DNA from: Hericium rajendrae
Taxonomy: Eukaryota > Basidiomycota > Agaricomycetes > Russulales > Hericiaceae
Length of the DNA: 64,000 nucleotides
Reading direction: 5' to 3'
NCBI GenBank assembly: GCA_033439255.1
Contig: CM065887.1
Location: forward strand, 496,001-560,000
Under the pieces are notes generated by a model. The model was not told the DNA's origin, made no database searches, and saw nothing but the letters and a program-made list of their open reading frames with translations. Shown here in pieces: positions 1 through 64,000 of this stretch. The stretch's first letter is position 1, and each line of letters begins with the position of its first letter. The position numbers and the translations under genes are program-made.

Positions 1-2066
1 TGACCTCCCAAATAAATGAGTCGTGGATTGGATACACAGATCACGAACACTTACAGCAGCCCCTCGATCGCCAACCAAAATCTGTCGCATTTGCCCGGGA
101 CCCAGGGCCAGAATAGCGCTTTAGAGTAGAATTGATGCGAAATTGATGCGCCGCACGCGGGGGCGCCCGAGACAACCTTTGCATGTGGCCGCGTGGACGA
201 GGAGCAGGCCCCCACCGCAACCTGGGTCGCAGCGCAGAGAGCCGAGCCGAGATGACGAGAAAATTACGCTCTCGCTACTTAGTCCAAGAGAACGAGGGCC
301 ACTTAATTGACGGGATCAACGTTACCGCCGATCGCACTAGCGAAGTCAAAACCGCAAACGCTATATCGTGTCGCGCCGATCTGGCCTCGTTTACCATCGC
401 GAACGGGAGACAGACGTAGTACGCGTCGGGCGGCCGTGTCGAGGAAGCTTGAGTCGTCTGCGACCCCGCGGCGGCCTGCTACGGCGGCCTTCAGTGCGGA
501 GGCTGACGCAATCGGGCCGAGGGTGCAGGTGCATCGAACGAGCGAGTGGACATCTTCGCCCGTTAAGTGCATATTAAACCTCGGGTGCAGATCCAAGCGA
601 CGATTGCGTTGGCACTGACCGGTACCCTCTATTAAGGGCGCCACAACCAAGGGCGCCACAACTAGCGAGCTGCAGGATTCAATTCAGAGTGTGACTGAAA
701 AGATGCTCTCTTCACGCAGACCCTGAGTTGGACGTTCTGTATGGACTACAGGGCCCGAGGCAGCAGACCGACATTCGTGGCTAGAACGGCTGTCAAGCGT
801 CAGGCTGCGAAGTGAGCGCAAAAACCGGCAGGCACGTTTCCGGATGGATATTTTAGCAGGATACGCGGGGGGATAATACTGACGCCTTGAATTTTCTCTA
901 TAAATGCCGAAATCGCGACGAACAGAGGAATAACGAATTGTGGGCGACCTGGTCTGCTGCTGGAGCGATGGATTGCAACGGCCGCATCTGATTCGATCGG
1001 CGACATCGCGTGTAAGAGCGTGCGGGGATGACGTGGTGAAGGTGGCCGGGGTCTAGAGTGGAAACGTATGGACCTTGGCAGGGCAGGCGCTGACGCAAGG
1101 TTAATGAACACCTGGATGGGGGTTAAGGTTGCGCGCAGCTGTCCAAAAATACACGGTGATTCTCCATGGGGAAGCGTGCGCTGCTGGAGTGCTGCTGGGT
1201 TGGACATGCGACCAGTGACAAAAACAGCGACGCGGTCTAGACAGTGAGGAAGACACGAAGAGGTGCGAGGACCGGGTGGGGGCTAGGCTGGACACGTCTG
1301 TGATGGGCTCCACAAGACAGATATGTACATAGATGTTACGCGATATGTACGATGTCAGCTTGAATGTTGACGCTGGAAAGGTAATCTGGAAAGGTCCCCA
1401 ATCGCGCGGAAGGACACGAGGTAGGGGAAAGGGGGGATGGCCATGATGGGAAGCGATGCGGGTGGGGTGAGTTTGAATTGGAGACGGTGGCTGCCGTATA
1501 CGGATGGGGGAAGGAAGCGATCGCGAGGCCAGAGCAAGGTGGGTCGGGGCGTAGGCGAGCTCGTGAGCGCACACGAGTGGATCGACCTGCAAGCGTGCCG
1601 AAGATGAGATTTTTGGAGGTGCATAAACAGAGTTTTGGCTTCTCTTGGCTGATATTAAAAACGAATAATCGGATCTGGCCGAAGAAGGTTGAGTCAGCAT
1701 CAGGAGAACACGAGAGGGAGGGTCTTCGAATTCGGAAATCGTCATGGGAGAGAGGAGGTGTGAGAGGCGCAAGCAGGAGAGGAGAAGACGAGAATTGGAG
1801 CGCATAGGAGGAGAGAGAGATGGGGTGTATTTTAGAGTGATAGAGTTGGATGGGAGGGTGAGGAGGGAGACGTAAACGGGGGCATCGAGATTAGATGGCC
1901 GGGCAGTCGGGCAAGGGACCCGGTGGGCTGAGATCCTCGCCCGATGTGCAGGTGACCGGTAATTGCGCCCACAGGCTCGCAGTCTTCCCCTCCTCCTCCC
2001 ATGTTCTGTTAAATATTCCGATTCTTGCCCTCCCAGGCGCTTCTCTTCTTCCCCTCCTCCCCCATC
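1..2066. other. Long 5' region without a recognised gene
   Basis: No reading frame here matches a family I recognise, and the long antisense frame at 1101-2321 has the low-complexity composition of a shadow frame. The right-hand part is the upstream region of the WOPR regulator. Purine-rich GA stretches (about 1740-1870) and a pyrimidine-rich leader (about 1985-2066) lie just before its start codon. Long promoters are common for WOPR-type regulators, but no specific operator could be identified. Confidence 0.4.
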
Positions 2067-3724
2067 ATGCAGTCCCCCACCTGCACAAATGTCCGCATTC
2101 GCTCCACAAACGATGTACACCGTATCTTCTACGCCGTCTACCTCGGCATCCTCCCCATGATCACACGCAGGCTCGACGTCAAGGAGCGCGAGGCACTGCG
2201 TTCGGGCTGTTGTTACGCCTGGGAGGACAGAGGGCCGCACGCAATCACCGGTCTCGGGATCGAGCGTTTCACAGAGGGTAGGCACTGGAGTCCCTCGCGC
2301 ATTCGCGACGTACGCCCCCATCCATCCCCCATCTCTCCAATCGCTCTCATCTCCCGCCCAGGAATTTCTCTTCTATTACGAGAAATGGGAGCCTCCTAAG
2401 AATCGCACCTCTAATCCGCAAACGAATGCTGCGAGGTGCGCTCATCCCTTCTCGGTTTCCCACAGATATTTATGTCTGCTGATCAGCGATTCCGACGAAC
2501 ACCCTCCGCGCGACTGGGACCCCCTCGTCAAGCAAACATATTCCGTCTGGCTGCTGAGTGATAGCGGTCGGCGTAAATGGCACCTCAGTAAGCTTTCTTG
2601 CTTGCATCAGATCCTTGCCCGATGTTCATCCGCTGATCGTCGCAGCTGCCTATTTCACCCAAGCAACCGTCGATCGGCTGGGCACTGTCGACGACATACC
2701 CGGCGTGTGTGATCTGGTCGTGCCGGAGGGCCTTTTCCGTAGCTCCCGCATAAACAAGGCAAAACGCAATGGCAATGCGCCTAACAGCGACCCCACGCCG
2801 CCCACAGGAAATGGCTCGTCCGCGCAAATTTCAGCCAACTCATCGGCGCCGTCTAGCAGCAGCAGCTCGAACCAGGATCGCCCATATTCGCACTTCCCTC
2901 CACGGCCCGAGGCAGAACGCGAGAGGTATGGATACGGTCCCCCGCCCCCGGCCCAGGGTTTCGGCTACCCGAGCTCAATGCCAAACTACACCTCCCCAGG
3001 CGGGAGCCACATGCAACCGGTCGCAGGCCCGTCCCGCGTCCACCGTTCCTCCTCGCCCTCCACGGTTCCCCCGTCGGTCTATACACTCTCGCCACGCACC
3101 GATGACCCGTCTTACCCAGGAATGCACCCGTACTACCCGCCGAACGTAAACTACCCACAGGCGTACCCCGGGCCCTCGCAGCCATCCTACGATTGGTCAT
3201 ACGGCGTCGAACCCTCCGCCAACCACATTCCGCGCTCGTCCTACCCATACCCATCACCTGCTGGCTCAGGCGCGGAGTACGCATACCCGTACGGCTACCC
3301 CGGCATGCCTCTGCCGCCCAGCAGCAGCGCGTACTACCCCCCACCCGCGCCCCTGCCCGTCGAGCACGAGCCGCTGTCCTCGCCGTCCTCCTCTCCCGCG
3401 ATCTCGCACTCGAGCGGCAGCGCGCCCTCCTCCACCGGCTCCGCGTGGTCGCCGTACAGCCGCCCCAGCAGCCGCATGCACTCTGCCTCGCCGATGGTCC
3501 TCACGCACTCGCACTCGCCGGTCTCGCCCAGCAGCGCGCTCCCGCACCTCTCGACGCCCTCGGTCCCCGCGGCGGCGCTCGTGCCCGTGCCCACGGCGGA
3601 CGACGTAGGCAGCGACGGCGAGGTCAGCCTCGCGCCGCTGCACGCGCTGCGGCGGCACCACCCCTACCGGCGGGACCCCGCGGACGACCGTGCGTTGCAG
3701 ATCCTGGGCTCGCGCCGCGCGTGA
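2067..3724 (+). CDS. WOPR-domain (Gti1/Pac2 family) transcription factor
   Basis: Fungal DNA-binding regulator of the WOPR family, which includes Wor1, Ryp1, Gti1 and Pac2 and controls morphology and development. Inferred exons are 2067-2309, 2362-2435, 2487-2587 and 2646-3724, giving about 498 aa. The N-terminal half of the bipartite domain reads NVRIRSTNDVHRIFYAVYLG, then RRLDVKEREALRSG and FTEGRHWSPSR. The second half contains DPLVKQTYSVW and KWHL joined to TAYFTQATVDRLGTVDDIP across an intron. The remaining 300 residues are Pro/Ser/Tyr-rich and disordered, as usual for the family. The second intron could end at 2465 (30 nt) or 2486 (51 nt); both keep the frame, and the longer is more plausible. 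The start at 2067 is chosen because the domain begins nine residues later. Confidence 0.9.
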
Positions 3725-4682
3725 ATCCCTGCGGCCACGAAGGGGCGGAAGGGTCGGAGCGCGATCCGCCTCCGCCCCTCGCGGCCCTCCGTGCCTGCAC
3801 TGTATTTTCGCTCCATCATTCTATCGTACCCGTTCGTGCTTAACGCCACGCAGCCGCCGCGTCTGATGAGAAACTACTATATGTGATCCGCCAGGGACGT
3901 TCTGGTTCGCCTTATGTAGCCCGCTAGAACAGTCTGCTCGCAGTGCACGGATGTTTGCACCTGCGGGCCCGCCTCTTGATTTTATACCGCGCGCCCGGCG
4001 CAGCAGGACACGCTGCCCGCTGTATTCCACTCTATGCCTCCCCTCTTCCCTCCCCCCTCGAGTCCGCACGCTCACATACTGTACCAGTTACACTGACACT
4101 TGCCGCACTGCACTAGTACTATGCTTCGTATGTAGGTCATCGCGACGTACTCGCCCCGATGCGTCGCGACGTCGCGCCGCTTCTGCTTCTCTGGGGCCGC
4201 CACGTGGCGGCAATTATACTCGCTTAGGGCGCATTGTATCCACCCTGCTCCGTCGCCATGGCTGGCGATCGACGCTGATTTACCGTTGATGCAGGCGCAC
4301 GATCCGGAAGCGACGCAAAGATAATGCAGGAACGAAATATGTTTGCATTGCATTATATTATGGGCGGGCCAATCAAGCGCATGTGTATATCAATGGCGCG
4401 TGTTCGCAGACGTGAACTACGAACGCGACTGGAATAGCGTTAAGTCCGTCGCGCCGGCCGTGCGGGCGCGTTGGAGAACGGATTGGAATGAAAGCGGCGT
4501 GCGTGTGTCAGGTGTGGCATATCTGTACAATGAGTAGTATGGTGCGATGAGATGAGAGCCGGCGGAGATATGGGGGGAAAACGGAAGACATGGATGCGTA
4601 AGGGGATCAGGATGGGCAATGGAAGACAGCAAGAAAGAAGCAGCAGCGGGCCTTCGCTCGCGTTTGCGGCTTCGGAGTGCTA
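3725..4682. other. Convergent intergenic region
   Basis: This lies between the 3' ends of the WOPR gene and TOA1. It is expected to hold both 3' UTRs. I see no coding exon, RNA gene or repeat in it. Confidence 0.4.
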
Positions 4683-5806
4683 TTACCATTCGAATTCGCT
4701 GCGGGCGCGCGGGCTGTCAGCGCGGCACAGGGCAGGATATATGGGGGAACGCACCCGGTGCATTTGGCAAAGAGATAGTCCTTCCCATTGATATGGATCA
4801 TCCCGTCCTTAAGGATGCACTTCCACTTGTTCTTCACCCGTGCGACCTGATAACCGTCAATGACGCGTTTAGCCTGGTTACCGAATATGTGCGGCGAATA
4901 CCACGCACCTTGTCGTACGTGCAGAATACGATGTCGCTGTCCCCGGGCCCGCCCTCCTCCTGGTCCTCCTCGCCCTCAGAGTCCGAATCGTCCAGGTCGC
5001 TGTTAATGGCCTCATCGTCCTGCTTGGCCGGCGACGGCTGTACCGGCTGCGGCAGCGAGGGATGCGACGAGCGCGGCGCATACTGAGGCGGCGGCGGACT
5101 CGACGAGTCCGACCCAGATGACGAGGGCCCGTCAACCTGCGGGATGCGCTGGGTAGGCTGGCTCGGCGGCTGAGGCGACGCCGCGCCTCCAGGGCCCGAC
5201 GGAAGGTGTGCTTGGGGTTGGCCTTGCATGGGGATGTTAGGGTAATGGCGGGACGGCGGCGGCATCGGCTGCCCCGGACGCGGAGGGTAGGCCATCATCG
5301 GCGGTTGGCCTGGCTGCGGGGGTCCGCGTAGGGGAGGCAGGGTCGGCCCTGGAAGGGGCGGGGGTGCATAGCTCAGCATGTACCGACTGTCGACTGGTTC
5401 TGACTTAACCTGGCCTGGCGCTGGAGGTGGCTGCGGTGGAGTGATGTACGGGTGGGCATGCTGAGGATAGTGCGGATACTGTGGATTCTGGGGATACTGA
5501 GGGGTCGGGGCAGGCGCAGGGGTCTCGAACTCTGCCACATGCGACGCTATGACTTTGTTCTCCCATTTCTGTATGGTCCAAATTCGTCAGGGGTTCCTTG
5601 GAAATAAGGAAAGAACCTACACGCTGCAGGTCTGCGAGGACGTCCTCGCCAACGCCGTATTCATCGAAATCGGACTTTATGGAAGAGATGACATCGTCTA
5701 TGACAGCGCGGTAGATGGCAGGCTCATTTATGCAAGTTGCTCGTCACCGACTGAACTATTACAATTACTATCACGGTGAGCTGCTCACCACAATCTTATT
5801 TGACAT
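4683..5806 (-). CDS. TOA1: Transcription initiation factor IIA large subunit (alpha/beta)
   Basis: Subunit of general factor TFIIA, which stabilises TBP on the TATA box. Five exons on the minus strand: 5789-5806, 5621-5722, 4909-5568, 4755-4846 and 4683-4698, giving about 295 aa. The N-terminal four-helix part reads MSNKIVPAIYRAVIDDVI, and the link RKWENKVIASHVAEFE follows an intron. A Pro/Gln-rich linker and an acidic block (SDLDDSDSEGEEDQEEGG) come next. The C-terminal beta-barrel reads VKNKWKCILKDGMIHINGKD and ends TGEFEW, the invariant end of the family. The last coding exon is only 16 nt and was placed by that ending. All splice sites are GT-AG. The gene is divergent from the small gene at 6446. 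Confidence 0.95.
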
Positions 5807-6445
5807 TGTCGCAACCAAGCTCGGGGAAGCTGGAAACGGCGAGCACGACGGCGGCAACTTGGGTCGAAGGGAGAGGCAAGGGTGATCGCTTTTATAGATG
5901 ATGTGTGATCAGGAAAGACCTCGGTTTCAAACTCCGCTCAAAGTCATCCCCGGTCCCACGCACAGACCACCTGCTCCCTACTATCCTCAAGTTCTGTACA
6001 CTGTGCATTCGCGACGTGCCCGAAAAAAAAAGAGCAGATAATGCAAGGTATTTGCTGCCCATAGGGCTTCTTGGGTAACATGACCAGATCGACCACTCCT
6101 TCGCTGCTGACCTCACATAAAAGACAGCTGTTCTACACCTCCCCCTGATCCTTGGGGCCCTTCACACACGCCCCATCGCGCGTCAATCGTACTGATCCAT
6201 CTGACATCCAGGGAGGCATGATCCCCTTCCGGCCACAGACCATGGCGCAAGTCCCTCGAAGTATCCACTGACGTCAAAACAGTCGAGACAGCATAAAGGA
6301 TGCGGGCTGGTCGCCTTTCCCCTTTCCTGCTCGTCAACTCTTCTTTGCATTCAAATCCAGGAACTTCCAAGGTGCGTGCAGGCGACTGTCACCCCCGTTC
6401 TCCGACCCTTGTTCCTAACATGACGCCGCTGAGCCCTCCAGCACC
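5807..6445. other. Divergent promoter region
   Basis: This is the space between the TOA1 start (minus strand) and the small coiled-coil gene (plus strand). An A-rich run (about 6020-6031) is visible. No further gene is seen. Confidence 0.4.
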
Positions 6446-6982
6446 ATGCCCCTCTTCGGATCGCGTCAGGGCAACGCCGATGAGGCTCAGCCGGAGCAGC
6501 AGCGTCCGCCCACGCCTCCGCACCAGCGGAGCAGCATCCTCTCGCGACGTTCGCGGTCACTGGACCACAGCGGCGATGACGTCTCGCGTTCGCCCACGAC
6601 TGCTTCGCAGAGCTCCGGCGGCACCCACGGGACTGGCCGTAGGGGATTCCTATTTGGCCGTCGCCGCTCCTCCGATGGAGACTTCTCGGCCACTCTGGCA
6701 AAGGATCCCAGCATCTTGAATGCCCGGCAGAAAGTCTCCGATGCTGAAGTTGCGGAAAGAGAGGCTGATAGAGCGCTCTCCTCCGCGAGGGCAGCGGGCA
6801 GAGAGGCGAAGCAGCATGTGGAGCATCTAGAAAGAGAAGCCCTAGAAGAGTGAGTTACACCTCGTTTAAAAGGTCGCGTGACAGTTTTCAAGCTGTTTCA
6901 CAGTGCGAGACGCGCTAAGGCGAAGCAGGAGGAGGCCAAGAGTGTCAGGAAGAGTGCGCGTGGTCTGGGAAGGCATGGCTGA
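6446..6982 (+). CDS. Small basic protein with C-terminal coiled coil
   Basis: Function not recognised. Two exons, 6446-6849 and 6904-6982, give about 160 aa. The N-terminal 85 residues are rich in Ser, Arg and Pro (HQRSSILSRRSRSLDHSGDD, then RRGFLFGRRRSSDG). From about residue 90 a charged helix begins (VSDAEVAEREADRALSSARA) and continues through EAKQHVEHLEREALE and KAKQEEAKSVRKSARGLGRH to the stop, consistent with a coiled coil. Proteins with this layout are common as hypothetical proteins in Agaricomycetes. The start at MPLFGSR is the first ATG of the frame. Confidence 0.75.
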
Positions 6983-7216
6983 GCGTAATTGCGCGATGCG
7001 ATGTCATATACTTACCCCCGATACCCTGGCTTTGGATAACTCATGTTGTTGGAACTGAGATGAATTGTATAATATACCATCGTTGTGATGCTTGAGCATC
7101 GGCGGCGATATGTCTGCGCAAGTGAGTTTCTTGAGTGACATCAAGGCGGAGTGAACGCGGACGCGTCTGGCAGCAACAACGCCAAACAAGCCTCCTCGCA
7201 CTCACCTTCGACCAGC

Positions 7217-8420
7217 ATGCGGGGACTGTCTGCATGTCTTCTCCTCGCTGGATTCGCCCATGCCGCTGATGTTTACTTGAATTCTCCATTCTCGTTCCCA
7301 TCACGCCTGTCGACGTCGCGTGCCAGCGCAGTGATAGCTCGCCATCTACAACTCGATACATTCGAACCCCTCCAGAACGGCGACCAGATTCCAACGGAGT
7401 CCCTGAACGAACCTTTCGTTGGCCAGGGAGAGCGGAGCAGTTTACTCATAAGCATAGATGGAGCGGTAGCAAAAGGTATGAGTCTCTTGACCCGTTGGTG
7501 TTTCTCGCTGACCGAACGGCGCGTCATAGATGTCATCCCGGAGGTCATCCATCCTGCCTTCGCGCTCACAAACACGCACCCCATCCCTTCATTCTCGAAG
7601 CTCGTTTCCACAGCCCTCGAACGTGCACCCCATGTATTTTCTCACATCTTCACCCTTCCCGACCACTTCGAGTTCGCAGTTCCCCGCCTGCTCGACATCT
7701 TCTCTGTATCATCCGATGCAACGGAGCGCTTCCTATCCGAGTTGGCCGCACTCGTCGACTTCCTCGAATCCGATGTGCCAGCATCCGACAAGTTCGCCGC
7801 ATTCGAGCTGAAAGGTCTCTCCGAAATTGAAGAGGCGTACGGGCGTGCCAGCGAGCAATACTCTGTCGCGGCAGAAGCCCTACGCGCCTCCCTTCTCAGC
7901 GCCTTTGCGAAGGACAACCTCAACATCGTAGTCCTCACGACGGATAAATCACCGGTCACCCTTCAGAAGAGAGCGCCGCAGCAATCGCCTCTACCTCCTC
8001 CGACTACTCCCCAGCCCATTGGGTCTGACGTCGCGTGCTTCACAACGGCGGACAGCTGCAACAACGCAACGAACGCATGCACCGGGCGGGGCGAGTGTGT
8101 GCGGACGTCGAAGCTAGGACGGGCTTGCTATGTGTGCGCATGTGTTCCGACGCAAGATGAGAAGGGCCGAACAGATTATTGGGCGGGTGATGCATGCCAG
8201 AGGAAGGACGTCAGCGGGTGTGTACTGCCGTCTGTGCTGCCCCCTTTTCATGCGCGCTTACACCTTAGGCCTCTTCAGACCGTTTGTCCTCATCACTGGG
8301 ACGGTCGTCGGCCTGATCCTGCTAATTGGCGGGTCTGTGTCATTTCTATGGGCAATGGGAGGCGAAGAGCTGCCGAGTACGTTGACTGGCCCCCTCACAG
8401 CGGGTCACAAGCGAGAGTAG
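7217..8420 (+). CDS. Vps3844 / DUF3844 family endomembrane protein
   Basis: Fungal single-pass membrane protein of the DUF3844 (Vps3844) family, linked to vacuolar protein sorting. Exons 7217-7475, 7530-8217 and 8279-8420 give about 362 aa. A cleavable signal peptide is seen (MRGLSACLLLAGFAHAADVY). A long lumenal region is followed by the Cys-rich DUF3844 segment (CFTTADSCNNATNACTGRGE, then CYVCACVP and ACQRKD). A transmembrane helix follows (FVLITGTVVGLILLIGGSVS), then a short tail ending HKRE. The start at 7217 is preferred to an upstream in-frame start because it opens the signal peptide. Intron 1 is 54 nt without a stop, so its retention would keep the frame. Confidence 0.88.
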
Positions 8421-8844
8421 GATACTACGCGACAAACGTGTCTCTAACATAAGCCTAATGAACCTGAGAACACCTTGATTGAGTGGGCTCCATTTCGGCG
8501 GCTTCGCGCTTTATTACGAAGCAGATCGCGTTTCGTAAGGCTGCACGCTGCTTCTCCCGCAGGCACCGTCCGCATCTGCATATAGAGCGTTTGAGCTCCT
8601 TTGGGCACCGCCATTCTCTGTGCGCCCGATCGCTTCATGCTCGCTGTCGGCCAAAATTAGACTCGACGAACGCCTGGCGGTGCCTTATAGGTAGGTGCCT
8701 ACGCAACTTTTCAATACCCGGTAAATGACGTCTGCATGCACCCCCGTATTATGTTCAGCTGAACGCGCTGGTGCACGTACCCGAAAGCTGATATATCATT
8801 GCTAGACGCGGCTACTGTACACATGCCCCAGGGAGAAGCCCACA
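8421..8844. other. Convergent intergenic region
   Basis: This lies between the 3' ends of the Vps3844 gene and ACR3. No gene, RNA or repeat is evident. Confidence 0.4.
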
Positions 8845-10826
8845 CTAGGCCTGGGCCTCCTCGAGGTCAGGCAAGGGCGTCCATCTCATCCTTCCACGCA
8901 GCCATAGTGCGACGTAACTCAGTGACAGCAGGACCGGAACCTCGATCAAGGGCCCAAGCCTGTAGCAGAAAAGGGGGTCAGAAGGGCGTCCTATGAGCAA
9001 CATGGAAGAGCGGCGGCGGCACCCACGTCGCTGCGAGGACTTCGGGTGATTCGGCCCCAAAGCTGGCTATTCCGACCGCGATCGCGAGCTCGAACTGTGC
9101 GCCATAAGTCAGCCGAGAGACGGACCGATAGCTTAGGGAGTCGGATACTCGCGTTATTGGATCCGGCGGTGAACGCCTGCGTCACGGCCTTGTCGTACCC
9201 GCCCATCGTCGATCCTCTGCGCGAGCGGGAGAACGCCCAGAAGGCGAAGAAGGTCGACGTCCAGACGATGGAGAAGTACAGAACCAGTCTGCGAGCTTCG
9301 TCAGTAGTCCGTACCGACTGGCCGACGATGCACGCACGGTATGCAGATGCGGAAGACGGAGCCGATGTTGTCTATGATGCGTTTGCCCTGCAGGTGGTCC
9401 GAATGAGACTTGATGTGGAGAAAAAAATCACGAGTTGCATACCTGGTTGGCGAAGAGCACTATGATGGTGTATAGGAGACCAAGGACTGCGACGGGGCCG
9501 AAATAAGCAAAGAACCGCCGGACTCCTGCAGGCTTGAGGAATTTCAGCACGGCAAGCCTGGTTAGCATTCCTACCGCAAGGGGGATGCCAAGGTACTGTA
9601 GGGATCCATGATGAACCGTAGCAAGATGGACAATATAATGACCAAACTGACGATGCCAACCGCACGAGCGGCTTGTGAATAGCTCAGCTGGAGAGCGTGA
9701 CTCTCCGCATTCTGGCCGCCGCCGAAATGGTTGAGAAAGAGTGCGGCGTACGGTGCAAACAGGACCATCTGCAAGCCTGTGAGTATGAGCCGCAATGATC
9801 GTCGGTGAGACTGAGTATAACAGCACCTGGAGCAGAGAATTGAAGACGACAAGGATGGCACAGTAGTTGGAGTCTCCTTGGCTGATCGTATTCCAGATGA
9901 GTACCATGGCTGTCTTGTGTCAGACGTTGATAGTACAAGTTAGGGACTGGAAGCCTACCAATGCAACGCGCTGACCCGGTCATATGAGTATAGCCTCAAG
10001 ACATATGGGTTGATGTACTGACCGACGCCGACAAGCAAGACACCCTTGCGCTCGCGCTCAAGCGAAGCTTCCGGGAGTGTTGCCCAAGCAACACCCAGCA
10101 TAATGAAGGGGGCGAAGATCCAATTTAGAACGAACGATATGCCAAGGTGGATCCATATCCCGCCTACGATTCGCAAGTCAGGATATTATCTACGCTGAAG
10201 AGAGGTAGAATACGCACGGGAACGGAAGAGGGTCGGAAGGCGCTCCCATTGTACTTTGGCCAGTGCGGGCCATATCATAACCAGTAGTCCTACCAGTATT
10301 GCTGTTCGTGATCAAACCAAGTGCTGAGTATTAATTCCAGTCGGCGATGGAGCGAGCTTACGAATGGAGACGCCTTCCCAATTCGCGCTGCCTTGGAATG
10401 CACGTCTCACACCGTCCTCCTTCGATGGACAAGGTCAGATATAAGCGCATAATGACGGGATACGCACAGCGCAGACACCGATGACAATTCCCAAGATCAT
10501 AGCCAAGAGCACCAGAGGTGCGAGCAGCCGGTCGAGAAGACTCAACGACTTGAAGAGCTCTAAGTAGACAGAGTCAGATGACAAGGCAAAATCCGGTGAC
10601 ATATAAGATGAGAGAAGTACATACGCCAGGCCGTAGGGGGAACATGAGTATTCGCGGTCTCGACGGTATTCGGTGAGTCCAACTCCTTCAGACCTTCGCA
10701 GAAATTGCAGTCGCGTTCCGCCTTGCAGGATGGCTCGAGCAGATACACTGGATCCTGAATATCCCGCACACCGGTAGAGGGCATGCTAAGTGTCGAGCGA
10801 AAGGCTGGAGGAGGGGATGGAGACAT
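8845..10826 (-). CDS. ACR3: Arsenite efflux transporter ACR3
   Basis: Plasma-membrane exporter of arsenite (BASS superfamily, ACR3 class) with about ten membrane helices. Thirteen exons rebuild a 435-aa protein: 10625-10826, 10468-10559, 10362-10416, 10218-10301, 10023-10163, 9959-9970, 9827-9909, 9652-9768, 9443-9595, 9338-9387, 9153-9288, 9027-9094 and 8845-8959. Phases agree at every junction. Family motifs seen are FKSLSLLDRLLAPLVLLAM, GIWIHLGISFVLNWIFAPF, ARCIAMVLIWN, YLGIPLAVGMLTRL, YDKAVTQAFTAGSNN joined to FELAIAVGIASFGAESP, and LGPLIEVPVLLSLSYVALWL. The conserved Cys of ARCIAMV falls in a 12-nt exon. The intron at 9095-9152 starts with GC. The start of exon 3 could be 10416 or 10419. 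The gene is divergent from the rhodanese gene across a 178-bp promoter. Confidence 0.95.
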
Positions 10827-10869
10827 ACCTGCGAATCGGCAGGCCTGTTTTAACCTACATGTTGTGGAA

Positions 10870-10930
10870 GTTTGATTTTGACTTTGAATTTGATTATCAA
10901 TTTGACTTCGATTTTGATTTGGACTTTGAG
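10870..10930. promoter_or_regulatory. Imperfect TTGAYT hexamer array in the ACR3/rhodanese promoter
   Basis: About ten 6-bp units run head to tail (TTGATT, TTGACT, TTGAAT, TTGATT, ATCAAT, TTGACT, TCGATT, TTGATT, TGGACT, TTGAGA). They occupy a third of the 178-bp space between two divergent starts. The centre holds the palindrome TTGATTATCAA. The yeast arsenic regulator Yap8 binds a TGATTA...TAATCA-type site, so the resemblance is suggestive. Related units occur upstream of arsM and of the bZIP gene. The regulatory role is inferred. Confidence 0.5.
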
Positions 10931-11004
10931 ATAATGCATGCTGGACACCTTGGTGTCTGTCCAGCTATACGCCATCTGTGCGACGTCGACCAACAATCAT
11001 CATC

Positions 11005-11510
11005 ATGGCTGCACGTTGGTACGATCTTTTCCCCGAACCAAAGTCAAAACCGGAGTACATGACCGTCAAGGAACTGCACTCACTCTTGAGCGCAGAAGGC
11101 CTGGATCCAAACGAGTCTAGTTCCATACTTGTCGTCGATGTGCGTAGGACCGACTTCGAGGTCAGTCGCCCACATCTTGTACTATGCCGTGTCTCTAATC
11201 CCGATGTGCTCCGAACCCGTAGGGCGCATGCATCAAAGGAGCCATCAACCTCCCCGCACACTCATTCTTCCCCACGCTTCCCGCATTACTTCCTATCCTT
11301 ACACGCTACTCGAAAGTCGTGTTCCATTATGTCAGTTCGAATGGTCGGGGACCTCGGGTCGCAGGATGGTACCAGGACACACTGGATGCGCAGGGCATTG
11401 GTACGAGCAGGGCGGTTGTTTTGAAGGGTGGAATCAGGGCATGGTTAGAGAGATTTGGAGGGTCAGAATTGACTATTGAGTTGAAGGGCATTGATCTTGA
11501 AGCTTCATGA
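11005..11510 (+). CDS. Cdc25/Acr2-type rhodanese-domain protein (catalytic Cys missing)
   Basis: Single rhodanese domain of the Cdc25/Acr2/Ych1 group, which includes fungal arsenate reductases. Exons 11005-11160 and 11223-11510 give about 147 aa. Visible elements are the N-terminal EYMTVKELHSLL, the CH2A motif VVDVRRTDFEG, the KGAINLPAHSFFP segment, and the active-site region VVFHYVSSNGRGPR followed by AGWYQDTLD and VVLKGGIRAWLERFGG. Family members carry HC-X5-R at the active site. Here the codon is TAT (Tyr), so the nucleophile is lost while H and R remain. Its place beside ACR3 suggests an arsenate-reductase origin. Present activity is doubtful unless this base is a sequencing error. Confidence 0.85.
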
Positions 11511-11735
11511 GGATTGGCGCTGTGTTTTAGGTAGAAGGGAGCGGTCAAGCAAATCGAAAGCGATTGCTGGACGGCAGTGAACAAGTTGAAGGATGAACAA
11601 ATGACGTAAATCTACAAATATAATGTACAGGAAGGCTTGCGATGACTTGTGGTACACTGTATTCGGAGTAAGATGCGCGGCATACTTTAATGAAGCCAAG
11701 CGAAAAAAGGAAGCCCTCGACCTCACCGATGTATC

Positions 11736-12581
11736 TCAGCCAAACAAAGTCGAGCGATGTCCAGACATTCGCGGAACCGGTCGTTCTCCAGCGTGGGTTG
11801 TGTGAGCTCGAGATAAGGCATCCACATCCAACCCATCATCCTCCAATAAACCCCGACAGTCCAGTAAACCAACGCAGCATTGAGGGTCAGCCGGGTCAGA
11901 ACTCCATGATTGTGCATTCTGGTCCATAGACGGTTGGTTGGTGGAGGGATTCGCTTCTGGATCGGCAATTGACATTGGATGTGGTGGGGTGGGTGATGTT
12001 AATGAAGGAGGAGAAGTAGTGGTGGCAGATATGCTGGACGACGCATGGGAGGAGAAATAGCTGAGAAGCCCGGCGAGCTCGACATCCATAGTGCCGGGTT
12101 CGATGCTAGATACACGTCTGTTTTGTGATTAACGGGACGGCTAGAATAAGAGCATCTCTGCAAGCTTACTCGTTCTCATGAAGAGCTGATTTCGGCAGCT
12201 CAGAACGTGTGACACCCGTTGCCAACGCTATTTGTTTTTCTAGGCGTGAAAGCGACCCGGTGGTGCGAACAAGATTCTGCATAAGTTCCGCAGATGCCTG
12301 GATCTACAGGACAATTCAGCATACAATAGAATCGCACACATTCCCGAAGAACATACCATATCATGACCGAAATGCGAAACAGCAGAGGATGTCGAAGCGG
12401 CCTGTAGTTGGGCGCGAACATCAGCCAGTTCCTTGCAAAGCCCTTCATTCTCCGCCTCAGCTTTGCGACATCTTTCTTCGAGGTCAGCAAGACGCTTCGC
12501 CTTCCTGTCACGGTATGCACGTTGGAGAGTGAGAGATCGAGACGGTTGGATAGTGAGGTCCTTGCTTCTGCCTCTGGCCAT
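11736..12581 (-). CDS. bZIP transcription factor, candidate arsenic regulator
   Basis: Basic-leucine-zipper protein. Exons 12357-12581, 12170-12303 and 11736-12117 give about 246 aa. The N-terminus MARGRSKDLTIQPSRSLTLQ runs into RAYRDRKAKRLADLEERCRK and a zipper-like helix. The basic region has Ser where classical bZIPs carry the invariant Asn. From family memory this is the basidiomycete-specific type (RAL-x-QQRDYR-x-RKA). A second helix follows (IQASAELMQNLVRTTGSLSR), then a Ser/Pro-rich linker and a tail with CCVGLLDCRGLLEDDG. Three Cys in that tail could bind As(III), by analogy with Cys-based sensing in yeast Yap8; this is inference. The gene lies tail to tail with the rhodanese gene and is transcribed in the same direction as ACR3 and arsM. 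The C-terminal frame is chosen because of the CC-x5-C motif. Confidence 0.82.
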
Positions 12582-12599
12582 TGTACGCGGCAGAGATGT

Positions 12600-12622
12600 T
12601 AACATTCAAAATGATCAAATTC
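12600..12622. promoter_or_regulatory. Motif upstream of the bZIP gene resembling the arsM element
   Basis: The sequence around 12603-12621 reads ATTCAAAATGATCAAATTCG, 20-40 bp above the bZIP start. It closely resembles ATTCAAAATCAAAGTCAAAT upstream of arsM at 16365. A nearby GTGATTAAAG adds a TGATTA half-site. The link to arsenic control is inferred from the sharing of the motif. Confidence 0.35.
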
Positions 12623-12779
12623 GCGATAATCTTTACTCGTGATTAAAGTTAGTAATCTGGGCTAATCGATTCTGTGCGCTCCGGATTGCCTGAGCCTTTC
12701 TCTTCGCTCTCTGCGAGCCGCTCCGTCCTGCGAGCACGTCTCCGCGGGCCTTCCACCCCCGCGTCGAGCCTTTCTTCTG

Positions 12780-12905
12780 GTACGTCGTTTGCGTCCACGC
12801 GTCCGTGCGCTCTTACGCGTTCACCTCCGTGCGTCCGTGCGCAACCTTGCACATTTACCTCCGTAGGTCCGTGCGCGAGTTTGCGCATTTGCCTCCGCAT
12901 CCGTC
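12780..12905 (+). repeat. Diverged CCTCCGTGCGTCCGTGCGC minirepeats
   Basis: Four imperfect units of about 30 bp containing GTCCGTGCG or GTCCGCGCG-like cores plus TTTACCTCCGT or TTGCCTCCGC lie upstream of the bZIP promoter. They look like a small decaying tandem array. No function is apparent. Confidence 0.4.
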
Positions 12906-13979
12906 AGCTATAAAAGAGCAGCGGCGGTCAGTCAGCAGCATTCGATTTCTGCCCTCGACCGCCGCTCACTTTCAGTGCACGTTATTTGAGCACCTCTCCC
13001 TCCCACCCTTCTTGCTTTTATCTTTATTTTTTTTCTCTTCTTTCATATTATTTGCACAAGTACTATCATGTATTATCGTACGGATCGTTTCGCCGCAGTA
13101 CGATAATCTCATATTTTCCGCTCGGGCCGCCTATTTCCCGCACGTGCGCGGTGGGCGGCCGCGAACTCCCTATTTTTTGGTGTGCAGCGACTTCGTCGCT
13201 TTCTTTCGAGAGCTCCGTCCGCGCTTGCGTGCTGGAACGATTAGTGAGTACTGAAGCGCCTAAGATCTCGAGCGCCTATACAGCAACTCGAGCCTCGGCA
13301 CAGTTTTCTAACCATCTGTTTTTCCTTGTAGACCACCGTTTTGAACATCTAGTTTCTTTTTATCACGCTTGTGCGCGCCAGTGTCTTTGAGATGAAACCT
13401 GGTCAGAATATAATGCCGCGTCTATTTGGAGGCCATTCGTATATCGAGGTGAGCAATCTTGACTCCCAATATCCAGCCTCAGCTGGCCATCATTTCGACT
13501 AAAGGATATGATATCCCAACTTACATCCCCCGTCCTTCCAGAGTTATCATCATGAAGAGCGGCAGCTCCCTGCTGCTGTGCTCACTGGTGTCGCTATGAT
13601 CCGGTCTCTGGAGGTCGTTGAGCGGAGAATATGGGCCGAGCGTTGCCCAACCTCCAGCTTGATCACTCGATTTGCTACTCAAGAAGATTCAGTGGATGGT
13701 GCAGATTTCCAATGGCGGTACTAATGCAGACCGAGATGCTTTGCAACAGCTTGGTGTCTTGCATCGTCTACGAAGGGAAAGGACGATAATCCTCGGCGGC
13801 CTTGAAGCGGGTCGAGTCTTCAATTCGCAACTTCCTCAAGCCAAATATTAGTGTTGACTAGATGAGTGTCAAGTCATATCCACCCGTATTGCACGAACAA
13901 ATACAGACAGGGCCAATTGACCAGCATCTACACATATACCCTATCCACGGTATACAGCTGCCTGGATCAAAGTTCTGAG

Positions 13980-14790
13980 CCGTTATCGTTGGCATTGGCA
14001 TCAATATCTACGATGACCCGTCGATTCCGCGCCTCAGAGGATGCATCAACGACGCGCTCGCGATGCATGTATACCTGACGCTACGACTTTCTTCTGTGTA
14101 AGGTCTGCTCGGAGACTAATCTGACGCAGGATCTGCGCGTGCCGGCGGATCACATCTGCTTGCTCACCCAGAGCCCGAGCGACTGCCCACCTGTCTGGGC
14201 CTGGTTACCGCGCCAGAACATCCTGTCTAACCTTCGCATTCGCGCGGGCGACAACATGTTGATTTATGACACGTTCGCATACTACGCCCCCGACGCGTTC
14301 GGCAGCCCGCCGTGCGCATCGGCTCAATCGAGGCGCTGTGCCCACCTCCGATCGCTGAACCATATTCAGCCCTGATCCAGAGGACGACATCAGCGACCGC
14401 GAGATCAATGTGATGTTGCTGGGAAAGTTCTGCGACGCGAAGGGTCCCGACATCACGCTCATTCTTGACTGTTGTCACTCGGGTGGCATGGCGCGCGGTG
14501 GGCCTGTACCACGCTTTGCAGACCCGCTGCCGCTCGCGGCCGTGCTGCGCGCGGCGGACATGGTTTTTCGCCACTGGCCTGCGAGAGCAGGCGCATGTAC
14601 GCGGGACTGTGGGGCTGGGATACGTCCGTGCGTCCTGCTCGCTGCGTGTCGGGACTATGAGCAAGCGTACGAGCTGCTGGCGACGTCATCGGCGGACGTG
14701 CGGGGTGTGTTCATGCGTGTGTTGCTCGAGGCGCTGCGGTGGTCTGGGGGCAACACCACGTTTGCCGGTCTAGTGAGACTGGTGGGGTGA
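13980..14790 (+). pseudogene. Caspase-domain (peptidase C14, metacaspase-like) relic
   Basis: Remains of an Agaricomycete caspase-domain gene. Recognisable pieces are IVGIGINIYDDPSIPRLRG, then CINDALAMHVYLT, a splice to DLRVPADHICLLTQ, RAGDNMLIYDTFAYYAPDAF, GSIEALCPP in another frame, DREINVMLLGKFCDAKGPD, ITLILDCCHSGGMARG and LLAACRDYEQAYELL. The catalytic Cys motif DCCHSGG survives. The expected catalytic His block (YAGHGS) is replaced by YYAPDA, and the frame changes between the His and Cys halves. Truncation and frame breaks point to a pseudogene. It sits between the bZIP and arsM genes and has no evident role in the arsenic cluster. Confidence 0.7.
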
Positions 14791-14937
14791 AGTTGGGCGG
14801 GATCCAGCATCCTGTGATTGTGGGCGACCGGCGGGGATATCGAGTGTGGTTTTGATGCGAATAATACTCATTGACCAAATTGTTTTGAATTCAGCGATTG
14901 GTAGGTCTTGTGTTTCGGACTGAAGTTGCTCATTTTT

Positions 14938-15090
14938 TAGATTCGATACCCCAGTTTGATCGTACCACCGACACGGAGAAGCAAAATGATTACAGCGTGG
15001 TATGGCATTGGTAGTTAGATGCACCTAACCCAAACGTCTCTAGTTTCTTGGGTTCGATACCCCAGTGTGATTGTACTACCAACAGAAAAT
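14938..15090. repeat. Pair of short direct repeats with a T-loop-like core
   Basis: Two diverged copies of about 30 bp share TTCGATACCCCAGT, followed by GTGATTGTACTACC in one copy and TTGATCGTACCACC in the other. They sit at about 14940 and 15052. GGTTCGATACCC resembles the B box of tRNA-derived sequences, but no tRNA fold is present. They may be short retroposon remnants. Confidence 0.3.
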
Positions 15091-15132
15091 ATATTTGTTC
15101 CACCATCTTGCAGGCTCCGCCGCACAAGCGAA

Positions 15133-16200
15133 TCAAACATAAGGTACATCACCGAAGGCACCGGAAGGTTTCATGGCATAGATTGAGTATGATGCTGGTC
15201 AATGCAATATCCTCAGGATCTGCGGACGTCGATTTTAGGTTATATCCATGACTTACCCACAAGCTCGTTGACATCAATAGAGGGACGTGGCAGTCCGTTG
15301 GAGGGCGTTGCGCAGCCGCTACTGACCATGCCGCACGCAGCAGACTTAGAACCGCCGCAATTACTGTCATTGGTAGCGCTGTTGAACCAGACATTGAGGT
15401 CGGCTTTCTTGTCAACCATGAACACGTCTGGCAAAGGATTAGAATTGCGATCATGCCCGGTTATGTGTTAGAACGTCTGGCTTACCCTGGAATCCGGCAG
15501 CATGCAAATTGTCTTCATACACTGCCTTCGTGACTGCGCCGCCGATGCATCCCGCGTATGCGACGAAGTCGTTGCGAACGTGCTCGGGTAGCTCCCGCTT
15601 CGCTACGATGTCCTCCAGCGCCAGGCGACCTCCCGGCTTGAGGATCCTATAGACTTCCTTCATTACCAAAGCCTTGCCTTCAGGTGGCAGCAGGTTGATG
15701 ACACAGTTGGAGATGACACAGTCAACCGTGCTTTCCGCGAAGGGCGGGTTGGGGAAAGGCTCTGAAAGCGAGGCCTTGACGAACATCACCCGCGGCGGAA
15801 AGTGGCCAAGCTTCTTCGCGTTAGCCTCAGCCCGGGCCAGCATGTCCTACGACAGAGTCATCAGCTGTGCGCGCAATTCAGTATCTATATCATGATACCT
15901 ACATCGGAAACATCGATGCCGATAGCTCTGCCGGTTGGGCCGATCTTCTCTGCTGCGAGAAACACGTCCACGCCACCACCGCAGCCAAGGTCAAGAACGA
16001 CTTCACCCTGATGACCATTCTCAGTGAGTAAGAAGATATTCCGGAGGGCGTGTAGTACTACCAACCTTCTTCAATTTCGCCGTCGCGGTTGGGTTCCCGC
16101 AGCTAATACCCATGTGCGACCCATCAGGGATAGCTGCGAGCTCTTCGACAGTATAGCCAAATGCTCCAGCGACGCGGTTGGCATGGTCTGGAGACACCAT
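15133..16200 (-). CDS. arsM: Arsenite S-adenosylmethionine methyltransferase (ArsM type)
   Basis: SAM-dependent enzyme that methylates As(III). Exons 16066-16200, 15903-16007, 15486-15846, 15257-15427 and 15133-15194 give about 277 aa in one frame. Motifs in order are [97 protein letters not shown] and YAGCIGGAV. The Cys of GISCGNP, SNCVINL and YAGCIGGA correspond to the three conserved catalytic cysteines of ArsM enzymes. The C-terminus adds a Cys-rich loop ([20 protein letters not shown]) and ends [18 protein letters not shown]. The first ATG of the likely transcript, at 16243, opens [16 protein letters not shown], which resembles an ArsM N-terminus but is one base out of frame with the rest. 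The internal ATG at 16200 is used here. Confidence 0.9.
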
Positions 16201-16303
16201 CGCGTGCAATGGCGCCGTAAGTATTATCGACAACAGATTGCATGTAGCGCTTCAACTGCGAGTGAGAGGGAAAATTTTGATGAACGAAATGGATTGTAGC
16301 ACC

Positions 16304-16311
16304 CTATTTAA
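16304..16311 (-). promoter_or_regulatory. TATA-like box of arsM
   Basis: TTAAATAG on the minus strand lies about 60 bp above the ATG at 16243, a usual spacing for a fungal core promoter. Confidence 0.4.
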
Positions 16312-16363
16312 CCGTTAGATTCTACAGGACAGATGCGTGGTCATGACTTCCACGTCCGACGGA

Positions 16364-16592
16364 GCATTCAAAATCAAAGTCAAATTCGGTCGGAACGGCT
16401 TTTCCCACGAAGCTCAGGCATAGGCCAAAGACTCGCTGGACTCATTCCTTGGCGTGAAACTAAAGCAATCGATGAATCATCGACTCAAGGACGACGCGGG
16501 GGATGGCCTTGTTGGTGAATATGGATGTACGGACCTAATAAACGCGAAATTGTGGTCAAAGCAGCTGCTGAAATCAAAGTCAAAATTGGAAA
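16364..16592. promoter_or_regulatory. Two ARTCAA hexamer clusters upstream of arsM
   Basis: TTCAAAATCAAAGTCAAATT occurs at about 16366 and GAAATCAAAGTCAAAATTGG at about 16569, roughly 125 and 330 bp above the arsM start. Both contain AATCAAAGTCAAA. This is the complement of the TTGAYT units that fill the ACR3/rhodanese promoter. The shared, spaced occurrence in arsenic-gene promoters suggests a common factor-binding element. Confidence 0.45.
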
Positions 16593-17073
16593 CCACCTGC
16601 ATTATCAGATGATTGCATTAACACACTGGCATCATGTAGACAGCTGTGAGCTCAAGCGTACATTTATTGCAAGGCTGCGCAGCCCAATGTGTGATCTACG
16701 AGTTCCTAGATGAGAGCAAAGATCAAAGTGCACAGGGCTTCACGGTCACATTCGCGCATAGTTTGGCATCCTACCGACTTTAACATCTCTGTGAGCGGTG
16801 CTTGAAGTGATCGGTCAAGCCGGGATGGAAGCACAAGATATTCACGCTTCGTGGGCAAGGGACGGATCTACAGCACTTGGGACGTCATATCAATACCGTG
16901 AGGCAAGGATGCCGGTCACTATGCAGAATGTCTGATCTTCATGACGATATGTGTTCAAATACTGTTCAGAGTATTGTCTCATCGGCAAAACGGCGCTCCT
17001 GGTCCAACCCGATGGAAAGGTTCACGCACCAAGATTTCGCCATCGCACCGAGCAAAGGAAAGGATCTAGCAAA

Positions 17074-17704
17074 TCACTCGTCTAGATTGATTGCGCTCCC
17101 GAACTTCGCGTACAGCGCGACTTTCAACTCCTTCATGCCCCGTTCGCAATCTTCTGCGCTACCGGTCAGCTTTGCGATTTCTGCGTTCAGTTGCTCCTCG
17201 TCCGCTTCTAGCCTTTTCATCGCTTTTGAATGCGGCAGATGCAAGAACGCCTCGCCAATCTTATATCTGCATGTAGATTAGCCCGGATGAGTTCCTCAGA
17301 TAATTCAGAAGGAATGTTGGACGCATACAAGACGGGCTCGTCCTCATCCGCGAGCTCAAGTTCCGTCGAGAGATCATCCAATGCCTCCTTCTCTTGCTAT
17401 AGGGTGCCAATAGGTATCTGCATCATTGCTATCCGTGAGAATAAAGAAAAAGAATCACGCACCTTCAGTTCTTCCAGCTTCTCCTCAATAGAGCGCATGC
17501 GCGTGTTCAACTTCGAGAAAGAGTTGATCCGTTGCTGATCCTCTGCCCACGCTCGTCAAAGACAAAGCCAGCCGTAATCTCAAGTGGAACACACCCCAGG
17601 TTACCTCCGTATCGTCAACCTCCTCTTCCTGTGCTAACTGATGTGTGGGATGACATCAATATATTAAATCAAAAGGAGTGGTTGGGAAGACACACCATGC
17701 GCAT
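17074..17704 (-). CDS. GIM3: Prefoldin subunit 4
   Basis: Beta-type subunit of the hexameric prefoldin chaperone, which hands nascent actin and tubulin to the cytosolic chaperonin. Five exons (17696-17704, 17595-17637, 17463-17542, 17329-17396 and 17074-17266) give 130 aa, the usual family length. The first coding exon encodes only M-R-M. Seen in order are EVTWEDQQRINSFSKLNTRM, an N-terminal coiled coil (SIEEKLEELKQEKEALDDLS), the linker DEDEPVLYKIGEAFLHLP, a second coiled coil (KRLEADEEQLNAEIAKL), and the ending LYAKFGSAINLDE, the family signature. The fourth intron, starting GTATGCG at 17328, removes a segment that would otherwise break the reading frame. Confidence 0.92.
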
Positions 17705-19232
17705 CTTGAATTCCCGGTGTAATGGCCTGGACAATCGAAAGGAATGATGGTGAACAATGGCATGATAACTTGAAGAAGATATATCACCTTGGGAAAGACC
17801 AGCCGATGGATATGTGCAACCTCACCGATCTAACAGCAGACAGCTTTAAGTTTCCGAGGCTCGGGCAAGGGTCGGCATACTTTGATCACGTAATCGATCA
17901 CCGGAGCACCGGTGACCGATTCAACAATCCGGTATCCGCTGGATCGTTCGTCGCCATTCTGCTCAGTACCACCGCTATGGCATATCGCTACGCCGTTTTG
18001 CAAGTAAGTGATGTTATCGAGACTGATAGCACCAGCCAAGTCAGATGCTCAAACGTATGGTATGTCGAACGGCTCAAAAATTGCGGAGTAGGTATGTGGT
18101 GCACGGTCTTCATCTTTATCTAAATCTGCTGCGTAGCGTTTGTAGATCTTCATTCCAGACTGTCGCTACATACTGTAGGCGAGCCGACATCGCCCTGGCA
18201 GTGCTCCTCATTACAGCTCACCATGTGGAGGCTGTTCAATAAAGTTGCGTCATTTGTCTTGGTATTCCATCCAGATGGCCGCACAGTCGGTTGTACCTTC
18301 AAGGCTGGTTGATGTCTCAGTTTGCTGCTGCTCTCCGTTCCGTTTTTTTTGTGAAGAGTAGTACGACTAAGTATCACCGTCTCGGAGGCGGCGGAGATCC
18401 CGAGTACCGTCTCTCCGCTCGAGTAGCTCTATTTAGACTCGGAAGCGCAGCAATTCCCGAAGCAGAACTAACGCAGAGGATTCCTGGGTAGCGACACTGC
18501 GACAATGCTAGCCTCAGGCATGGCTATGTGTGACGCGTCCAGCCAACTCGTTCTGACCTGAGTAGTTACTTTCGGTGATAATAGGTACGCCAATCCCAAC
18601 GTTATCGGACGAGCTCCTAATAACGAGTGGTCTATTACAGTCACCGGCTTAATCCCAGCGCGCGCGCCCAACCCACCCACCAAACCATGCATACTGTCTC
18701 AAGGGAGTTGGTACAATGGACATGTCCCAGTAGATTATCACTGAGCCGGATGTTATGCAGAAGAGTCATTCTCAGCATCCGTTTTCATGGACTTTTGCTG
18801 TACGGCAGCTCATGTATAGGCTTTGGGTCAAACCTACGCTGTAGTGAGTCTTTTTAACTTGGCAACGATAGTCTTCGGCTCTCACCGCAGGCAGCTCTCC
18901 GTATCCATGTGCATGGCGGAACTTCACAGAAGGTGTGCTGAAGCACTCTCCAAGTATGGCCACCGTTCGTCCAACATCCGTGAGACTCTTCTTCCGATAG
19001 CTGCGCTTGAATTCGGCTTACTTCACGGTGATTCTCTCGCCTGCCCGAGCGCGTAATTTTTTGTCGTAGCTCAACTCTATGCGATCTGTGTAGTGCAACT
19101 CCCGTTTGGAATGACGAGAGCGAGGACTTAAGGTGGCAGGAATGGTCTGTTCTCGTTTACTCCGGCGCATTGAAGATCCATTTCGCAATCTCTCTACCTT
19201 CAATAATTCTCCCAGTCCTGATCATCATATCA
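17705..19232. other. Region without a recognised gene; unassigned frames on both strands
   Basis: A 133-aa plus-strand frame at 17722-18123 (YHLGKDQPMDMCNLTDLTAD) overlaps a minus-strand frame at 17830-18039 (GAISLDNITYLQNGVAICHS). Neither matches a family I know, and neither has clear splice partners. A poly-T tract lies at about 18341. It may hold a decayed or very divergent secreted-protein gene. Confidence 0.3.
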
Positions 19233-20761
19233 ATGGCATTTCGTGGCAACCTGCACAGAAATTTCGGAAAGTTCGGTAATCATTTCGGATGCCACTATGA
19301 CAAGGGGAACATAGAGAAGGATGAACATGCGCATCTTGAGAATTTGGTGAGACTGCAGAGGAATTTGAGGCTCGTCACGAATACTTCAGTCGTTACCCAA
19401 ATAATAGGGCAGAGATACGGTGAGGAACCTCGCCCAAGCCAATTTTTGCCCGCTGTTGACTGGCATTTAGATAACGCCTTCGTGAACCGGCTGCAGAGCT
19501 CCTTGGAACGATGGTTATAATTTTATTTGGGAACGGTGTCAACTGCCAAGTAACCCTTGGTTCCAACCCGGATGTGTCTCCCACCCCGAAGGGTGATGAT
19601 TACTTATCGTTGAACTTCGGCTGGGCTTGTGGTATGGAGACACTTTATTATTGTGGCTGAACGTGCTTTGGTAATCTCTGGAAGGTATTGCTTGGGTATT
19701 GCCCTCGGCATCTGGGTATCTGGTGGCATCTCTGATGGATATCTTAACCCCATGGTGAGCTTTCGGCGAATGCCCGCTATACGAAACGAACTGTAACTGG
19801 CAGTCAGGTCACGCTTGCTTTGGCCGTTTTCAGGGGCTTTCCCTGGTGGAAGGTCCCCGTCTTCTGGTTCGCGCAACTTGTTGGTGCCTGGTTTAGCGCA
19901 ATGCTTGTGTTCGCCAAATATTTCCATGCCATCGTATTTGAGGGAGGTAGAGGCCGGCGATCGACTCCTGGAACTGCCTCGCTATTCGCCACTTATTTCG
20001 TAAGTTTCATTGAAGTTTTTGAAGCAGCAAATTTCCCTAAAAAATTCGATGCAATGTCTATCTGTCATACCTGCCATCTGCAAACTGTTTCTTCGACGAG
20101 ATACGCATTTACCTCGGTTTCTTGCCCGGTTTTCCTCGTTCCTGATGGACCACTGGTCTAGTTCATCGGTGTCTTTATTGTTATCCTTCTCGTTTTCGCT
20201 GTGACAGACAAGAGAAACAATCCACCTGCGCCTGGTATGGTGCCTGTTGCCCTCTTTATTCTCATTCTCGGAATTGGTGCGGCCTTCGGTATGCAGACAG
20301 GTACGCACGTGTGCACAATCATTGTTTATATTGCTCACAATCACTCTTCGAATCAGGTCACGCTGTCAATCCAGCCCATGATCTGGGCCCTTGTATCATG
20401 ACAGCTATGATGGGTTATGGCAGAGCGGGTGCGTTGGCTTTTTCTGTCGCGTCGTGGTCCCGAGCTTGACCCCAATTGCCAGTAGTATTCAACTCCCGCA
20501 GGCAAACTGGTTATTTTGTCCCATCCTGGGTTCCTTCTCTGGTTATCTCGTTGATGCTGCAATCTACGATGCTCTCCTTTTCCTTGGAAGTGAGAGTTGG
20601 ATGAACCGACCGTACGTACCTCTTTGTATGCCGAGAGTGCACAGCTCATCGTTCCTTGATCCTTCAGGAACGCGGCCGCTCGCAGGCACTTTGCTCACGC
20701 CAGGACGGCTGAGCACCAGCGCCCTCCTGCTGGTTTCTCTCAAGACGACAATGCCGTCTGA
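19233..20761 (+). pseudogene. Aquaglyceroporin (major intrinsic protein) pseudogene
   Basis: Remains of a six-helix MIP channel of the fungal aquaglyceroporin type. Matching pieces are EEPRPSQFLPAVDWHLDNAF, MVIILFGNGVNCQVTLGSNP, GIALGIWVSGGISDGYLNP, TLALAVFRGFPWWKVPVFWF, SANCFFDE, FIGVFIVILLVFAVTDKRNN, GMVPVALFILILGIGAAFGM and WLFCPILGSFSGYLVDAAIY. The C-terminal exon ends at 20761 (FSQDDNAV). Lesions: the helix-1 region is shortened with a frame change near 19497; the frame breaks around 19685; the intron after CFFDE begins AT instead of GT at 20098; and the two NPA boxes read NPM and NPAH. In the second box His replaces the selectivity-filter Arg. MIPs of this class can carry arsenite, which would fit the nearby cluster, but this copy appears dead. 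Confidence 0.75.
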
Positions 20762-21184
20762 TGGGCCTCGACAGCCATGCGCTACGAACAATTTGGGCTT
20801 CTAGTATTCCTTTCAAATCCAGGTTCCTTTGCGGAACGTGCTGTGCTTTCTCGGATGTCAGCTGGTTTCATTTCTGTCATATGAGCGATATTGTCTTGTA
20901 AATTAGCGATATGGTGTTTCGATAGCCTCATGTATCATTATGAACATCCACATGTTCTTTGCGAGCGAGCGCCACGCAGTAACACGATGTTGAGATGCAA
21001 CAATGTGACCGCACCGGCCCCGGCCACCTACAAAGGAGCCGAAGCCGAGCGACGCGACGGTGACCAACACCCGCTGGACGTCTCGGATGGCAAATATTGT
21101 CCTTTAGCTTTAACACCGTCACACAGCAACGACACTTCAACGAGGACACTGCAATCATTGCACTAGCTATCGGAATTTCCAGGC
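20762..21184. other. Intergenic region before S1P lyase
   Basis: Promoter space of the lyase gene. No gene or repeat is visible. Confidence 0.35.
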
Positions 21185-23873
21185 ATGGACTCCGTGTCAG
21201 ACTCGTCGCGGCGCATCCTGGATATAGTTAGGGCAATCGGCACGCATCCAGCCAGCGAGGGCGCCAAGAATGTACTCGCACTCTACTTGCTTTCAACATA
21301 TTCGTTGAAGGGATGGCGACATATCCGTGCTAGGGGCCTGACAGAGACGGCAGGGGAAATATACCAATGGGCATCACAGGCGAGTCGTGCGTCATCACCT
21401 CCTGAGGTCATGCGCTGAGCGAGTCTTGGCCTACAGCGCGTGATAATGCTTGTGCTGCAGCTTCCGTCCATCAAGGCCAAAGTGGACAGGGAGATGGGGG
21501 ATGCGCGAGCACAGATTGAGAGTCGCCTCGTACCGAAAGGCGAGGGTGTCGTGCGGCACTTGGCATTGCCAAAGGAGAGCAAGTCTCTGGATTGGATTTT
21601 AGAGGAAATGGCCAGAATGGACCATGAAGGCAGCTCATACACGGACTATCACAATGGAAAGCTATCTGGTGCTGTCTATCGTAAGTCGCTTGACCAATAT
21701 CTCCGTGTTCAGCCGCTTGAGACGCGTCATAGATGGAGGAGAGGACATGGAGAAGGTCATTGTCTCCGCGTTCCAGCGTTATTGCGTCTCGAACCCTCTG
21801 CATCCCGATGTCTTCCCGGCAGTGCGCAAGATGGAAGCGGAAGTTGTTGCCATGTGTCTACGGATGTACAACAACCCCGAGGGTGCTGGTGTAACAACGT
21901 CCGGTGGTACTGAGTCCATCATCATGTCCGTGAAGACTCATCGGGACTGGGCATGTGCTGTGAAGGGCATCACCGAGCCTGAAATGTTCGTACTGACCCT
22001 GCATCATACGCTCAATTGCTCAACTGCGTCTGGGCACTGTAGGGTTGTACCGGCGAGTGCTCATGCAGCGTTTGACAAAGCATCAGCATATCTGAAGATC
22101 AAACTTCATACCATTCCTGTCGACCCCAAGACTCGGCAGGTGAACCTGAAGCGAGTCGCTCGCGCTGTGTAAGTCCCGTGTTAGTTTCCTTGCTATTAAC
22201 GCCCCTGAAATACGCGCGTGCTCCTTCAGCAATGCAAATACCATAATGGTTCGTGCCTCACATTAAATCTACATTTCCATTCGACTGACATTAATCAGAT
22301 TGTGGGCTCTGCCATCAACTTCCCCGATGGCTGCCAGGACGACATTGTCAGCCTGGGCAAGCTCGCGAAACGGAAGAATATCGGCCTACATGTCGATTGC
22401 TGCTTGGGCAGCTTCATCATGCCGTTCCTCGACAAGGCTGGTTTTAAGCATGAACCTTTTGACTTCACAGTCGAAGGTGTTACCAGTATCAGCTGCGATA
22501 CGCACAAGGTAATTGCTGTTTCTTGGCCTACAAGTTAGTATTCCTTAATGCCTTCAAAAAGTATGGTTTTGCCCCCAAGGTATGTCTGAATGTAGGCAAT
22601 GCACTTGAATCAGGCTCATGAATATTTTGCAGGGCTCTTCTGTCTTGATGTACCGCTCGAAGGAGCTCAGAAAACATCAATATTACATCAACCCTGCGTG
22701 GACAGGCAAGTTTGTCGACCGTAGCTTCAAATTAGAGGTACTCACCGTGTTCACGAACAGGTGGTCTTTATGCCAGTCCTGGATTTTCCGGGTCGAGGTA
22801 AGTTCCGCTCATTCCGTAGATCTTGAATAACGCCAAGAATTGATAAATGTGAAAAGACCAGGAGCTTTGATTGCGGGAGCATGGGCCGCGATGCAATACA
22901 TGGGCGAAGAGTGAGTCTCCCAGCTCGCGACGTCAGCTGAGACCCTGACTGACATGACATCAGAGGATATGTGAATTCGTGTCGTGACATCGTCGGTGCG
23001 GCAAAGGCCATCGAGCGAGCCATCCGGACCGAAATTCCTGAGTTGCATGTGCTGGGTAATCCGCCAGCATCTGTTGTCGCTTTTGAGTCCTCTTCACCGG
23101 ATGTCAATGTTCTCGAAGTCGGTGACGTGATGTCAAAGAAAGGGTGGCATCTAAATGCCCTTCAAAGCCCAGCGGCAGTCCACATTGCATGCACCGTGTG
23201 TACCATTGATCACGCGCCTCGTGTCTGCTGCTGACATTGCGTCATCGTTGTTTACTTAGCGGTTGACTGTTCCCGTTGTCGAGACGTTCATCAACGACCT
23301 CAAGGACGCGGTTCGCGTGGCGAAGGCGACGCCGTCCGGTCAGGGCACCATGGTGGCTATCTACGGTACGCACATGCACTTGCATCTGCTCTTCTCTCGC
23401 CTTCCATCGATCTGCGTTCGAGTCCGACATTTGCTTCTGTGCTCCACTTTTCTCTGGGACTTTTCTCTATGTCCGTACTTAATTTACCCCACACTCGATT
23501 CCATTGAGTTGCAGTCCACGGCTGCATCTCTTCGCCGGCGGGGCACACGACTGCGCAGGCTTCGAAGCACGCCTCGTACTTCGCGCCTGCTTTCCGTTCC
23601 CCACCTTCCATCCACGCACATCGTGACCTGCACTTTACGTCCCCACGCGCTTCGACTTCGCCGTTGTGGCGCCGAAGCACGAGCTTCTTCGTTTGCTCCA
23701 CCCCATATGCATCTTCCATCCATGCTCCCACCGATTTTTGCTCTTCATGCTCTAATCGCATGCGACTGACCGCCGGCGGTGTCCCCACAGGTCTTGGGAA
23801 CTCGAGCGCGATTGGCCCACGCATGGTCGGCACCCTCGCGTCTGCGTTCTTGGACGCACTTTACCAGGCGTGA
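21185..23873 (+). CDS. DPL1: Sphingosine-1-phosphate lyase
   Basis: PLP enzyme of the endoplasmic reticulum that splits phosphorylated long-chain bases into a fatty aldehyde and phosphoethanolamine. The N-terminus has a hydrophobic stretch ([16 protein letters not shown]). Catalytic motifs in order are [107 protein letters not shown] and [20 protein letters not shown]. The Lys of DTHKYG is the PLP lysine. The C-terminus reads [20 protein letters not shown]. Notable introns: two begin with GC (after 21379 and after 22705), a 19-nt exon encodes NANTIM near 22231-22249, and the last intron (23366-23790) is 425 nt. No frame break is seen. Confidence 0.93.
23366..23790 (+). other. Unusually long last intron of S1P lyase
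   Basis: Intron of 425 nt (GTACGC...CCACAG) in a locus where introns are 45-80 nt. It is pyrimidine-rich on the plus strand and GC-rich, and holds no recognisable gene. It may contain an inserted sequence. Confidence 0.6.
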
Positions 23874-26800
23874 TCATGATCGCCCTATGCCCGGCTTTTT
23901 GCCATTGGAGGATGTAGCGGGGAGTTTAGCCCTTTTCCTTTGCTCTTCGACGGTTCATTATGGGCAGTCTTCTTGGCTTCGGCGGTGGAGCGGCACTTGC
24001 TCGGCGTGCGTGTACACCTGTGTTTGTATATATCACTTCCAATGCAGCATGCAGCGCACACCGTGACCACGTCGAATGTTCTGGTGCACTCGTAAGCAGC
24101 GCGTTCGTGCGTTTCAGCCTGCGCCGCGTTCGAACTTCGCAGACGTCCATCTGAGTTCATCAACTTCATTATACGACACGAACGCTATGATACCGGACGC
24201 AATCGCGCTGCCGCACGGCATGAGAACAACCACGCCGCACGCAGACGTCAAAATGCCCACGACGCGCCACACCGCCTATCCGTGTATGACGTGTTCTGAG
24301 CGTCCGACGCGCAGCACCCACCCGCACCCAATCTGCACGGCGCGATAAGCAGCGTCGACACCACACCCAGCGCTGGCGCCCATCCACCCTGATGTCCACG
24401 GCAGAACATACACCCGCGCAACGTTCGCGCCTTGATACGACCGCCAGCCACCAGGCGACGCGCGCGACTGGCTGCGACACAACGACAGATGCATCCACGC
24501 ACCGTGCCAATCCACATCCATCCGCGCGCCTGCCCCCCTCGGCGTCGCGAGCGAGTTCTGGGCGGCTGTAAAAGGCAGGCGCGGCGCGATCGAAGGCGCG
24601 ATAGCGCGACCGTTCCTCGTGCTGGCGCGCCCAGGCCCGCGCCAGATAGGGCTCGCGCAGCCAATCGGCGCCTCGACCGCGCGCGAGCCGGCGGGTGGCG
24701 AGATGCTGCGTTCGCGGGCCAAGCCCAAGCCCAACCCAAGCCAGCGCGGACGCAGATCCGCCGGCGCCGGCGCGTCGGGGGTTTTGTCGCCGCTGCTGGG
24801 CATACATATGACGCAAATGGACTTGCGGGTGCGGGATGGGGCCAGTGCGGCTTGAGTGTGTGACGGTTGAGGATGATTAGAGTGGAGGGGCCGTGCTCTG
24901 CGGTCGGAAGAGGAAGCAGCACCGGCCGTGGATACGCAATCAAACAGGTGCGCGAGAAAGTGCCGGACAGATCTGCGGGTGGTATTTGTGGATGTAGACG
25001 CTAGATGACAGACATGGTAGGATGGGCCATGAATAGACTATCAGATAGCTGCGGATGTGGGCCGATTGACAGCTTGCAAGCTGCGCCCCGATGAACTGCC
25101 ATACAAGCTCGCGATGATCTGCGGAGGGGCATTCATACAGAAGAAAAACCCCAGAACGAAGCCGCTGAGATCGTTAATAGACAAGCAGACAGCTGCGAGC
25201 ATGGGCCGGTAGCCTATACGCCGGGAGACAGCACCGGTGCCAAGGACGACTCGGAGAAACTGCCGCAGGGGCGTGCTCGGCAGGAAGCACCGATACACGC
25301 ATATATGTCTGTTCGCAGTAGAAGCAGTAGGGAAACAGGGCCAGTGAAACAAGCAAGGGGAACCGCGCCGGACAAGCGTGCAGCGATAGGCGTGGAACCC
25401 GACGCAGACAAACTGCCGCACAGGCTCGCCCGCACCTATCGACGGCCGCACGGTCGTGTATGCGTGCCTGCCGCACACCGCTATCTGTCTTAGAAGCAGG
25501 AGGGGACGTCAAGGCAGCGCGCCGAGCAGGCGGCGGTGCGAGGGACCGCTCAACGCAGCAAGGTCCCGCCGTTAGCAATCCCCGCGCCTGGCCAGCCAAC
25601 CTTATCCCAACAGACTCGTGTCGCGACCCGCCAGAATAGCGCAGCTGCCAGACACTGACACAGGAAGCCCACAGGACCGATCCTGAGCACAGGAAGCCCG
25701 CCAGACCTCCATACCTGATCCGAGATACGCCCGCGTGGCCTATGCTGTCAAGCGTTGATCATGACTCGTCTTCCGCGGAAAGACGGCAGCCCGCTGCCCC
25801 GCTGCCCCCAGCTAGCATCCTTGATGCCTGCTAGCAGCCATGATGCACGGACGACGCGCCCGACGGCCCAAGGCTTGACGAAAGGCTCCGATACTATTTA
25901 TAGAATAAAGTTTGGATTTAGTTTGTTCTGTGCGGTGCGGAAAGGAAGCCCTGCAGAACGGGAGTGCATCGGCGTGGTGGCGTCCTTGAGCCGCACGCAC
26001 CGCCAAGGCTCGACCAGGATGCGTCGATCCGCGCTAGGGGGCTAGATCGTCAGGGCGCATTAACGGCGCAGTGTAGAGCCTGAAGGCGCGCAGGACCGTT
26101 GTCCAGCATATTGCCAGCGGGATCGGAGGTCACCTAAGCAAGTTCGCCGCGGGCGAAGCTGCGGACTCAATCGCCAGAGTCAGATACTTTGTTCCAGAAG
26201 CACGCCACAAAATCCACGTATGAGAGCGTTGACCAGATACGAGTGCCAACAGGCAAGGATGGTACCCCCCACTCCCAGCATCATTGTTATCGCTAGCAGG
26301 ACCGATCAGACGCTCGCTAAGCAGGGGGTTCTGTCCTCCAGGCTCTCCGCGGACGAAGCCGAGACAGTGTTGGAGAAGCAGGCTGCGAAGCCGACGAGCG
26401 AGATGTTGGCATATATTGGTCGGCAGGACCGGCGGGCTGCGTGCGAGCGAGCACGGCTGATTGGGAAGAGGGGAGGGGTATCCATCGCGAAGACGCAGTC
26501 TGATGGGAGGTGGATACTAGCGATGATGGACGCAGGCCTGAGAACGAAGGGGGACGCAGCGCGATGCGATGCGAGCGATATGTCGGCCGAGCCTTCTACT
26601 TGACCAGCTGCTACGCAGGCGCGCGCTGGGCATGTACAAACGCAGGTCCCAAGGATCCGAGTGCGGACGGTTGCTCTGGGCTGCCACAAAGGACGGTACG
26701 AGCGGCGCGCTTCGCATGCTTCGAAGTATCGCACATACCGGTGGTAGTAGTGCCAAGATTACCGCGTGAGAACGGTCGCGCAGAATGAAATGAAGGGCTG

Positions 26801-27956
26801 TAGAGCGTGCTGGATCGGAGAAAGTAGACGCAGAATGGCAAGACGCTTTCCGAAGCCGCCGGCTCCATTATTGGAAGTGCTGACTCCATTGCGCACTCTG
26901 CGTAGGCGTAAGGCGGCCGTCGCTGACGATAATAGGCCGTTGCACTGGAGGATAATAATGGCAGCATGACGTGGGTGGAGCAAAGGCTAGGTGCGGTCTG
27001 TGGATTGGAAGGTACACACTGTTGGTTGTGTGAGACTGGTCAGCTTGGCAAGATGGGTTCAGGAGAATCGAGGCACCGAGGACAGGGCGACGAGAATGCA
27101 AATTGCGGCTCGCGAGGCCGGCTCACCAAGCGTGGACGCCGGAAGAAGGAAGATGAGCACCGTGGCGGGTGGGAACAGCAGAAATAATTACGAAGGGGAA
27201 ATTTTCTGCTTAACCTGCCGCACGATGCATGCGCGGATCTGGAACGTGGCGGCATCGCCGTGTTGTCTCCTGGGAGATGGAGGCACGAACGTTCGGTGCT
27301 AAATCAAACACGCTGTGATTGGGAGACTCGAGCTGTTATCGCGCGAGAGGAAGATTTTTCGCGGCTGGCGGCAGCGGCTGTGCGCCGCTATCTGTGGACT
27401 CTCGGCGAACCAGATGGCGATACAGGGACTCGGACCGGGTGGGCAATGATATAAGTATGATACAAGTGGTCGAGTCGAGGCAGGGTTCCTCGGGCGAGGA
27501 GGGCAACAGCAGCGCAGAACTGGGCGTCGAAGGTCTCGAGGAGGGTCAAGTGACGGAGAGAGCTGACGTCGGGGCTGCTCTCGGGAGGCTCGAGGACGTC
27601 CGTCCGGGCCCGACGGATCCGCTAGCGTCCGCGGCCGGGCTGGTGACGGGGCATCGGGAGCGACGGCCGTTGCCGATGCCTCAGGAAAAGGAGCTGCGGC
27701 TGAGCGAGCATGACAAAAATTGCGGAAGGGGCGTGATACCGAGGAAAAATGGGTCAGCATTGAGTGAGACGCTGCAGCGGTCGGGCAAGGCGGCGGTCGG
27801 GCAGGCGAGCGAGCGAACGGGGCGTCGGGAAGGGAGATCGGAAGGGCGATCGCGCATGGGCGCCTGGGAGAACTTAAATAGATAGGAATTCTAGATCTTG
27901 TTTCGCTGAATCGCACCTTGTGTTTGAACTTCGAATTCCGTTCATCCATTCCTGCC
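23874..27956. other. 4-kb GC-rich region without a recognised gene
   Basis: No conserved protein motif, tRNA fold or clear terminal inverted repeat was found across about 4 kb. Long frames exist on both strands (24169-24943 minus, 26220-26603 plus, 27299-27997 minus, 27319-27885 plus), but they are Arg/Ala/Pro-rich and look like shadow frames of GC-rich DNA. Short local repeats occur (AAGCCC units near 24720; AGCTGCGGATGTGGGCC near 25050 and a variant near 25190). The final 80 bp form the promoter of the arrestin gene, with TTAAATAG at about 27874. Confidence 0.45.
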
Positions 27957-30369
27957 ATGGCGTTTGCCATGTCCAGGCCAGCTTCACCTCCTTCCATCGA
28001 CGATGCTCACGGCCGACGTCCTGGCGCAGACGTTGATCTATTGCAGTCTGCCCTTCATAATGCGCTCGAGGCTGTCTCTTCTTCTGCCCCCTCCTCCCAT
28101 CTCCGTGCCATGGCTCACCCAGACCTCTCCCACGAGAAGGAAAGGCTCCCCAACATCGAGATCGTCGTCAACCAGGACCTTCTCCTCCTCAAGGGCGTCG
28201 GCGTCGACGTCTCTCCCACTCTCCTCCAGGGTCATGTCATCGTCAACCTCGCAGAGTCCACCTCCATAAAGGAGATCACCCTTCAGTTCAGAGGAAAGGC
28301 CAGGCTACCCCCACCAGCCAACGAGCCGTACGTCCTTCTTTCTTTCCTCCCCTTCCGCTAGCTCACATTCCACAAGTCTCAGCCTCGGCAGCGGGCCCAT
28401 GACCTACCTCGTTTGCAGCCACGACTGGTCCTTCCTCGAGGGCGACAAGAAGCACCACCACACCCTCAAGGCTGGTCGCCATGTCTTCCCCTTCCAGCTC
28501 AACATCGGTGGCTCCCTCCCCTCCTCCATCGCTACCCCAGTTTTTGGCGGCGCGTCCATCGCCTACAAGCTGCGTGCCGTCGCCACACGCCCTGGCTTCG
28601 CCCACAATCTGCAGACCCAAATACCCATTTACATCGCCCGCTCCTTCGCTCCCGAGGCCCTCGAGTACCAGCAGACTCTCGAGATCGAGAACACCTGGCC
28701 AGAAAAGATCATGTATTCCATCATGATCCCCCACAAAGCCTGGGCCGCAGGCGACACCCTCACCGCCGTCGTCAAATTTTCTCCATTGGCGAAAGGTGTT
28801 CGCGTCCTGCACGTGACCACCACCATCAACGAGACCGTCAAGCTCTATACGCGGTCAGGCTGGCAGGAGAACACGCGCCCAGCTGTCACGACCAAGCACG
28901 ACATCGTCAATGGCCGTGCTGTCCTCGTCGAAGATTCCCTGCACCGCCCGAAAGTGCCTCACCACACATCGTATCACCCACATGCGCGTGCATCACAGCC
29001 CCCGACACCAGGGACCTCGACGCCGGCCCTCAGCTCCGGACAGTATAGTCCCATCTCGGGCCCCAGCTCCGCGCGTTCTTCGGGCTATTTCCCGCCCGTC
29101 CACCCAACTGGATCAGAGCACAACGTGGCAGACGCGCACCTGGCTATGACGTCCCACGCGCCGGAAGCCGGTCCTTCTTCGTCGTCCCACACGTCCGAGG
29201 AAGGCTCGCATCCTATTCTTCCCGTCCCGCTCCCCGGAGACTTCCAGATGGCGGATACAGACGTCGTCTCCACCCTCGACGTGCCCATCCCCATGTCGTG
29301 CACGCCCACCCACTGCCTTGAGCCCATCATGATCAACCATCGCATCCGGTGGAGCATTCTCATCAGCAACCTCGACGGGCACACCTCGGAGCTGCGCTGC
29401 TCGCTGCCCTTGCACATCCTCGACCACCGGCTCATCGACGAAGCACGCTCCGCAACCGCTCAGACGCGTCGCCTGCTCCTTGGCGGGCCCGAAATCGAAC
29501 AACACGACGAGGACCTCGAGCTGCCAAGTTACTCTTCGCACGTCCGCGACCGCGTCGCCAACATGTACCTTCCTGAACAGTCGGTCATGCGCGTCACGAA
29601 TCCATGGGTCGAGCAAGGTGTCAGCCCCGTGCAGGGTCGCGAAGGGTACACCTCGCCGGGCGCCCATACGCCCCTTGAGGCGCACCACGTCCCCTCCACG
29701 ATCCCCGGACAGACATACGCGACGAACCTCGAATATGTGAACTCAGAGCTGCTCTTGTCCCTCTCCCACGAGCACCCGCCGCCGCTACAACGCACGGAGT
29801 CGGCCCCCAGCGACCTCGCCCGCGTCGACTCTGCGCCGTCGCCTGTCGACTCCGGCTCCCCAAGCCAGCCCGGCAGCCAGCCGTTGTCGCGCCCCAGTTC
29901 GCGGCCACAGAGCCGCTGGGGCAGCCGCCGTGGCAGCCGCGCGCCTTCGCCCGAGCGTGAGGCGGCGCACGAGACATTCGTGCACGCACCGTCCGCGAGC
30001 CGCAGCAGCCACGGGCTCTTCCACATCTCAATGAAGCCATTCACGTCGATCACTTCCCCGTTCTCACACGGGTCGCGCGCCGCCTCGCACTCGAACCTGC
30101 CGAGCGGCGCGCGCACACCTCCGCCGCCGCCGCCGCCGATGCCACGGCACCAAACGACGCAGTCCGCGCTGCACCGCGCGTTCACGGAGGTGCCGGACTA
30201 CGAGATCGCGAGCCGCGGGTTCCTGGGAGGTGTGCCCCCGCTGTCGAGCATGCAGGATCTGCCGAGCTATGGCGAGGCGACGAGACACCACACGCCGGAG
30301 CAGACGCCGGAGCGCGAGCATGCGCCGCTGCCCGAGCACCCACCACTCGCGACGAACGGCGCGTCATGA
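27957..30369 (+). CDS. Arrestin-related trafficking adaptor (alpha-arrestin)
   Basis: Alpha-arrestin that would recruit an Rsp5/Nedd4-type ubiquitin ligase to plasma-membrane transporters. Exons 27957-28327 and 28392-30369 give about 782 aa. The arrestin N domain (residues about 60-250) includes LLQGHVIVNLAESTSIKEIT, VCSHDWSFLEGDKKHHHTLK, AGRHVFPFQLNIGGSLPSS and SIAYKLRAVATRPG. The C domain follows with YSIMIPHKAWAAGDTLTAVV and TTTINETVKLYTRSGWQENT, and after a Ser/Pro-rich insert IRWSILISNLDGHTSELRCS. PY-like motifs are LELPSYSSH and QDLPSYGEATRH. The tail is disordered and Pro/Ser-rich. The start at MAFAMSRPAS follows a pyrimidine-rich leader. Confidence 0.9.
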
Positions 30370-31019
30370 CGTTGGCGCGCGCTGGCAATCGTCGTGTCTG
30401 GTATTTATTCATACTTTGGGATTTTGTTGTTTGTCTGTGCCGCGGTCGCACGCCCCTCCCCTCTGGTCCTTGTCTCCCCTCCTCGCATCTGCATATATAT
30501 GGTCTCTCTTCTCTACCATTACCTCTGGTCCCCCGCTCCTTCATATCTTCCGTCCGAACATTCTTAGCTGCTGTATCAGGCCTGTAATCTGCATATCTAT
30601 CTACCCCTAGACTTCACACCTCCTTCATGACTGTAATCACACCCTAGACTCGCGGCTCTGTACGATATGCCTGTTTTTTTTTTCATCATCACGGTATCAA
30701 GTGTCTTCTTGCTTTATTTTTTGTCTGTGAGATGTAGCGGCTGGATTGTACGATTGTACGGTAGTGGAGGCAAAATGAGCTTGAGGCTCGGGAAATGGAA
30801 TGGAATACAATGGTTGCTTGCACATCGCTTGACTACAAATGACTGAGACGACAGGGAGAACCTTCTTGGGCCCAGATCGACGCTTATCTGTGATCCACAT
30901 GTGAAACGGAGGATCATTTTGACAGAAGTGAGGCTGCTATAAGCCGCCTCCAACTAATTCGCGCACGGACACGACGCCCTGCCCGCCCACAATCTCGCCA
31001 CACACACGATGCATAAGTA
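30370..31019. other. Downstream region of the arrestin gene
   Basis: Expected 3' UTR followed by AT-richer spacer with a poly-T run at about 30674. No gene is seen. Confidence 0.35.
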
Positions 31020-31266
31020 CAGCCGTTTACAAATCGATAGGCCTCTGTGGCAGGTTTTGATGCATTGGTCGGACGTTCAACATACAAGGTGGAGCTTGAT
31101 TCTAGCTCACAGCCGGTGGCAACGGCAGCACGGCAACATGGCAGGCAGCACGGCAGGAGGTCTGGCGCGGTGCTGCAGAGTCGTAAGCGGTTTCCGACCT
31201 TCGCCGACTCAAAAACAATGTTTACATCATTTTGCTCGGGAAGGCCTATCGATTTGTAAACGGCTG
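31020..31266. mobile_element. 247-bp TA-flanked inverted-repeat element (MITE-like)
   Basis: The ends are perfect inverted repeats of 25 bp beginning CAGCCGTTTACAAATCGATA. They are flanked on both sides by TA (31018-31019 and 31267-31268), the target duplication of Tc1/mariner-type insertion. The 197-bp interior has no coding capacity. This fits a non-autonomous miniature element. Confidence 0.8.
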
Positions 31267-31309
31267 TAAGCCGCCCCAGATTAACAAGCACCTCCCCGCA
31301 CCCCCGACG

Positions 31310-31500
31310 TTGCCATATCCATCTTGACGAAATGCCATATCCATCTAGGCCATCATATCCATCCTGATTCCTGACGGCATATCGCGCCCAGGATGACATC
31401 ACGCGCCCTCCACCATGCAGGCGCCTTGCAGCTATTCGACTCGCGACAAGAAAGATGCCCCCGATTTGTATGCCGTATCCATCTTGACGGAGTGGTATGC
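31310..31500. repeat. Cluster of CATATCCATCTTGACG-like short repeats
   Basis: CATATCCATC or GTATCCATCTTGACG occurs about five times (near 31314, 31331, 31348 and 31468, with TGACGGCATAT near 31370) between the inverted-repeat element and the small gene at 31669. The spacing is irregular. The units may be binding sites or remnants of an array. Confidence 0.4.
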
Positions 31501-31591
31501 ATGGCATGACATCATAGTATTTCGAGGATGGCCACACCCGCTTCGTCTCGCACACAGAGCAGCCGACTGTGAGACAGTAGAGAGCAGCACC

Positions 31592-31600
31592 TGCTTATTT
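31592..31600 (+). promoter_or_regulatory. TATA-like box
   Basis: TTATTTAAAG lies about 70 bp upstream of the ATG at 31669, a good core-promoter position. Confidence 0.4.
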
Positions 31601-31668
31601 AAAGCAGTCTCGCCAACCAACCGCACCCAACCACCAGCACTCACCCCGTACCACACAACGCACCCACA

Positions 31669-32038
31669 ATGGCCCAAGCAACCTTCGCCGGCACCGACAA
31701 CACGCCGCTCGCGGCGCCCCCCGCCGAGAACACGCAGAAGCCCGACGACACTGCGCTCGACTGCGCCGAGGCGCAGCGCCTCGCGAATACGGGCGCGGAG
31801 GGCAAGCCGCAGCAGCCGGGCGCGAACAAGCGCGCGGGCGTCGCGTCGCGCGATCCCGAAGGTGAGTCGCAGCAGCGCGGTGTGTGGGTGAGTGTTGATG
31901 TGTTGGGGGTAGAGTTTGATACGCATGCGCGGGCGGGCGGGGCACATGAGGATACGAAGCCTGTGCAAGGTGCGTATGGGGTGTGTTGTGGTGAGGAGGT
32001 TGCTGACGCGGCGGTGGTGCGTAGATCCGGTGCTGTAG
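31669..32038 (+). CDS. Small hydrophilic protein, 87 aa
   Basis: Function not recognised. Exons 31669-31861, 31913-31969 and 32025-32038 give 264 nt with matching phases. The product begins MAQATFAGTDNTPLAAPPAE, continues through GKPQQPGANKRAGVASRDPE and ends HEDTKPVQDPVL. It is charged, has no hydrophobic segment and is probably disordered, like small stress-type proteins of Agaricomycetes. A TATA-like box, an ACAATGG start context and consensus donors (GTGAGT, GTGCGT) support it. Reading through the introns would give a longer frame to 32079, which is less likely. Confidence 0.6.
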
Positions 32039-32211
32039 GGAATATGTGGAGGTCTGGACATGAGATGCACATGCTATAATATATCACTTGAATCTGGGAA
32101 GTTAATGGTGCATTTCGCCATGCACGATCGAGACAGTTTCTGTGAGCTCAGTTGGGTGTGAAGGCCTTCTCGATGTAAGATTGGTTAAGAGGCAGGCGTC
32201 CGGCCCTGCTC

Positions 32212-32520
32212 GAAGCCGACGAGCGTGCACATCCAATACTGTACACGGATCTGTACGTCGGCCGCGTCGACACGCGCGCAATAGAATGCGTCGTGTGGGA
32301 TGCCGCGCAGGCCAGAGCCAAGGCACGCCGGGATTTTCGCGTACGCCTGCATCGCTTGGGGTGAGTAAGAAACGTCAGCTGGGACGATCAAGAACGAAGT
32401 GAATTGCGGAGGCGTCTGCATAACATCGGGACCAGGTCTCGGGTTTGATAAGGCATGAATAATTGCACGCTGATGTGTGCTGGTAAGTTGAGGATGGGTC
32501 AAGATGATGGAGGGTTGCAA
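32212..32520 (-). CDS. Uncharacterised frame, possible gene (extent uncertain)
   Basis: A minus-strand frame reads TPPQFTSFLIVPADVSYSPQ, then YAKIPACLGSGLRGIPHDAF and YCARVDAADVQIRVQYWMCT, and closes soon after VGFEQGRTPAS. Its composition looks coding (balanced, with aromatic and Cys residues), but I cannot place it in a family and have not fixed its start or introns. It may be the 3' exon of a longer gene reaching toward 32830. Confidence 0.3.
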
Positions 32521-33000
32521 CCGGTACTCTCGAGGAAAAGCATTAGGACGAGGCCGAGTTGTGCGGGCGCGGTGAATCTAGGGGCTAGAGGAGGGGTAAG
32601 AAGTAGCCTCTGCGATATTGCTGAAGCTAGCGAATCGTGAGGACAGGCGACCTTTATCTCCCACTCGAGCGTGCGGTGTCCTCGGCAGCGTACACATAGG
32701 ATCTATTCTGCAGACCAACGCAGCCCAGGACGGACGTTCTAAATTGACTTTACCTCCGTTCTGCATGTGCGTGCTACTGGCTGACCTAGCTTGGAGACGG
32801 GTCAAGCAAATCGCTGCAAGCTGAACCAAGTCATACAGGCAAAGTGAATCGAGCTGACCCGCGATAGCAAATACTTACTGTCATAGTCGATGCAGGTCGG
32901 AAGGTAAGGGGTCGTTGGCGGCAGGCGTCGGTCACATCATCAACGCTGCAGGGGTGTCACCTACATACTTAGAAAATCTTATATCCCGCATTAACAACAC

Positions 33001-33080
33001 GGCCGCCTGGCGAAATGGCATCGCGTCTGACTACGACGGTATGTAATCAGGAGATTGCAGGTTCGACCCCTGCGTGGTCA
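33001..33080 (+). tRNA. tRNA-Arg (anticodon ACG), with a 9-nt intron
   Basis: Acceptor GGCCGC pairs with GTGGTC (33074-33079) using two G-U pairs, with discriminator A at 33080. D arm GCG-AAATGGCAT-CGC; anticodon stem TCTGA/TCAGG; anticodon ACG at 33033-33035; intron at 33037-33045 after the base 3' of the anticodon; T arm GCAGG-TTCGACC-CCTGC. One base seems missing between the T stem and the acceptor, so position 65/66 is shared. A short T-rich terminator (TTTTTCTTCTTTTTTC) follows at 33098. Confidence 0.75.
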
Positions 33081-33685
33081 TATATCTGGAAAATAGACTT
33101 TTTCTTCTTTTTTCACTTTGATGCTTGCGAGTGTCCCATTACACTTTGAAGAGCACACCGCGTGCATGGGGTTAGGTTCACAATATGAGCGGGCCTCCGT
33201 CTGCCTCCGTGCAACCTGAAAGTAAGTGCAAAAAGAACTGTGAAGGGTTCACTTCAATCTTCAGAGCATTACTATTTGCAATGCAGCACAGACGGGGCAG
33301 CGGGCTAGCAAACAGTGACGACATGAACGCGTAGACAAGACTAAGACTTCCGACAAGCTCGAGCTCTAACACCCTGGGCGGCGGCCTCTACCCGAAAGGA
33401 AGGTGAAAACAAATCGGCAATTATTCAATTCAAAATGGGTAGAGCGAGGATTATAAGTAGAAATCAATCCGCGAGGTATCAAATAAACGGGGGACGTGCA
33501 AGAGCGGGGCGAGAGCGATGTCAGGAAACGTGCAGACTCGCAAAGCAAAGCCGAACGGTGAAGTGGATATATAAGTGAGGGGTGATACTTTAGGTATAGT
33601 CAGCACGTTCTAGGCATCCCCGTGAAACACAAGATATCGACGACCGAGATACGAGACCCGAATGGACAGCGCGGACGGAGGGAGT
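33081..33685. other. Spacer between the tRNA and CCP genes
   Basis: Apart from the tRNA terminator and the likely CCP 3' UTR, nothing is recognised here. Confidence 0.35.
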
Positions 33686-35254
33686 TTACTTCTTGATGGC
33701 CTCCTTGGCCTCCTCCTTTTGCTCATCGAGCGTCTTGAGATGCCATGGCTCAGATGTGACGAACTGGGATTCGGGAACGCCGAGCTCGAAAAGGCGGTTG
33801 ACGACGGCAGCGAAGCTGCAGGGAGGTTAGTCGCGAGGCAAAGATTGCAGTAGGCCGTTACGTACTCCTTAAAAAACAGCTCCTGGTCGTCGGCATATGC
33901 CTTGACCCACTTTTTCATGTTCTTATCCTGCACAAGCGAGTAATCGGTGCTATAGACAGCAATGCGTGAGATGACAATCAACAGGATGCCGATAAGACAC
34001 ATACGGAAGCATCATAAGTTGGCCAGTCGCCTTGTCGACATACTGCTTGGGTCCATTCCACTTCTTCCAGACCCACCTGCAACGAACTCATTAGCAAAGA
34101 ATACCGTGATATCACGCCATTTGGGACTAACTTTTCGTCAAGGAGATGTCTGTAGTAGTCATTGGTGAAGGTGATAGGCGAGAACGTCCATGGACCGGAG
34201 AAACCGGAGCTGATGAACGGGTGAGCAGGTGAGGCAGGCATCATGCTGCAGCAAGGCATACCGATCAGGGTGGCAACGGCCAACTGCGTGGGCACCGGAG
34301 AGCACGACAATTTCCTGGTCGTTGAAGCCCATGCGATAGAAAATCTGTTGGAGAAGAAGGTCACTTTTTGCTGCTAAACATGTTCTGGTACAACCTACAT
34401 TGCGGAGATGGTCCGCGCCTAGGGCACCATCGGGAAGACGGCCATCGGGGGTGGCGTCCTGAGCCTGACCATCGATGCGACCCGCTCTCCAGTTCACCTT
34501 TGGGCCTCCCATTTCCTGAATAGCGGCGACACCGCCTAGGGTCCAAAGATCACCATAACTAATCCAAGGGAACTCGCTCTTGATTTTCTCCATGATCCCA
34601 CGGGCAACATGCAGACCGGCGTTGGCACCGTGCAGGCTCTCGGGCTCGAAACGCATGGTCGCGTGGTTGCTGGATAACGGACATCGGAACTCAAGCGGAA
34701 GTTCGCCTGCAGTGTGACATACCTTCCACCGGTCTTCGAGTCCTTATCATAGGTGCCGGAGCTGTGCCATGCCAGACGGAAAAGCACCGGAGCAAAAGAA
34801 CCGTCTGGACAAGGTCCTATCAGCAACGAAAAATGGAAGACGTCAGACACAATATATACCGTCGTAGTCGTCCGCGTCAAAGTGGTCAGCAATCCTGTTG
34901 TAAACCTAACATATATGTCAGCCCAACGCCCCCCTCATTGTGCCGAGTTCCACACACTTTCTGGTAGTCCTCCTTAGAAGGAACGAAGTTCACGGCAACC
35001 TTCGCTGCCTGAACACCCGACTTGACTGAGTCACTCGAGGCATAGAAGTAGTATGCGAGACCGCCAACAGCGGCTGCTCCAAGACCAGCAAACAGTGCGG
35101 TGTTTGACGAGTTGGACTTGGTCGCCTCGGGCCCAGGCTGGGTCGAGTACCTGCGATAAGACGCGCGCAGGGCCGTCCGGGCAAGACCCGACCGCGCGGC
35201 AGAGGGCGCAGCGCGGCGCGCAGAAAGTCTAGCAGCTGCAGCGATAGAGTGCAT
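33686..35254 (-). CDS. CCP1: Mitochondrial cytochrome c peroxidase
   Basis: Class I haem peroxidase that reduces hydrogen peroxide with cytochrome c in the intermembrane space. The N-terminus is a mitochondrial presequence ([20 protein letters not shown]) followed by a membrane anchor ([20 protein letters not shown]). The peroxidase domain follows with distal Arg, Trp and His in [40 protein letters not shown], and the proximal His in [40 protein letters not shown] and [20 protein letters not shown] match the CCP subgroup. The ending is [12 protein letters not shown]. The gene has several short introns and no frame break. Confidence 0.94.
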
Positions 35255-38200
35255 AATGAGAGGCGTGATGGTAGGAAGCAGGAGAAACTGTTATTACATA
35301 CTTATAATGTGACAGGCCGGAATGCTTGCGGGACGCTGGGATCATGCCAGTGGCAAAAACAGGGCGAAACCAGGGCCATGCGTAAGCTGCTCGGTAATCC
35401 CCCATCCTTTATCCGCCAATCCGCACTCGCCGATTTCCCCTCCATCACTGCCACAACTCTTGTCCTCACCGTAGTCGTCGGTATCGCGTCCTGCATCGTC
35501 GTCGTCTGCAAGACTATGTACGCCACAAGTGCTCGATTCTCAATTCAATTGCGCCCATCTCGTTTAGGCTTTAGGCGTGCACGGTTCCGAGATCAACGCT
35601 GCTTTTCCCGTGGCTCCACTACACCTGCTGACCGCTGTGCACTCTTCGTTTCCTGATCTTGAATGCCGGCGGCAACCCACGACGGTGAGAATTTCCAAAA
35701 ATACACCGTTTCGCTCCTGCTGCTCACGCCAGTGCGTGTCAGACTACTGTCAAACTGCGCTACGGAAAAGTTTCGTTAGCCCCATTTCATTTCCGAATCA
35801 TGCAAATCCACTCGCATTTGCGGAGGCCGAGTGAGGCCGAGACGCATGAAGAGTCAGGTACCGTTGCCGAGCAGGACATGGTCTGTCGGCGTTGCAGAAT
35901 CTCGGCTTTGTCACTCCGGGGTCCAGTCCGTCACGTAGAGTTACAGAATAAGTTGAAGAAAACTTTGTAACTGTCGTAGAACCCAACGCTAGGGTCTGGT
36001 AACTTATAATCTAGGAAGTGCATCAGGGCAAAGGCAGCAGCCCGAGACGGATTCAGACGTCCAGAGTACCTGCGCAAGATGTGCATGACGAGTGGCAGCA
36101 ATATTTAAGGTGTGCCGGGAACATCTGCCGCAACACGGTGGGCGTGTGAAAGGCTGGGATGTCGCGAGCGATATGGACTGCGAAACATGAATTGAGACAT
36201 AAATTTGTCGTTTTAAAAACACGTAGTATCAACTTGTGGAAAAACTCGATTCGAGGCGTGACCCCATGCGAGACTGCAAGAGCGTGGCTGACTCCATCGA
36301 CAGAAACACAATATGTGCAGAGGTCTGCCAGTGGTCCGCCTTAAAATGCATCGATACCTGACAAAAATACGTTCATGCCCTCGGGACCCGACGTATGCCC
36401 CAGAGTCCCAGTGGGGGACTTCGGAGCGGTGTGTGTGCTTATAATGTTGTCAACATCCCAACACTTGCCGAGTCCCGACCTGCCCTATTATCTTATATAT
36501 CACCTGCGGCCTCTCACCACATTGCCAGATAAATCGTGTTTAGATTTACTTATGTTTACACGAGGGTAATCTTCTGCGATCTCCCTCGCGATGCTTCGCT
36601 TTTGTCAGGCAGCGCCCCGACTCGCTTTTGGCCACCAGCCATCGTACGTTCACCGTGCAGGCAACACGGAACCTTTGGCGCAGGTGACGCGCTGACTGCA
36701 GTCGTCTGCTGCGGTTGGTCAGTGATGTCTTGGAGCCCCCTACCATGACATGGGAGGTCTAAGAGCTAAGCGCGGCGGAATTTTATGTCCCCCAGCCCAA
36801 CCCAGCCTCTCTCTTCTCCTCCCAGGTTTGTCCCTTCTCGCCCGAAGGATTCTCGCACCACGTGCTAATTCACTGCTCTCCCTGTAGATCAGTCTAGAGC
36901 ACACCTTTTGAGCTCTCACCACTCCCGCCCTTTCTCGACTTTCTGATCACTTTCGTATTTTTGTTTCTTTCAGTCGTGCTCTTATTATCTACACGGTCGC
37001 TTCAATGCCCGCCCGCATGCCATCGTGAACTTTAACTTAGCGAGGACACATCTACTTTATCTAAATGCTGATATTTCCTTCACTGCTGTATTTTCACCTA
37101 TCCTGCTCCCGCTGTACATGTTATCCTTACTGAAGAGATAATAAAATGCACCTGTCACGAACTTGAGGATCACGGAGTGCCGGGACCCCCGAACACCAAA
37201 CAGATCTGCGATTGCCTTCCATAAACAGACCATGTCCTGCTCGGCAACGGTAGTCAGGTGATCTGGTTACTCTGACAAAGATATAGGCGCACGTTTGTCA
37301 ACGTCGAAAAAAAATCATCTGCTTGCTCAGACAGTCCCATCTGGTTCCAATTCTTACGCGGCCCCTCCGCGAGTTGTGCCATTCAATTTTGGCTCCGGAG
37401 GCAAGGGTATCGCTCACCGTCTTTTTTGCACAGTTTGCTTACTCCCGACTGCGAGGTAGCGCGAGGTCCGGCGCGATAAGGTCACGTCTTGATCGTTTTT
37501 CGCATCGAAAATGTTGATGCGCCGAAAGACGCAGCAGATACGTTTTGGAAAGTTTTCTTCTAGCCCCTTTGGCCCACAAACAGAGCAAAAATCGACCATG
37601 ATCCGGTCAGTCCACATTCATGCAGCTCTCATGAACTTAATTGCGCTGAACTCGCAATGTCGCATGCCCCTTGCTCTCGGCCGATGTTCTCCATTGCTCG
37701 GATGTCGACGGAGTTGAATTCACTAGGTAGTACTGCATCTCACAGATACTTTTTGACATGGGAGGATCTGGCAATGGCGCAGCATTTTCGCAGACTAGTA
37801 TCGCAGGCGACAGCGTGACACGCGGAATCATTATGACTGGAAGTCGAACAGCCTGCCACGCAAATGTCATGTACGGAATAATGGGAACAAGCTCGCCCCC
37901 CGTACCTTTATCAGACGTCTTCACTCACTCTCATCTTCAATCAACGTCATTGGCCCAGCGTCTTCATCTCCTAAGCTCCAACGCAGCACTAGTTTTTCGT
38001 CTTCAACAGTACGTGATTGGTTGACTCTGAGAGACACACCTAGATTTGACAACCGACCTAGACTGGCATCTAAAGACTTTCACCGAAATGTCATCATAGG
38101 GGTTGGACAATAACTCATAGGGCGCTGGTTCGCGCCACATTTGGAGTCTCTGGAGGCTCTATGGACGTCAGGAGTATGGAGGCAACAATGGCCGTTACAT

Positions 38201-38345
38201 ATTCGCGTCGTGATTTTGTTGAGCTATGTTTAACCTCCTCTCTACATCCACACACGCTAATTGTCCCAAATAACCATTCCGGTGAGTATCCGCGTCTGGC
38301 TTTCGATTCCTGCTCATCGTGAGATTCAGATCCCACTACATCAAA
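35255..38345. other. 3-kb spacer without a recognised gene
   Basis: No family match was found. A possible membrane-spanning frame (SITATTLVLTVVVGIASCIV, about 35440) and a minus-strand frame at 37637-37924 are unsupported. A pyrimidine-rich stretch at 36800-37000 with a GT-rich/AG boundary looks like a fungal leader region but leads only to very short frames. The right end is the promoter of the mannitol dehydrogenase gene. Confidence 0.35.
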
Positions 38346-39533
38346 ATGCCACACGCGAAACCCAAAGCGCTCCACTTCGGTGCCGGAAACATCGGGAGAG
38401 GGTTCATTGGCGCCCTCCTATGCAAGTCCGGATATCACGTCGTGTTCTCAGACTGCGACAAGGACCTCGTCGCGGAGCTGAACAGGCGCAACTCGTACAC
38501 CGTCAGGATCCTCGATAATGGCAGATATTTCGAGTCAGTTTCTGGAATCTCTGCTGCCCTCCCCTGGTCCGACGATATCACCCGCGAACTTGCCGATCCG
38601 AACACGCGTATCGTGACGACCGCCGTCGGAGCCACCGTCCTCCAGGAGATCGCGCCTACCATCTCAAAGGGTCTCGTAGCCCGTCACAAGGCCGACGCGG
38701 GGCCGCTGAACGTCATCGCATGCGAGAACATGGTCCGACAGACGGATCTGCTCTCCAAATACGTCCACGACCATCTTCCACCTTCCGAGAATGCCTGGGT
38801 CGACCAAAATATCGGCTTTGCCAACTGCTCTGTAGACCGGATCGTTCCTCCGGGGGATGACGATAGTGACAATCCGCTGGATGTCTATGTCGAAGGATTC
38901 AGAGAATGGGTGGTGGACCAGACGGCACTGCGGACGAAGATCGAGCCGGAGGTGATCGGCATGCAACTGGCGGATGACCTTTGGGGCTACGTCGAGCGGA
39001 AACTCTTCTCTCTCAACTGCGGCCACGCCATCATCGCGTACCTCGGCTTCCTCAAGGGCTATCGCACCATCGACCAGGCCGTGCGGGACGATGAGATCCG
39101 CAGGATCACGCATGCTGCCCTGCACGAGGGCGGTGCCGCTCTGATCAGGAAACATGGCTTCCACCCGTCAGAACACGAGGACTACATCACGAGGATCATG
39201 GATCGCTACTCGAATCCGAATCTGCGGGACGACGTGTTTCGCGTGGGACGGCAGCCGTTACGGAAGTTGGGGAAAGGCGATCGACTCCTCGGGCCTCTGA
39301 ATATGGCGAAGGGCTATGGTCTGCCATACGACAACCTGGCCATAGGCGTCGCAGCTGGGTTCCTGTTCCGCTCCAAGGACGACGAGCAGAGCATGCTACT
39401 CGGGAAGAAGGTGGAAGATCTTGGAATTGAACGAGCGGTGGTAGATGTGACGGGTCTAGAGCTAGGGAGCGAAGAAGCGAAGAAAGTCGTGGATGCCTAT
39501 CATGCCCTTCGTGCGAGGAGTACGAATCACTAA
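38346..39533 (+). CDS. mtlD: Mannitol-1-phosphate 5-dehydrogenase
   Basis: Converts fructose 6-phosphate and mannitol 1-phosphate with NAD(H), a route of mannitol metabolism. It is a single intronless frame of 395 aa, unusual in this intron-rich window. The Rossmann fold opens KALHFGAGNIGRGFIGALLC. Further conserved blocks are NVIACENMVRQTDLLSKYVH, IGFANCSVDRIVPP, MQLADDLWGYVERKLFSLNC and GHAIIAYLGFLKGYRTIDQA. The catalytic Lys region of polyol long-chain dehydrogenases corresponds to YVERKLFSLNCGHA. The start at MPHAKPKALHFG places the nucleotide-binding motif at residue 11, as expected. The lack of introns could reflect acquisition from bacteria or retroposition; composition resembles that of neighbouring genes. 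Confidence 0.95.
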   Translation: MPHAKPKALHFGAGNIGRGFIGALLCKSGYHVVFSDCDKDLVAELNRRNSYTVRILDNGRYFESVSGISAALPWSDDITRELADPNTRIVTTAVGATVLQEIAPTISKGLVARHKADAGPLNVIACENMVRQTDLLSKYVHDHLPPSENAWVDQNIGFANCSVDRIVPPGDDDSDNPLDVYVEGFREWVVDQTALRTKIEPEVIGMQLADDLWGYVERKLFSLNCGHAIIAYLGFLKGYRTIDQAVRDDEIRRITHAALHEGGAALIRKHGFHPSEHEDYITRIMDRYSNPNLRDDVFRVGRQPLRKLGKGDRLLGPLNMAKGYGLPYDNLAIGVAAGFLFRSKDDEQSMLLGKKVEDLGIERAVVDVTGLELGSEEAKKVVDAYHALRARSTNH

Positions 39534-40124
39534 TGCCTCTAATGCCTTCATGACCACCTCTGGGTTTCCTTACATTAACGGGGTTTCAGTCCATAGTTCA
39601 TTTATCTTATTTTTTTTGGATGCATTCCATAATACCTTGTTTACGATCACTATAATTCGACTATACAGGTCGGCTTCGGTCGTCGGTTCAAACTTGTTTA
39701 GAATATTTGAAGGCTGCAAGTTTCGGTCTGCCAGTTCGGAGTTTAGCAAACCCCATGCCCGAGCCATGCCCGAGCCACCTACAAAGCGCCTTCTTCGCAA
39801 CCTCTTATGTTCAAATACCTGCTTCCTTCCAATCGACTCATGTTGTACATCCCGGTCAAAATGGCGTACCCAAGCCTTCAGGCAAGGCTTCATAAGCAAT
39901 GACCAGCTCTTCTTATGTCATTGAAGGCGCGTGGTTGGTGAGATGAAATGGTTTCCCTCTTACTATTACGGCGATATGAACATCATCTGCCAGGACACTC
40001 ACTCAGGCGGCGGATGCATTGTGCTTATGAAGCAACACATCGACAGAGTATAAGTAATGGAATGTATTCGCCTGATACACAATAACATCCCTTTCCAGAG
40101 CTCCGATTCTCTTCTGTGATTAAC
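39534..40124. other. Intergenic region
   Basis: 3' flank of mtlD and promoter of the glutathionyl-hydroquinone reductase. The short direct repeat ATGCCCGAGCC occurs at about 39753 and 39765. No gene is seen. Confidence 0.35.
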
Positions 40125-41482
40125 ATGTCGGCCCCCACTGCTGATCTCTCCCAAAAGATCGACATTACCAAGCAACAGACCGAAGCAGATGGGTCATGGA
40201 AGAGGGCAGCGTCGTCCTTCAGGAACTGGATCGAGAAAGGGGGGAAATTCCCGCCAGAGACTGGTATGTACTGCATCGTTCAGTCGTTTGCCGAGCATTT
40301 CGTGACCGCGACCTTCCTGAGCGAAGACCGATACCACCTCTATGTTTCATATGGCTGTCGTAAGTGACTCTAGCCTAATCTGCGCGTGATGAATTGTTCA
40401 CCCCTCATCCAGCTTGGGCAACGCGCACCATAATCATGCGCAAGCTCAAAGGCCTCGACTTCATTCGTCAGTGAACGTCGTCCTCATCCTACCCCACGCG
40501 TCTTAATGAAATTCGAGTAGCTGTGACCGTCGTCTCCCCTCGCATGACCGAGAATGGGTGGGCCTTTGCCTCGATCGATGATTTCCCTGGTGCAGACAAG
40601 GACCCGCTGTACGACGCGAAGTACCTGAAGGACATCTACTTCCGTGCAGACCCGCATTACGCCGGACGTTTCACGGTGCCCGTCCTCTGGGACAAGAAAC
40701 AGCAGACCATCGTCAACAACGAGTCCTCGGAGATCATCCGCATGTTCAACACCGCGTTTAATGAACAACTTCCAGCAGATAAAGCAGCTCTGGACTTTTA
40801 CCCTGAGCACCTTCGCAAGGAGATCGACGAGCTGAACGCATGGATGTATGATGATATAAACAGTGAGCTTGCTTCTGCATAGCTTCTGCTGTTTTATCCC
40901 TAAAGGATCCGTGTCTTCGCTAGATGGAGTCTACAAGACCGGTTTCGCAACAACCTCTAGTGCCTATGCTAAGGCACTTTTCCCTCTCTTTGAGGGGCTA
41001 GATCGTATTGAGAAGATACTCGAGGGTAAGACATACCTCGTCGGCGATCAACTTACTGAGGCAGATATACGACTCTACGTGACGATTGTGAGTGGTTTCC
41101 TTCCAACGGACGAAACATGTGTTCACGTGCCAATAGATACGTTTCGACGTTGCTTACGTCGGGCACTTCAAGTGCAACATCCGCACCATTCGCGGAGGAT
41201 ACCCAAACATTCATCTGTAAGGAATCTTCCGCTTTGTCGTGTCGTTCGGCCTATTCATTATAGATTATCTGCAGCTGGCTTCGCCGTTTGTACTGGCAGC
41301 AAGATGCATTCCAGTCGACGACTGATTTCCAGCACATCAAGTCCGGTTACTACTGGTTGGCAAGCATTGTACATCTTTTTCCGGTCTACGGTCCAAAGTC
41401 TGGTCAGACTGATTTTTATGCTGCTCAGAACCCCACTCGTATTGTCCCCATCGGCCCCGTTCCGCACATCGAACCTCTGTAA
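40125..41482 (+). CDS. ECM4: Glutathionyl-hydroquinone reductase (ECM4/Xi-class GST)
   Basis: Thiol transferase that removes glutathione from hydroquinone conjugates; wood-decay fungi use the family on aromatic compounds. The N-terminus reads SWKRAASSFRNWIEKGGKFP, then YHLYVSYGCPWATRTIIMRK, where the catalytic CPWA box is split by an intron. Also seen are FRADPHYAGRFTVPVLWDKK, NNESSEIIRMFNTAFNE, GLDRIEKILEGKTYLVGDQL, TEADIRLYVTIIRFDVAYVG and [20 protein letters not shown]. The last intron probably runs from GTACAT in the ASI codons to CTCAG, giving GYYWLASINPTRIVPIGPVP. Its 63 nt lack a stop, so read-through would also stay in frame. The protein ends PHIEPL. Confidence 0.92.
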
Positions 41483-41735
41483 CTGTCTTCGATTACATCC
41501 CAAACTCATTTCCGACTTTGATTATGTCGGAATAAGATGGTCCGAACATAAAGCTATGATCATCATATTGTCGTACGGTCGGAGATGCGTTGTACCGGTT
41601 AAGTAGGTCCGAATCGTGTAGTGCGCTGTGTTGTAAATGTAGGATTCTTCAAGTTTCTGCGCTGGCGTCGAGTCAATGGCGTGCTGTTGATGAGGAGCGG
41701 ACCTAGATAGCTCAGCGTTCAACCGGGAGACCTGG

Positions 41736-41880
41736 CATGGCCAGGGGGTTCCTCTCAGGGCCTTGCGACCGAGTGCGACCGACGTACAGTAATTGACATC
41801 ATAGCGCAGGCTTGGTGAGCTCACGCACGTCCAAGGTGGAATAAGTACAATTGTTGATCATCCGCAAATCCATGGGCGTC
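41736..41880. repeat. Dispersed repeat, copy A (partner at 49480-49818)
   Basis: Shared stretches with the 49.5-49.8 kb region include GACCGAGTGCGACC, CATCATAGCGCAGGCTTGGT, GAGCTCACGCACG and GACCATCCGCAGATCCATGG-like DNA (GATCATCCGCAAATCCATGG here). The copies differ by about 10 percent, and copy B carries an extra segment of about 200 bp. Confidence 0.6.
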
Positions 41881-42190
41881 ATGCTCTATCCCTTCATCCT
41901 CGCCAAGGCGCGACTGCAACTGGCGAGATCCTCACCTTCGTCTGAGCAGGCGACCATGTTCTCCGTCCTGCGCACCGCTCATCGGCGAGAGAACAGGTTT
42001 CGTCGCGGCGGCTTGTATCAAGGTCTAGAAGGACAGATCGTGAAGGGATTTCTGAGCCAGGGGACTACATTGATGGTGAAACAACGGTACGCTGTCATCC
42101 CTTGTTGTAGATGCTGGGATGCACTGTTCACCGGGTTTGTTTGATAGAATGAAGCTCGTCGTGGTACGGCTGGCGTTGGCATTGCGCAGG
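41850..42190 (+). pseudogene. Peroxisomal/mitochondrial carrier (SLC25, PMP34-like) fragment
   Basis: An exon-like fragment reads YPFILAKARLQLARSSPSSE, GGLYQGLEGQIVKGFLSQGT and TLMVKQR, matching the last repeat of a PMP34-type carrier. Only this C-terminal part exists. Its left end joins the dispersed repeat with a frame change after GISTIV, and the right end runs into the TA-flanked element at 42193. It is a truncated copy, probably carried in by rearrangement. Confidence 0.6.
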
Positions 42191-42192
42191 TA

Positions 42193-43418
42193 CAGCTGTT
42201 TCAGGAAACCTTGCGTGGCGCACCCGAACGCGCGGCGAAATCCCAAAACTCCCGAAAACTCGAAAAACTCGAAAAAACTCGAGAAACCAAAGCCTAGCCT
42301 CCATACCTCTTACAATCATGTTCTAAACTCTCATTATCCTGTAACTTTGCTATCTGCTATGATTTGTCTGCAAAATGTCCATCTTCGAGGTTATCAGCAC
42401 CAGTGATGGAGGAGGCACTGTCCGTGATGAGTACTGTATGGATGACGGTTTTGGAGCGATCCAATGACGAAAATGATGAGTAGACTGATGAGCTGAACTC
42501 TGAAGGTGAGTCTGCAAACATGATGAGCTGAATTTCGACTGAATGCTTGTCCTTTCATGCTTTGAATTCCCCCGCTCACTCGCGTATCGCGCCAAACCAT
42601 GATAGGCATGTCAAGAGCTATTTGGATGAGCAAGCTGAGGCTAGTTGAGGTGAGTATCACAACTATTCAGGCCAGCACGATGGATACACACTAGCACCGA
42701 CAGCGCTAGCAGCATGCATGCATGCTGTATACCCGTTGGCCACATACGCGACGCCGAACGCTCCTGCACATCCTATCCGTCTTCCCGCAAACCCATACAT
42801 GCACGCACAGATGTGTGTCCATCCGTGGCATGCCCGCAGCACACCTGTATGTCCGCTCGTCGCATGCCAGCCCGTTTGCCGCGTGCTCGGCCACCCGATT
42901 TATGCTGTCTGCTCACTGGACTCGCTTCTGCATATCCGCCTGTTGAACGTTGGCGTTGAACGTTGAACACCCGCATGCACGCCCAACTCCACTCCTCCCC
43001 CGTCCTGCTGGAGCAGTCTTGCTCACCCATTTGCCTATGGCCTCTGCACGCCGCACACTCACAGGCACTACCTAGCTATCGGGGATAATAGTGTACATTC
43101 TTGCCATGTAACTACTGGAGACTATTCTAGACGACCAGAATCAAACATTGTGAACTTTCGCTAAGCTCCGAGCACCGAGATTTTCTGCATGAGGCCTCGT
43201 AAGAGGGTCTTCCCGACTTGGAAAAACATCTTATTCTCTCGTCTTCGAGAAGCCCAGTCACCCACCATTTGATGCTGGGGTCGTTTTCGCGAGATAAATG
43301 AGAAGAAACGTGCAGAGATTACAAGTCTACACAATTTTTCGAGTTTCTCAAGTTTTCGGGAGTTTTGGATTTTCGTCGTGCGTTCAGACGCGCCACGCAA
43401 GGTTTCCTGAAACAGCTG
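42193..43418. mobile_element. 1.23-kb TA-flanked element with ~95-bp terminal inverted repeats
   Basis: The ends begin CAGCTGTTTCAGGAAACCTT and are inverted copies over about 95 bp, including the AAACTCGAAAAACTCGAAAA-like tract. Identity is roughly 85 percent. Both sides carry TA (42191-42192 and 43419-43420). The interior has no transposase I can recognise and contains a CATGCATGCATG run near 42715. This indicates a non-autonomous Tc1/mariner-type element. It lies between the carrier fragment and the RT element. Confidence 0.7.
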
Positions 43419-43429
43419 TAGAAGAGCCG

Positions 43430-46400
43430 TCACCTTTGAAGAGCCCTAGACTGCATACATTACATGTCACATCAGTACCTTTCCCCGCCTGCACCCCATT
43501 TGAGAGCGATGCCAGTCGGAAGCATCTCATATCCCAATATGCCGTTCACAGTATCTGCCACTGGGCGGCGGACCTGGCTCAGTCTGGTTGGCAATGTGTC
43601 AATGCCGATCTGATTTCTGCCTGCGTCGCGCGGCTGCAATCCCGCTGCTGCCCTACGAAATTCCTCTGGATTAAGGGACATAGCGGCAATCTCCAGCATG
43701 ATGCCTGTGACGCTCTTGCCTTCGCCGGCACCCAGCTGCCTCCTGTCGCGCCCGCGCTGCCTGCCCTGATGCCACCTCCCCCGTGTGACCACCCGTGCAT
43801 CTTGCAGCCTGCTCTACGGAAGGTGTTTACGCTGCTACCTCGGCATGCCGCACCACGCCCGTCTCCTGCAGCCCTGCCCGTGCCGTGGGTGGATCCCCAT
43901 GCGGCTGCACATCGCGGGCGTGCGCGTCTTCGCCAGCAACAGCGCGACAACCTCCAACGCCTCGTCGGGTGCACATCGGATGCCGCTTTCTGGCGCCTGA
44001 TCCGTGATTGGAGTGATCCCAAGGATCGCCCGCTTCTGGTTCCGCTGGACGCACTTCGCGACGTGTTTGTTGGGCGTATGAATCCCGCTCCGGACGTACC
44101 CCCTCAGTGGAATGCAGGTGCAGTCGGCTGTCTTTGGCCTGTTGCCCTCCTTGTTCTTACCTGTGTGCTTGCAGATGCTTATGCCCGGATGCGTCAGCTG
44201 TGCCGTGCGCTGCCCCCCACCACTCACGTCGCCGAGGATGCTGCCTCGCGTCACCTGCATCGGCCTTTCTCCGAAGACGACGTGGCTGCTGGTAAACACC
44301 ATCTCCGCAAGCACGGTGCAGACAGTGCGGTGGGGTTTGATCGCTCTGCCTACAGCGACCTCCTCGCCGTCCCTAATGATGTGCTGCGTGACCTCTGTCA
44401 GGCCTGTGTCGCGAAAGGCGATGTGCCGCGCGAGTGGCTGCTGACTTATATCGTCACCATCCTCAAGCGCGGTCGGCCCGCACGCAATCCTGAAAGCTAC
44501 CGCATCATCGGCCTCGAGAGCTGCTTCCTGAAGTTCCTCACCCTGCTCGTTGAGTTCCGCTTCCGTGCCTGGGCCAACGCATCTGACCTTCTCCCCGCTT
44601 CTCAGAATGGCTTCCGCCGGGGCTACCGCACGAACAACAACGTCTTCATTCTTCGTTGCGCTATCGATGCTGCGCGTCGCCAGTGCGGCCCGCTGTACAC
44701 TGTCTTCGTCGACTTAACCAACGCCTTCCCTTCTACGGACCACCCCGCCCTCTGGCTGAAGCTTTTTCGCCACGCTGCTGGCGGCCCCCTCTTCGACTTC
44801 ATGCACGCCCTGTATGCTCGCATGCAATATGTTGTCCGTGCGGACGGGTCGTTCTCTGCCCCGTTTACCTCGGGCCATGGCATCCTCGCTGGCGACTCAG
44901 CGTCGCCCATGTTCTGGCTCCTGTTCATGTCTGACCTGCTCCTCCCGGACGACCCAGCGGACATCTCCCTGGATGGCATCTCCGTGTCCCATCTCGAGCA
45001 GGCTGACGATATCGTCCTCTTCTCCACCTGCCCCATGGCCCTCCAGCGGAAACTTGATGCCCTCGCCCGCTGGTGCGGCCTCAACTTCCTCGTCATCAAC
45101 CTGCGCAAGGCCATTGGCATGCTCTTTGGCCGTCTGCCTTCTCAGCTGCCCATGCTGTCCATTAATGGCTCCGTGCTGCGCTGGACCTCTGAATACTGTA
45201 CCATTTCGGTCGTAGGCTCGCGTCACAGGTCACAGAGGCCCGCGAGCCTAAGGTTTTCCGGTGCCAATAATTTTCTTTTGGTTTATTGGATTTTAAAAAT
45301 TTGGTCACGGCCAACATTGACGAGCCTACGACCGAAATGGTACAGTACACCTATGTTGGTGTCACTTTCTGCTCGACCAAACGCAACATCTTTTCCCCTC
45401 ACTATTCTCTCAAGGCACAGAAAGCGAAGAGCCTGGCGAATGTTACTTTCGGCCTCGATGGCCTGATCGGGTCCCTGCCTGCGTGGGAGGGCCGTCTCCT
45501 TTACATGGCGCACATGGATCCTCATCTTACGCACGCCTGTGATATCCTGCCCGATGTTGATGCCGGCCTCCTCCAGCCCCTCGAACACGTCCAGCACACC
45601 TTTGTGCGGCGCCTGCTGGGTCTGTCGGGCCGGTCCGAACTTGCCTTTCTCTTCACCGAAACCGGACTGGAGCCTCTCCGCTATCGCCGTGTCCAGCTGC
45701 TGCTGCGCTTCCTCCATTCTGCGCTGCTGCAGCCCCACGACAGGCTCATCTCTCGCACGGTCCACAGCTCCATCCAGCTTGCTGCTGATGGTCACCCCTG
45801 CTGGATCTTGGACGTTTGTCATGTCCTTCACTCCCTGCCGCACCCTGTCGCCGCTTCCCTCGTCGACCTCCGCACGGCGGACCGCATGCCTGCTGTGCTT
45901 CTGCAGGTATGTGACAGCATGCGTACCTTCTGTGCCTCCCAGGTCGCTCGCTCCGTGCGCGCAACCCTTCTCCACGGTCGCACTGAGATTGTACGGCACG
46001 GCGATCCTCCTAGCCAGCCGGCCCTCCACTTCCGTCCGTACCTTCGGATCAAGATCCCCGAGCATCGCCTCGCGCTCACCCGTTTGATTTTGTCTGACCA
46101 CCGTCTCGCCTGCGAGGCTCTCCGTCGTGACTCCCCCCAGCAGCCGCATCTCCCGCGCTGCTGGCGTCTCTGCCGCTTCTGTCGGCGCGCAATCGAGACA
46201 CTGGAGCATGCCCTGCTGGAATGCAGCTGCCACCCCGTCCTCAGTCATCTCCGTCACCAGTTCATGCTCGATCTGTGTCAAGCCTTGGGCGCACCGCTCT
46301 ATCGCTCAATCCTCGACTCACATGACTGTACCGCCATTGTGCGCCGCCTGCTTCGCGAACGTCGTATCCTCGACCGCTTCGGGAAGTTCGCCTTTGATGT

Positions 46401-46738
46401 GACCGATGTCTTCCTCGGGTGTCCTCTCTACATTCCCCCCTCTGCTCAGACATCTTCCTCGGTGCGCTGCTGCCTTTGCTCGCTCCCTGATCCCTCGCAC
46501 TCACTTCGCGTCTCTACAGGACACTCCTCAGTAATGATGCCTGCACCTGGTTTTCCCATGTCCGCGGGTTTTTCCCGCCTCGGTTTTCCCCGCATGGGTT
46601 TTTCGTCCGGTCTGCTTTCTAACCGTTGTGGCTTTCCTTTCCGCAGCGTACATACTGTCCGTCCCGGTCTCTCGGGGCTGGGACACATCATACTGGGTTG
46701 TGATCAGAGTAGTTACATGATATGGGTGTGCGTAACGT
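43430..46738 (+). mobile_element. Retroelement with RNase H then reverse transcriptase domains (broken)
   Basis: An RNase H C-terminal half comes first (GWQCVNADLISACVARLQSR, then FLWIKGHSGNLQHDACDALA). A reverse transcriptase follows at about 44240-45180 with VTILKRGRPARNPESYRIIG, FVDLTNAFPSTDHPALWLKL, GILAGDSASPMFWLLFMSDL and QADDIVLFSTCPMALQRKLD. QADD stands where many non-LTR enzymes have YADD or FADD. After a 150-bp insertion (45196-45345) the frame resumes with YVGVTFCSTKRNIFSPHYSL. A zinc-binding-like motif follows (CRFCRRAIETLEHALLEC). The last coding part fades out near 46738. The 5' RNase H residues are missing at the border of the element ending at 43418. Confidence 0.75.
45196..45345. 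mobile_element. 150-bp TA-flanked MITE inserted in the reverse transcriptase frame
   Basis: Inverted ends of 25 bp begin CTGTACCATTTCGGTCGTAG. They are flanked by TA at 45194-45195 and 45346-45347. Removing the element and one TA rejoins the two RT frames, so SEY runs directly into TYVGVTF. This shows a precise insertion into an older retroelement. Confidence 0.85.
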
Positions 46739-47184
46739 AGTCCTGTGCCTGTCTACGTAGTACGCGCCACCGCTTTGTTCCGCCATGGGACCGCTGCGGA
46801 ATACACTTCCTTCCTTCCTTCCTTCAACATCCTACAACTCCAACTCCTAGTACCATGGACTGTAAATTCAGATCGAGTCACAGTCCATGAAATGAAATGC
46901 AGAAGCGCTGAAGCTAATGCGCTGAAGATACACAGCACGATTAAATAGTAATTAAGCTTCGACAGAACCACACTGATCGCTATCACCGTCATTACAGCAC
47001 TGCGGCGGACCTGATAACGGGGAAACGCGACGCTTTCCAGGAATAATATGACCCCAACCGACAATCCAACCCAATGGACAGAACTGAGAAACTTAGAAGA
47101 AATGAAAATTAGAAATAAAATAACGGACAATTTAGTCTGCATAGCAAATAGAGGAAACAATCACAACACACGCATACTCGATGA
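46739..47184. other. Spacer with a CCTT microsatellite
   Basis: A CTTCC/CCTT run lies at about 46806-46824, and a short inverted repeat (CCATGGACTGT...ACAGTCCATG) at about 46853-46890. No gene is seen. Confidence 0.4.
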
Positions 47185-48868
47185 TCAAGACTTGCTGAGC
47201 AAGGACTGTACGTCCTGGCAATCAATCGAGCTAGGATCGATCGCCGTCGCTTTCATCTTCGACAAGGTCTGCTGGCGCTGCGTGAGGAACTCGGAATAGG
47301 TAGCATTGGTGTCGTTCGACTTGGACAGGAACTGGACGGACGGGCCAGTGCCAAAGAAAGAGAAGTTTCCTGCGAGAGTGTTATTGCCGAAGTTGAATCT
47401 GGAGGGGCGTACGTGCTGTCAAATAGGGAATTGTAGCACGAAAGAGAGATACGTACGATGTATACACATTCCTTATGAACGAGTCCCCGAGGATGTAGGA
47501 TGGGATGTCAGCGAGCGTGGACGAGACGTTGCCAACACCCGTGTAAACACCGACACAGAACGCGAACGTCGTCTCGTTCGGCGAGTAAGTCTGCACGGTC
47601 GACAGATCCAGAGGGTGGATCAGGTACTGCTGCCCACTGTACAAGTTCCATGAGCCACATTTAAGAGGACCCACCGGGATGAACTCACCCGAACTGGAAC
47701 GTCACGTTCGACGCGTTCAAGCACGGAACGATCCACACCTAGCCCTGGTCCGACTGGCACGACTTCGCACCAGAAATATTCTGGTAAATGAAGTCGGACA
47801 AGTTATTGGACACGAGCGCCACGCTCGTTCCGCTATCGATGACGGCGGTCGCATTGCCATTGAGCGCGTCCTGGCTGGTATTGTACGATTGCCCATTCAT
47901 GTTGACTCCATCGACCGCGACCGACCAGTCCGTCGAGTTGGCCGGGGTGACAGGGAGCTGCGGTTGATCGGCGACGCTGCCGTAGTCCGAGAAGTACGAG
48001 CTGATCGTGAACGCGCCGCCGATCGTGGTCTCGCCGTCGGGCGCGCGGCTCAAGTCGAGCGCGATGAAGTTGGATGCGAACAAGTTCTGCGCGAAGAGGT
48101 TGGGGAGGGGCGTGACTGCATCGGACGAGTTGCCCGTCATGTTATAGATCTGGGAGGCAGAGTCGAAACCGAGTCCGAGGATGCTGTCGACGTCAAGCTG
48201 TTCAGTCTGAAAAAAAAATGAGGGGGGCGTGAGCCAAGTGCGACAAGTGCACATACCTTGTTCGCGGCGAGCACCGCTGCAACAGTCGTCAGAAGCTGAG
48301 AGAGAAAGACGGCGGGCGACTTACCCTGTTTTGCGATGCTGTACGTTCCGACGGAGACCGGTACGTAAGCAATAACTCCCGTCACTGAACCGAGACCGTA
48401 GGTGAGGTTAACACCCTGATCTGTAACGTTGTTGAGTGTGAGACTCTGGGGAGCGTACACCCAGAGATCGGATGATCCCGTGTCCAACACAAGAATGAAG
48501 TCTGCGTATCGCATGTGACATCAATCTGCATCATTGACAGACTGTACGAATACTCACTACGAGATCCAGTTCCGACGCTAGCGCTGGTAAAGTACTGGTC
48601 AACGACCAAAACGTCAGTCGTCTACTTAACGTCTCGAAAGTAAAACGCAGCTCACAGACTGATCGCCCTTGTTTATAGGGACCCATTGAACACGGCAGGG
48701 TTCTGCGACGCCTTCCTTCCTTCCCTCTTGACCTGGAACTCTACCACATGCGGGCTTCCGGTCGAGCGAATCTGGGGCAGCAGGCGGATGGCTGAGGCCA
48801 GCCCCGCCAATGCAGAAAGGGCCAAAAAGACTCTCGTAATTTGCAGAGACGATTATATGACGTTTGAT
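47185..48868 (-). pseudogene. Pepsin-type aspartic protease (A1, polyporopepsin-like) pseudogene
   Basis: Both catalytic motifs survive: LVLDTGSSDLWVYAPQS and AVIDSGTSVALVSNNLSDFI. Other parts are a signal-peptide-like start (RVFLALSALAGLASAIRLLP), the propeptide ending PAVFNGS, LGLGFDSASQIYNMTGNSSD, IPSYILGDSFIRNVYTS and a C-terminus SLLSKS closing at 47185. Three lesions are seen. The expected start codon position reads ATT (about 48833-48835). The frame shifts in the propeptide after FNGS (about 48682). An in-frame TAG interrupts KSCQSDQG/VWIVPC (about 47740). The splice sites are otherwise normal, so decay is recent. A GGAA run extends the propeptide exon. Confidence 0.75.
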
Positions 48869-48936
48869 AAACGGCCTGAGCATCTTGTGGACAGCTGTGT
48901 TATATAGTAGCGTAAGGATGACTGCATTGAGTTGCA

Positions 48937-49440
48937 TCCGCTGGTCAATTGTACAGTAAAGGAGGAGACGGTCTGGTGCGTTCGCCGACACTAGGAGTGC
49001 GCTGGTCGCGCGATGCAAACCGGGAGTATCTCAGTAGCCATAGCTCTGCAAACTCTCGTCTATGATGCCAAAATAGGTCTGTCCAAGAAGATATTAGAGG
49101 AGCCTCCAGTGACAACTCGAGGCACAGAACTCACCAAACGCAGTCGGCATCCACCTTCGATGCTACCCAATGCCAAGTATCCGTCCGCTAGTCAATTTTA
49201 CAGTAAAGGAGGAGACGGTCTGGTGCGTCCGCCGAGACTAGGGGTGCGCTGATCGCACGGTAAAAATAGTATCTTCAGTGGCCATAGCTCTGCAAACTTT
49301 CGTCTTTAGGTTTAACTCCAAAGTAGACCATCGTCTGTCCAAAGAAGATATTAGAGGAGCCTCCACAATGACAACTCGAGGCATAGAACTCACCAAACGC
49401 AGTCTGATCCACGCTCGATGCTACCCAATGCCAATCACTA
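48937..49440. repeat. Tandem duplication, two ~245-bp units
   Basis: The units begin near 48937 and 49188. Shared stretches include TACAGTAAAGGAGGAGACGG, CCATAGCTCTGCAAACT, AAGATATTAGAGGAGCCTCC and GAACTCACCAAACGCAGT. They differ by small indels (for example TTTAGGTTTAACTCCAAAG in unit 2) and about 10 percent substitutions. The content is unknown; a short protein-like frame runs on the minus strand. Confidence 0.75.
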
Positions 49441-49485
49441 CCATGGAATGCCCCTACATACTGTATGTTCCTTTGATCCTGTGAT

Positions 49486-49684
49486 CTGGCATGGTAAGGG
49501 GGTCCTTTTGGGACCGAGTGCGACCAGAGAAATCTCGTCGACTTTCGTAAATGTCTTTTCAGCCAGAAGTCACGTGACACGCTCGTCATGTTCTCTGAGT
49601 CTCGCTCGGTCTCACTCGGGGTCGCAAGGTCGCACTCGATCACATTCGGTCGCATTCGGCCCCAAGAAACCCCCTTGCCACGGC
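49486..49684. repeat. ~200-bp segment with imperfect terminal inverted repeats
   Basis: The left end GTAAGGGGGTCCTTTTGGGA runs on to CCGAGTGCGACC. The right end is the inverted form (GGTCGCATTCGGCCCCAAG, then AAACCCCCTTGCCA). The arms are about 34 bp and imperfect. This segment is what distinguishes dispersed-repeat copy B from copy A at 41.7 kb, so it may be an insertion. Confidence 0.5.
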
Positions 49685-49714
49685 TAATAGTCTGCCTTGA
49701 GACCGACGTATAAG

Positions 49715-49820
49715 TAGTGAGACCGACGTACAGTGACATCATAGCGCAGGCTTGGTGAGCTCACGCACGCCCAAGGTCGAATACAGTTGTTGACCATCCG
49801 CAGATCCATGGGCACCAACG
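49715..49820. repeat. Dispersed repeat, copy B right part (partner at 41774-41880)
   Basis: Stretches shared with copy A are GACCGACGTACAGT, CATCATAGCGCAGGCTTGGT, GAGCTCACGCACG and CAGATCCATGGGC. It ends 75 bp before the 6-phosphogluconate dehydrogenase start, so it is part of that gene's promoter region. Confidence 0.6.
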
Positions 49821-49896
49821 GTCGCGAACTATTCCACACTTCATATCACACTTTTCTAACATAGGCAGAAAGAAAACCGACCAGCTTAAAACAACA

Positions 49897-51619
49897 ATGG
49901 ACGATGATATTGTTTACAAGAAGGTAGGACAGTCGTTCTTGCCTCCAAGATCCCCTAGCAAAGCTGATGTGCTGGTGCCGAAGATAGCGATCATTGGGGC
50001 CGGCAGCATGGGGACAATGATGTCGCAACTCTTCGCTGAAGCCGATCTTGATGTATCCATATTTGACGTGAAGGTACGAGGCTCTCCAAGAGTGGGAAAG
50101 ACATGTCTGACCATCCGTTGCGGTTCGTTCAGGAGGAGAACGTCGATATAGCTATTGAACTTGCGAGGGAGAATCCGAAGGTTCAAGGCAAGATCCACGG
50201 CTTCAGGAGTATGAGCCTTTCGTGGGCTCGCTCGGAGACGATGGCGGTAGGCTGTTCCTGTTGAGCATCACTCACGGGTGGCCAGTAGACAGCGTCCTTA
50301 AAGAGATCGGAAAATATCTCAAACCTGGAGATATTGTTTTGGATGGAGGGAATGAATTCTACTTGGAAAGTGAGCGTCGAAATCGCGAGCTGAGAGAGAA
50401 AAAGGGCGTGGCGTACATTGGAATGGGTGTCAGTGGTGGCTATCAATGCGCTCGGTAAGAGGTCAATTATCTGCACGGAACTTGCACTCACGGGAAGCCA
50501 TAGGCACGGTCCCTCGATGTCTCCGGGTGGCGACCCTGATGCCCTCGACAAAGTGATGCCGCTATTGGAGAAGGTTGCTGCGAAGGACAGCTGTGGTCGG
50601 TCATGCGTTCGCAGAATGGGACCTGATGGTGCAGGACACTACGTGAAGATGGTGCACAATGGCATCGAACAGGGAATGATGAGCGCTCTTTGCGAGGCTT
50701 GGGGCCTATTGAGGTATAACATGGGGTTGGAAATGGATGAAATTGGACAGATATTCAGCCAATGGAATAGAAAGGATGAACTCGTACGTGGCGAGCCGAT
50801 TGACACCGCGAATGTAGGACTGATGGCGAAGGACAGCGCAATAACTTTCTCATTGATATCGGTGCCGATATCAGTTGCCGACGCCCCGCATCGGACAAGA
50901 GAAAGTACGTCCTCGACGAAGTCATGGACAAGGTCGTGCAGGACGACGATGGTTGCGAGGGCACTGGTATCTGGACTGTCATGGAGGCCGCCCGCAACCA
51001 CATCGCAGCGCCCACCATAGCGAACGGTCATTTCTTCCGTGTGGCATCCGAAAGTCGCGCGGAGCGATTATCTGTGAGACGCAACCTTGCGCTGTCTCCG
51101 ACCTCTGGTGTTGTCGTCGAAAACAAGGCCATGTTCCTCGAGGATCTCCGATTGGCCCTCTACGCGACATTCTTGGCATCGTATGTGCAAGGCATGAACC
51201 TCATCTCTCGTCAATCACATGCAGCAAAGTGGGGCACTAAACTCACGGATTGCCTTGCCGTCTGGCGCGCTGGTTGCATTATCACTTCTGACTCCATTAT
51301 AGATCGACTACAGCCGATCGCCGAAGCAAAGGAAGGAGATATCGCCAACATGCTTGAAGACCCATCCGTCGGAAAGGAATTTCTGCGCACCTACGGGCCA
51401 TTAAAGCGTGTGGTTGCAAAAGCCGTAGAGTGGGATGCCTACGCGCCGTCGGTGAGCGCAACTCTGGAATGGGTGAAGTATTGCGGGGGAGAGGTTCTTC
51501 CGACGCAGTTTATGGAAACCGAATTGGACTATTTTGGGGCTCATCAGTACGACAAGTGGGGGGAGGAACCAGGCAAAGCTATGACCGGCAAACACCACTA
51601 TGAGTGGAAACCCGCGTAG
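49897..51619 (+). CDS. 6-phosphogluconate dehydrogenase (apparent one-base frameshift)
   Basis: NADP enzyme of the pentose phosphate pathway that forms ribulose 5-phosphate. The Rossmann motif is PKIAIIGAGSMGTMMSQLFA. Further motifs are DIVLDGGNEFYLESERRNRE, YIGMGVSGGYQCARHGPSMS, the catalytic loop GAGHYVKMVHNGIEQGMMS, RNNFLIDIGADIS, EGTGIWTVMEAARNHIAAPT and the ending YEWKPA. The short C-terminal block DYFGAHQYDKWGEEPGKAMT is typical. The intron GTACGT...GGACAG at about 50783-50840 joins KDEL to RNNF. Between KIHGF (ending 50204) and EYEPFVGSLG (starting 50207) only two bases lie where three are expected, so the frame breaks. The rest, including splice sites, is intact. This suggests a sequencing error in an A/G run or a very recent mutation. 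Confidence 0.88.
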
Positions 51620-51974
51620 AATACCTACTTTACGAACATCCTATGAACCCTATATTCATCATGAGCGAAATTTTATTTTAACTTGTGCAACACACCTGTA
51701 GATAGACATGTGTCTCTATCAACGTTCAATCACACAGATAATGAGATTTCAGACGGTAAGGTTGGAACGCTGAAATGTTCGGTGGAGTTGGAAGACGCGA
51801 CAAAAACGTATGATGTAAGCACATTTTTTGCATGCTCGTTGCTGATTGGTTAGCGCTGCCGTGCCTCGGTTCGGTAGATCTGCACGCTCATTTTACGAGC
51901 ACAGCGAACTTCAATACATATCCTTTGGACAAGCTACTTCAGCTGTGAAGTAAAGAAGGGGAGCTTTTCACACG
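51620..51974. other. Intergenic region
   Basis: 3' flank of the 6-phosphogluconate dehydrogenase gene and promoter of the LYAR-type gene. Nothing else is seen. Confidence 0.35.
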
Positions 51975-53249
51975 ATGGTTTCTTTCCAGTGCGTATCACC
52001 TCCCTTCTTTTGCCAATATCCCTAACGCTCACTCTGTCTCCGAATTACCCAGATGTGACGGTTAGACCATCTCTCTGTCCGCATCTCATGCTCTTGGCGA
52101 TGTATGAATCTGATAGAACTTTATAGGATGCTCTGACGTTGTCAAGAAGCCCAAACTAGACCAGCACCGCGCGCGATGTCATGCATCGTTCACCTGCATT
52201 GATTGCAGCACAACCTTCGAAGGGCCTGCACAATACAAGGGTCACACAACATGTATAAGTGAAGCCGAGAAGTACCAAAAGTCGCTGTACAAGGGACCAA
52301 AAATTGTATGTCCACGTTCTCGTCCGAACTTAGTGCGCAATCTCATCAGTCAACACTTCAGGGAAACGGGCAAGATCAAGGCGGCCCGCGGGGAAACGCA
52401 CAGAATCAGAACGGTCGCCCACAAAACGGCGCCGTGAATGGTCATGGTAAGTACCAGCAGCAGTCCCAAGTTCGAGGGTCGCAACAGCAGTGGGGCAACC
52501 AGTTCGCTCGCAGTCGCGCAACGGGGACTAACGAAACTCCTCTGGGCACGCCCGCTCGGATGTCGCCCGTTGATCCTATTCCAGTTGTACCCACCCCCGC
52601 ACCAACGAATGGCGCCAATGGTGACGAAAAGAAGAGAAAGGCAGAAGCTGTGAATCTTGGTTCCTCGCACGATGTGAGACGAGGCTGAACTGGCTATTCT
52701 TTCCAGGTCGCAGATGAGCCGCGGAAGAAGAAGACTAAGGCGGATAAAGTCGAGGCGGCAACACAAGACGTGAATACAGGCAAGGACAAGAAGAAAAAGA
52801 AATCCAAGGACGCCCAGGAGCAGGACTCGACAACGGCTGACGCAAAGCCAGTCGGTGCGGCGGAGGGATCAGAGAGCAAGAAGAAATCGAAGAAGGAGAA
52901 AAAGGCGAAGGAGGGGAAGGCGAAGGAATGTGATGAGGTTCAGACGACGAATAACGAGGGTCAGCACGGATCGGAGGGTAAGGAGAAGGAACGCAAGGAG
53001 AAAGCGGCGGGAGACGGAGTGGCTGAGGCAGAGATCGTGTCCAAGAAGCGTAAGCACGAGGATCGTTCAAATGGAGGAAACGATGGCATTGGCAAAGGAG
53101 AGGACAAGAAGAGCAAGAAGAAGAGGAAATCGGACGCGATGAGCGTCAATGTCGAGGCTCCCGCGGAAGACGTGGGATCCGGGAAAAAGGACAAGAAGGA
53201 TAAGAAGAAAAAGTCCGAGAAGAAGGCAAAGGAGGTAGAGGCGGCATGA
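51975..53249 (+). CDS. LYAR-type C2HC zinc-finger nucleolar protein
   Basis: Member of the LYAR family, linked to rRNA synthesis and ribosome biogenesis. The N-terminal double zinc finger reads MVSFQCDGCSDVVKKPKLDQ, then HRARCHASFT, CIDCSTTFEGPAQYKGHTTC and ISEAEKYQKSLYKGPK. Codons for C-D-G are split over an exon of only 8 nt (52052-52059) between introns GTGCGT...CCCAG and GTTAGA...TATAG. The middle is Gln/Asn/Gly-rich. The C-terminal third is Lys/Glu-rich with repeated nuclear-localisation-like blocks (KKKKKSKD, KKSKKEKKAKE) and ends KKAKEVEAA. The intron after the finger probably runs from 52301 to the CATCAG before STLQGNG. Confidence 0.88.
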
Positions 53250-53681
53250 TCTTAGAGGTCTGTTATCATCTAGCATCTGTTTCTTAGTCTTTCATTTGAT
53301 TCTTCCTGGGCGATTTAAGTATGTCTGTCTGATTTTCTATACCTTGTGTATCGATTACCCTACTCTACACCAAAAGTACCCATTGTGCCCCCGCTGTCTA
53401 GATTTAGCTCCTATTTTTCGGAAACATTATCCAACTTATACGGACAAAATCTTCAGCAATGTCCTACGGACATCACTTCTCCTTTCTCGCGAGGTATAGT
53501 CGATCGACAGGGAAAGAGACCAGAAGACACCGCGACTGCAAAATTGGAACAAAACGCGTCGAAATTGGGTACACGTGCCAATCACGTGTAGGCGTGTATA
53601 GAAATCGATACCGAAAGCAGCTCTTGTTGCCCTCTTGCTCGTCTCTGCCCTTTCCCTCAACGCTGCTTCCATCGTTGAAAT
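53250..53681. other. Intergenic region
   Basis: Expected 3' UTR of the LYAR-type gene and promoter of ATG3. No other feature is recognised. Confidence 0.35.
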
Positions 53682-55105
53682 ATGCACGCGATTCAAGTAA
53701 GTCATTTTAGTACATACTCGCGATATACTTCTAAAATCATGCTTCACTAGCAACAATACTGGGCAGTTCGCGACTATCTGAGTCCGGTAGGCATTTGGCG
53801 CCGCTACTTCATGCAGTTGATCCTAATATCTCTGGTATAGGTCTTGAGGGAGAGTAAATTTAAAGAACATGGGCGTATAACACCTGGTGAGTCATGTCTG
53901 GCATTGTGCATTGCTTGCTTTCGTCTGATCCCGGTCTGTTGCGAACAGAGGAATTCGTCGCTGCTGGAGATTTCTTGACCTACAAATTCCCCGTATGGTC
54001 ATGGTTGGTGGTTTATCTTCAACGTCTTGTAAAGCGTGACTTAATCCCTCTATCGTCAGGGAGAAAGGCGACGCATCGAAAGCCCGCGATTACTTGCCAG
54101 CAGACAAGCAATTCTTAGTCACGCGCGGCGTTCCCTGCTTGCGACGTGCAACGTCCCTTGCTTATACAGACGCAGATGAGGACGCAGAGCGCCTTCTCTC
54201 ATTTGGGGAGAGCTCTGCCGCCGGGGATGAGGTAGATGAATGGGTTGAGACGCATGCAGGTCGGCAATCCAACCTCGATTCTGCTGCAAATCCGGGAACG
54301 ATAGAAGATATACCCGATCTGGATGGCCCAGGGCACGACGGCGATCATCTGGCGGGGGCTGTTGGAAACATGTCTCTTTCGGACGCCAAAGGCGACACGC
54401 CCGATCTCGACGATATTCCAGATATGGAGGAGGACATAGACGAAGAGGACGAGGCAGCTGCACCGAAGCCTGCTCCTCCCCCGAAAGTTGCTGAGTTGAG
54501 GTGAGCCAATTGCAACTATCAGTACAGCGCAGTGCTCACATGTTCTGTAGCCAAGCTGAAGCAGTCAATGGCAATCTGCTTCAAGTGAGGACATACGACG
54601 TGATGATAACCTATGACAAATACTACCAGACGCCTAGGATCTGGCTTGTTGGATATGATGAGGTATGTTTGCAACATACTGGAATCCAACAGACGGCTCA
54701 TGATCGTCGACCCAGAATGGCAAGCCTTTGACCGGTCAACAAGTACTCGAAGACGTCTCTGCCGAACACGCACAGAAGACAGTGACCATCGAGCCATTCC
54801 CACATGCGCCATCTCTGCAACCTGCATCCGTACATCCCTGCAAGCATGCCAGCGTCATGAAGAAGGTCATTGAGCGGATGAATGCAGGGGTTGTCGAGGA
54901 GCAGCAGAAGGCCCAGCGCAGAGCAGGGGGCAAGGATAAGGATAAAAAGAAGTGGTTTGCCCGGCGGGGCAGTGGCAAGGACGAGAAGATCGTCGAGGAG
55001 GAGGACGTCGAGGGCATGCGCGTTGACTTCTATCTCGTGGTCTTCCTCAAGTTCATTGCCTCCATCGTGCCTACGATTGAGGTAGACTCGACCACTGCAA
55101 TGTGA
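53682..55105 (+). CDS. ATG3: Autophagy E2-like conjugating enzyme Atg3
   Basis: Transfers Atg8 from Atg7 to phosphatidylethanolamine on autophagosomal membranes. The start reads MHAIQ, then after an intron [66 protein letters not shown] and [20 protein letters not shown]. An acidic flexible region follows ([20 protein letters not shown]). The E2 core has [40 protein letters not shown] and the active-site Cys in [18 protein letters not shown]. The protein ends [22 protein letters not shown], the family terminus. A Lys-rich insert ([20 protein letters not shown]) lies between the active site and the C-terminal helix, longer than in yeast. Confidence 0.94.
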
Positions 55106-55332
55106 GACCCACTTTGCGTTTCCAGTAGGCAGGTGGTCAGGCATAAACAACGTTAAATGGGACGCTATACCCGAAGGTCTCACGTATCTTCCCTACTGTC
55201 GTATTTTGTACTATGATGCGTCCACAGCTGTATGATCTAGATTTTCGCATGGATTCCTTTATTTGCTTACTTATGGCCTGCCCACTTCCAAGAACAAAGT
55301 GATTTTCTTCTGTGTACGTAGCAACGGAGACC
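55106..55332. other. Intergenic region before the CLC gene
   Basis: Short spacer between ATG3 and CLC, both on the plus strand. No separate feature is recognised. Confidence 0.3.
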
Positions 55333-58300
55333 ATGCCTACAGTCCGAGCGTATGTAGCGCACAGCCACGTGCCTGGATTTCGACTGACGCGACCGTCAAC
55401 TCCGAGCGCGTTCCATCAACTGGGAAGGCTGAGGGCGTAGTAGCAAACAAGCCTGCTGCACACTTGGTATTCCCCGACGATGCCAGTGGATACCACTGCT
55501 CTAAACGAGGATGAGCTGAACCAATTTCAGTACGCATGCCAGCCCTGTCTCCGGTTCACGAAGGAAGCTCACGTCGAAGTTCGTCAGGCGCTATGAGGAC
55601 TTCACCACAATCGGTATGTTCGTGTGCTTTTCAAGCCATCGGAAATGCTCAATTTTTGTGTCAACGAAGATTGGATCGAAGACTCGATAATAGAGCGCAA
55701 TAGACGGCTGAGGGCCGCCGAGAATGTCTACACGTCCACTCGAGGACCTAATGGCGAAGTTACTTCGCGACTATGGACACAAGTGCGGAATATGTTAGAT
55801 GCTAGTCAGACGTGGTTCGTTGTCAGCCTTGTTGGTGAGTAACGAGGTTTCCGGGTCCGTGAGTGATGTTGAGCGTGCTCCTCAGGTGCATGTATTGGCA
55901 TGACAGCCGCCGTCATCTCTATTGTAACGGCATGGTTGTCTGACCTCAAGATGGGCTATTGCTCGGACGGCTGGTGGATTAATCAACATTTCTGCTGTTG
56001 GGAGGTAGAGACGACGGAGGAGAGTGCTTGTGACTCATGGCATACATGGAGCAGAAACACATTCGGGAGGTGGTTCGTCTATATCATCTTTGCCGTACGT
56101 ACCCTTATCCTCTCACAGACTATGGTACGTCTTATGCTAGAGCAGGGTGCCTTCGCCTTTATCGCAGGGCGCTTAGTCAAGTCGCTGGCAAGATATGCTG
56201 CAGGATCTGGTATTTCTGAAATCAAGTGCATCCTCGCTGGCTTCATTATGCGAGGATATCTGGGATCTTGGACCTATCTGATCAAAAGCTTGACACTGGT
56301 GAGTAAACTTGGTCTTATATCCGATGACCGCTTCATTAAACGGACATAGCCTCTTGTCATAGCTTCCGGCTTGTCTGTCGGGAAGGAAGGGCCATCCGTA
56401 CATATGGCTTGTGCCGTTGGAAATTTGGTCGCTTCGCGCTTCAGCAAGTTCTCCCATAGCCAAGGTGTCGTTCTGTGAAATTTGTCGCCATGGAGAGCCG
56501 ATTTGAGCTGACACGCATTTTTTTTACAGGTAGGATGAGGGACATTTTGACTGCGAGTAGCGCCGCTGGTGTAGCCGTTGCTTTTGGTTCTCCCATCGGA
56601 GGCGTGCTCTTTTCTATAGAGGTACGTCATTCTGGCCGAACAATTTTCGGTCGTGTGGTCAACTATTCGTAGGAAATGAGTCAAACATTTAGTATCAAGA
56701 CGATGTGGAGAAGTTTCACATGCGCGCTCGTCGCGACTGTTACGCTGGCGGTACGTGCTATCGAAAAGGTTGAGGAAAACGATGATTCAGGCCTTGATAG
56801 GCCATGAATCCGTTTCGAACGGGAAAGCTTGTGCTGTTTCAAGTAACATACGATCGGGATTGGCATTTCTTCGAGATATTCTTCTTCGTCATTCTTGGGA
56901 TATTCGGAGTGAGTCTATTAACCTTAATAAGTCCTGTTATTTTGACTCGTGATATACGAAGGGCCTGTACGGCGCGTTGGTCATCAAACTCAACATGAAA
57001 TGGGCCGCTATTCGTCGGAAGTACTTGGCCAATTATGCAATTACGGAGGCCGTGACGCTCGCGATCATCACCGCAATCATAGCGTACCCTAATCGCTTTC
57101 TGCGTATCGATATGACCGAAAGCATGTCAATACTCTTCCGAGAATGCGATAACGGTGGTGATTATGAGAACCTATGCCAGTGAGTTTGAGTCTCTTGCCT
57201 CAGTTTGTAGACTCAAGATACGTCTTCTCAGGACATCGTACCAGTGGGAGATGACCAACTCGCTGCTTCTCGCTACCATCTTGCGAACCCTGCTGCTCAT
57301 TATCTCGTATGGTTGCAAGGTTCCTGCCGGTATTTTCGTGCCGTCAATGGCTATAGGTGCTTATTTTGGGCGGATGGTGGGGATCATGGTAAAGGCGTTG
57401 GTCCTGTATGTCCTCTCTCAAAATTATATTATAGATGATGTGGCTCAGATGTCCTGCAAGCTCACATCCAGATTCCGGCTTTTTTGCTGTGTGCCAACCT
57501 GATGTTCCATGTATTACGCCTGGGACGTACGCTTTCCTTGGTGCAGCGGCAGCTCTAAGGTAAGCCTAGTGAAGCATGTATGTTTCCCTAACTGATGCTT
57601 GATAAAGTGGGGTCATGCGGATAACCGTCACCGTTGTCGTCATCATGTTTGAGCTTACTGGTGCTCTTACATACATTTTGCCCACCATGGTAAATTTGAT
57701 TTTTTTCCGTGGCCAATTGGTTTATTGAAATGGGTGATACATAGATTGTCCTCCTGGTGACAAAGGCAGTCGGTGACCTCTTGAATATCACCGGCATTGC
57801 AGATGAAGCAATCAAATTCAACGGATATCCCTTCTTGGAGCGTGACGAACATATCTACGATGCTAATGGTTTGTTCATACTGTGTTTCTAGCATTTATCG
57901 ATGCTGATGATATTATAGTCGCTCAGGTAATGCGTAAAGATCTGCATAGCATTCGAGCCTCTGGCATGACGGTCCGCGATATCGGTTAGTCAGGATTCTC
58001 ATTGAATATCATATTGAATTAACGCCTCCTCAGAGCAATTCCTCGCAACTACGACTGTGAAGGGTTTCCCGATAGTGACAGATGACGAAAACCGGACATT
58101 GACAGGGTACATCGAGCGAGCTGAACTCGAGTTCGTGATAGGTGAGGCCATCTCCTGACTAGTGCCGCATGCTCGTCTGACGGCATATGCAGAACGAGCC
58201 CGTCGAACACAGGATCTACCTCCCGAGACTATATGCTGGTTTGTGCCAGATCCATCGGAACAAGGCAATACGCTTTGGTCGGCCATCGGTATCGATGAGG

Positions 58301-58758
58301 ATGTATCTGTAAACATCCAGCATGCTACAGCAACACCGGGAATCCTGAAGCTCTGGCCATGGGTCAATCAGGTGCGTCATTCTCTATATCGAGACCGACG
58401 TCATCTGAACCAAAGCTTCAATCAGACTCCGTTATCTGTATCATCCCAACTTCCACTCGAGGTCATCATGCAGCTATTCAAACGAATGGGGTAGGTCCTT
58501 GAACATAAACTCCACGCTCAATACGACTGACGAACCATCAGGCCTCGAGTCATTCTTGTCGAGGACTTCGGGTCACTGGTCGGGCTGGTGACCGTCAAGG
58601 ATGTGCTGCAATTGAAACCACACGCACAACTCAACACTCCGACAGCACCATGGAGAGACACGGACAGGCTAGATCGTTCGAAGGATGAAATATGGACATG
58701 GATCAATGACGTGCAGAGTGATGTTTCTTCTTGGTATCATCGTGTATTCCGACGATAA
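55333..58758 (+). CDS. CLC-family voltage-gated chloride channel/transporter
   Basis: Multi-helix CLC protein with two C-terminal CBS domains, related to yeast Gef1. The membrane part includes [60 protein letters not shown], the selectivity segment [40 protein letters not shown], and [20 protein letters not shown]. The usual GSGIPE reads GSGISE, with Ser instead of Pro. CBS1 begins [20 protein letters not shown] and CBS2 includes [20 protein letters not shown]. It ends YHRVFRR at 58758. At least 15 short introns keep the frame. The first secure exon starts at about 55531 ([20 protein letters not shown]). The ATG at 55333 with a 5' exon MPTVRA is only one possible start. Confidence 0.85.
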
Positions 58759-58924
58759 CTTATTCGCTGTCTATTCCCGTTTCGCGCACCTTGGATACAC
58801 CACTATGCCCGCTGGAGTCACACATTTAGCTATTTCTGAATGTATGGCCATACTAATTGCTAATATACAAAAATCCAACTTCATGCCTGTGTCGTGACTG
58901 GGGATAAGGCCAAAAGTTCTGCTC

Positions 58925-59775
58925 CTAGCGGGCGTCTTCCAGCATGCTTTGATCACTATCATATGCCTGATCCTCAGGAAAACCTTCCGGTAAGCGACGT
59001 GACGTATTAGCAAGATGTCGATTCACTTGTGTGCCTGAACGCACGCACCGGACGCGAAACTTGTAAAGCTTTCCAAGGAATTTGAGCGTGACGTCCCATA
59101 CGGCAAGGCAAGCATGGAGCCATTAGGACTCGGGTTATTTTCGTCGGCTGTGCTATATAAATCACACTGTGATATATCTCACGAGGCAGGGGAGCTCACC
59201 GTATAGATAAACGGAGTTTTTCCTGAAAGATTTCGCAGGGGAACCATATTGAGACCCCTGGTCGGGATTCTCGTTGGACGCGCTTCCATCATCAGAAGTT
59301 CCTCCTGGGCCTGTTGTGAAGAATACCACAATCGGTCAGTGAGACATCAAAACGTCAAGCTTCAAGCTTCAGAGCCCAAGGCAAACTTAAACTCTGAGAT
59401 GGTGATAGTTGAACTTACCTTGCTGGCGGACAGCAAACCGATCAAAGGCACTTGGCTTCCCACCTAGATAGGGTTTCCTGGCTTCTCCACTGGGCCCTGC
59501 GTTCGGTGCGAAGTCGTCCGAGTCAATGGCGTCTTCAAGCACAGTTTGCTCGCGGGACGGCTTGGCAGGCGAAGCTGTGGGCGTGGTCTGACGTTGCGAC
59601 TGGCCTGTGGCAGGCTGAGGCTCGTTGCCTAGGTCTATTGTTCAGATGCTCGACATCAGGCAACATCTGGAGTCATCAGATGCGGCGAACCTGATGTTAG
59701 GTTGTCATGAAGTCGAAGATTGCTGTCTATGAGTCGATCTCCTGACGGCGGGACGTGGCCTTCAAGACTGGTCAT
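58925..59775 (-). CDS. Small disordered Ser/Asp-rich protein in five short exons
   Basis: Function not recognised. Exons 59691-59775, 59419-59634, 59200-59310, 59049-59147 and 58925-58983 sum to 570 nt (189 aa) with consistent phases and GT-AG introns. No single exon exceeds 216 nt, so simple frame scanning misses the gene. It begins MTSLEGHVPPSGDRLIDSNL. The middle includes LEDAIDSDDFAPNAGPSGEA, RKPYLGGKPSAFDRFAVRQQ and SQYGSPAKSFRKNSVYLYAD. It ends FPEDQAYDSDQSMLEDAR. The composition is Ser, Asp, Asn and Gly-rich without hydrophobic segments, suggesting a disordered cytosolic or nuclear protein. It is tail to tail with CLC and follows TSR1 on the same strand. Confidence 0.72.
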
Positions 59776-60354
59776 GTTGTTGCCAAACGCGCAGTGACTG
59801 AGTGAGCGCCTCAAGCCTTATCCGACGAGTGCTTCACCGCTTCTGCTTCTATTGCTCAGTCGTAGGTTGCCAGAAAGCGTTCTGGATCGCTGAATGGGCG
59901 TCACGTACCGTATATGGGACGTGCTGAAACTAGATTGTATGTAGTAGTTGAGAGTAGTCGGAGGAGGAATGTAGTCAAGCTGGAACACGCGATGTCATCA
60001 TGCTATCTATCCAGCTGTTTGAGATGTCCTGCAGTTCCGAATATATGTTCCAGTCACAAGGCTGTCATGCATTCACGGATTAACCAAACTACCGCCTTCC
60101 TTCTGGACTAACTAATCTGAATGCCAGGTTTTGTCCAGGCTATCGCCTGTTCTTGTTCTCTAACGCTGGATATTCTCGTATCGAGACTACTCCGTTTTCG
60201 GGTGACATTCCAGGATATGTTCTAACGACGTACATCCTTCCATTACTTTATAGAACCTGATCAAAATGCATTACAGACGAAAATAGGAGATACAGCATGG
60301 ACTATAGATACATATCTGTCTCCTATTACAAGAACGTCGCCTGCAATATACCGT
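59776..60354. other. Intergenic region
   Basis: Downstream flank of TSR1 and promoter of the small gene, both on the minus strand. Nothing else is evident. Confidence 0.35.
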
Positions 60355-63301
60355 TCATTCCTCCATAGCATCGTCGCCGCCACTTCCGAGGCCCTGTTCC
60401 TTCCACAGCTCGCTCCATCTCGGATACACTCTCTTGTACAGCGACATGCAGATGGTGTCCATCTGGTTGATCGGCCCATCGAAATGAGCCTTGAAGTATC
60501 CGTGAGTCCCAAGAGACTCGCGAATGTGACCCGTCCGTCCGTGTTTTGTGTGCAGTTGAATAGGTTTGAAGTACAACACATCGTCTTCGAACGTCATCAG
60601 TCGCGGGAACACAGTGGATCGTGAGGGTGGACATACCTAAGTTGAAGAACATATATCGAACAGTGGCCGTCTTTTTGTGCACCTTGAACGGATGGCCAGA
60701 CAAGACGATACGTTTGGCGATCACACGCGTAATATCTGGGTTCGTGAAGGTACCCATGGCCACGAGGTTTGGGGCTGCGAACGAGGCCTTTGAGACGCGA
60801 GGCCAACGATTCAACGAGAGATCATACCTTGAGGATCAGCAGACTCCTTCAACAGAACGATGGGCTGATTCCCAAACACAACAGGACCATACGTTGTAGC
60901 AACATGAGCGGTACCATGCCGAAGATACCGTTCGAACTTGTGGACGTTGTTAGACCCTTTTCCGCCTCCACGGGTATGCTGGCTGTACACAGGGTTGGCT
61001 CTCAGACGGCGAGGTCCGACACACAGGATAAGGGGATCCTGAACATTTGTCAAGAGCGGACATGTGCAGGGAGAACATGTCCACATTACCTTCGAGCGAA
61101 CGGATCCCTCGAATTCTGTGTTCCTTTGGATAGTGAAATTGAGGGTAGTCTTTTTGTGCTCATGTTGATGAAGGCCAAAGATAACAAAAGGCCGGCAAGT
61201 GTCTCGCTGCGCTGCCTCTTGGGGCACATTTTTGAGATAGATTGTGACTCTTGTTCCGGGCTGCGCAGGCAGGGTTAATCAAGGATAGATGAAATGAGGT
61301 GCATCAGTCTTTCTTACCGCGACTCCTGCACCTTCTCGCTCAGCACGTTTACGGACTCCTCGCTCAGTTCTCTTGAAGTCCTCAAACTGAAAGATACGAG
61401 CATAATCTCTGGGCAAGTTCTCAAAAGGGTCCCAAGGGCTGGTTCGGAAAGACTTCATGCCACGATAACGCTGGAATCGTGTCCGTGCTGGTACGTCCTT
61501 GGGGGTATCGACTTCATCTGGGAACTCTAAGTCGTCCTGTTCCTCCCGCTTCCGATGACGCCAATCTTCGAGCCTGCGTGATGATATTAGGGAAAGTCCA
61601 GATGCAGAGAAATGTATACTAACTGTCTCTTCTCTTCCTCTGCATCAAGTTCGAGGAAAGCGACGCTCTTATGGCTCTCCGCTTCATGCTCGTCCTTCTC
61701 AGGCATGTCCACCATCTCTTCTTCTTCCATGTCCACCATCTTCTCATCCTCACCCTCTGAGCGCTCACTTCCATCCTCATCCTCATCATCTTCGTCGATG
61801 ATCCATGCCGCCTGGTACTCGCTCATTCCCTTGGGTATCCGCCTCACCACCTTCGGCGTCGTGCCATTCTCAGCGTCCGGCAGACTCTCGCCTTGTGCAT
61901 CTGCATCACGATCCCTCATCTCCTCTTCGGTCGGCCAAGTCTGTTCGTTGGTCATATCATCCGGGTCATTGCTCGAAACAAGAGAGTCCGCGTCCTCAGC
62001 GTCAGGCTCCGAAAGGAGGACGGGCTCGACCTCCATAACGGCGCCTTTCGTAGTTTTTGGCACAGGAGCCGAAAGTATCTACGGGCATGTTCAGGAGAGC
62101 AGAAATCTATGATAGATGATGAACGCACCCTCGACATCTGGAAGTCACCAGAGTTAGGTAGATGGATGAGCCTGTTTGCCGAGAGCTGAGCGCCTCGGAC
62201 GACGCCCGTCACGGCCATTGTCCCATCCGCCCACTCCACCAACTCCCCGAGCATCCATGACCTCCCCTCTCTCCAACGCACATCGCGGGGCTTTCCCTCC
62301 GACAACAATCTCAGAGCGTTGAGGGCGTCGGCCCTAAAGCTCAGATCCAGGATTCTCGTCTGCTCCGGAGCGAAGTACTGCATGAAGGAAAGAAGCGATT
62401 TACTGATGTCCGGTCGAGACTTGTCTGTGGGGAAGTCCGGCGAGATGACGGAGAGGACCTGGGGGAGGCCCTGCGATTGCAGCGTTCGAAGGAGGGTGTC
62501 TCCCCATTCCTCGACTTCGGTCACGGGGGACAGACCAAAGACGACATAATCCGCGACCTTGCACGCATCGAGAGCACCGTAGAAGTCCCGGTACGATAGA
62601 TTGATGAATTGGAGGGACGTCTTAAATCGATCTGCTCTACCAAACAAGATTAAGCACCAATTGTCAGCATGGAGACGACCGGGAGATACCTTATTTTCCA
62701 TACTCCTTGTTGAGGACACCCGTCATCCGAAATATCGATGGATGCGGCGAGGGTGGTCGCGATGGACCGTGTGTTGACATCTGCGCTCAAGGGCACGATC
62801 GCAACTATCCGTGGTGCACCGTCCACACCGTTGAAGAGTCGGGTGGCTGACACTAGGGCGTGTCTTTTGTTCATCTGCGTTTGTCGCGCATTGTTGCGTC
62901 GGTTCAATTTTGAGTGAGCCGTTGCCTTTGAGGCCTGCGTCGCCTTGGGAGATTGACGAGCAGCAACTTTCCCTGTGGACTTCGTTAGCAACGGCACTCA
63001 GTGTCAAGATGTACGGAATAAGGTTGGTGCGAGGGGGCCTTCCGCAAGGATATGTCAGCCAACGGTCGGACTGGTAGTGGACGGAGGCATGCGAGGGGTT
63101 CGGAAGTGGACAACTCGTCGGAGGAATTAGCCAGACAGAAACTCACCCTTGGCCAACTCCTTCAAGGACGACTTCGTCGCATGTTTAGATTTGAAAGATT
63201 TATTCGTCTGTATCTCTCGATTAGTATCGTTTAGGATAAAAAGACACTCGATGTGATCGCACCTGCTTGAGCGTTGCTCTGTGATGAAAAGCCTCGGGCA
63301 T
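60355..63301 (-). CDS. TSR1: Ribosome biogenesis factor Tsr1
   Basis: GTPase-like but catalytically inert factor that docks on pre-40S particles during cytoplasmic maturation. The N-terminus MPEAFHHRATLKQTNKSF continues KSKHATKSSLKELAKG, and after an intron RNNARQTQMNKRHALVSATR and LFNGVDGAPRIVAIVPLSAD. Further parts are DYVVFGLSPVTEVEEWGDTL and the AARP2CN region (SADVNTRSIATTLAASIDIS to SGDFQMSRILSAPVPKTTKG). An acidic stretch (DEDDEDEDGSERSEGEDEKM) follows. The RIBIOP-C domain contains YRGMKSFRTSPWDPFENLPR, GTRVTIYLKNVP, KVHKKTATVRYMFFNL and DVLYFKPIQLHTKHGRTGHI. It ends GGDDAMEE. About eight introns keep the frame. The start exon was placed by the conserved basic N-terminus. Confidence 0.93.
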
Positions 63302-63841
63302 CGGATCTGCTTTTCCTCCACCTGACGAGCGAAATGATCTTGCTTCCCTGAGGAAGGTCGCTCAAAAGTGGGCGCAGATGAAGAACAGTGGACGATGTAG
63401 GTGATTAATGGTTTCGCAAGATGATCTTGGCCAAGATTCTCGAGACCGTATCTCGTCCACTACAAAAATTATGGTCACGTGACCAGAATGTGTAATATAA
63501 CGCGCGACGCGCTTCCGGTCTAGCACACCAAGACACCAAGTCGCCTATTCGTCCGAAGGCTATGCAGCTCAAGCTTCGCTTCGAGGTCGTAGAACGTGCG
63601 TAATCATAGGTATAGAATATCATGACTTGAATAAATAAAGTATAGAGGCGCGGCTGGTGGTCTAGCGCAGAGTGCTGTTCCCTAATGTCATCGTAACATA
63701 CTCAAAGCGACATCGCAATGCTGTAAAGTCCGAACAACACAGCGTAAGACAGCGTGAGAGCAAGAAAATCTAAGCCAATATGTCTAATAAGATAGTGTCA
63801 GATATATTACGGTTGAGCGTAGTTTTGAGGTATCTCGGTGC
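63302..63841. other. Intergenic region
   Basis: Promoter of TSR1 and 3' flank of the carrier gene. No further feature is recognised. Confidence 0.35.
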
Positions 63842-64000
63842 TCAGAACGAGTTGAGCAGGCGATTTGCCATCTCAAACCCAAGGAACGTCGCGCCATTAG
63901 CGAATGGGGATCTAAAAGCCCCCGTCATCAGTACCAGATAAACGTGGAGGACATATGGAGAGCGCACCTAATCATTGCCGGGCCCAGCCCTCTGGTGAAG
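63842..64000 (-). CDS. Mitochondrial carrier (SLC25 family), 3' end only
   Basis: Last two exons of a carrier gene that continues beyond the window. The exon at 63968-64000 reads FTRGLGPAMI, and the exon at 63842-63911 reads SPFANGATFLGFEMANRLLN-SF and stops. The pattern RGLGPAM-x-R plus P-x-ANGATFLG is the C-terminal signature of mitochondrial carriers of the ornithine/carnitine type (there usually PANAATFLG). The intron is GTGCGC...TTTTAG. Confidence 0.75.

Follow-up and report, generated by a model that had tools for sequence, protein, structure and literature searches.

The window analysed here is a stretch of 64,000 nucleotides of the Hericium rajendrae genome (contig CM065887.1, positions 496,001 to 560,000), in which four genes lie within 7.4 kb: an ACR3 arsenite efflux permease, an Acr2-like rhodanese, a bZIP-like regulator and an ArsM arsenite methyltransferase (Table 1). 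ACR3 and the rhodanese are divergent, and the bZIP-like gene adjoins them. The ACR3 exporter named in an initial annotation of this DNA is confirmed as an intact gene, whose product scores 308.5 bits against TIGR00832, above the curated cut-off of 282.8, with the profile covered from 1 to 327 of 327. One of its introns (9095-9152) is of the GC-AG type. The cysteine of the ACR3 family motif P/R-C-T/I-AMV, as given in PMC12860867, is present in the spliced model as GVARCIAMV, which is encoded partly by a 12-nt exon.

Table 1. Genes, promoter elements and repeats of the arsenic locus (positions in the window)
Feature	Position	Strand	Details
ACR3 arsenite efflux permease	8845-10826	-	13 exons, 436 aa, intact, no stops (gene model)
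Degenerate hexamer array	10871-10929	.	TTTGAY on +, TCAAAR on -; 9.8 copies (TRF)
Acr2/Cdc25-type rhodanese	11005-11510	+	2 exons (11005-11160, 11223-11510), 147 aa (gene model)
bZIP-like regulator	11736-12581	-	3 exons (12357-12581, 12170-12303, 11736-12117), 246 aa (gene model)
LTR-type dispersed repeat	12633-13245 (about)	.	69-84% to other copies; two copy pairs about 4.8 kb apart
ArsM arsenite methyltransferase, open model	15133-16200	-	5 exons (16066-16200, 15903-16007, 15486-15846, 15257-15427, 15133-15194), 277 aa
ArsM upstream piece	16201-16243	-	ATG at 16243; resembles the N-terminal V-x3-Y-x3-A motif, out of frame with the remainder of ArsM
Exact element TCAAAATCAAAGTCAAA	16368-16384	+	124 bp upstream of ATG 16243; 167 bp from ATG 16200
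Two-unit element copy TCAAAGTCAAA	16574-16584	+	330 bp upstream of ATG 16243

The rhodanese belongs to the Acr2/Cdc25 type by family, as had been proposed: it matches PF00581 (32.8 bits, cut-off 22.2), which indicates a rhodanese/Cdc25 fold by sequence, and its PDB sequence matches include YGR203W and Cdc25. The catalytic cysteine of HC(X5)R is absent, however, the active site reading HYVSSNGR with a tyrosine in its place. In the five alignments listed, from 14 sequences that matched, this position is HC in three and, in two PDB entries, HS. Arsenate reduction by the rhodanese is doubtful because of this tyrosine, and from its sequence the protein should not be expected to reduce arsenate by known chemistry. 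A separate Cdc25-like protein keeps HCX5R (as HCEFSFKR). If a homologue of Acr2 without the cysteine is indeed placed on an ACR3 promoter, it is a caution against calling arsenate reductases by similarity alone.

The best PDB matches of ArsM are arsenic methyltransferases (E 9e-27), in agreement with the original assignment, and NF008823 is its best family, yet with a score below the cut-off (224.3 versus 263 bits). Two cysteines, in the contexts CG(N/L)P and C(I/V)xGA, are kept and align with those of all 12 prokaryotic relatives. These relatives (12 of 12) also have an N-terminal V(R/K)xxYxxxA segment in frame; here it is out of frame, as is the ATG at 16243 with which the initial annotation had bounded the gene. 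The ArsM gene probably has a 5' frame break, to judge by this reading frame. A prokaryote genome scan for ArsM found four weak loci. ArsM of ascomycetes and basidiomycetes is described as grouping with bacterial ArsM (PMC5398495), and a planctomycete source has been argued for fungal ArsM (PMC5552862); in H. rajendrae, the ArsM gene sits in an ACR3 cluster and shares a promoter element with it.

The proposed bZIP regulator is an open gene beside the ACR3/rhodanese pair, but its product scores 18.8 bits against bZIP_1, under the cut-off of 27.6, and aligns weakly to 7aw7 (E 0.078), with a serine at the usually invariant asparagine of the basic region. A search for paralogues gave one other match (E 1.07). 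The C-terminus contains CCVGLLDC, a Cys-Cys-x5-Cys motif; the arsenic-responsive cysteines of Yap8 are Cys132, Cys137 and Cys274. The edge of the LTR-type repeat, which is not a member of the system, is 51 bp upstream of the start codon, in the bZIP promoter, and this repeat together with unassigned sequence occupies the gap of about 2.6 kb between the bZIP-like gene and ArsM. The sequence TTAGTAA occurs once in the window (12649), within the repeat.

The genome (46.77 Mb) was searched at E <= 0.001 with only the best candidates scored, and on that basis the rhodanese, the bZIP-like gene and ArsM each matched at one place only, in this cluster, as did the SBF family, all three of whose matches are the ACR3 locus.

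A tandem element with the unit TCAAAR was first spotted by eye and tested afterwards. The degenerate array is inside the 178-bp divergent promoter of ACR3 and the rhodanese, with an exact three-unit core (10871-10887, minus strand), and further copies precede ArsM. All six matches of TCAAANTCAAA in the window are in these two arsenic promoters, compared with a mean of 0.09 and a maximum of 1 in 100 dinucleotide shuffles of the window. The exact three-unit element was absent from the promoter of the bZIP-like gene in the window search. The 5' side of this gene has TTCAAAATGATCAAATT, with two TCAAA units in another spacing, which was not counted as the element; autoregulation of the bZIP-like gene through the element was considered and set aside on these grounds. 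A Yap8-type site resembling TGATTAATAATCA was likewise rejected for the target promoters, there being no exact match to TGATTA.{1,3}TAATCA in the window.

The exact three-unit form TCAAARTCAAARTCAAA (TCAAAR x3) is found at three places in the genome, compared with an expected count of 0.015-0.108 under Markov orders 0-5, and all three places precede arsenic-type genes: the ACR3/rhodanese pair, ArsM and a gene encoding an ABCC transporter of the MRP/YCF1 type, on contig C4 and unlinked to the cluster. The element lies 124 bp from the start codon of ArsM (ATG 16243), 125 bp from that of the ABCC gene and, counted from the four-unit stretch 10871-10893, 111 bp from that of the rhodanese. Of the ABCC exons, one close to the N-terminal end matches MRP4 (2e-6) and, in the N-terminal region, YCF1 (about 7e-4); for the C-terminal exon MRP1 is the best match (2.7e-21), ABCB proteins following closely. 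The first exon and start codon were assigned by eye, and a paralogue search in which a single exon served as query recovered nothing beyond this gene. The tie of the ABCC gene to the cluster is a single extra site, a promoter element alone.

Less exact forms of the element are more widespread. The N form has five matches at four places (none in the backward control), and at the fourth place (TCAAANTCAAANTCAAA, contig C7) no arsenic gene was recognised by eye. With one mismatch allowed there are 17 matches (control 4), of which five are in the window, one is at the ABCC gene and 11 are at 10 places elsewhere, two of them overlapping. No arsenic gene was recognised by eye in the flanks of the seven of these 10 places that were viewed; one of the seven is inside a bHLH-type coding frame, and one is 268 bp upstream of a gene resembling the Cys-Gly dipeptidase DUG1/CNDP2. 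Two of the other three (contig C3) are in repeat-like contexts. The 13-mer AGTCAAAATCAAA occurs at six places (control 0), namely the ACR promoter, the ABCC gene, the DUG1-like gene and three others where no arsenic link was recognised, because of which the DUG1-like gene is only a lead. A regulon extending beyond ACR3/rhodanese, ArsM and ABCC was looked for and set aside; no further arsenic gene was recognised at the one-mismatch places viewed or at the 13-mer places.

The favoured interpretation, with a probability of about 0.6, is that this is a fungal arsenic-resistance cluster with a dedicated TCAAAR tandem element, forming a regulon with the ABCC gene, and partly eroded. The near-unique element common to the three promoters supports the view that export and methylation, and probably sequestration too, belong to a single regulon. 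A factor with thiol groups, most probably the adjoining bZIP with its Cys-Cys-x5-Cys motif, would sense arsenite and act through the TCAAAR element to switch on ACR3 for export, ArsM for methylation and ABCC for sequestration of glutathione-arsenic. The ArsM protein would probably lack its N-terminal segment or be wrongly made. If the rhodanese is inactive, reducing arsenate would be left to a different enzyme, for which the Cdc25-like protein is a candidate. The four genes that the initial annotation placed together are all present, and the extension of the cluster by ArsM is well supported by the single-locus genes and the shared element, but its designation as a detoxification cluster is weakened by the rhodanese without its catalytic cysteine and by the probable 5' frame break of ArsM.

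Assembly error aside, the cluster looks partly eroded on account of the altered rhodanese, the out-of-frame ArsM motif and the LTR-type repeat in the bZIP promoter. The same features, with the missing asparagine of the basic region, could mean that the island is decaying, ACR3 being the sole working member and the other three genes heading for loss. This is a possible reading, though held with less than even confidence, given that the modelled frames are open across all introns and that ArsM keeps its two key cysteines; as a description of the present state, it is compatible with a dedicated regulon. Alternatively, the tyrosine codon and the frame break may be assembly or consensus errors in two normal genes. 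Each is a very small difference in a gene that is otherwise intact, in a single assembly, but both departures, which are separate and fall in the same cluster, would need to be errors, and this explanation is considered unlikely.

The hexamer arrays could also be microsatellite-like or repeat-derived and without a regulatory role, in which case the cluster would be real and its co-regulation not indicated by them. The two-unit TCAAAGTCAAA is common (112 copies in the genome versus 44 for the backward control), with some copies in repeat-like contexts, so that arrays could arise by slippage, and the ACR array is itself a degenerate tandem repeat. The restriction of the exact three-unit form to three places, each before an arsenic-type gene, the 111-125 bp to three start codons and the empty backward control of the N form argue otherwise, and make this explanation unlikely. 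A chance neighbourhood of the four genes, in favour of which nothing was found beyond the gap of LTR-type repeat and unassigned sequence between the bZIP-like gene and ArsM, is rejected as extremely improbable, because each matched the genome at this locus only and a nearly unique element is common to two of the promoters.

A stronger version of the regulon hypothesis, which is speculative and improbable as a whole, would have the TCAAAR element of an undescribed arsenic regulon read by an unusual bZIP without the asparagine (as Yap8 lost its own in a different way), coupling arsenite export, methylation and vacuolar sequestration, with the Acr2 homologue non-catalytic and perhaps arsenic-sensing.

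Like Yap8/Arr1, the bZIP-like gene is located by its candidate target genes and has the asparagine replaced, by Leu26 in Yap8 as described in PMC3865217 and by serine here. Where Yap8 has Arg22, Gln25 and Arg27, the H. rajendrae protein has other residues, in a comparison by position drawn from PMC3865217 and the 7aw7 alignment. The bZIP of the cluster may not be the element-binding factor, since several of the DNA-contact residues of Yap8 are absent and its own promoter is without the exact element.

The arrangement resembles the ARR1(YAP8)-ARR2(ACR2)-ARR3(ACR3) cluster of Saccharomyces cerevisiae, in which ACR2 and ACR3 are also divergent, with YAP8 adjoining and its product acting as their master regulator, as described in PMC6545440. 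It differs by the addition of ArsM, the loss of the catalytic cysteine from the rhodanese, and the absence from the window of a site like the Y8RE (TGATTA..TAATCA), a different tandem element marking the divergent promoter as well as ArsM and ABCC. In the account of PMC6545440, YCF1 is part of the yeast arsenic response and is controlled by Yap1; the ABCC gene of H. rajendrae, for which a role like that of the YCF1/MRP vacuolar glutathione-conjugate transporters is predicted, is unlinked to the cluster, and its product has ABCC matches near the N-terminus and in the C-terminal nucleotide-binding region. YCF1-like ABCC transporters are marked by an N-terminal TMD0 region and a second nucleotide-binding domain. 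If true, the placing of export, methylation and ABCC sequestration under one element would extend the yeast picture, in which Yap8 governs ACR2/ACR3 and Yap1 governs YCF1.

Starship elements are recognised by a captain recombinase and element ends. Those of ascomycetes carry arsenic cargo (PMC11623301), and the likeness to the present cluster is that of arsenic-resistance genes at one fungal locus. ACR3 reportedly occurs throughout the Agaricomycetes (PMC12860867), and the same 2026 study, on Hebeloma, proposes that promoter differences set the strength of the ACR3 response to arsenite. With a candidate element now located at three places of a single genome, that question becomes open to direct test. 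Among the open-access literature matches listed, no paper on the cluster or on the TCAAAR element was found. The pieces called a dead caspase in the initial annotation gave no family match (E <= 0.1) and one unrelated structure match (E 1.2), and that name is not upheld; of the pieces called a dead aquaglyceroporin, three match MIP, one of them above the cut-off.

The window is part of contig C10 in an assembly of 46.77 Mb and 19 contigs, and the four arsenic-related genes recognised in the initial annotation are indeed a real cluster. In genome searches with the SBF family and with the rhodanese, bZIP-like and ArsM proteins, which score best candidates only, matches at E ≤ 0.001 were confined to this locus. 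The ACR3 protein, in which GVARCIAMV is present, exceeds the curated ACR3 cut-off with a match spanning the full profile, and its gene is divergent from the rhodanese gene, with 178 bp between them. According to passages of PMC6545440, yeast ACR2 and ACR3 have YAP8 next door, the same layout as here, and relative to that yeast layout ArsM is an addition. The spliced models were built with short introns (48-67 nt), which are GT-AG throughout with the single exception of one GC-AG intron in ACR3.

Features of the cluster region, and a near copy of the hexamer element elsewhere in the genome
Feature	Position	Strand	Description
ACR3	10826 -> 8845	minus	13 exons, 436 residues, 0 stops
GC-AG intron of ACR3	9095-9152		GCGAGT...CACAG; sole non-GT intron among the models
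Rhodanese	11005-11510	plus	147 residues
bZIP-like gene	12581 -> 11736	minus	246 residues
LTR-type dispersed repeat	12633-13245		69-84% identity to copies on other contigs
Tandem repeat within LTR-type repeat	12823-12897		34-bp unit
ArsM open model	16200 -> 15133	minus	5 exons, 277 residues
Exon of next gene past ArsM promoter	17074-17277	minus	
Near copy of element	L067 (locus on contig C2):1501-1517 (C2:927438)		DUG1/CNDP2-like gene at L067 1786

The ACR3/rhodanese promoter contains a 59-bp degenerate hexamer array (TTTGAY on the plus strand, 9.8 copies), and a tandem element of three hexamers, TCAAAR on the opposite strand, is a candidate arsenic element that possibly ties together three detoxification routes in one fungal genome. 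All six matches to TCAAANTCAAA in the 64-kb window fall in this promoter or upstream of ArsM, whereas 100 dinucleotide shuffles averaged 0.09 matches and never exceeded 1; the motif was spotted by eye before testing, so that the element statistics carry selection, and the stronger part of the support is the genome-wide scan with its third site. Genome-wide, TCAAANTCAAANTCAAA matches five times, at four places, and the backward control gives no match. Besides the promoters of ACR3/rhodanese and ArsM, exact TCAAARTCAAARTCAAA occurs at one further place, C4:2014193, which makes three in all, against 0.015 to 0.108 expected genome-wide from Markov models (orders 0 to 5). The training sequence for these models was 173 kb of the same genome, window included, after masking the motif centres at 30 selected loci. 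The spacing to the ATG is 124 bp for the ArsM element (ATG at 16243), 111 bp for the four-unit stretch at 10871-10893 upstream of the rhodanese gene, and 125 bp for C4:2014193, upstream of a minus-strand ABCC gene whose start was assigned by eye.

The exon after the first ABCC exon matches MRP4 (2e-6, 60 residues) and, over a longer stretch, YCF1 (chain positions 85-264, about 7e-4). The C-terminal exon matches MRP1 best (2.7e-21), with ABCB proteins close behind at about 3e-20, so that the ABCC assignment depends largely on the N-terminal match. In yeast, YCF1, which is under Yap1 control, transports metal-glutathione conjugates into the vacuole (passages of PMC6545440). One common control could thus govern export (ACR3), methylation (ArsM) and sequestration (ABCC), as suggested by the one extra site at C4:2014193.

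Looser forms of the element are less specific. Two units are not rare, with 112 genome matches to TCAAAGTCAAA versus 44 for the backward control, some of them in repeat-like contexts (30 contexts viewed, among 100 matches listed). With one mismatch allowed, the three-unit form has 17 matches versus 4: five in the window, one at the ABCC gene and 11 at 10 other places. Seven of these 10 places were inspected by eye; one is 268 bp upstream of a gene resembling DUG1/CNDP2, a Cys-Gly dipeptidase of glutathione turnover, and no arsenic gene was recognised at the remaining six. Since near copies are too frequent, the dipeptidase site was not counted, and the gene is only a lead for regulon membership. 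AGTCAAAATCAAA has six genome places versus none for the control, three of them with no arsenic link recognised.

The bZIP domain match of the putative regulator is weak (18.8 bits versus a cut-off of 27.6). Aligned weakly with 7aw7 (E 0.078), the protein has Ser at the usual Asn position and Leu at the second Ala, and several further contact residues differ. Yap8 is likewise deviant at both positions (Leu26, Ser29), and its Leu26 and Asn31 jointly narrow specificity (passages of PMC3865217). The cluster bZIP may have acquired a novel binding site, for instance the TCAAAR array; alternatively, it may be on its way to losing function. Its link to the element is one that we infer. The protein carries CCVGLLDC; Yap8 uses Cys132, Cys137 and Cys274 (passages of PMC6545440). 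An LTR-type repeat starts 51 bp before the bZIP start codon; its copies lie on several contigs, and in two cases a pair of copies is separated by about 4.8 kb.

The initial interpretation is supported in part: the locus is an extended arsenic cluster, perhaps of independent origin, but full detoxification function is doubtful for two of the four genes. In alignments, HYVSSNGR of the rhodanese lies opposite the HC(X5)R loops of YGR203W and Cdc25, with Tyr replacing Cys (HC in three and HS in two of the five alignments listed); the catalytic Cys that defines Acr2 arsenate reductases is absent, and the protein is therefore not called an arsenate reductase. Three other exons in the genome match the Rhodanese model; one of them reads ILVFHCEFSFKR and looks by eye like Cdc25. 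Fission yeast Cdc25 is named a possible arsenate reductase in passages of PMC3422283, so arsenate reduction may not depend on the cluster rhodanese.

For the ArsM open model the best-matching models are those of arsenite methyltransferases, yet the score stays below the curated cut-off (224.3 versus 263 bits). The protein keeps two Cys as in all 12 prokaryotic relatives (fetched out of 91 matching plasmid records). V(R/K)xxYxxxA is likewise present close to the N-terminus in all 12; a similar piece stands at the expected place in the window, in a different frame from the rest of ArsM. This piece scores low against the profile (5.0 bits), and among the listed shuffles of a 25-residue piece, at least 8 of 1,000 scored higher and at least one equal. 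The frame break may be an assembly error; as the sequence reads, the ArsM N-terminus is probably disconnected, or translation begins at 16200 without it.

The pieces of the supposed dead caspase gene that were compared with Pfam (E ≤ 0.1) and PDB gave no family match and no noteworthy structure match; ILDCCHSGG and similar words at 13950-14860 point to a possible caspase-like remnant. The proposed dead aquaglyceroporin stood as to family, three pieces at 19475-20401 matching MIP, one above the cut-off. The exon past the ArsM promoter is one that we take, by eye, to resemble prefoldin subunit 4.
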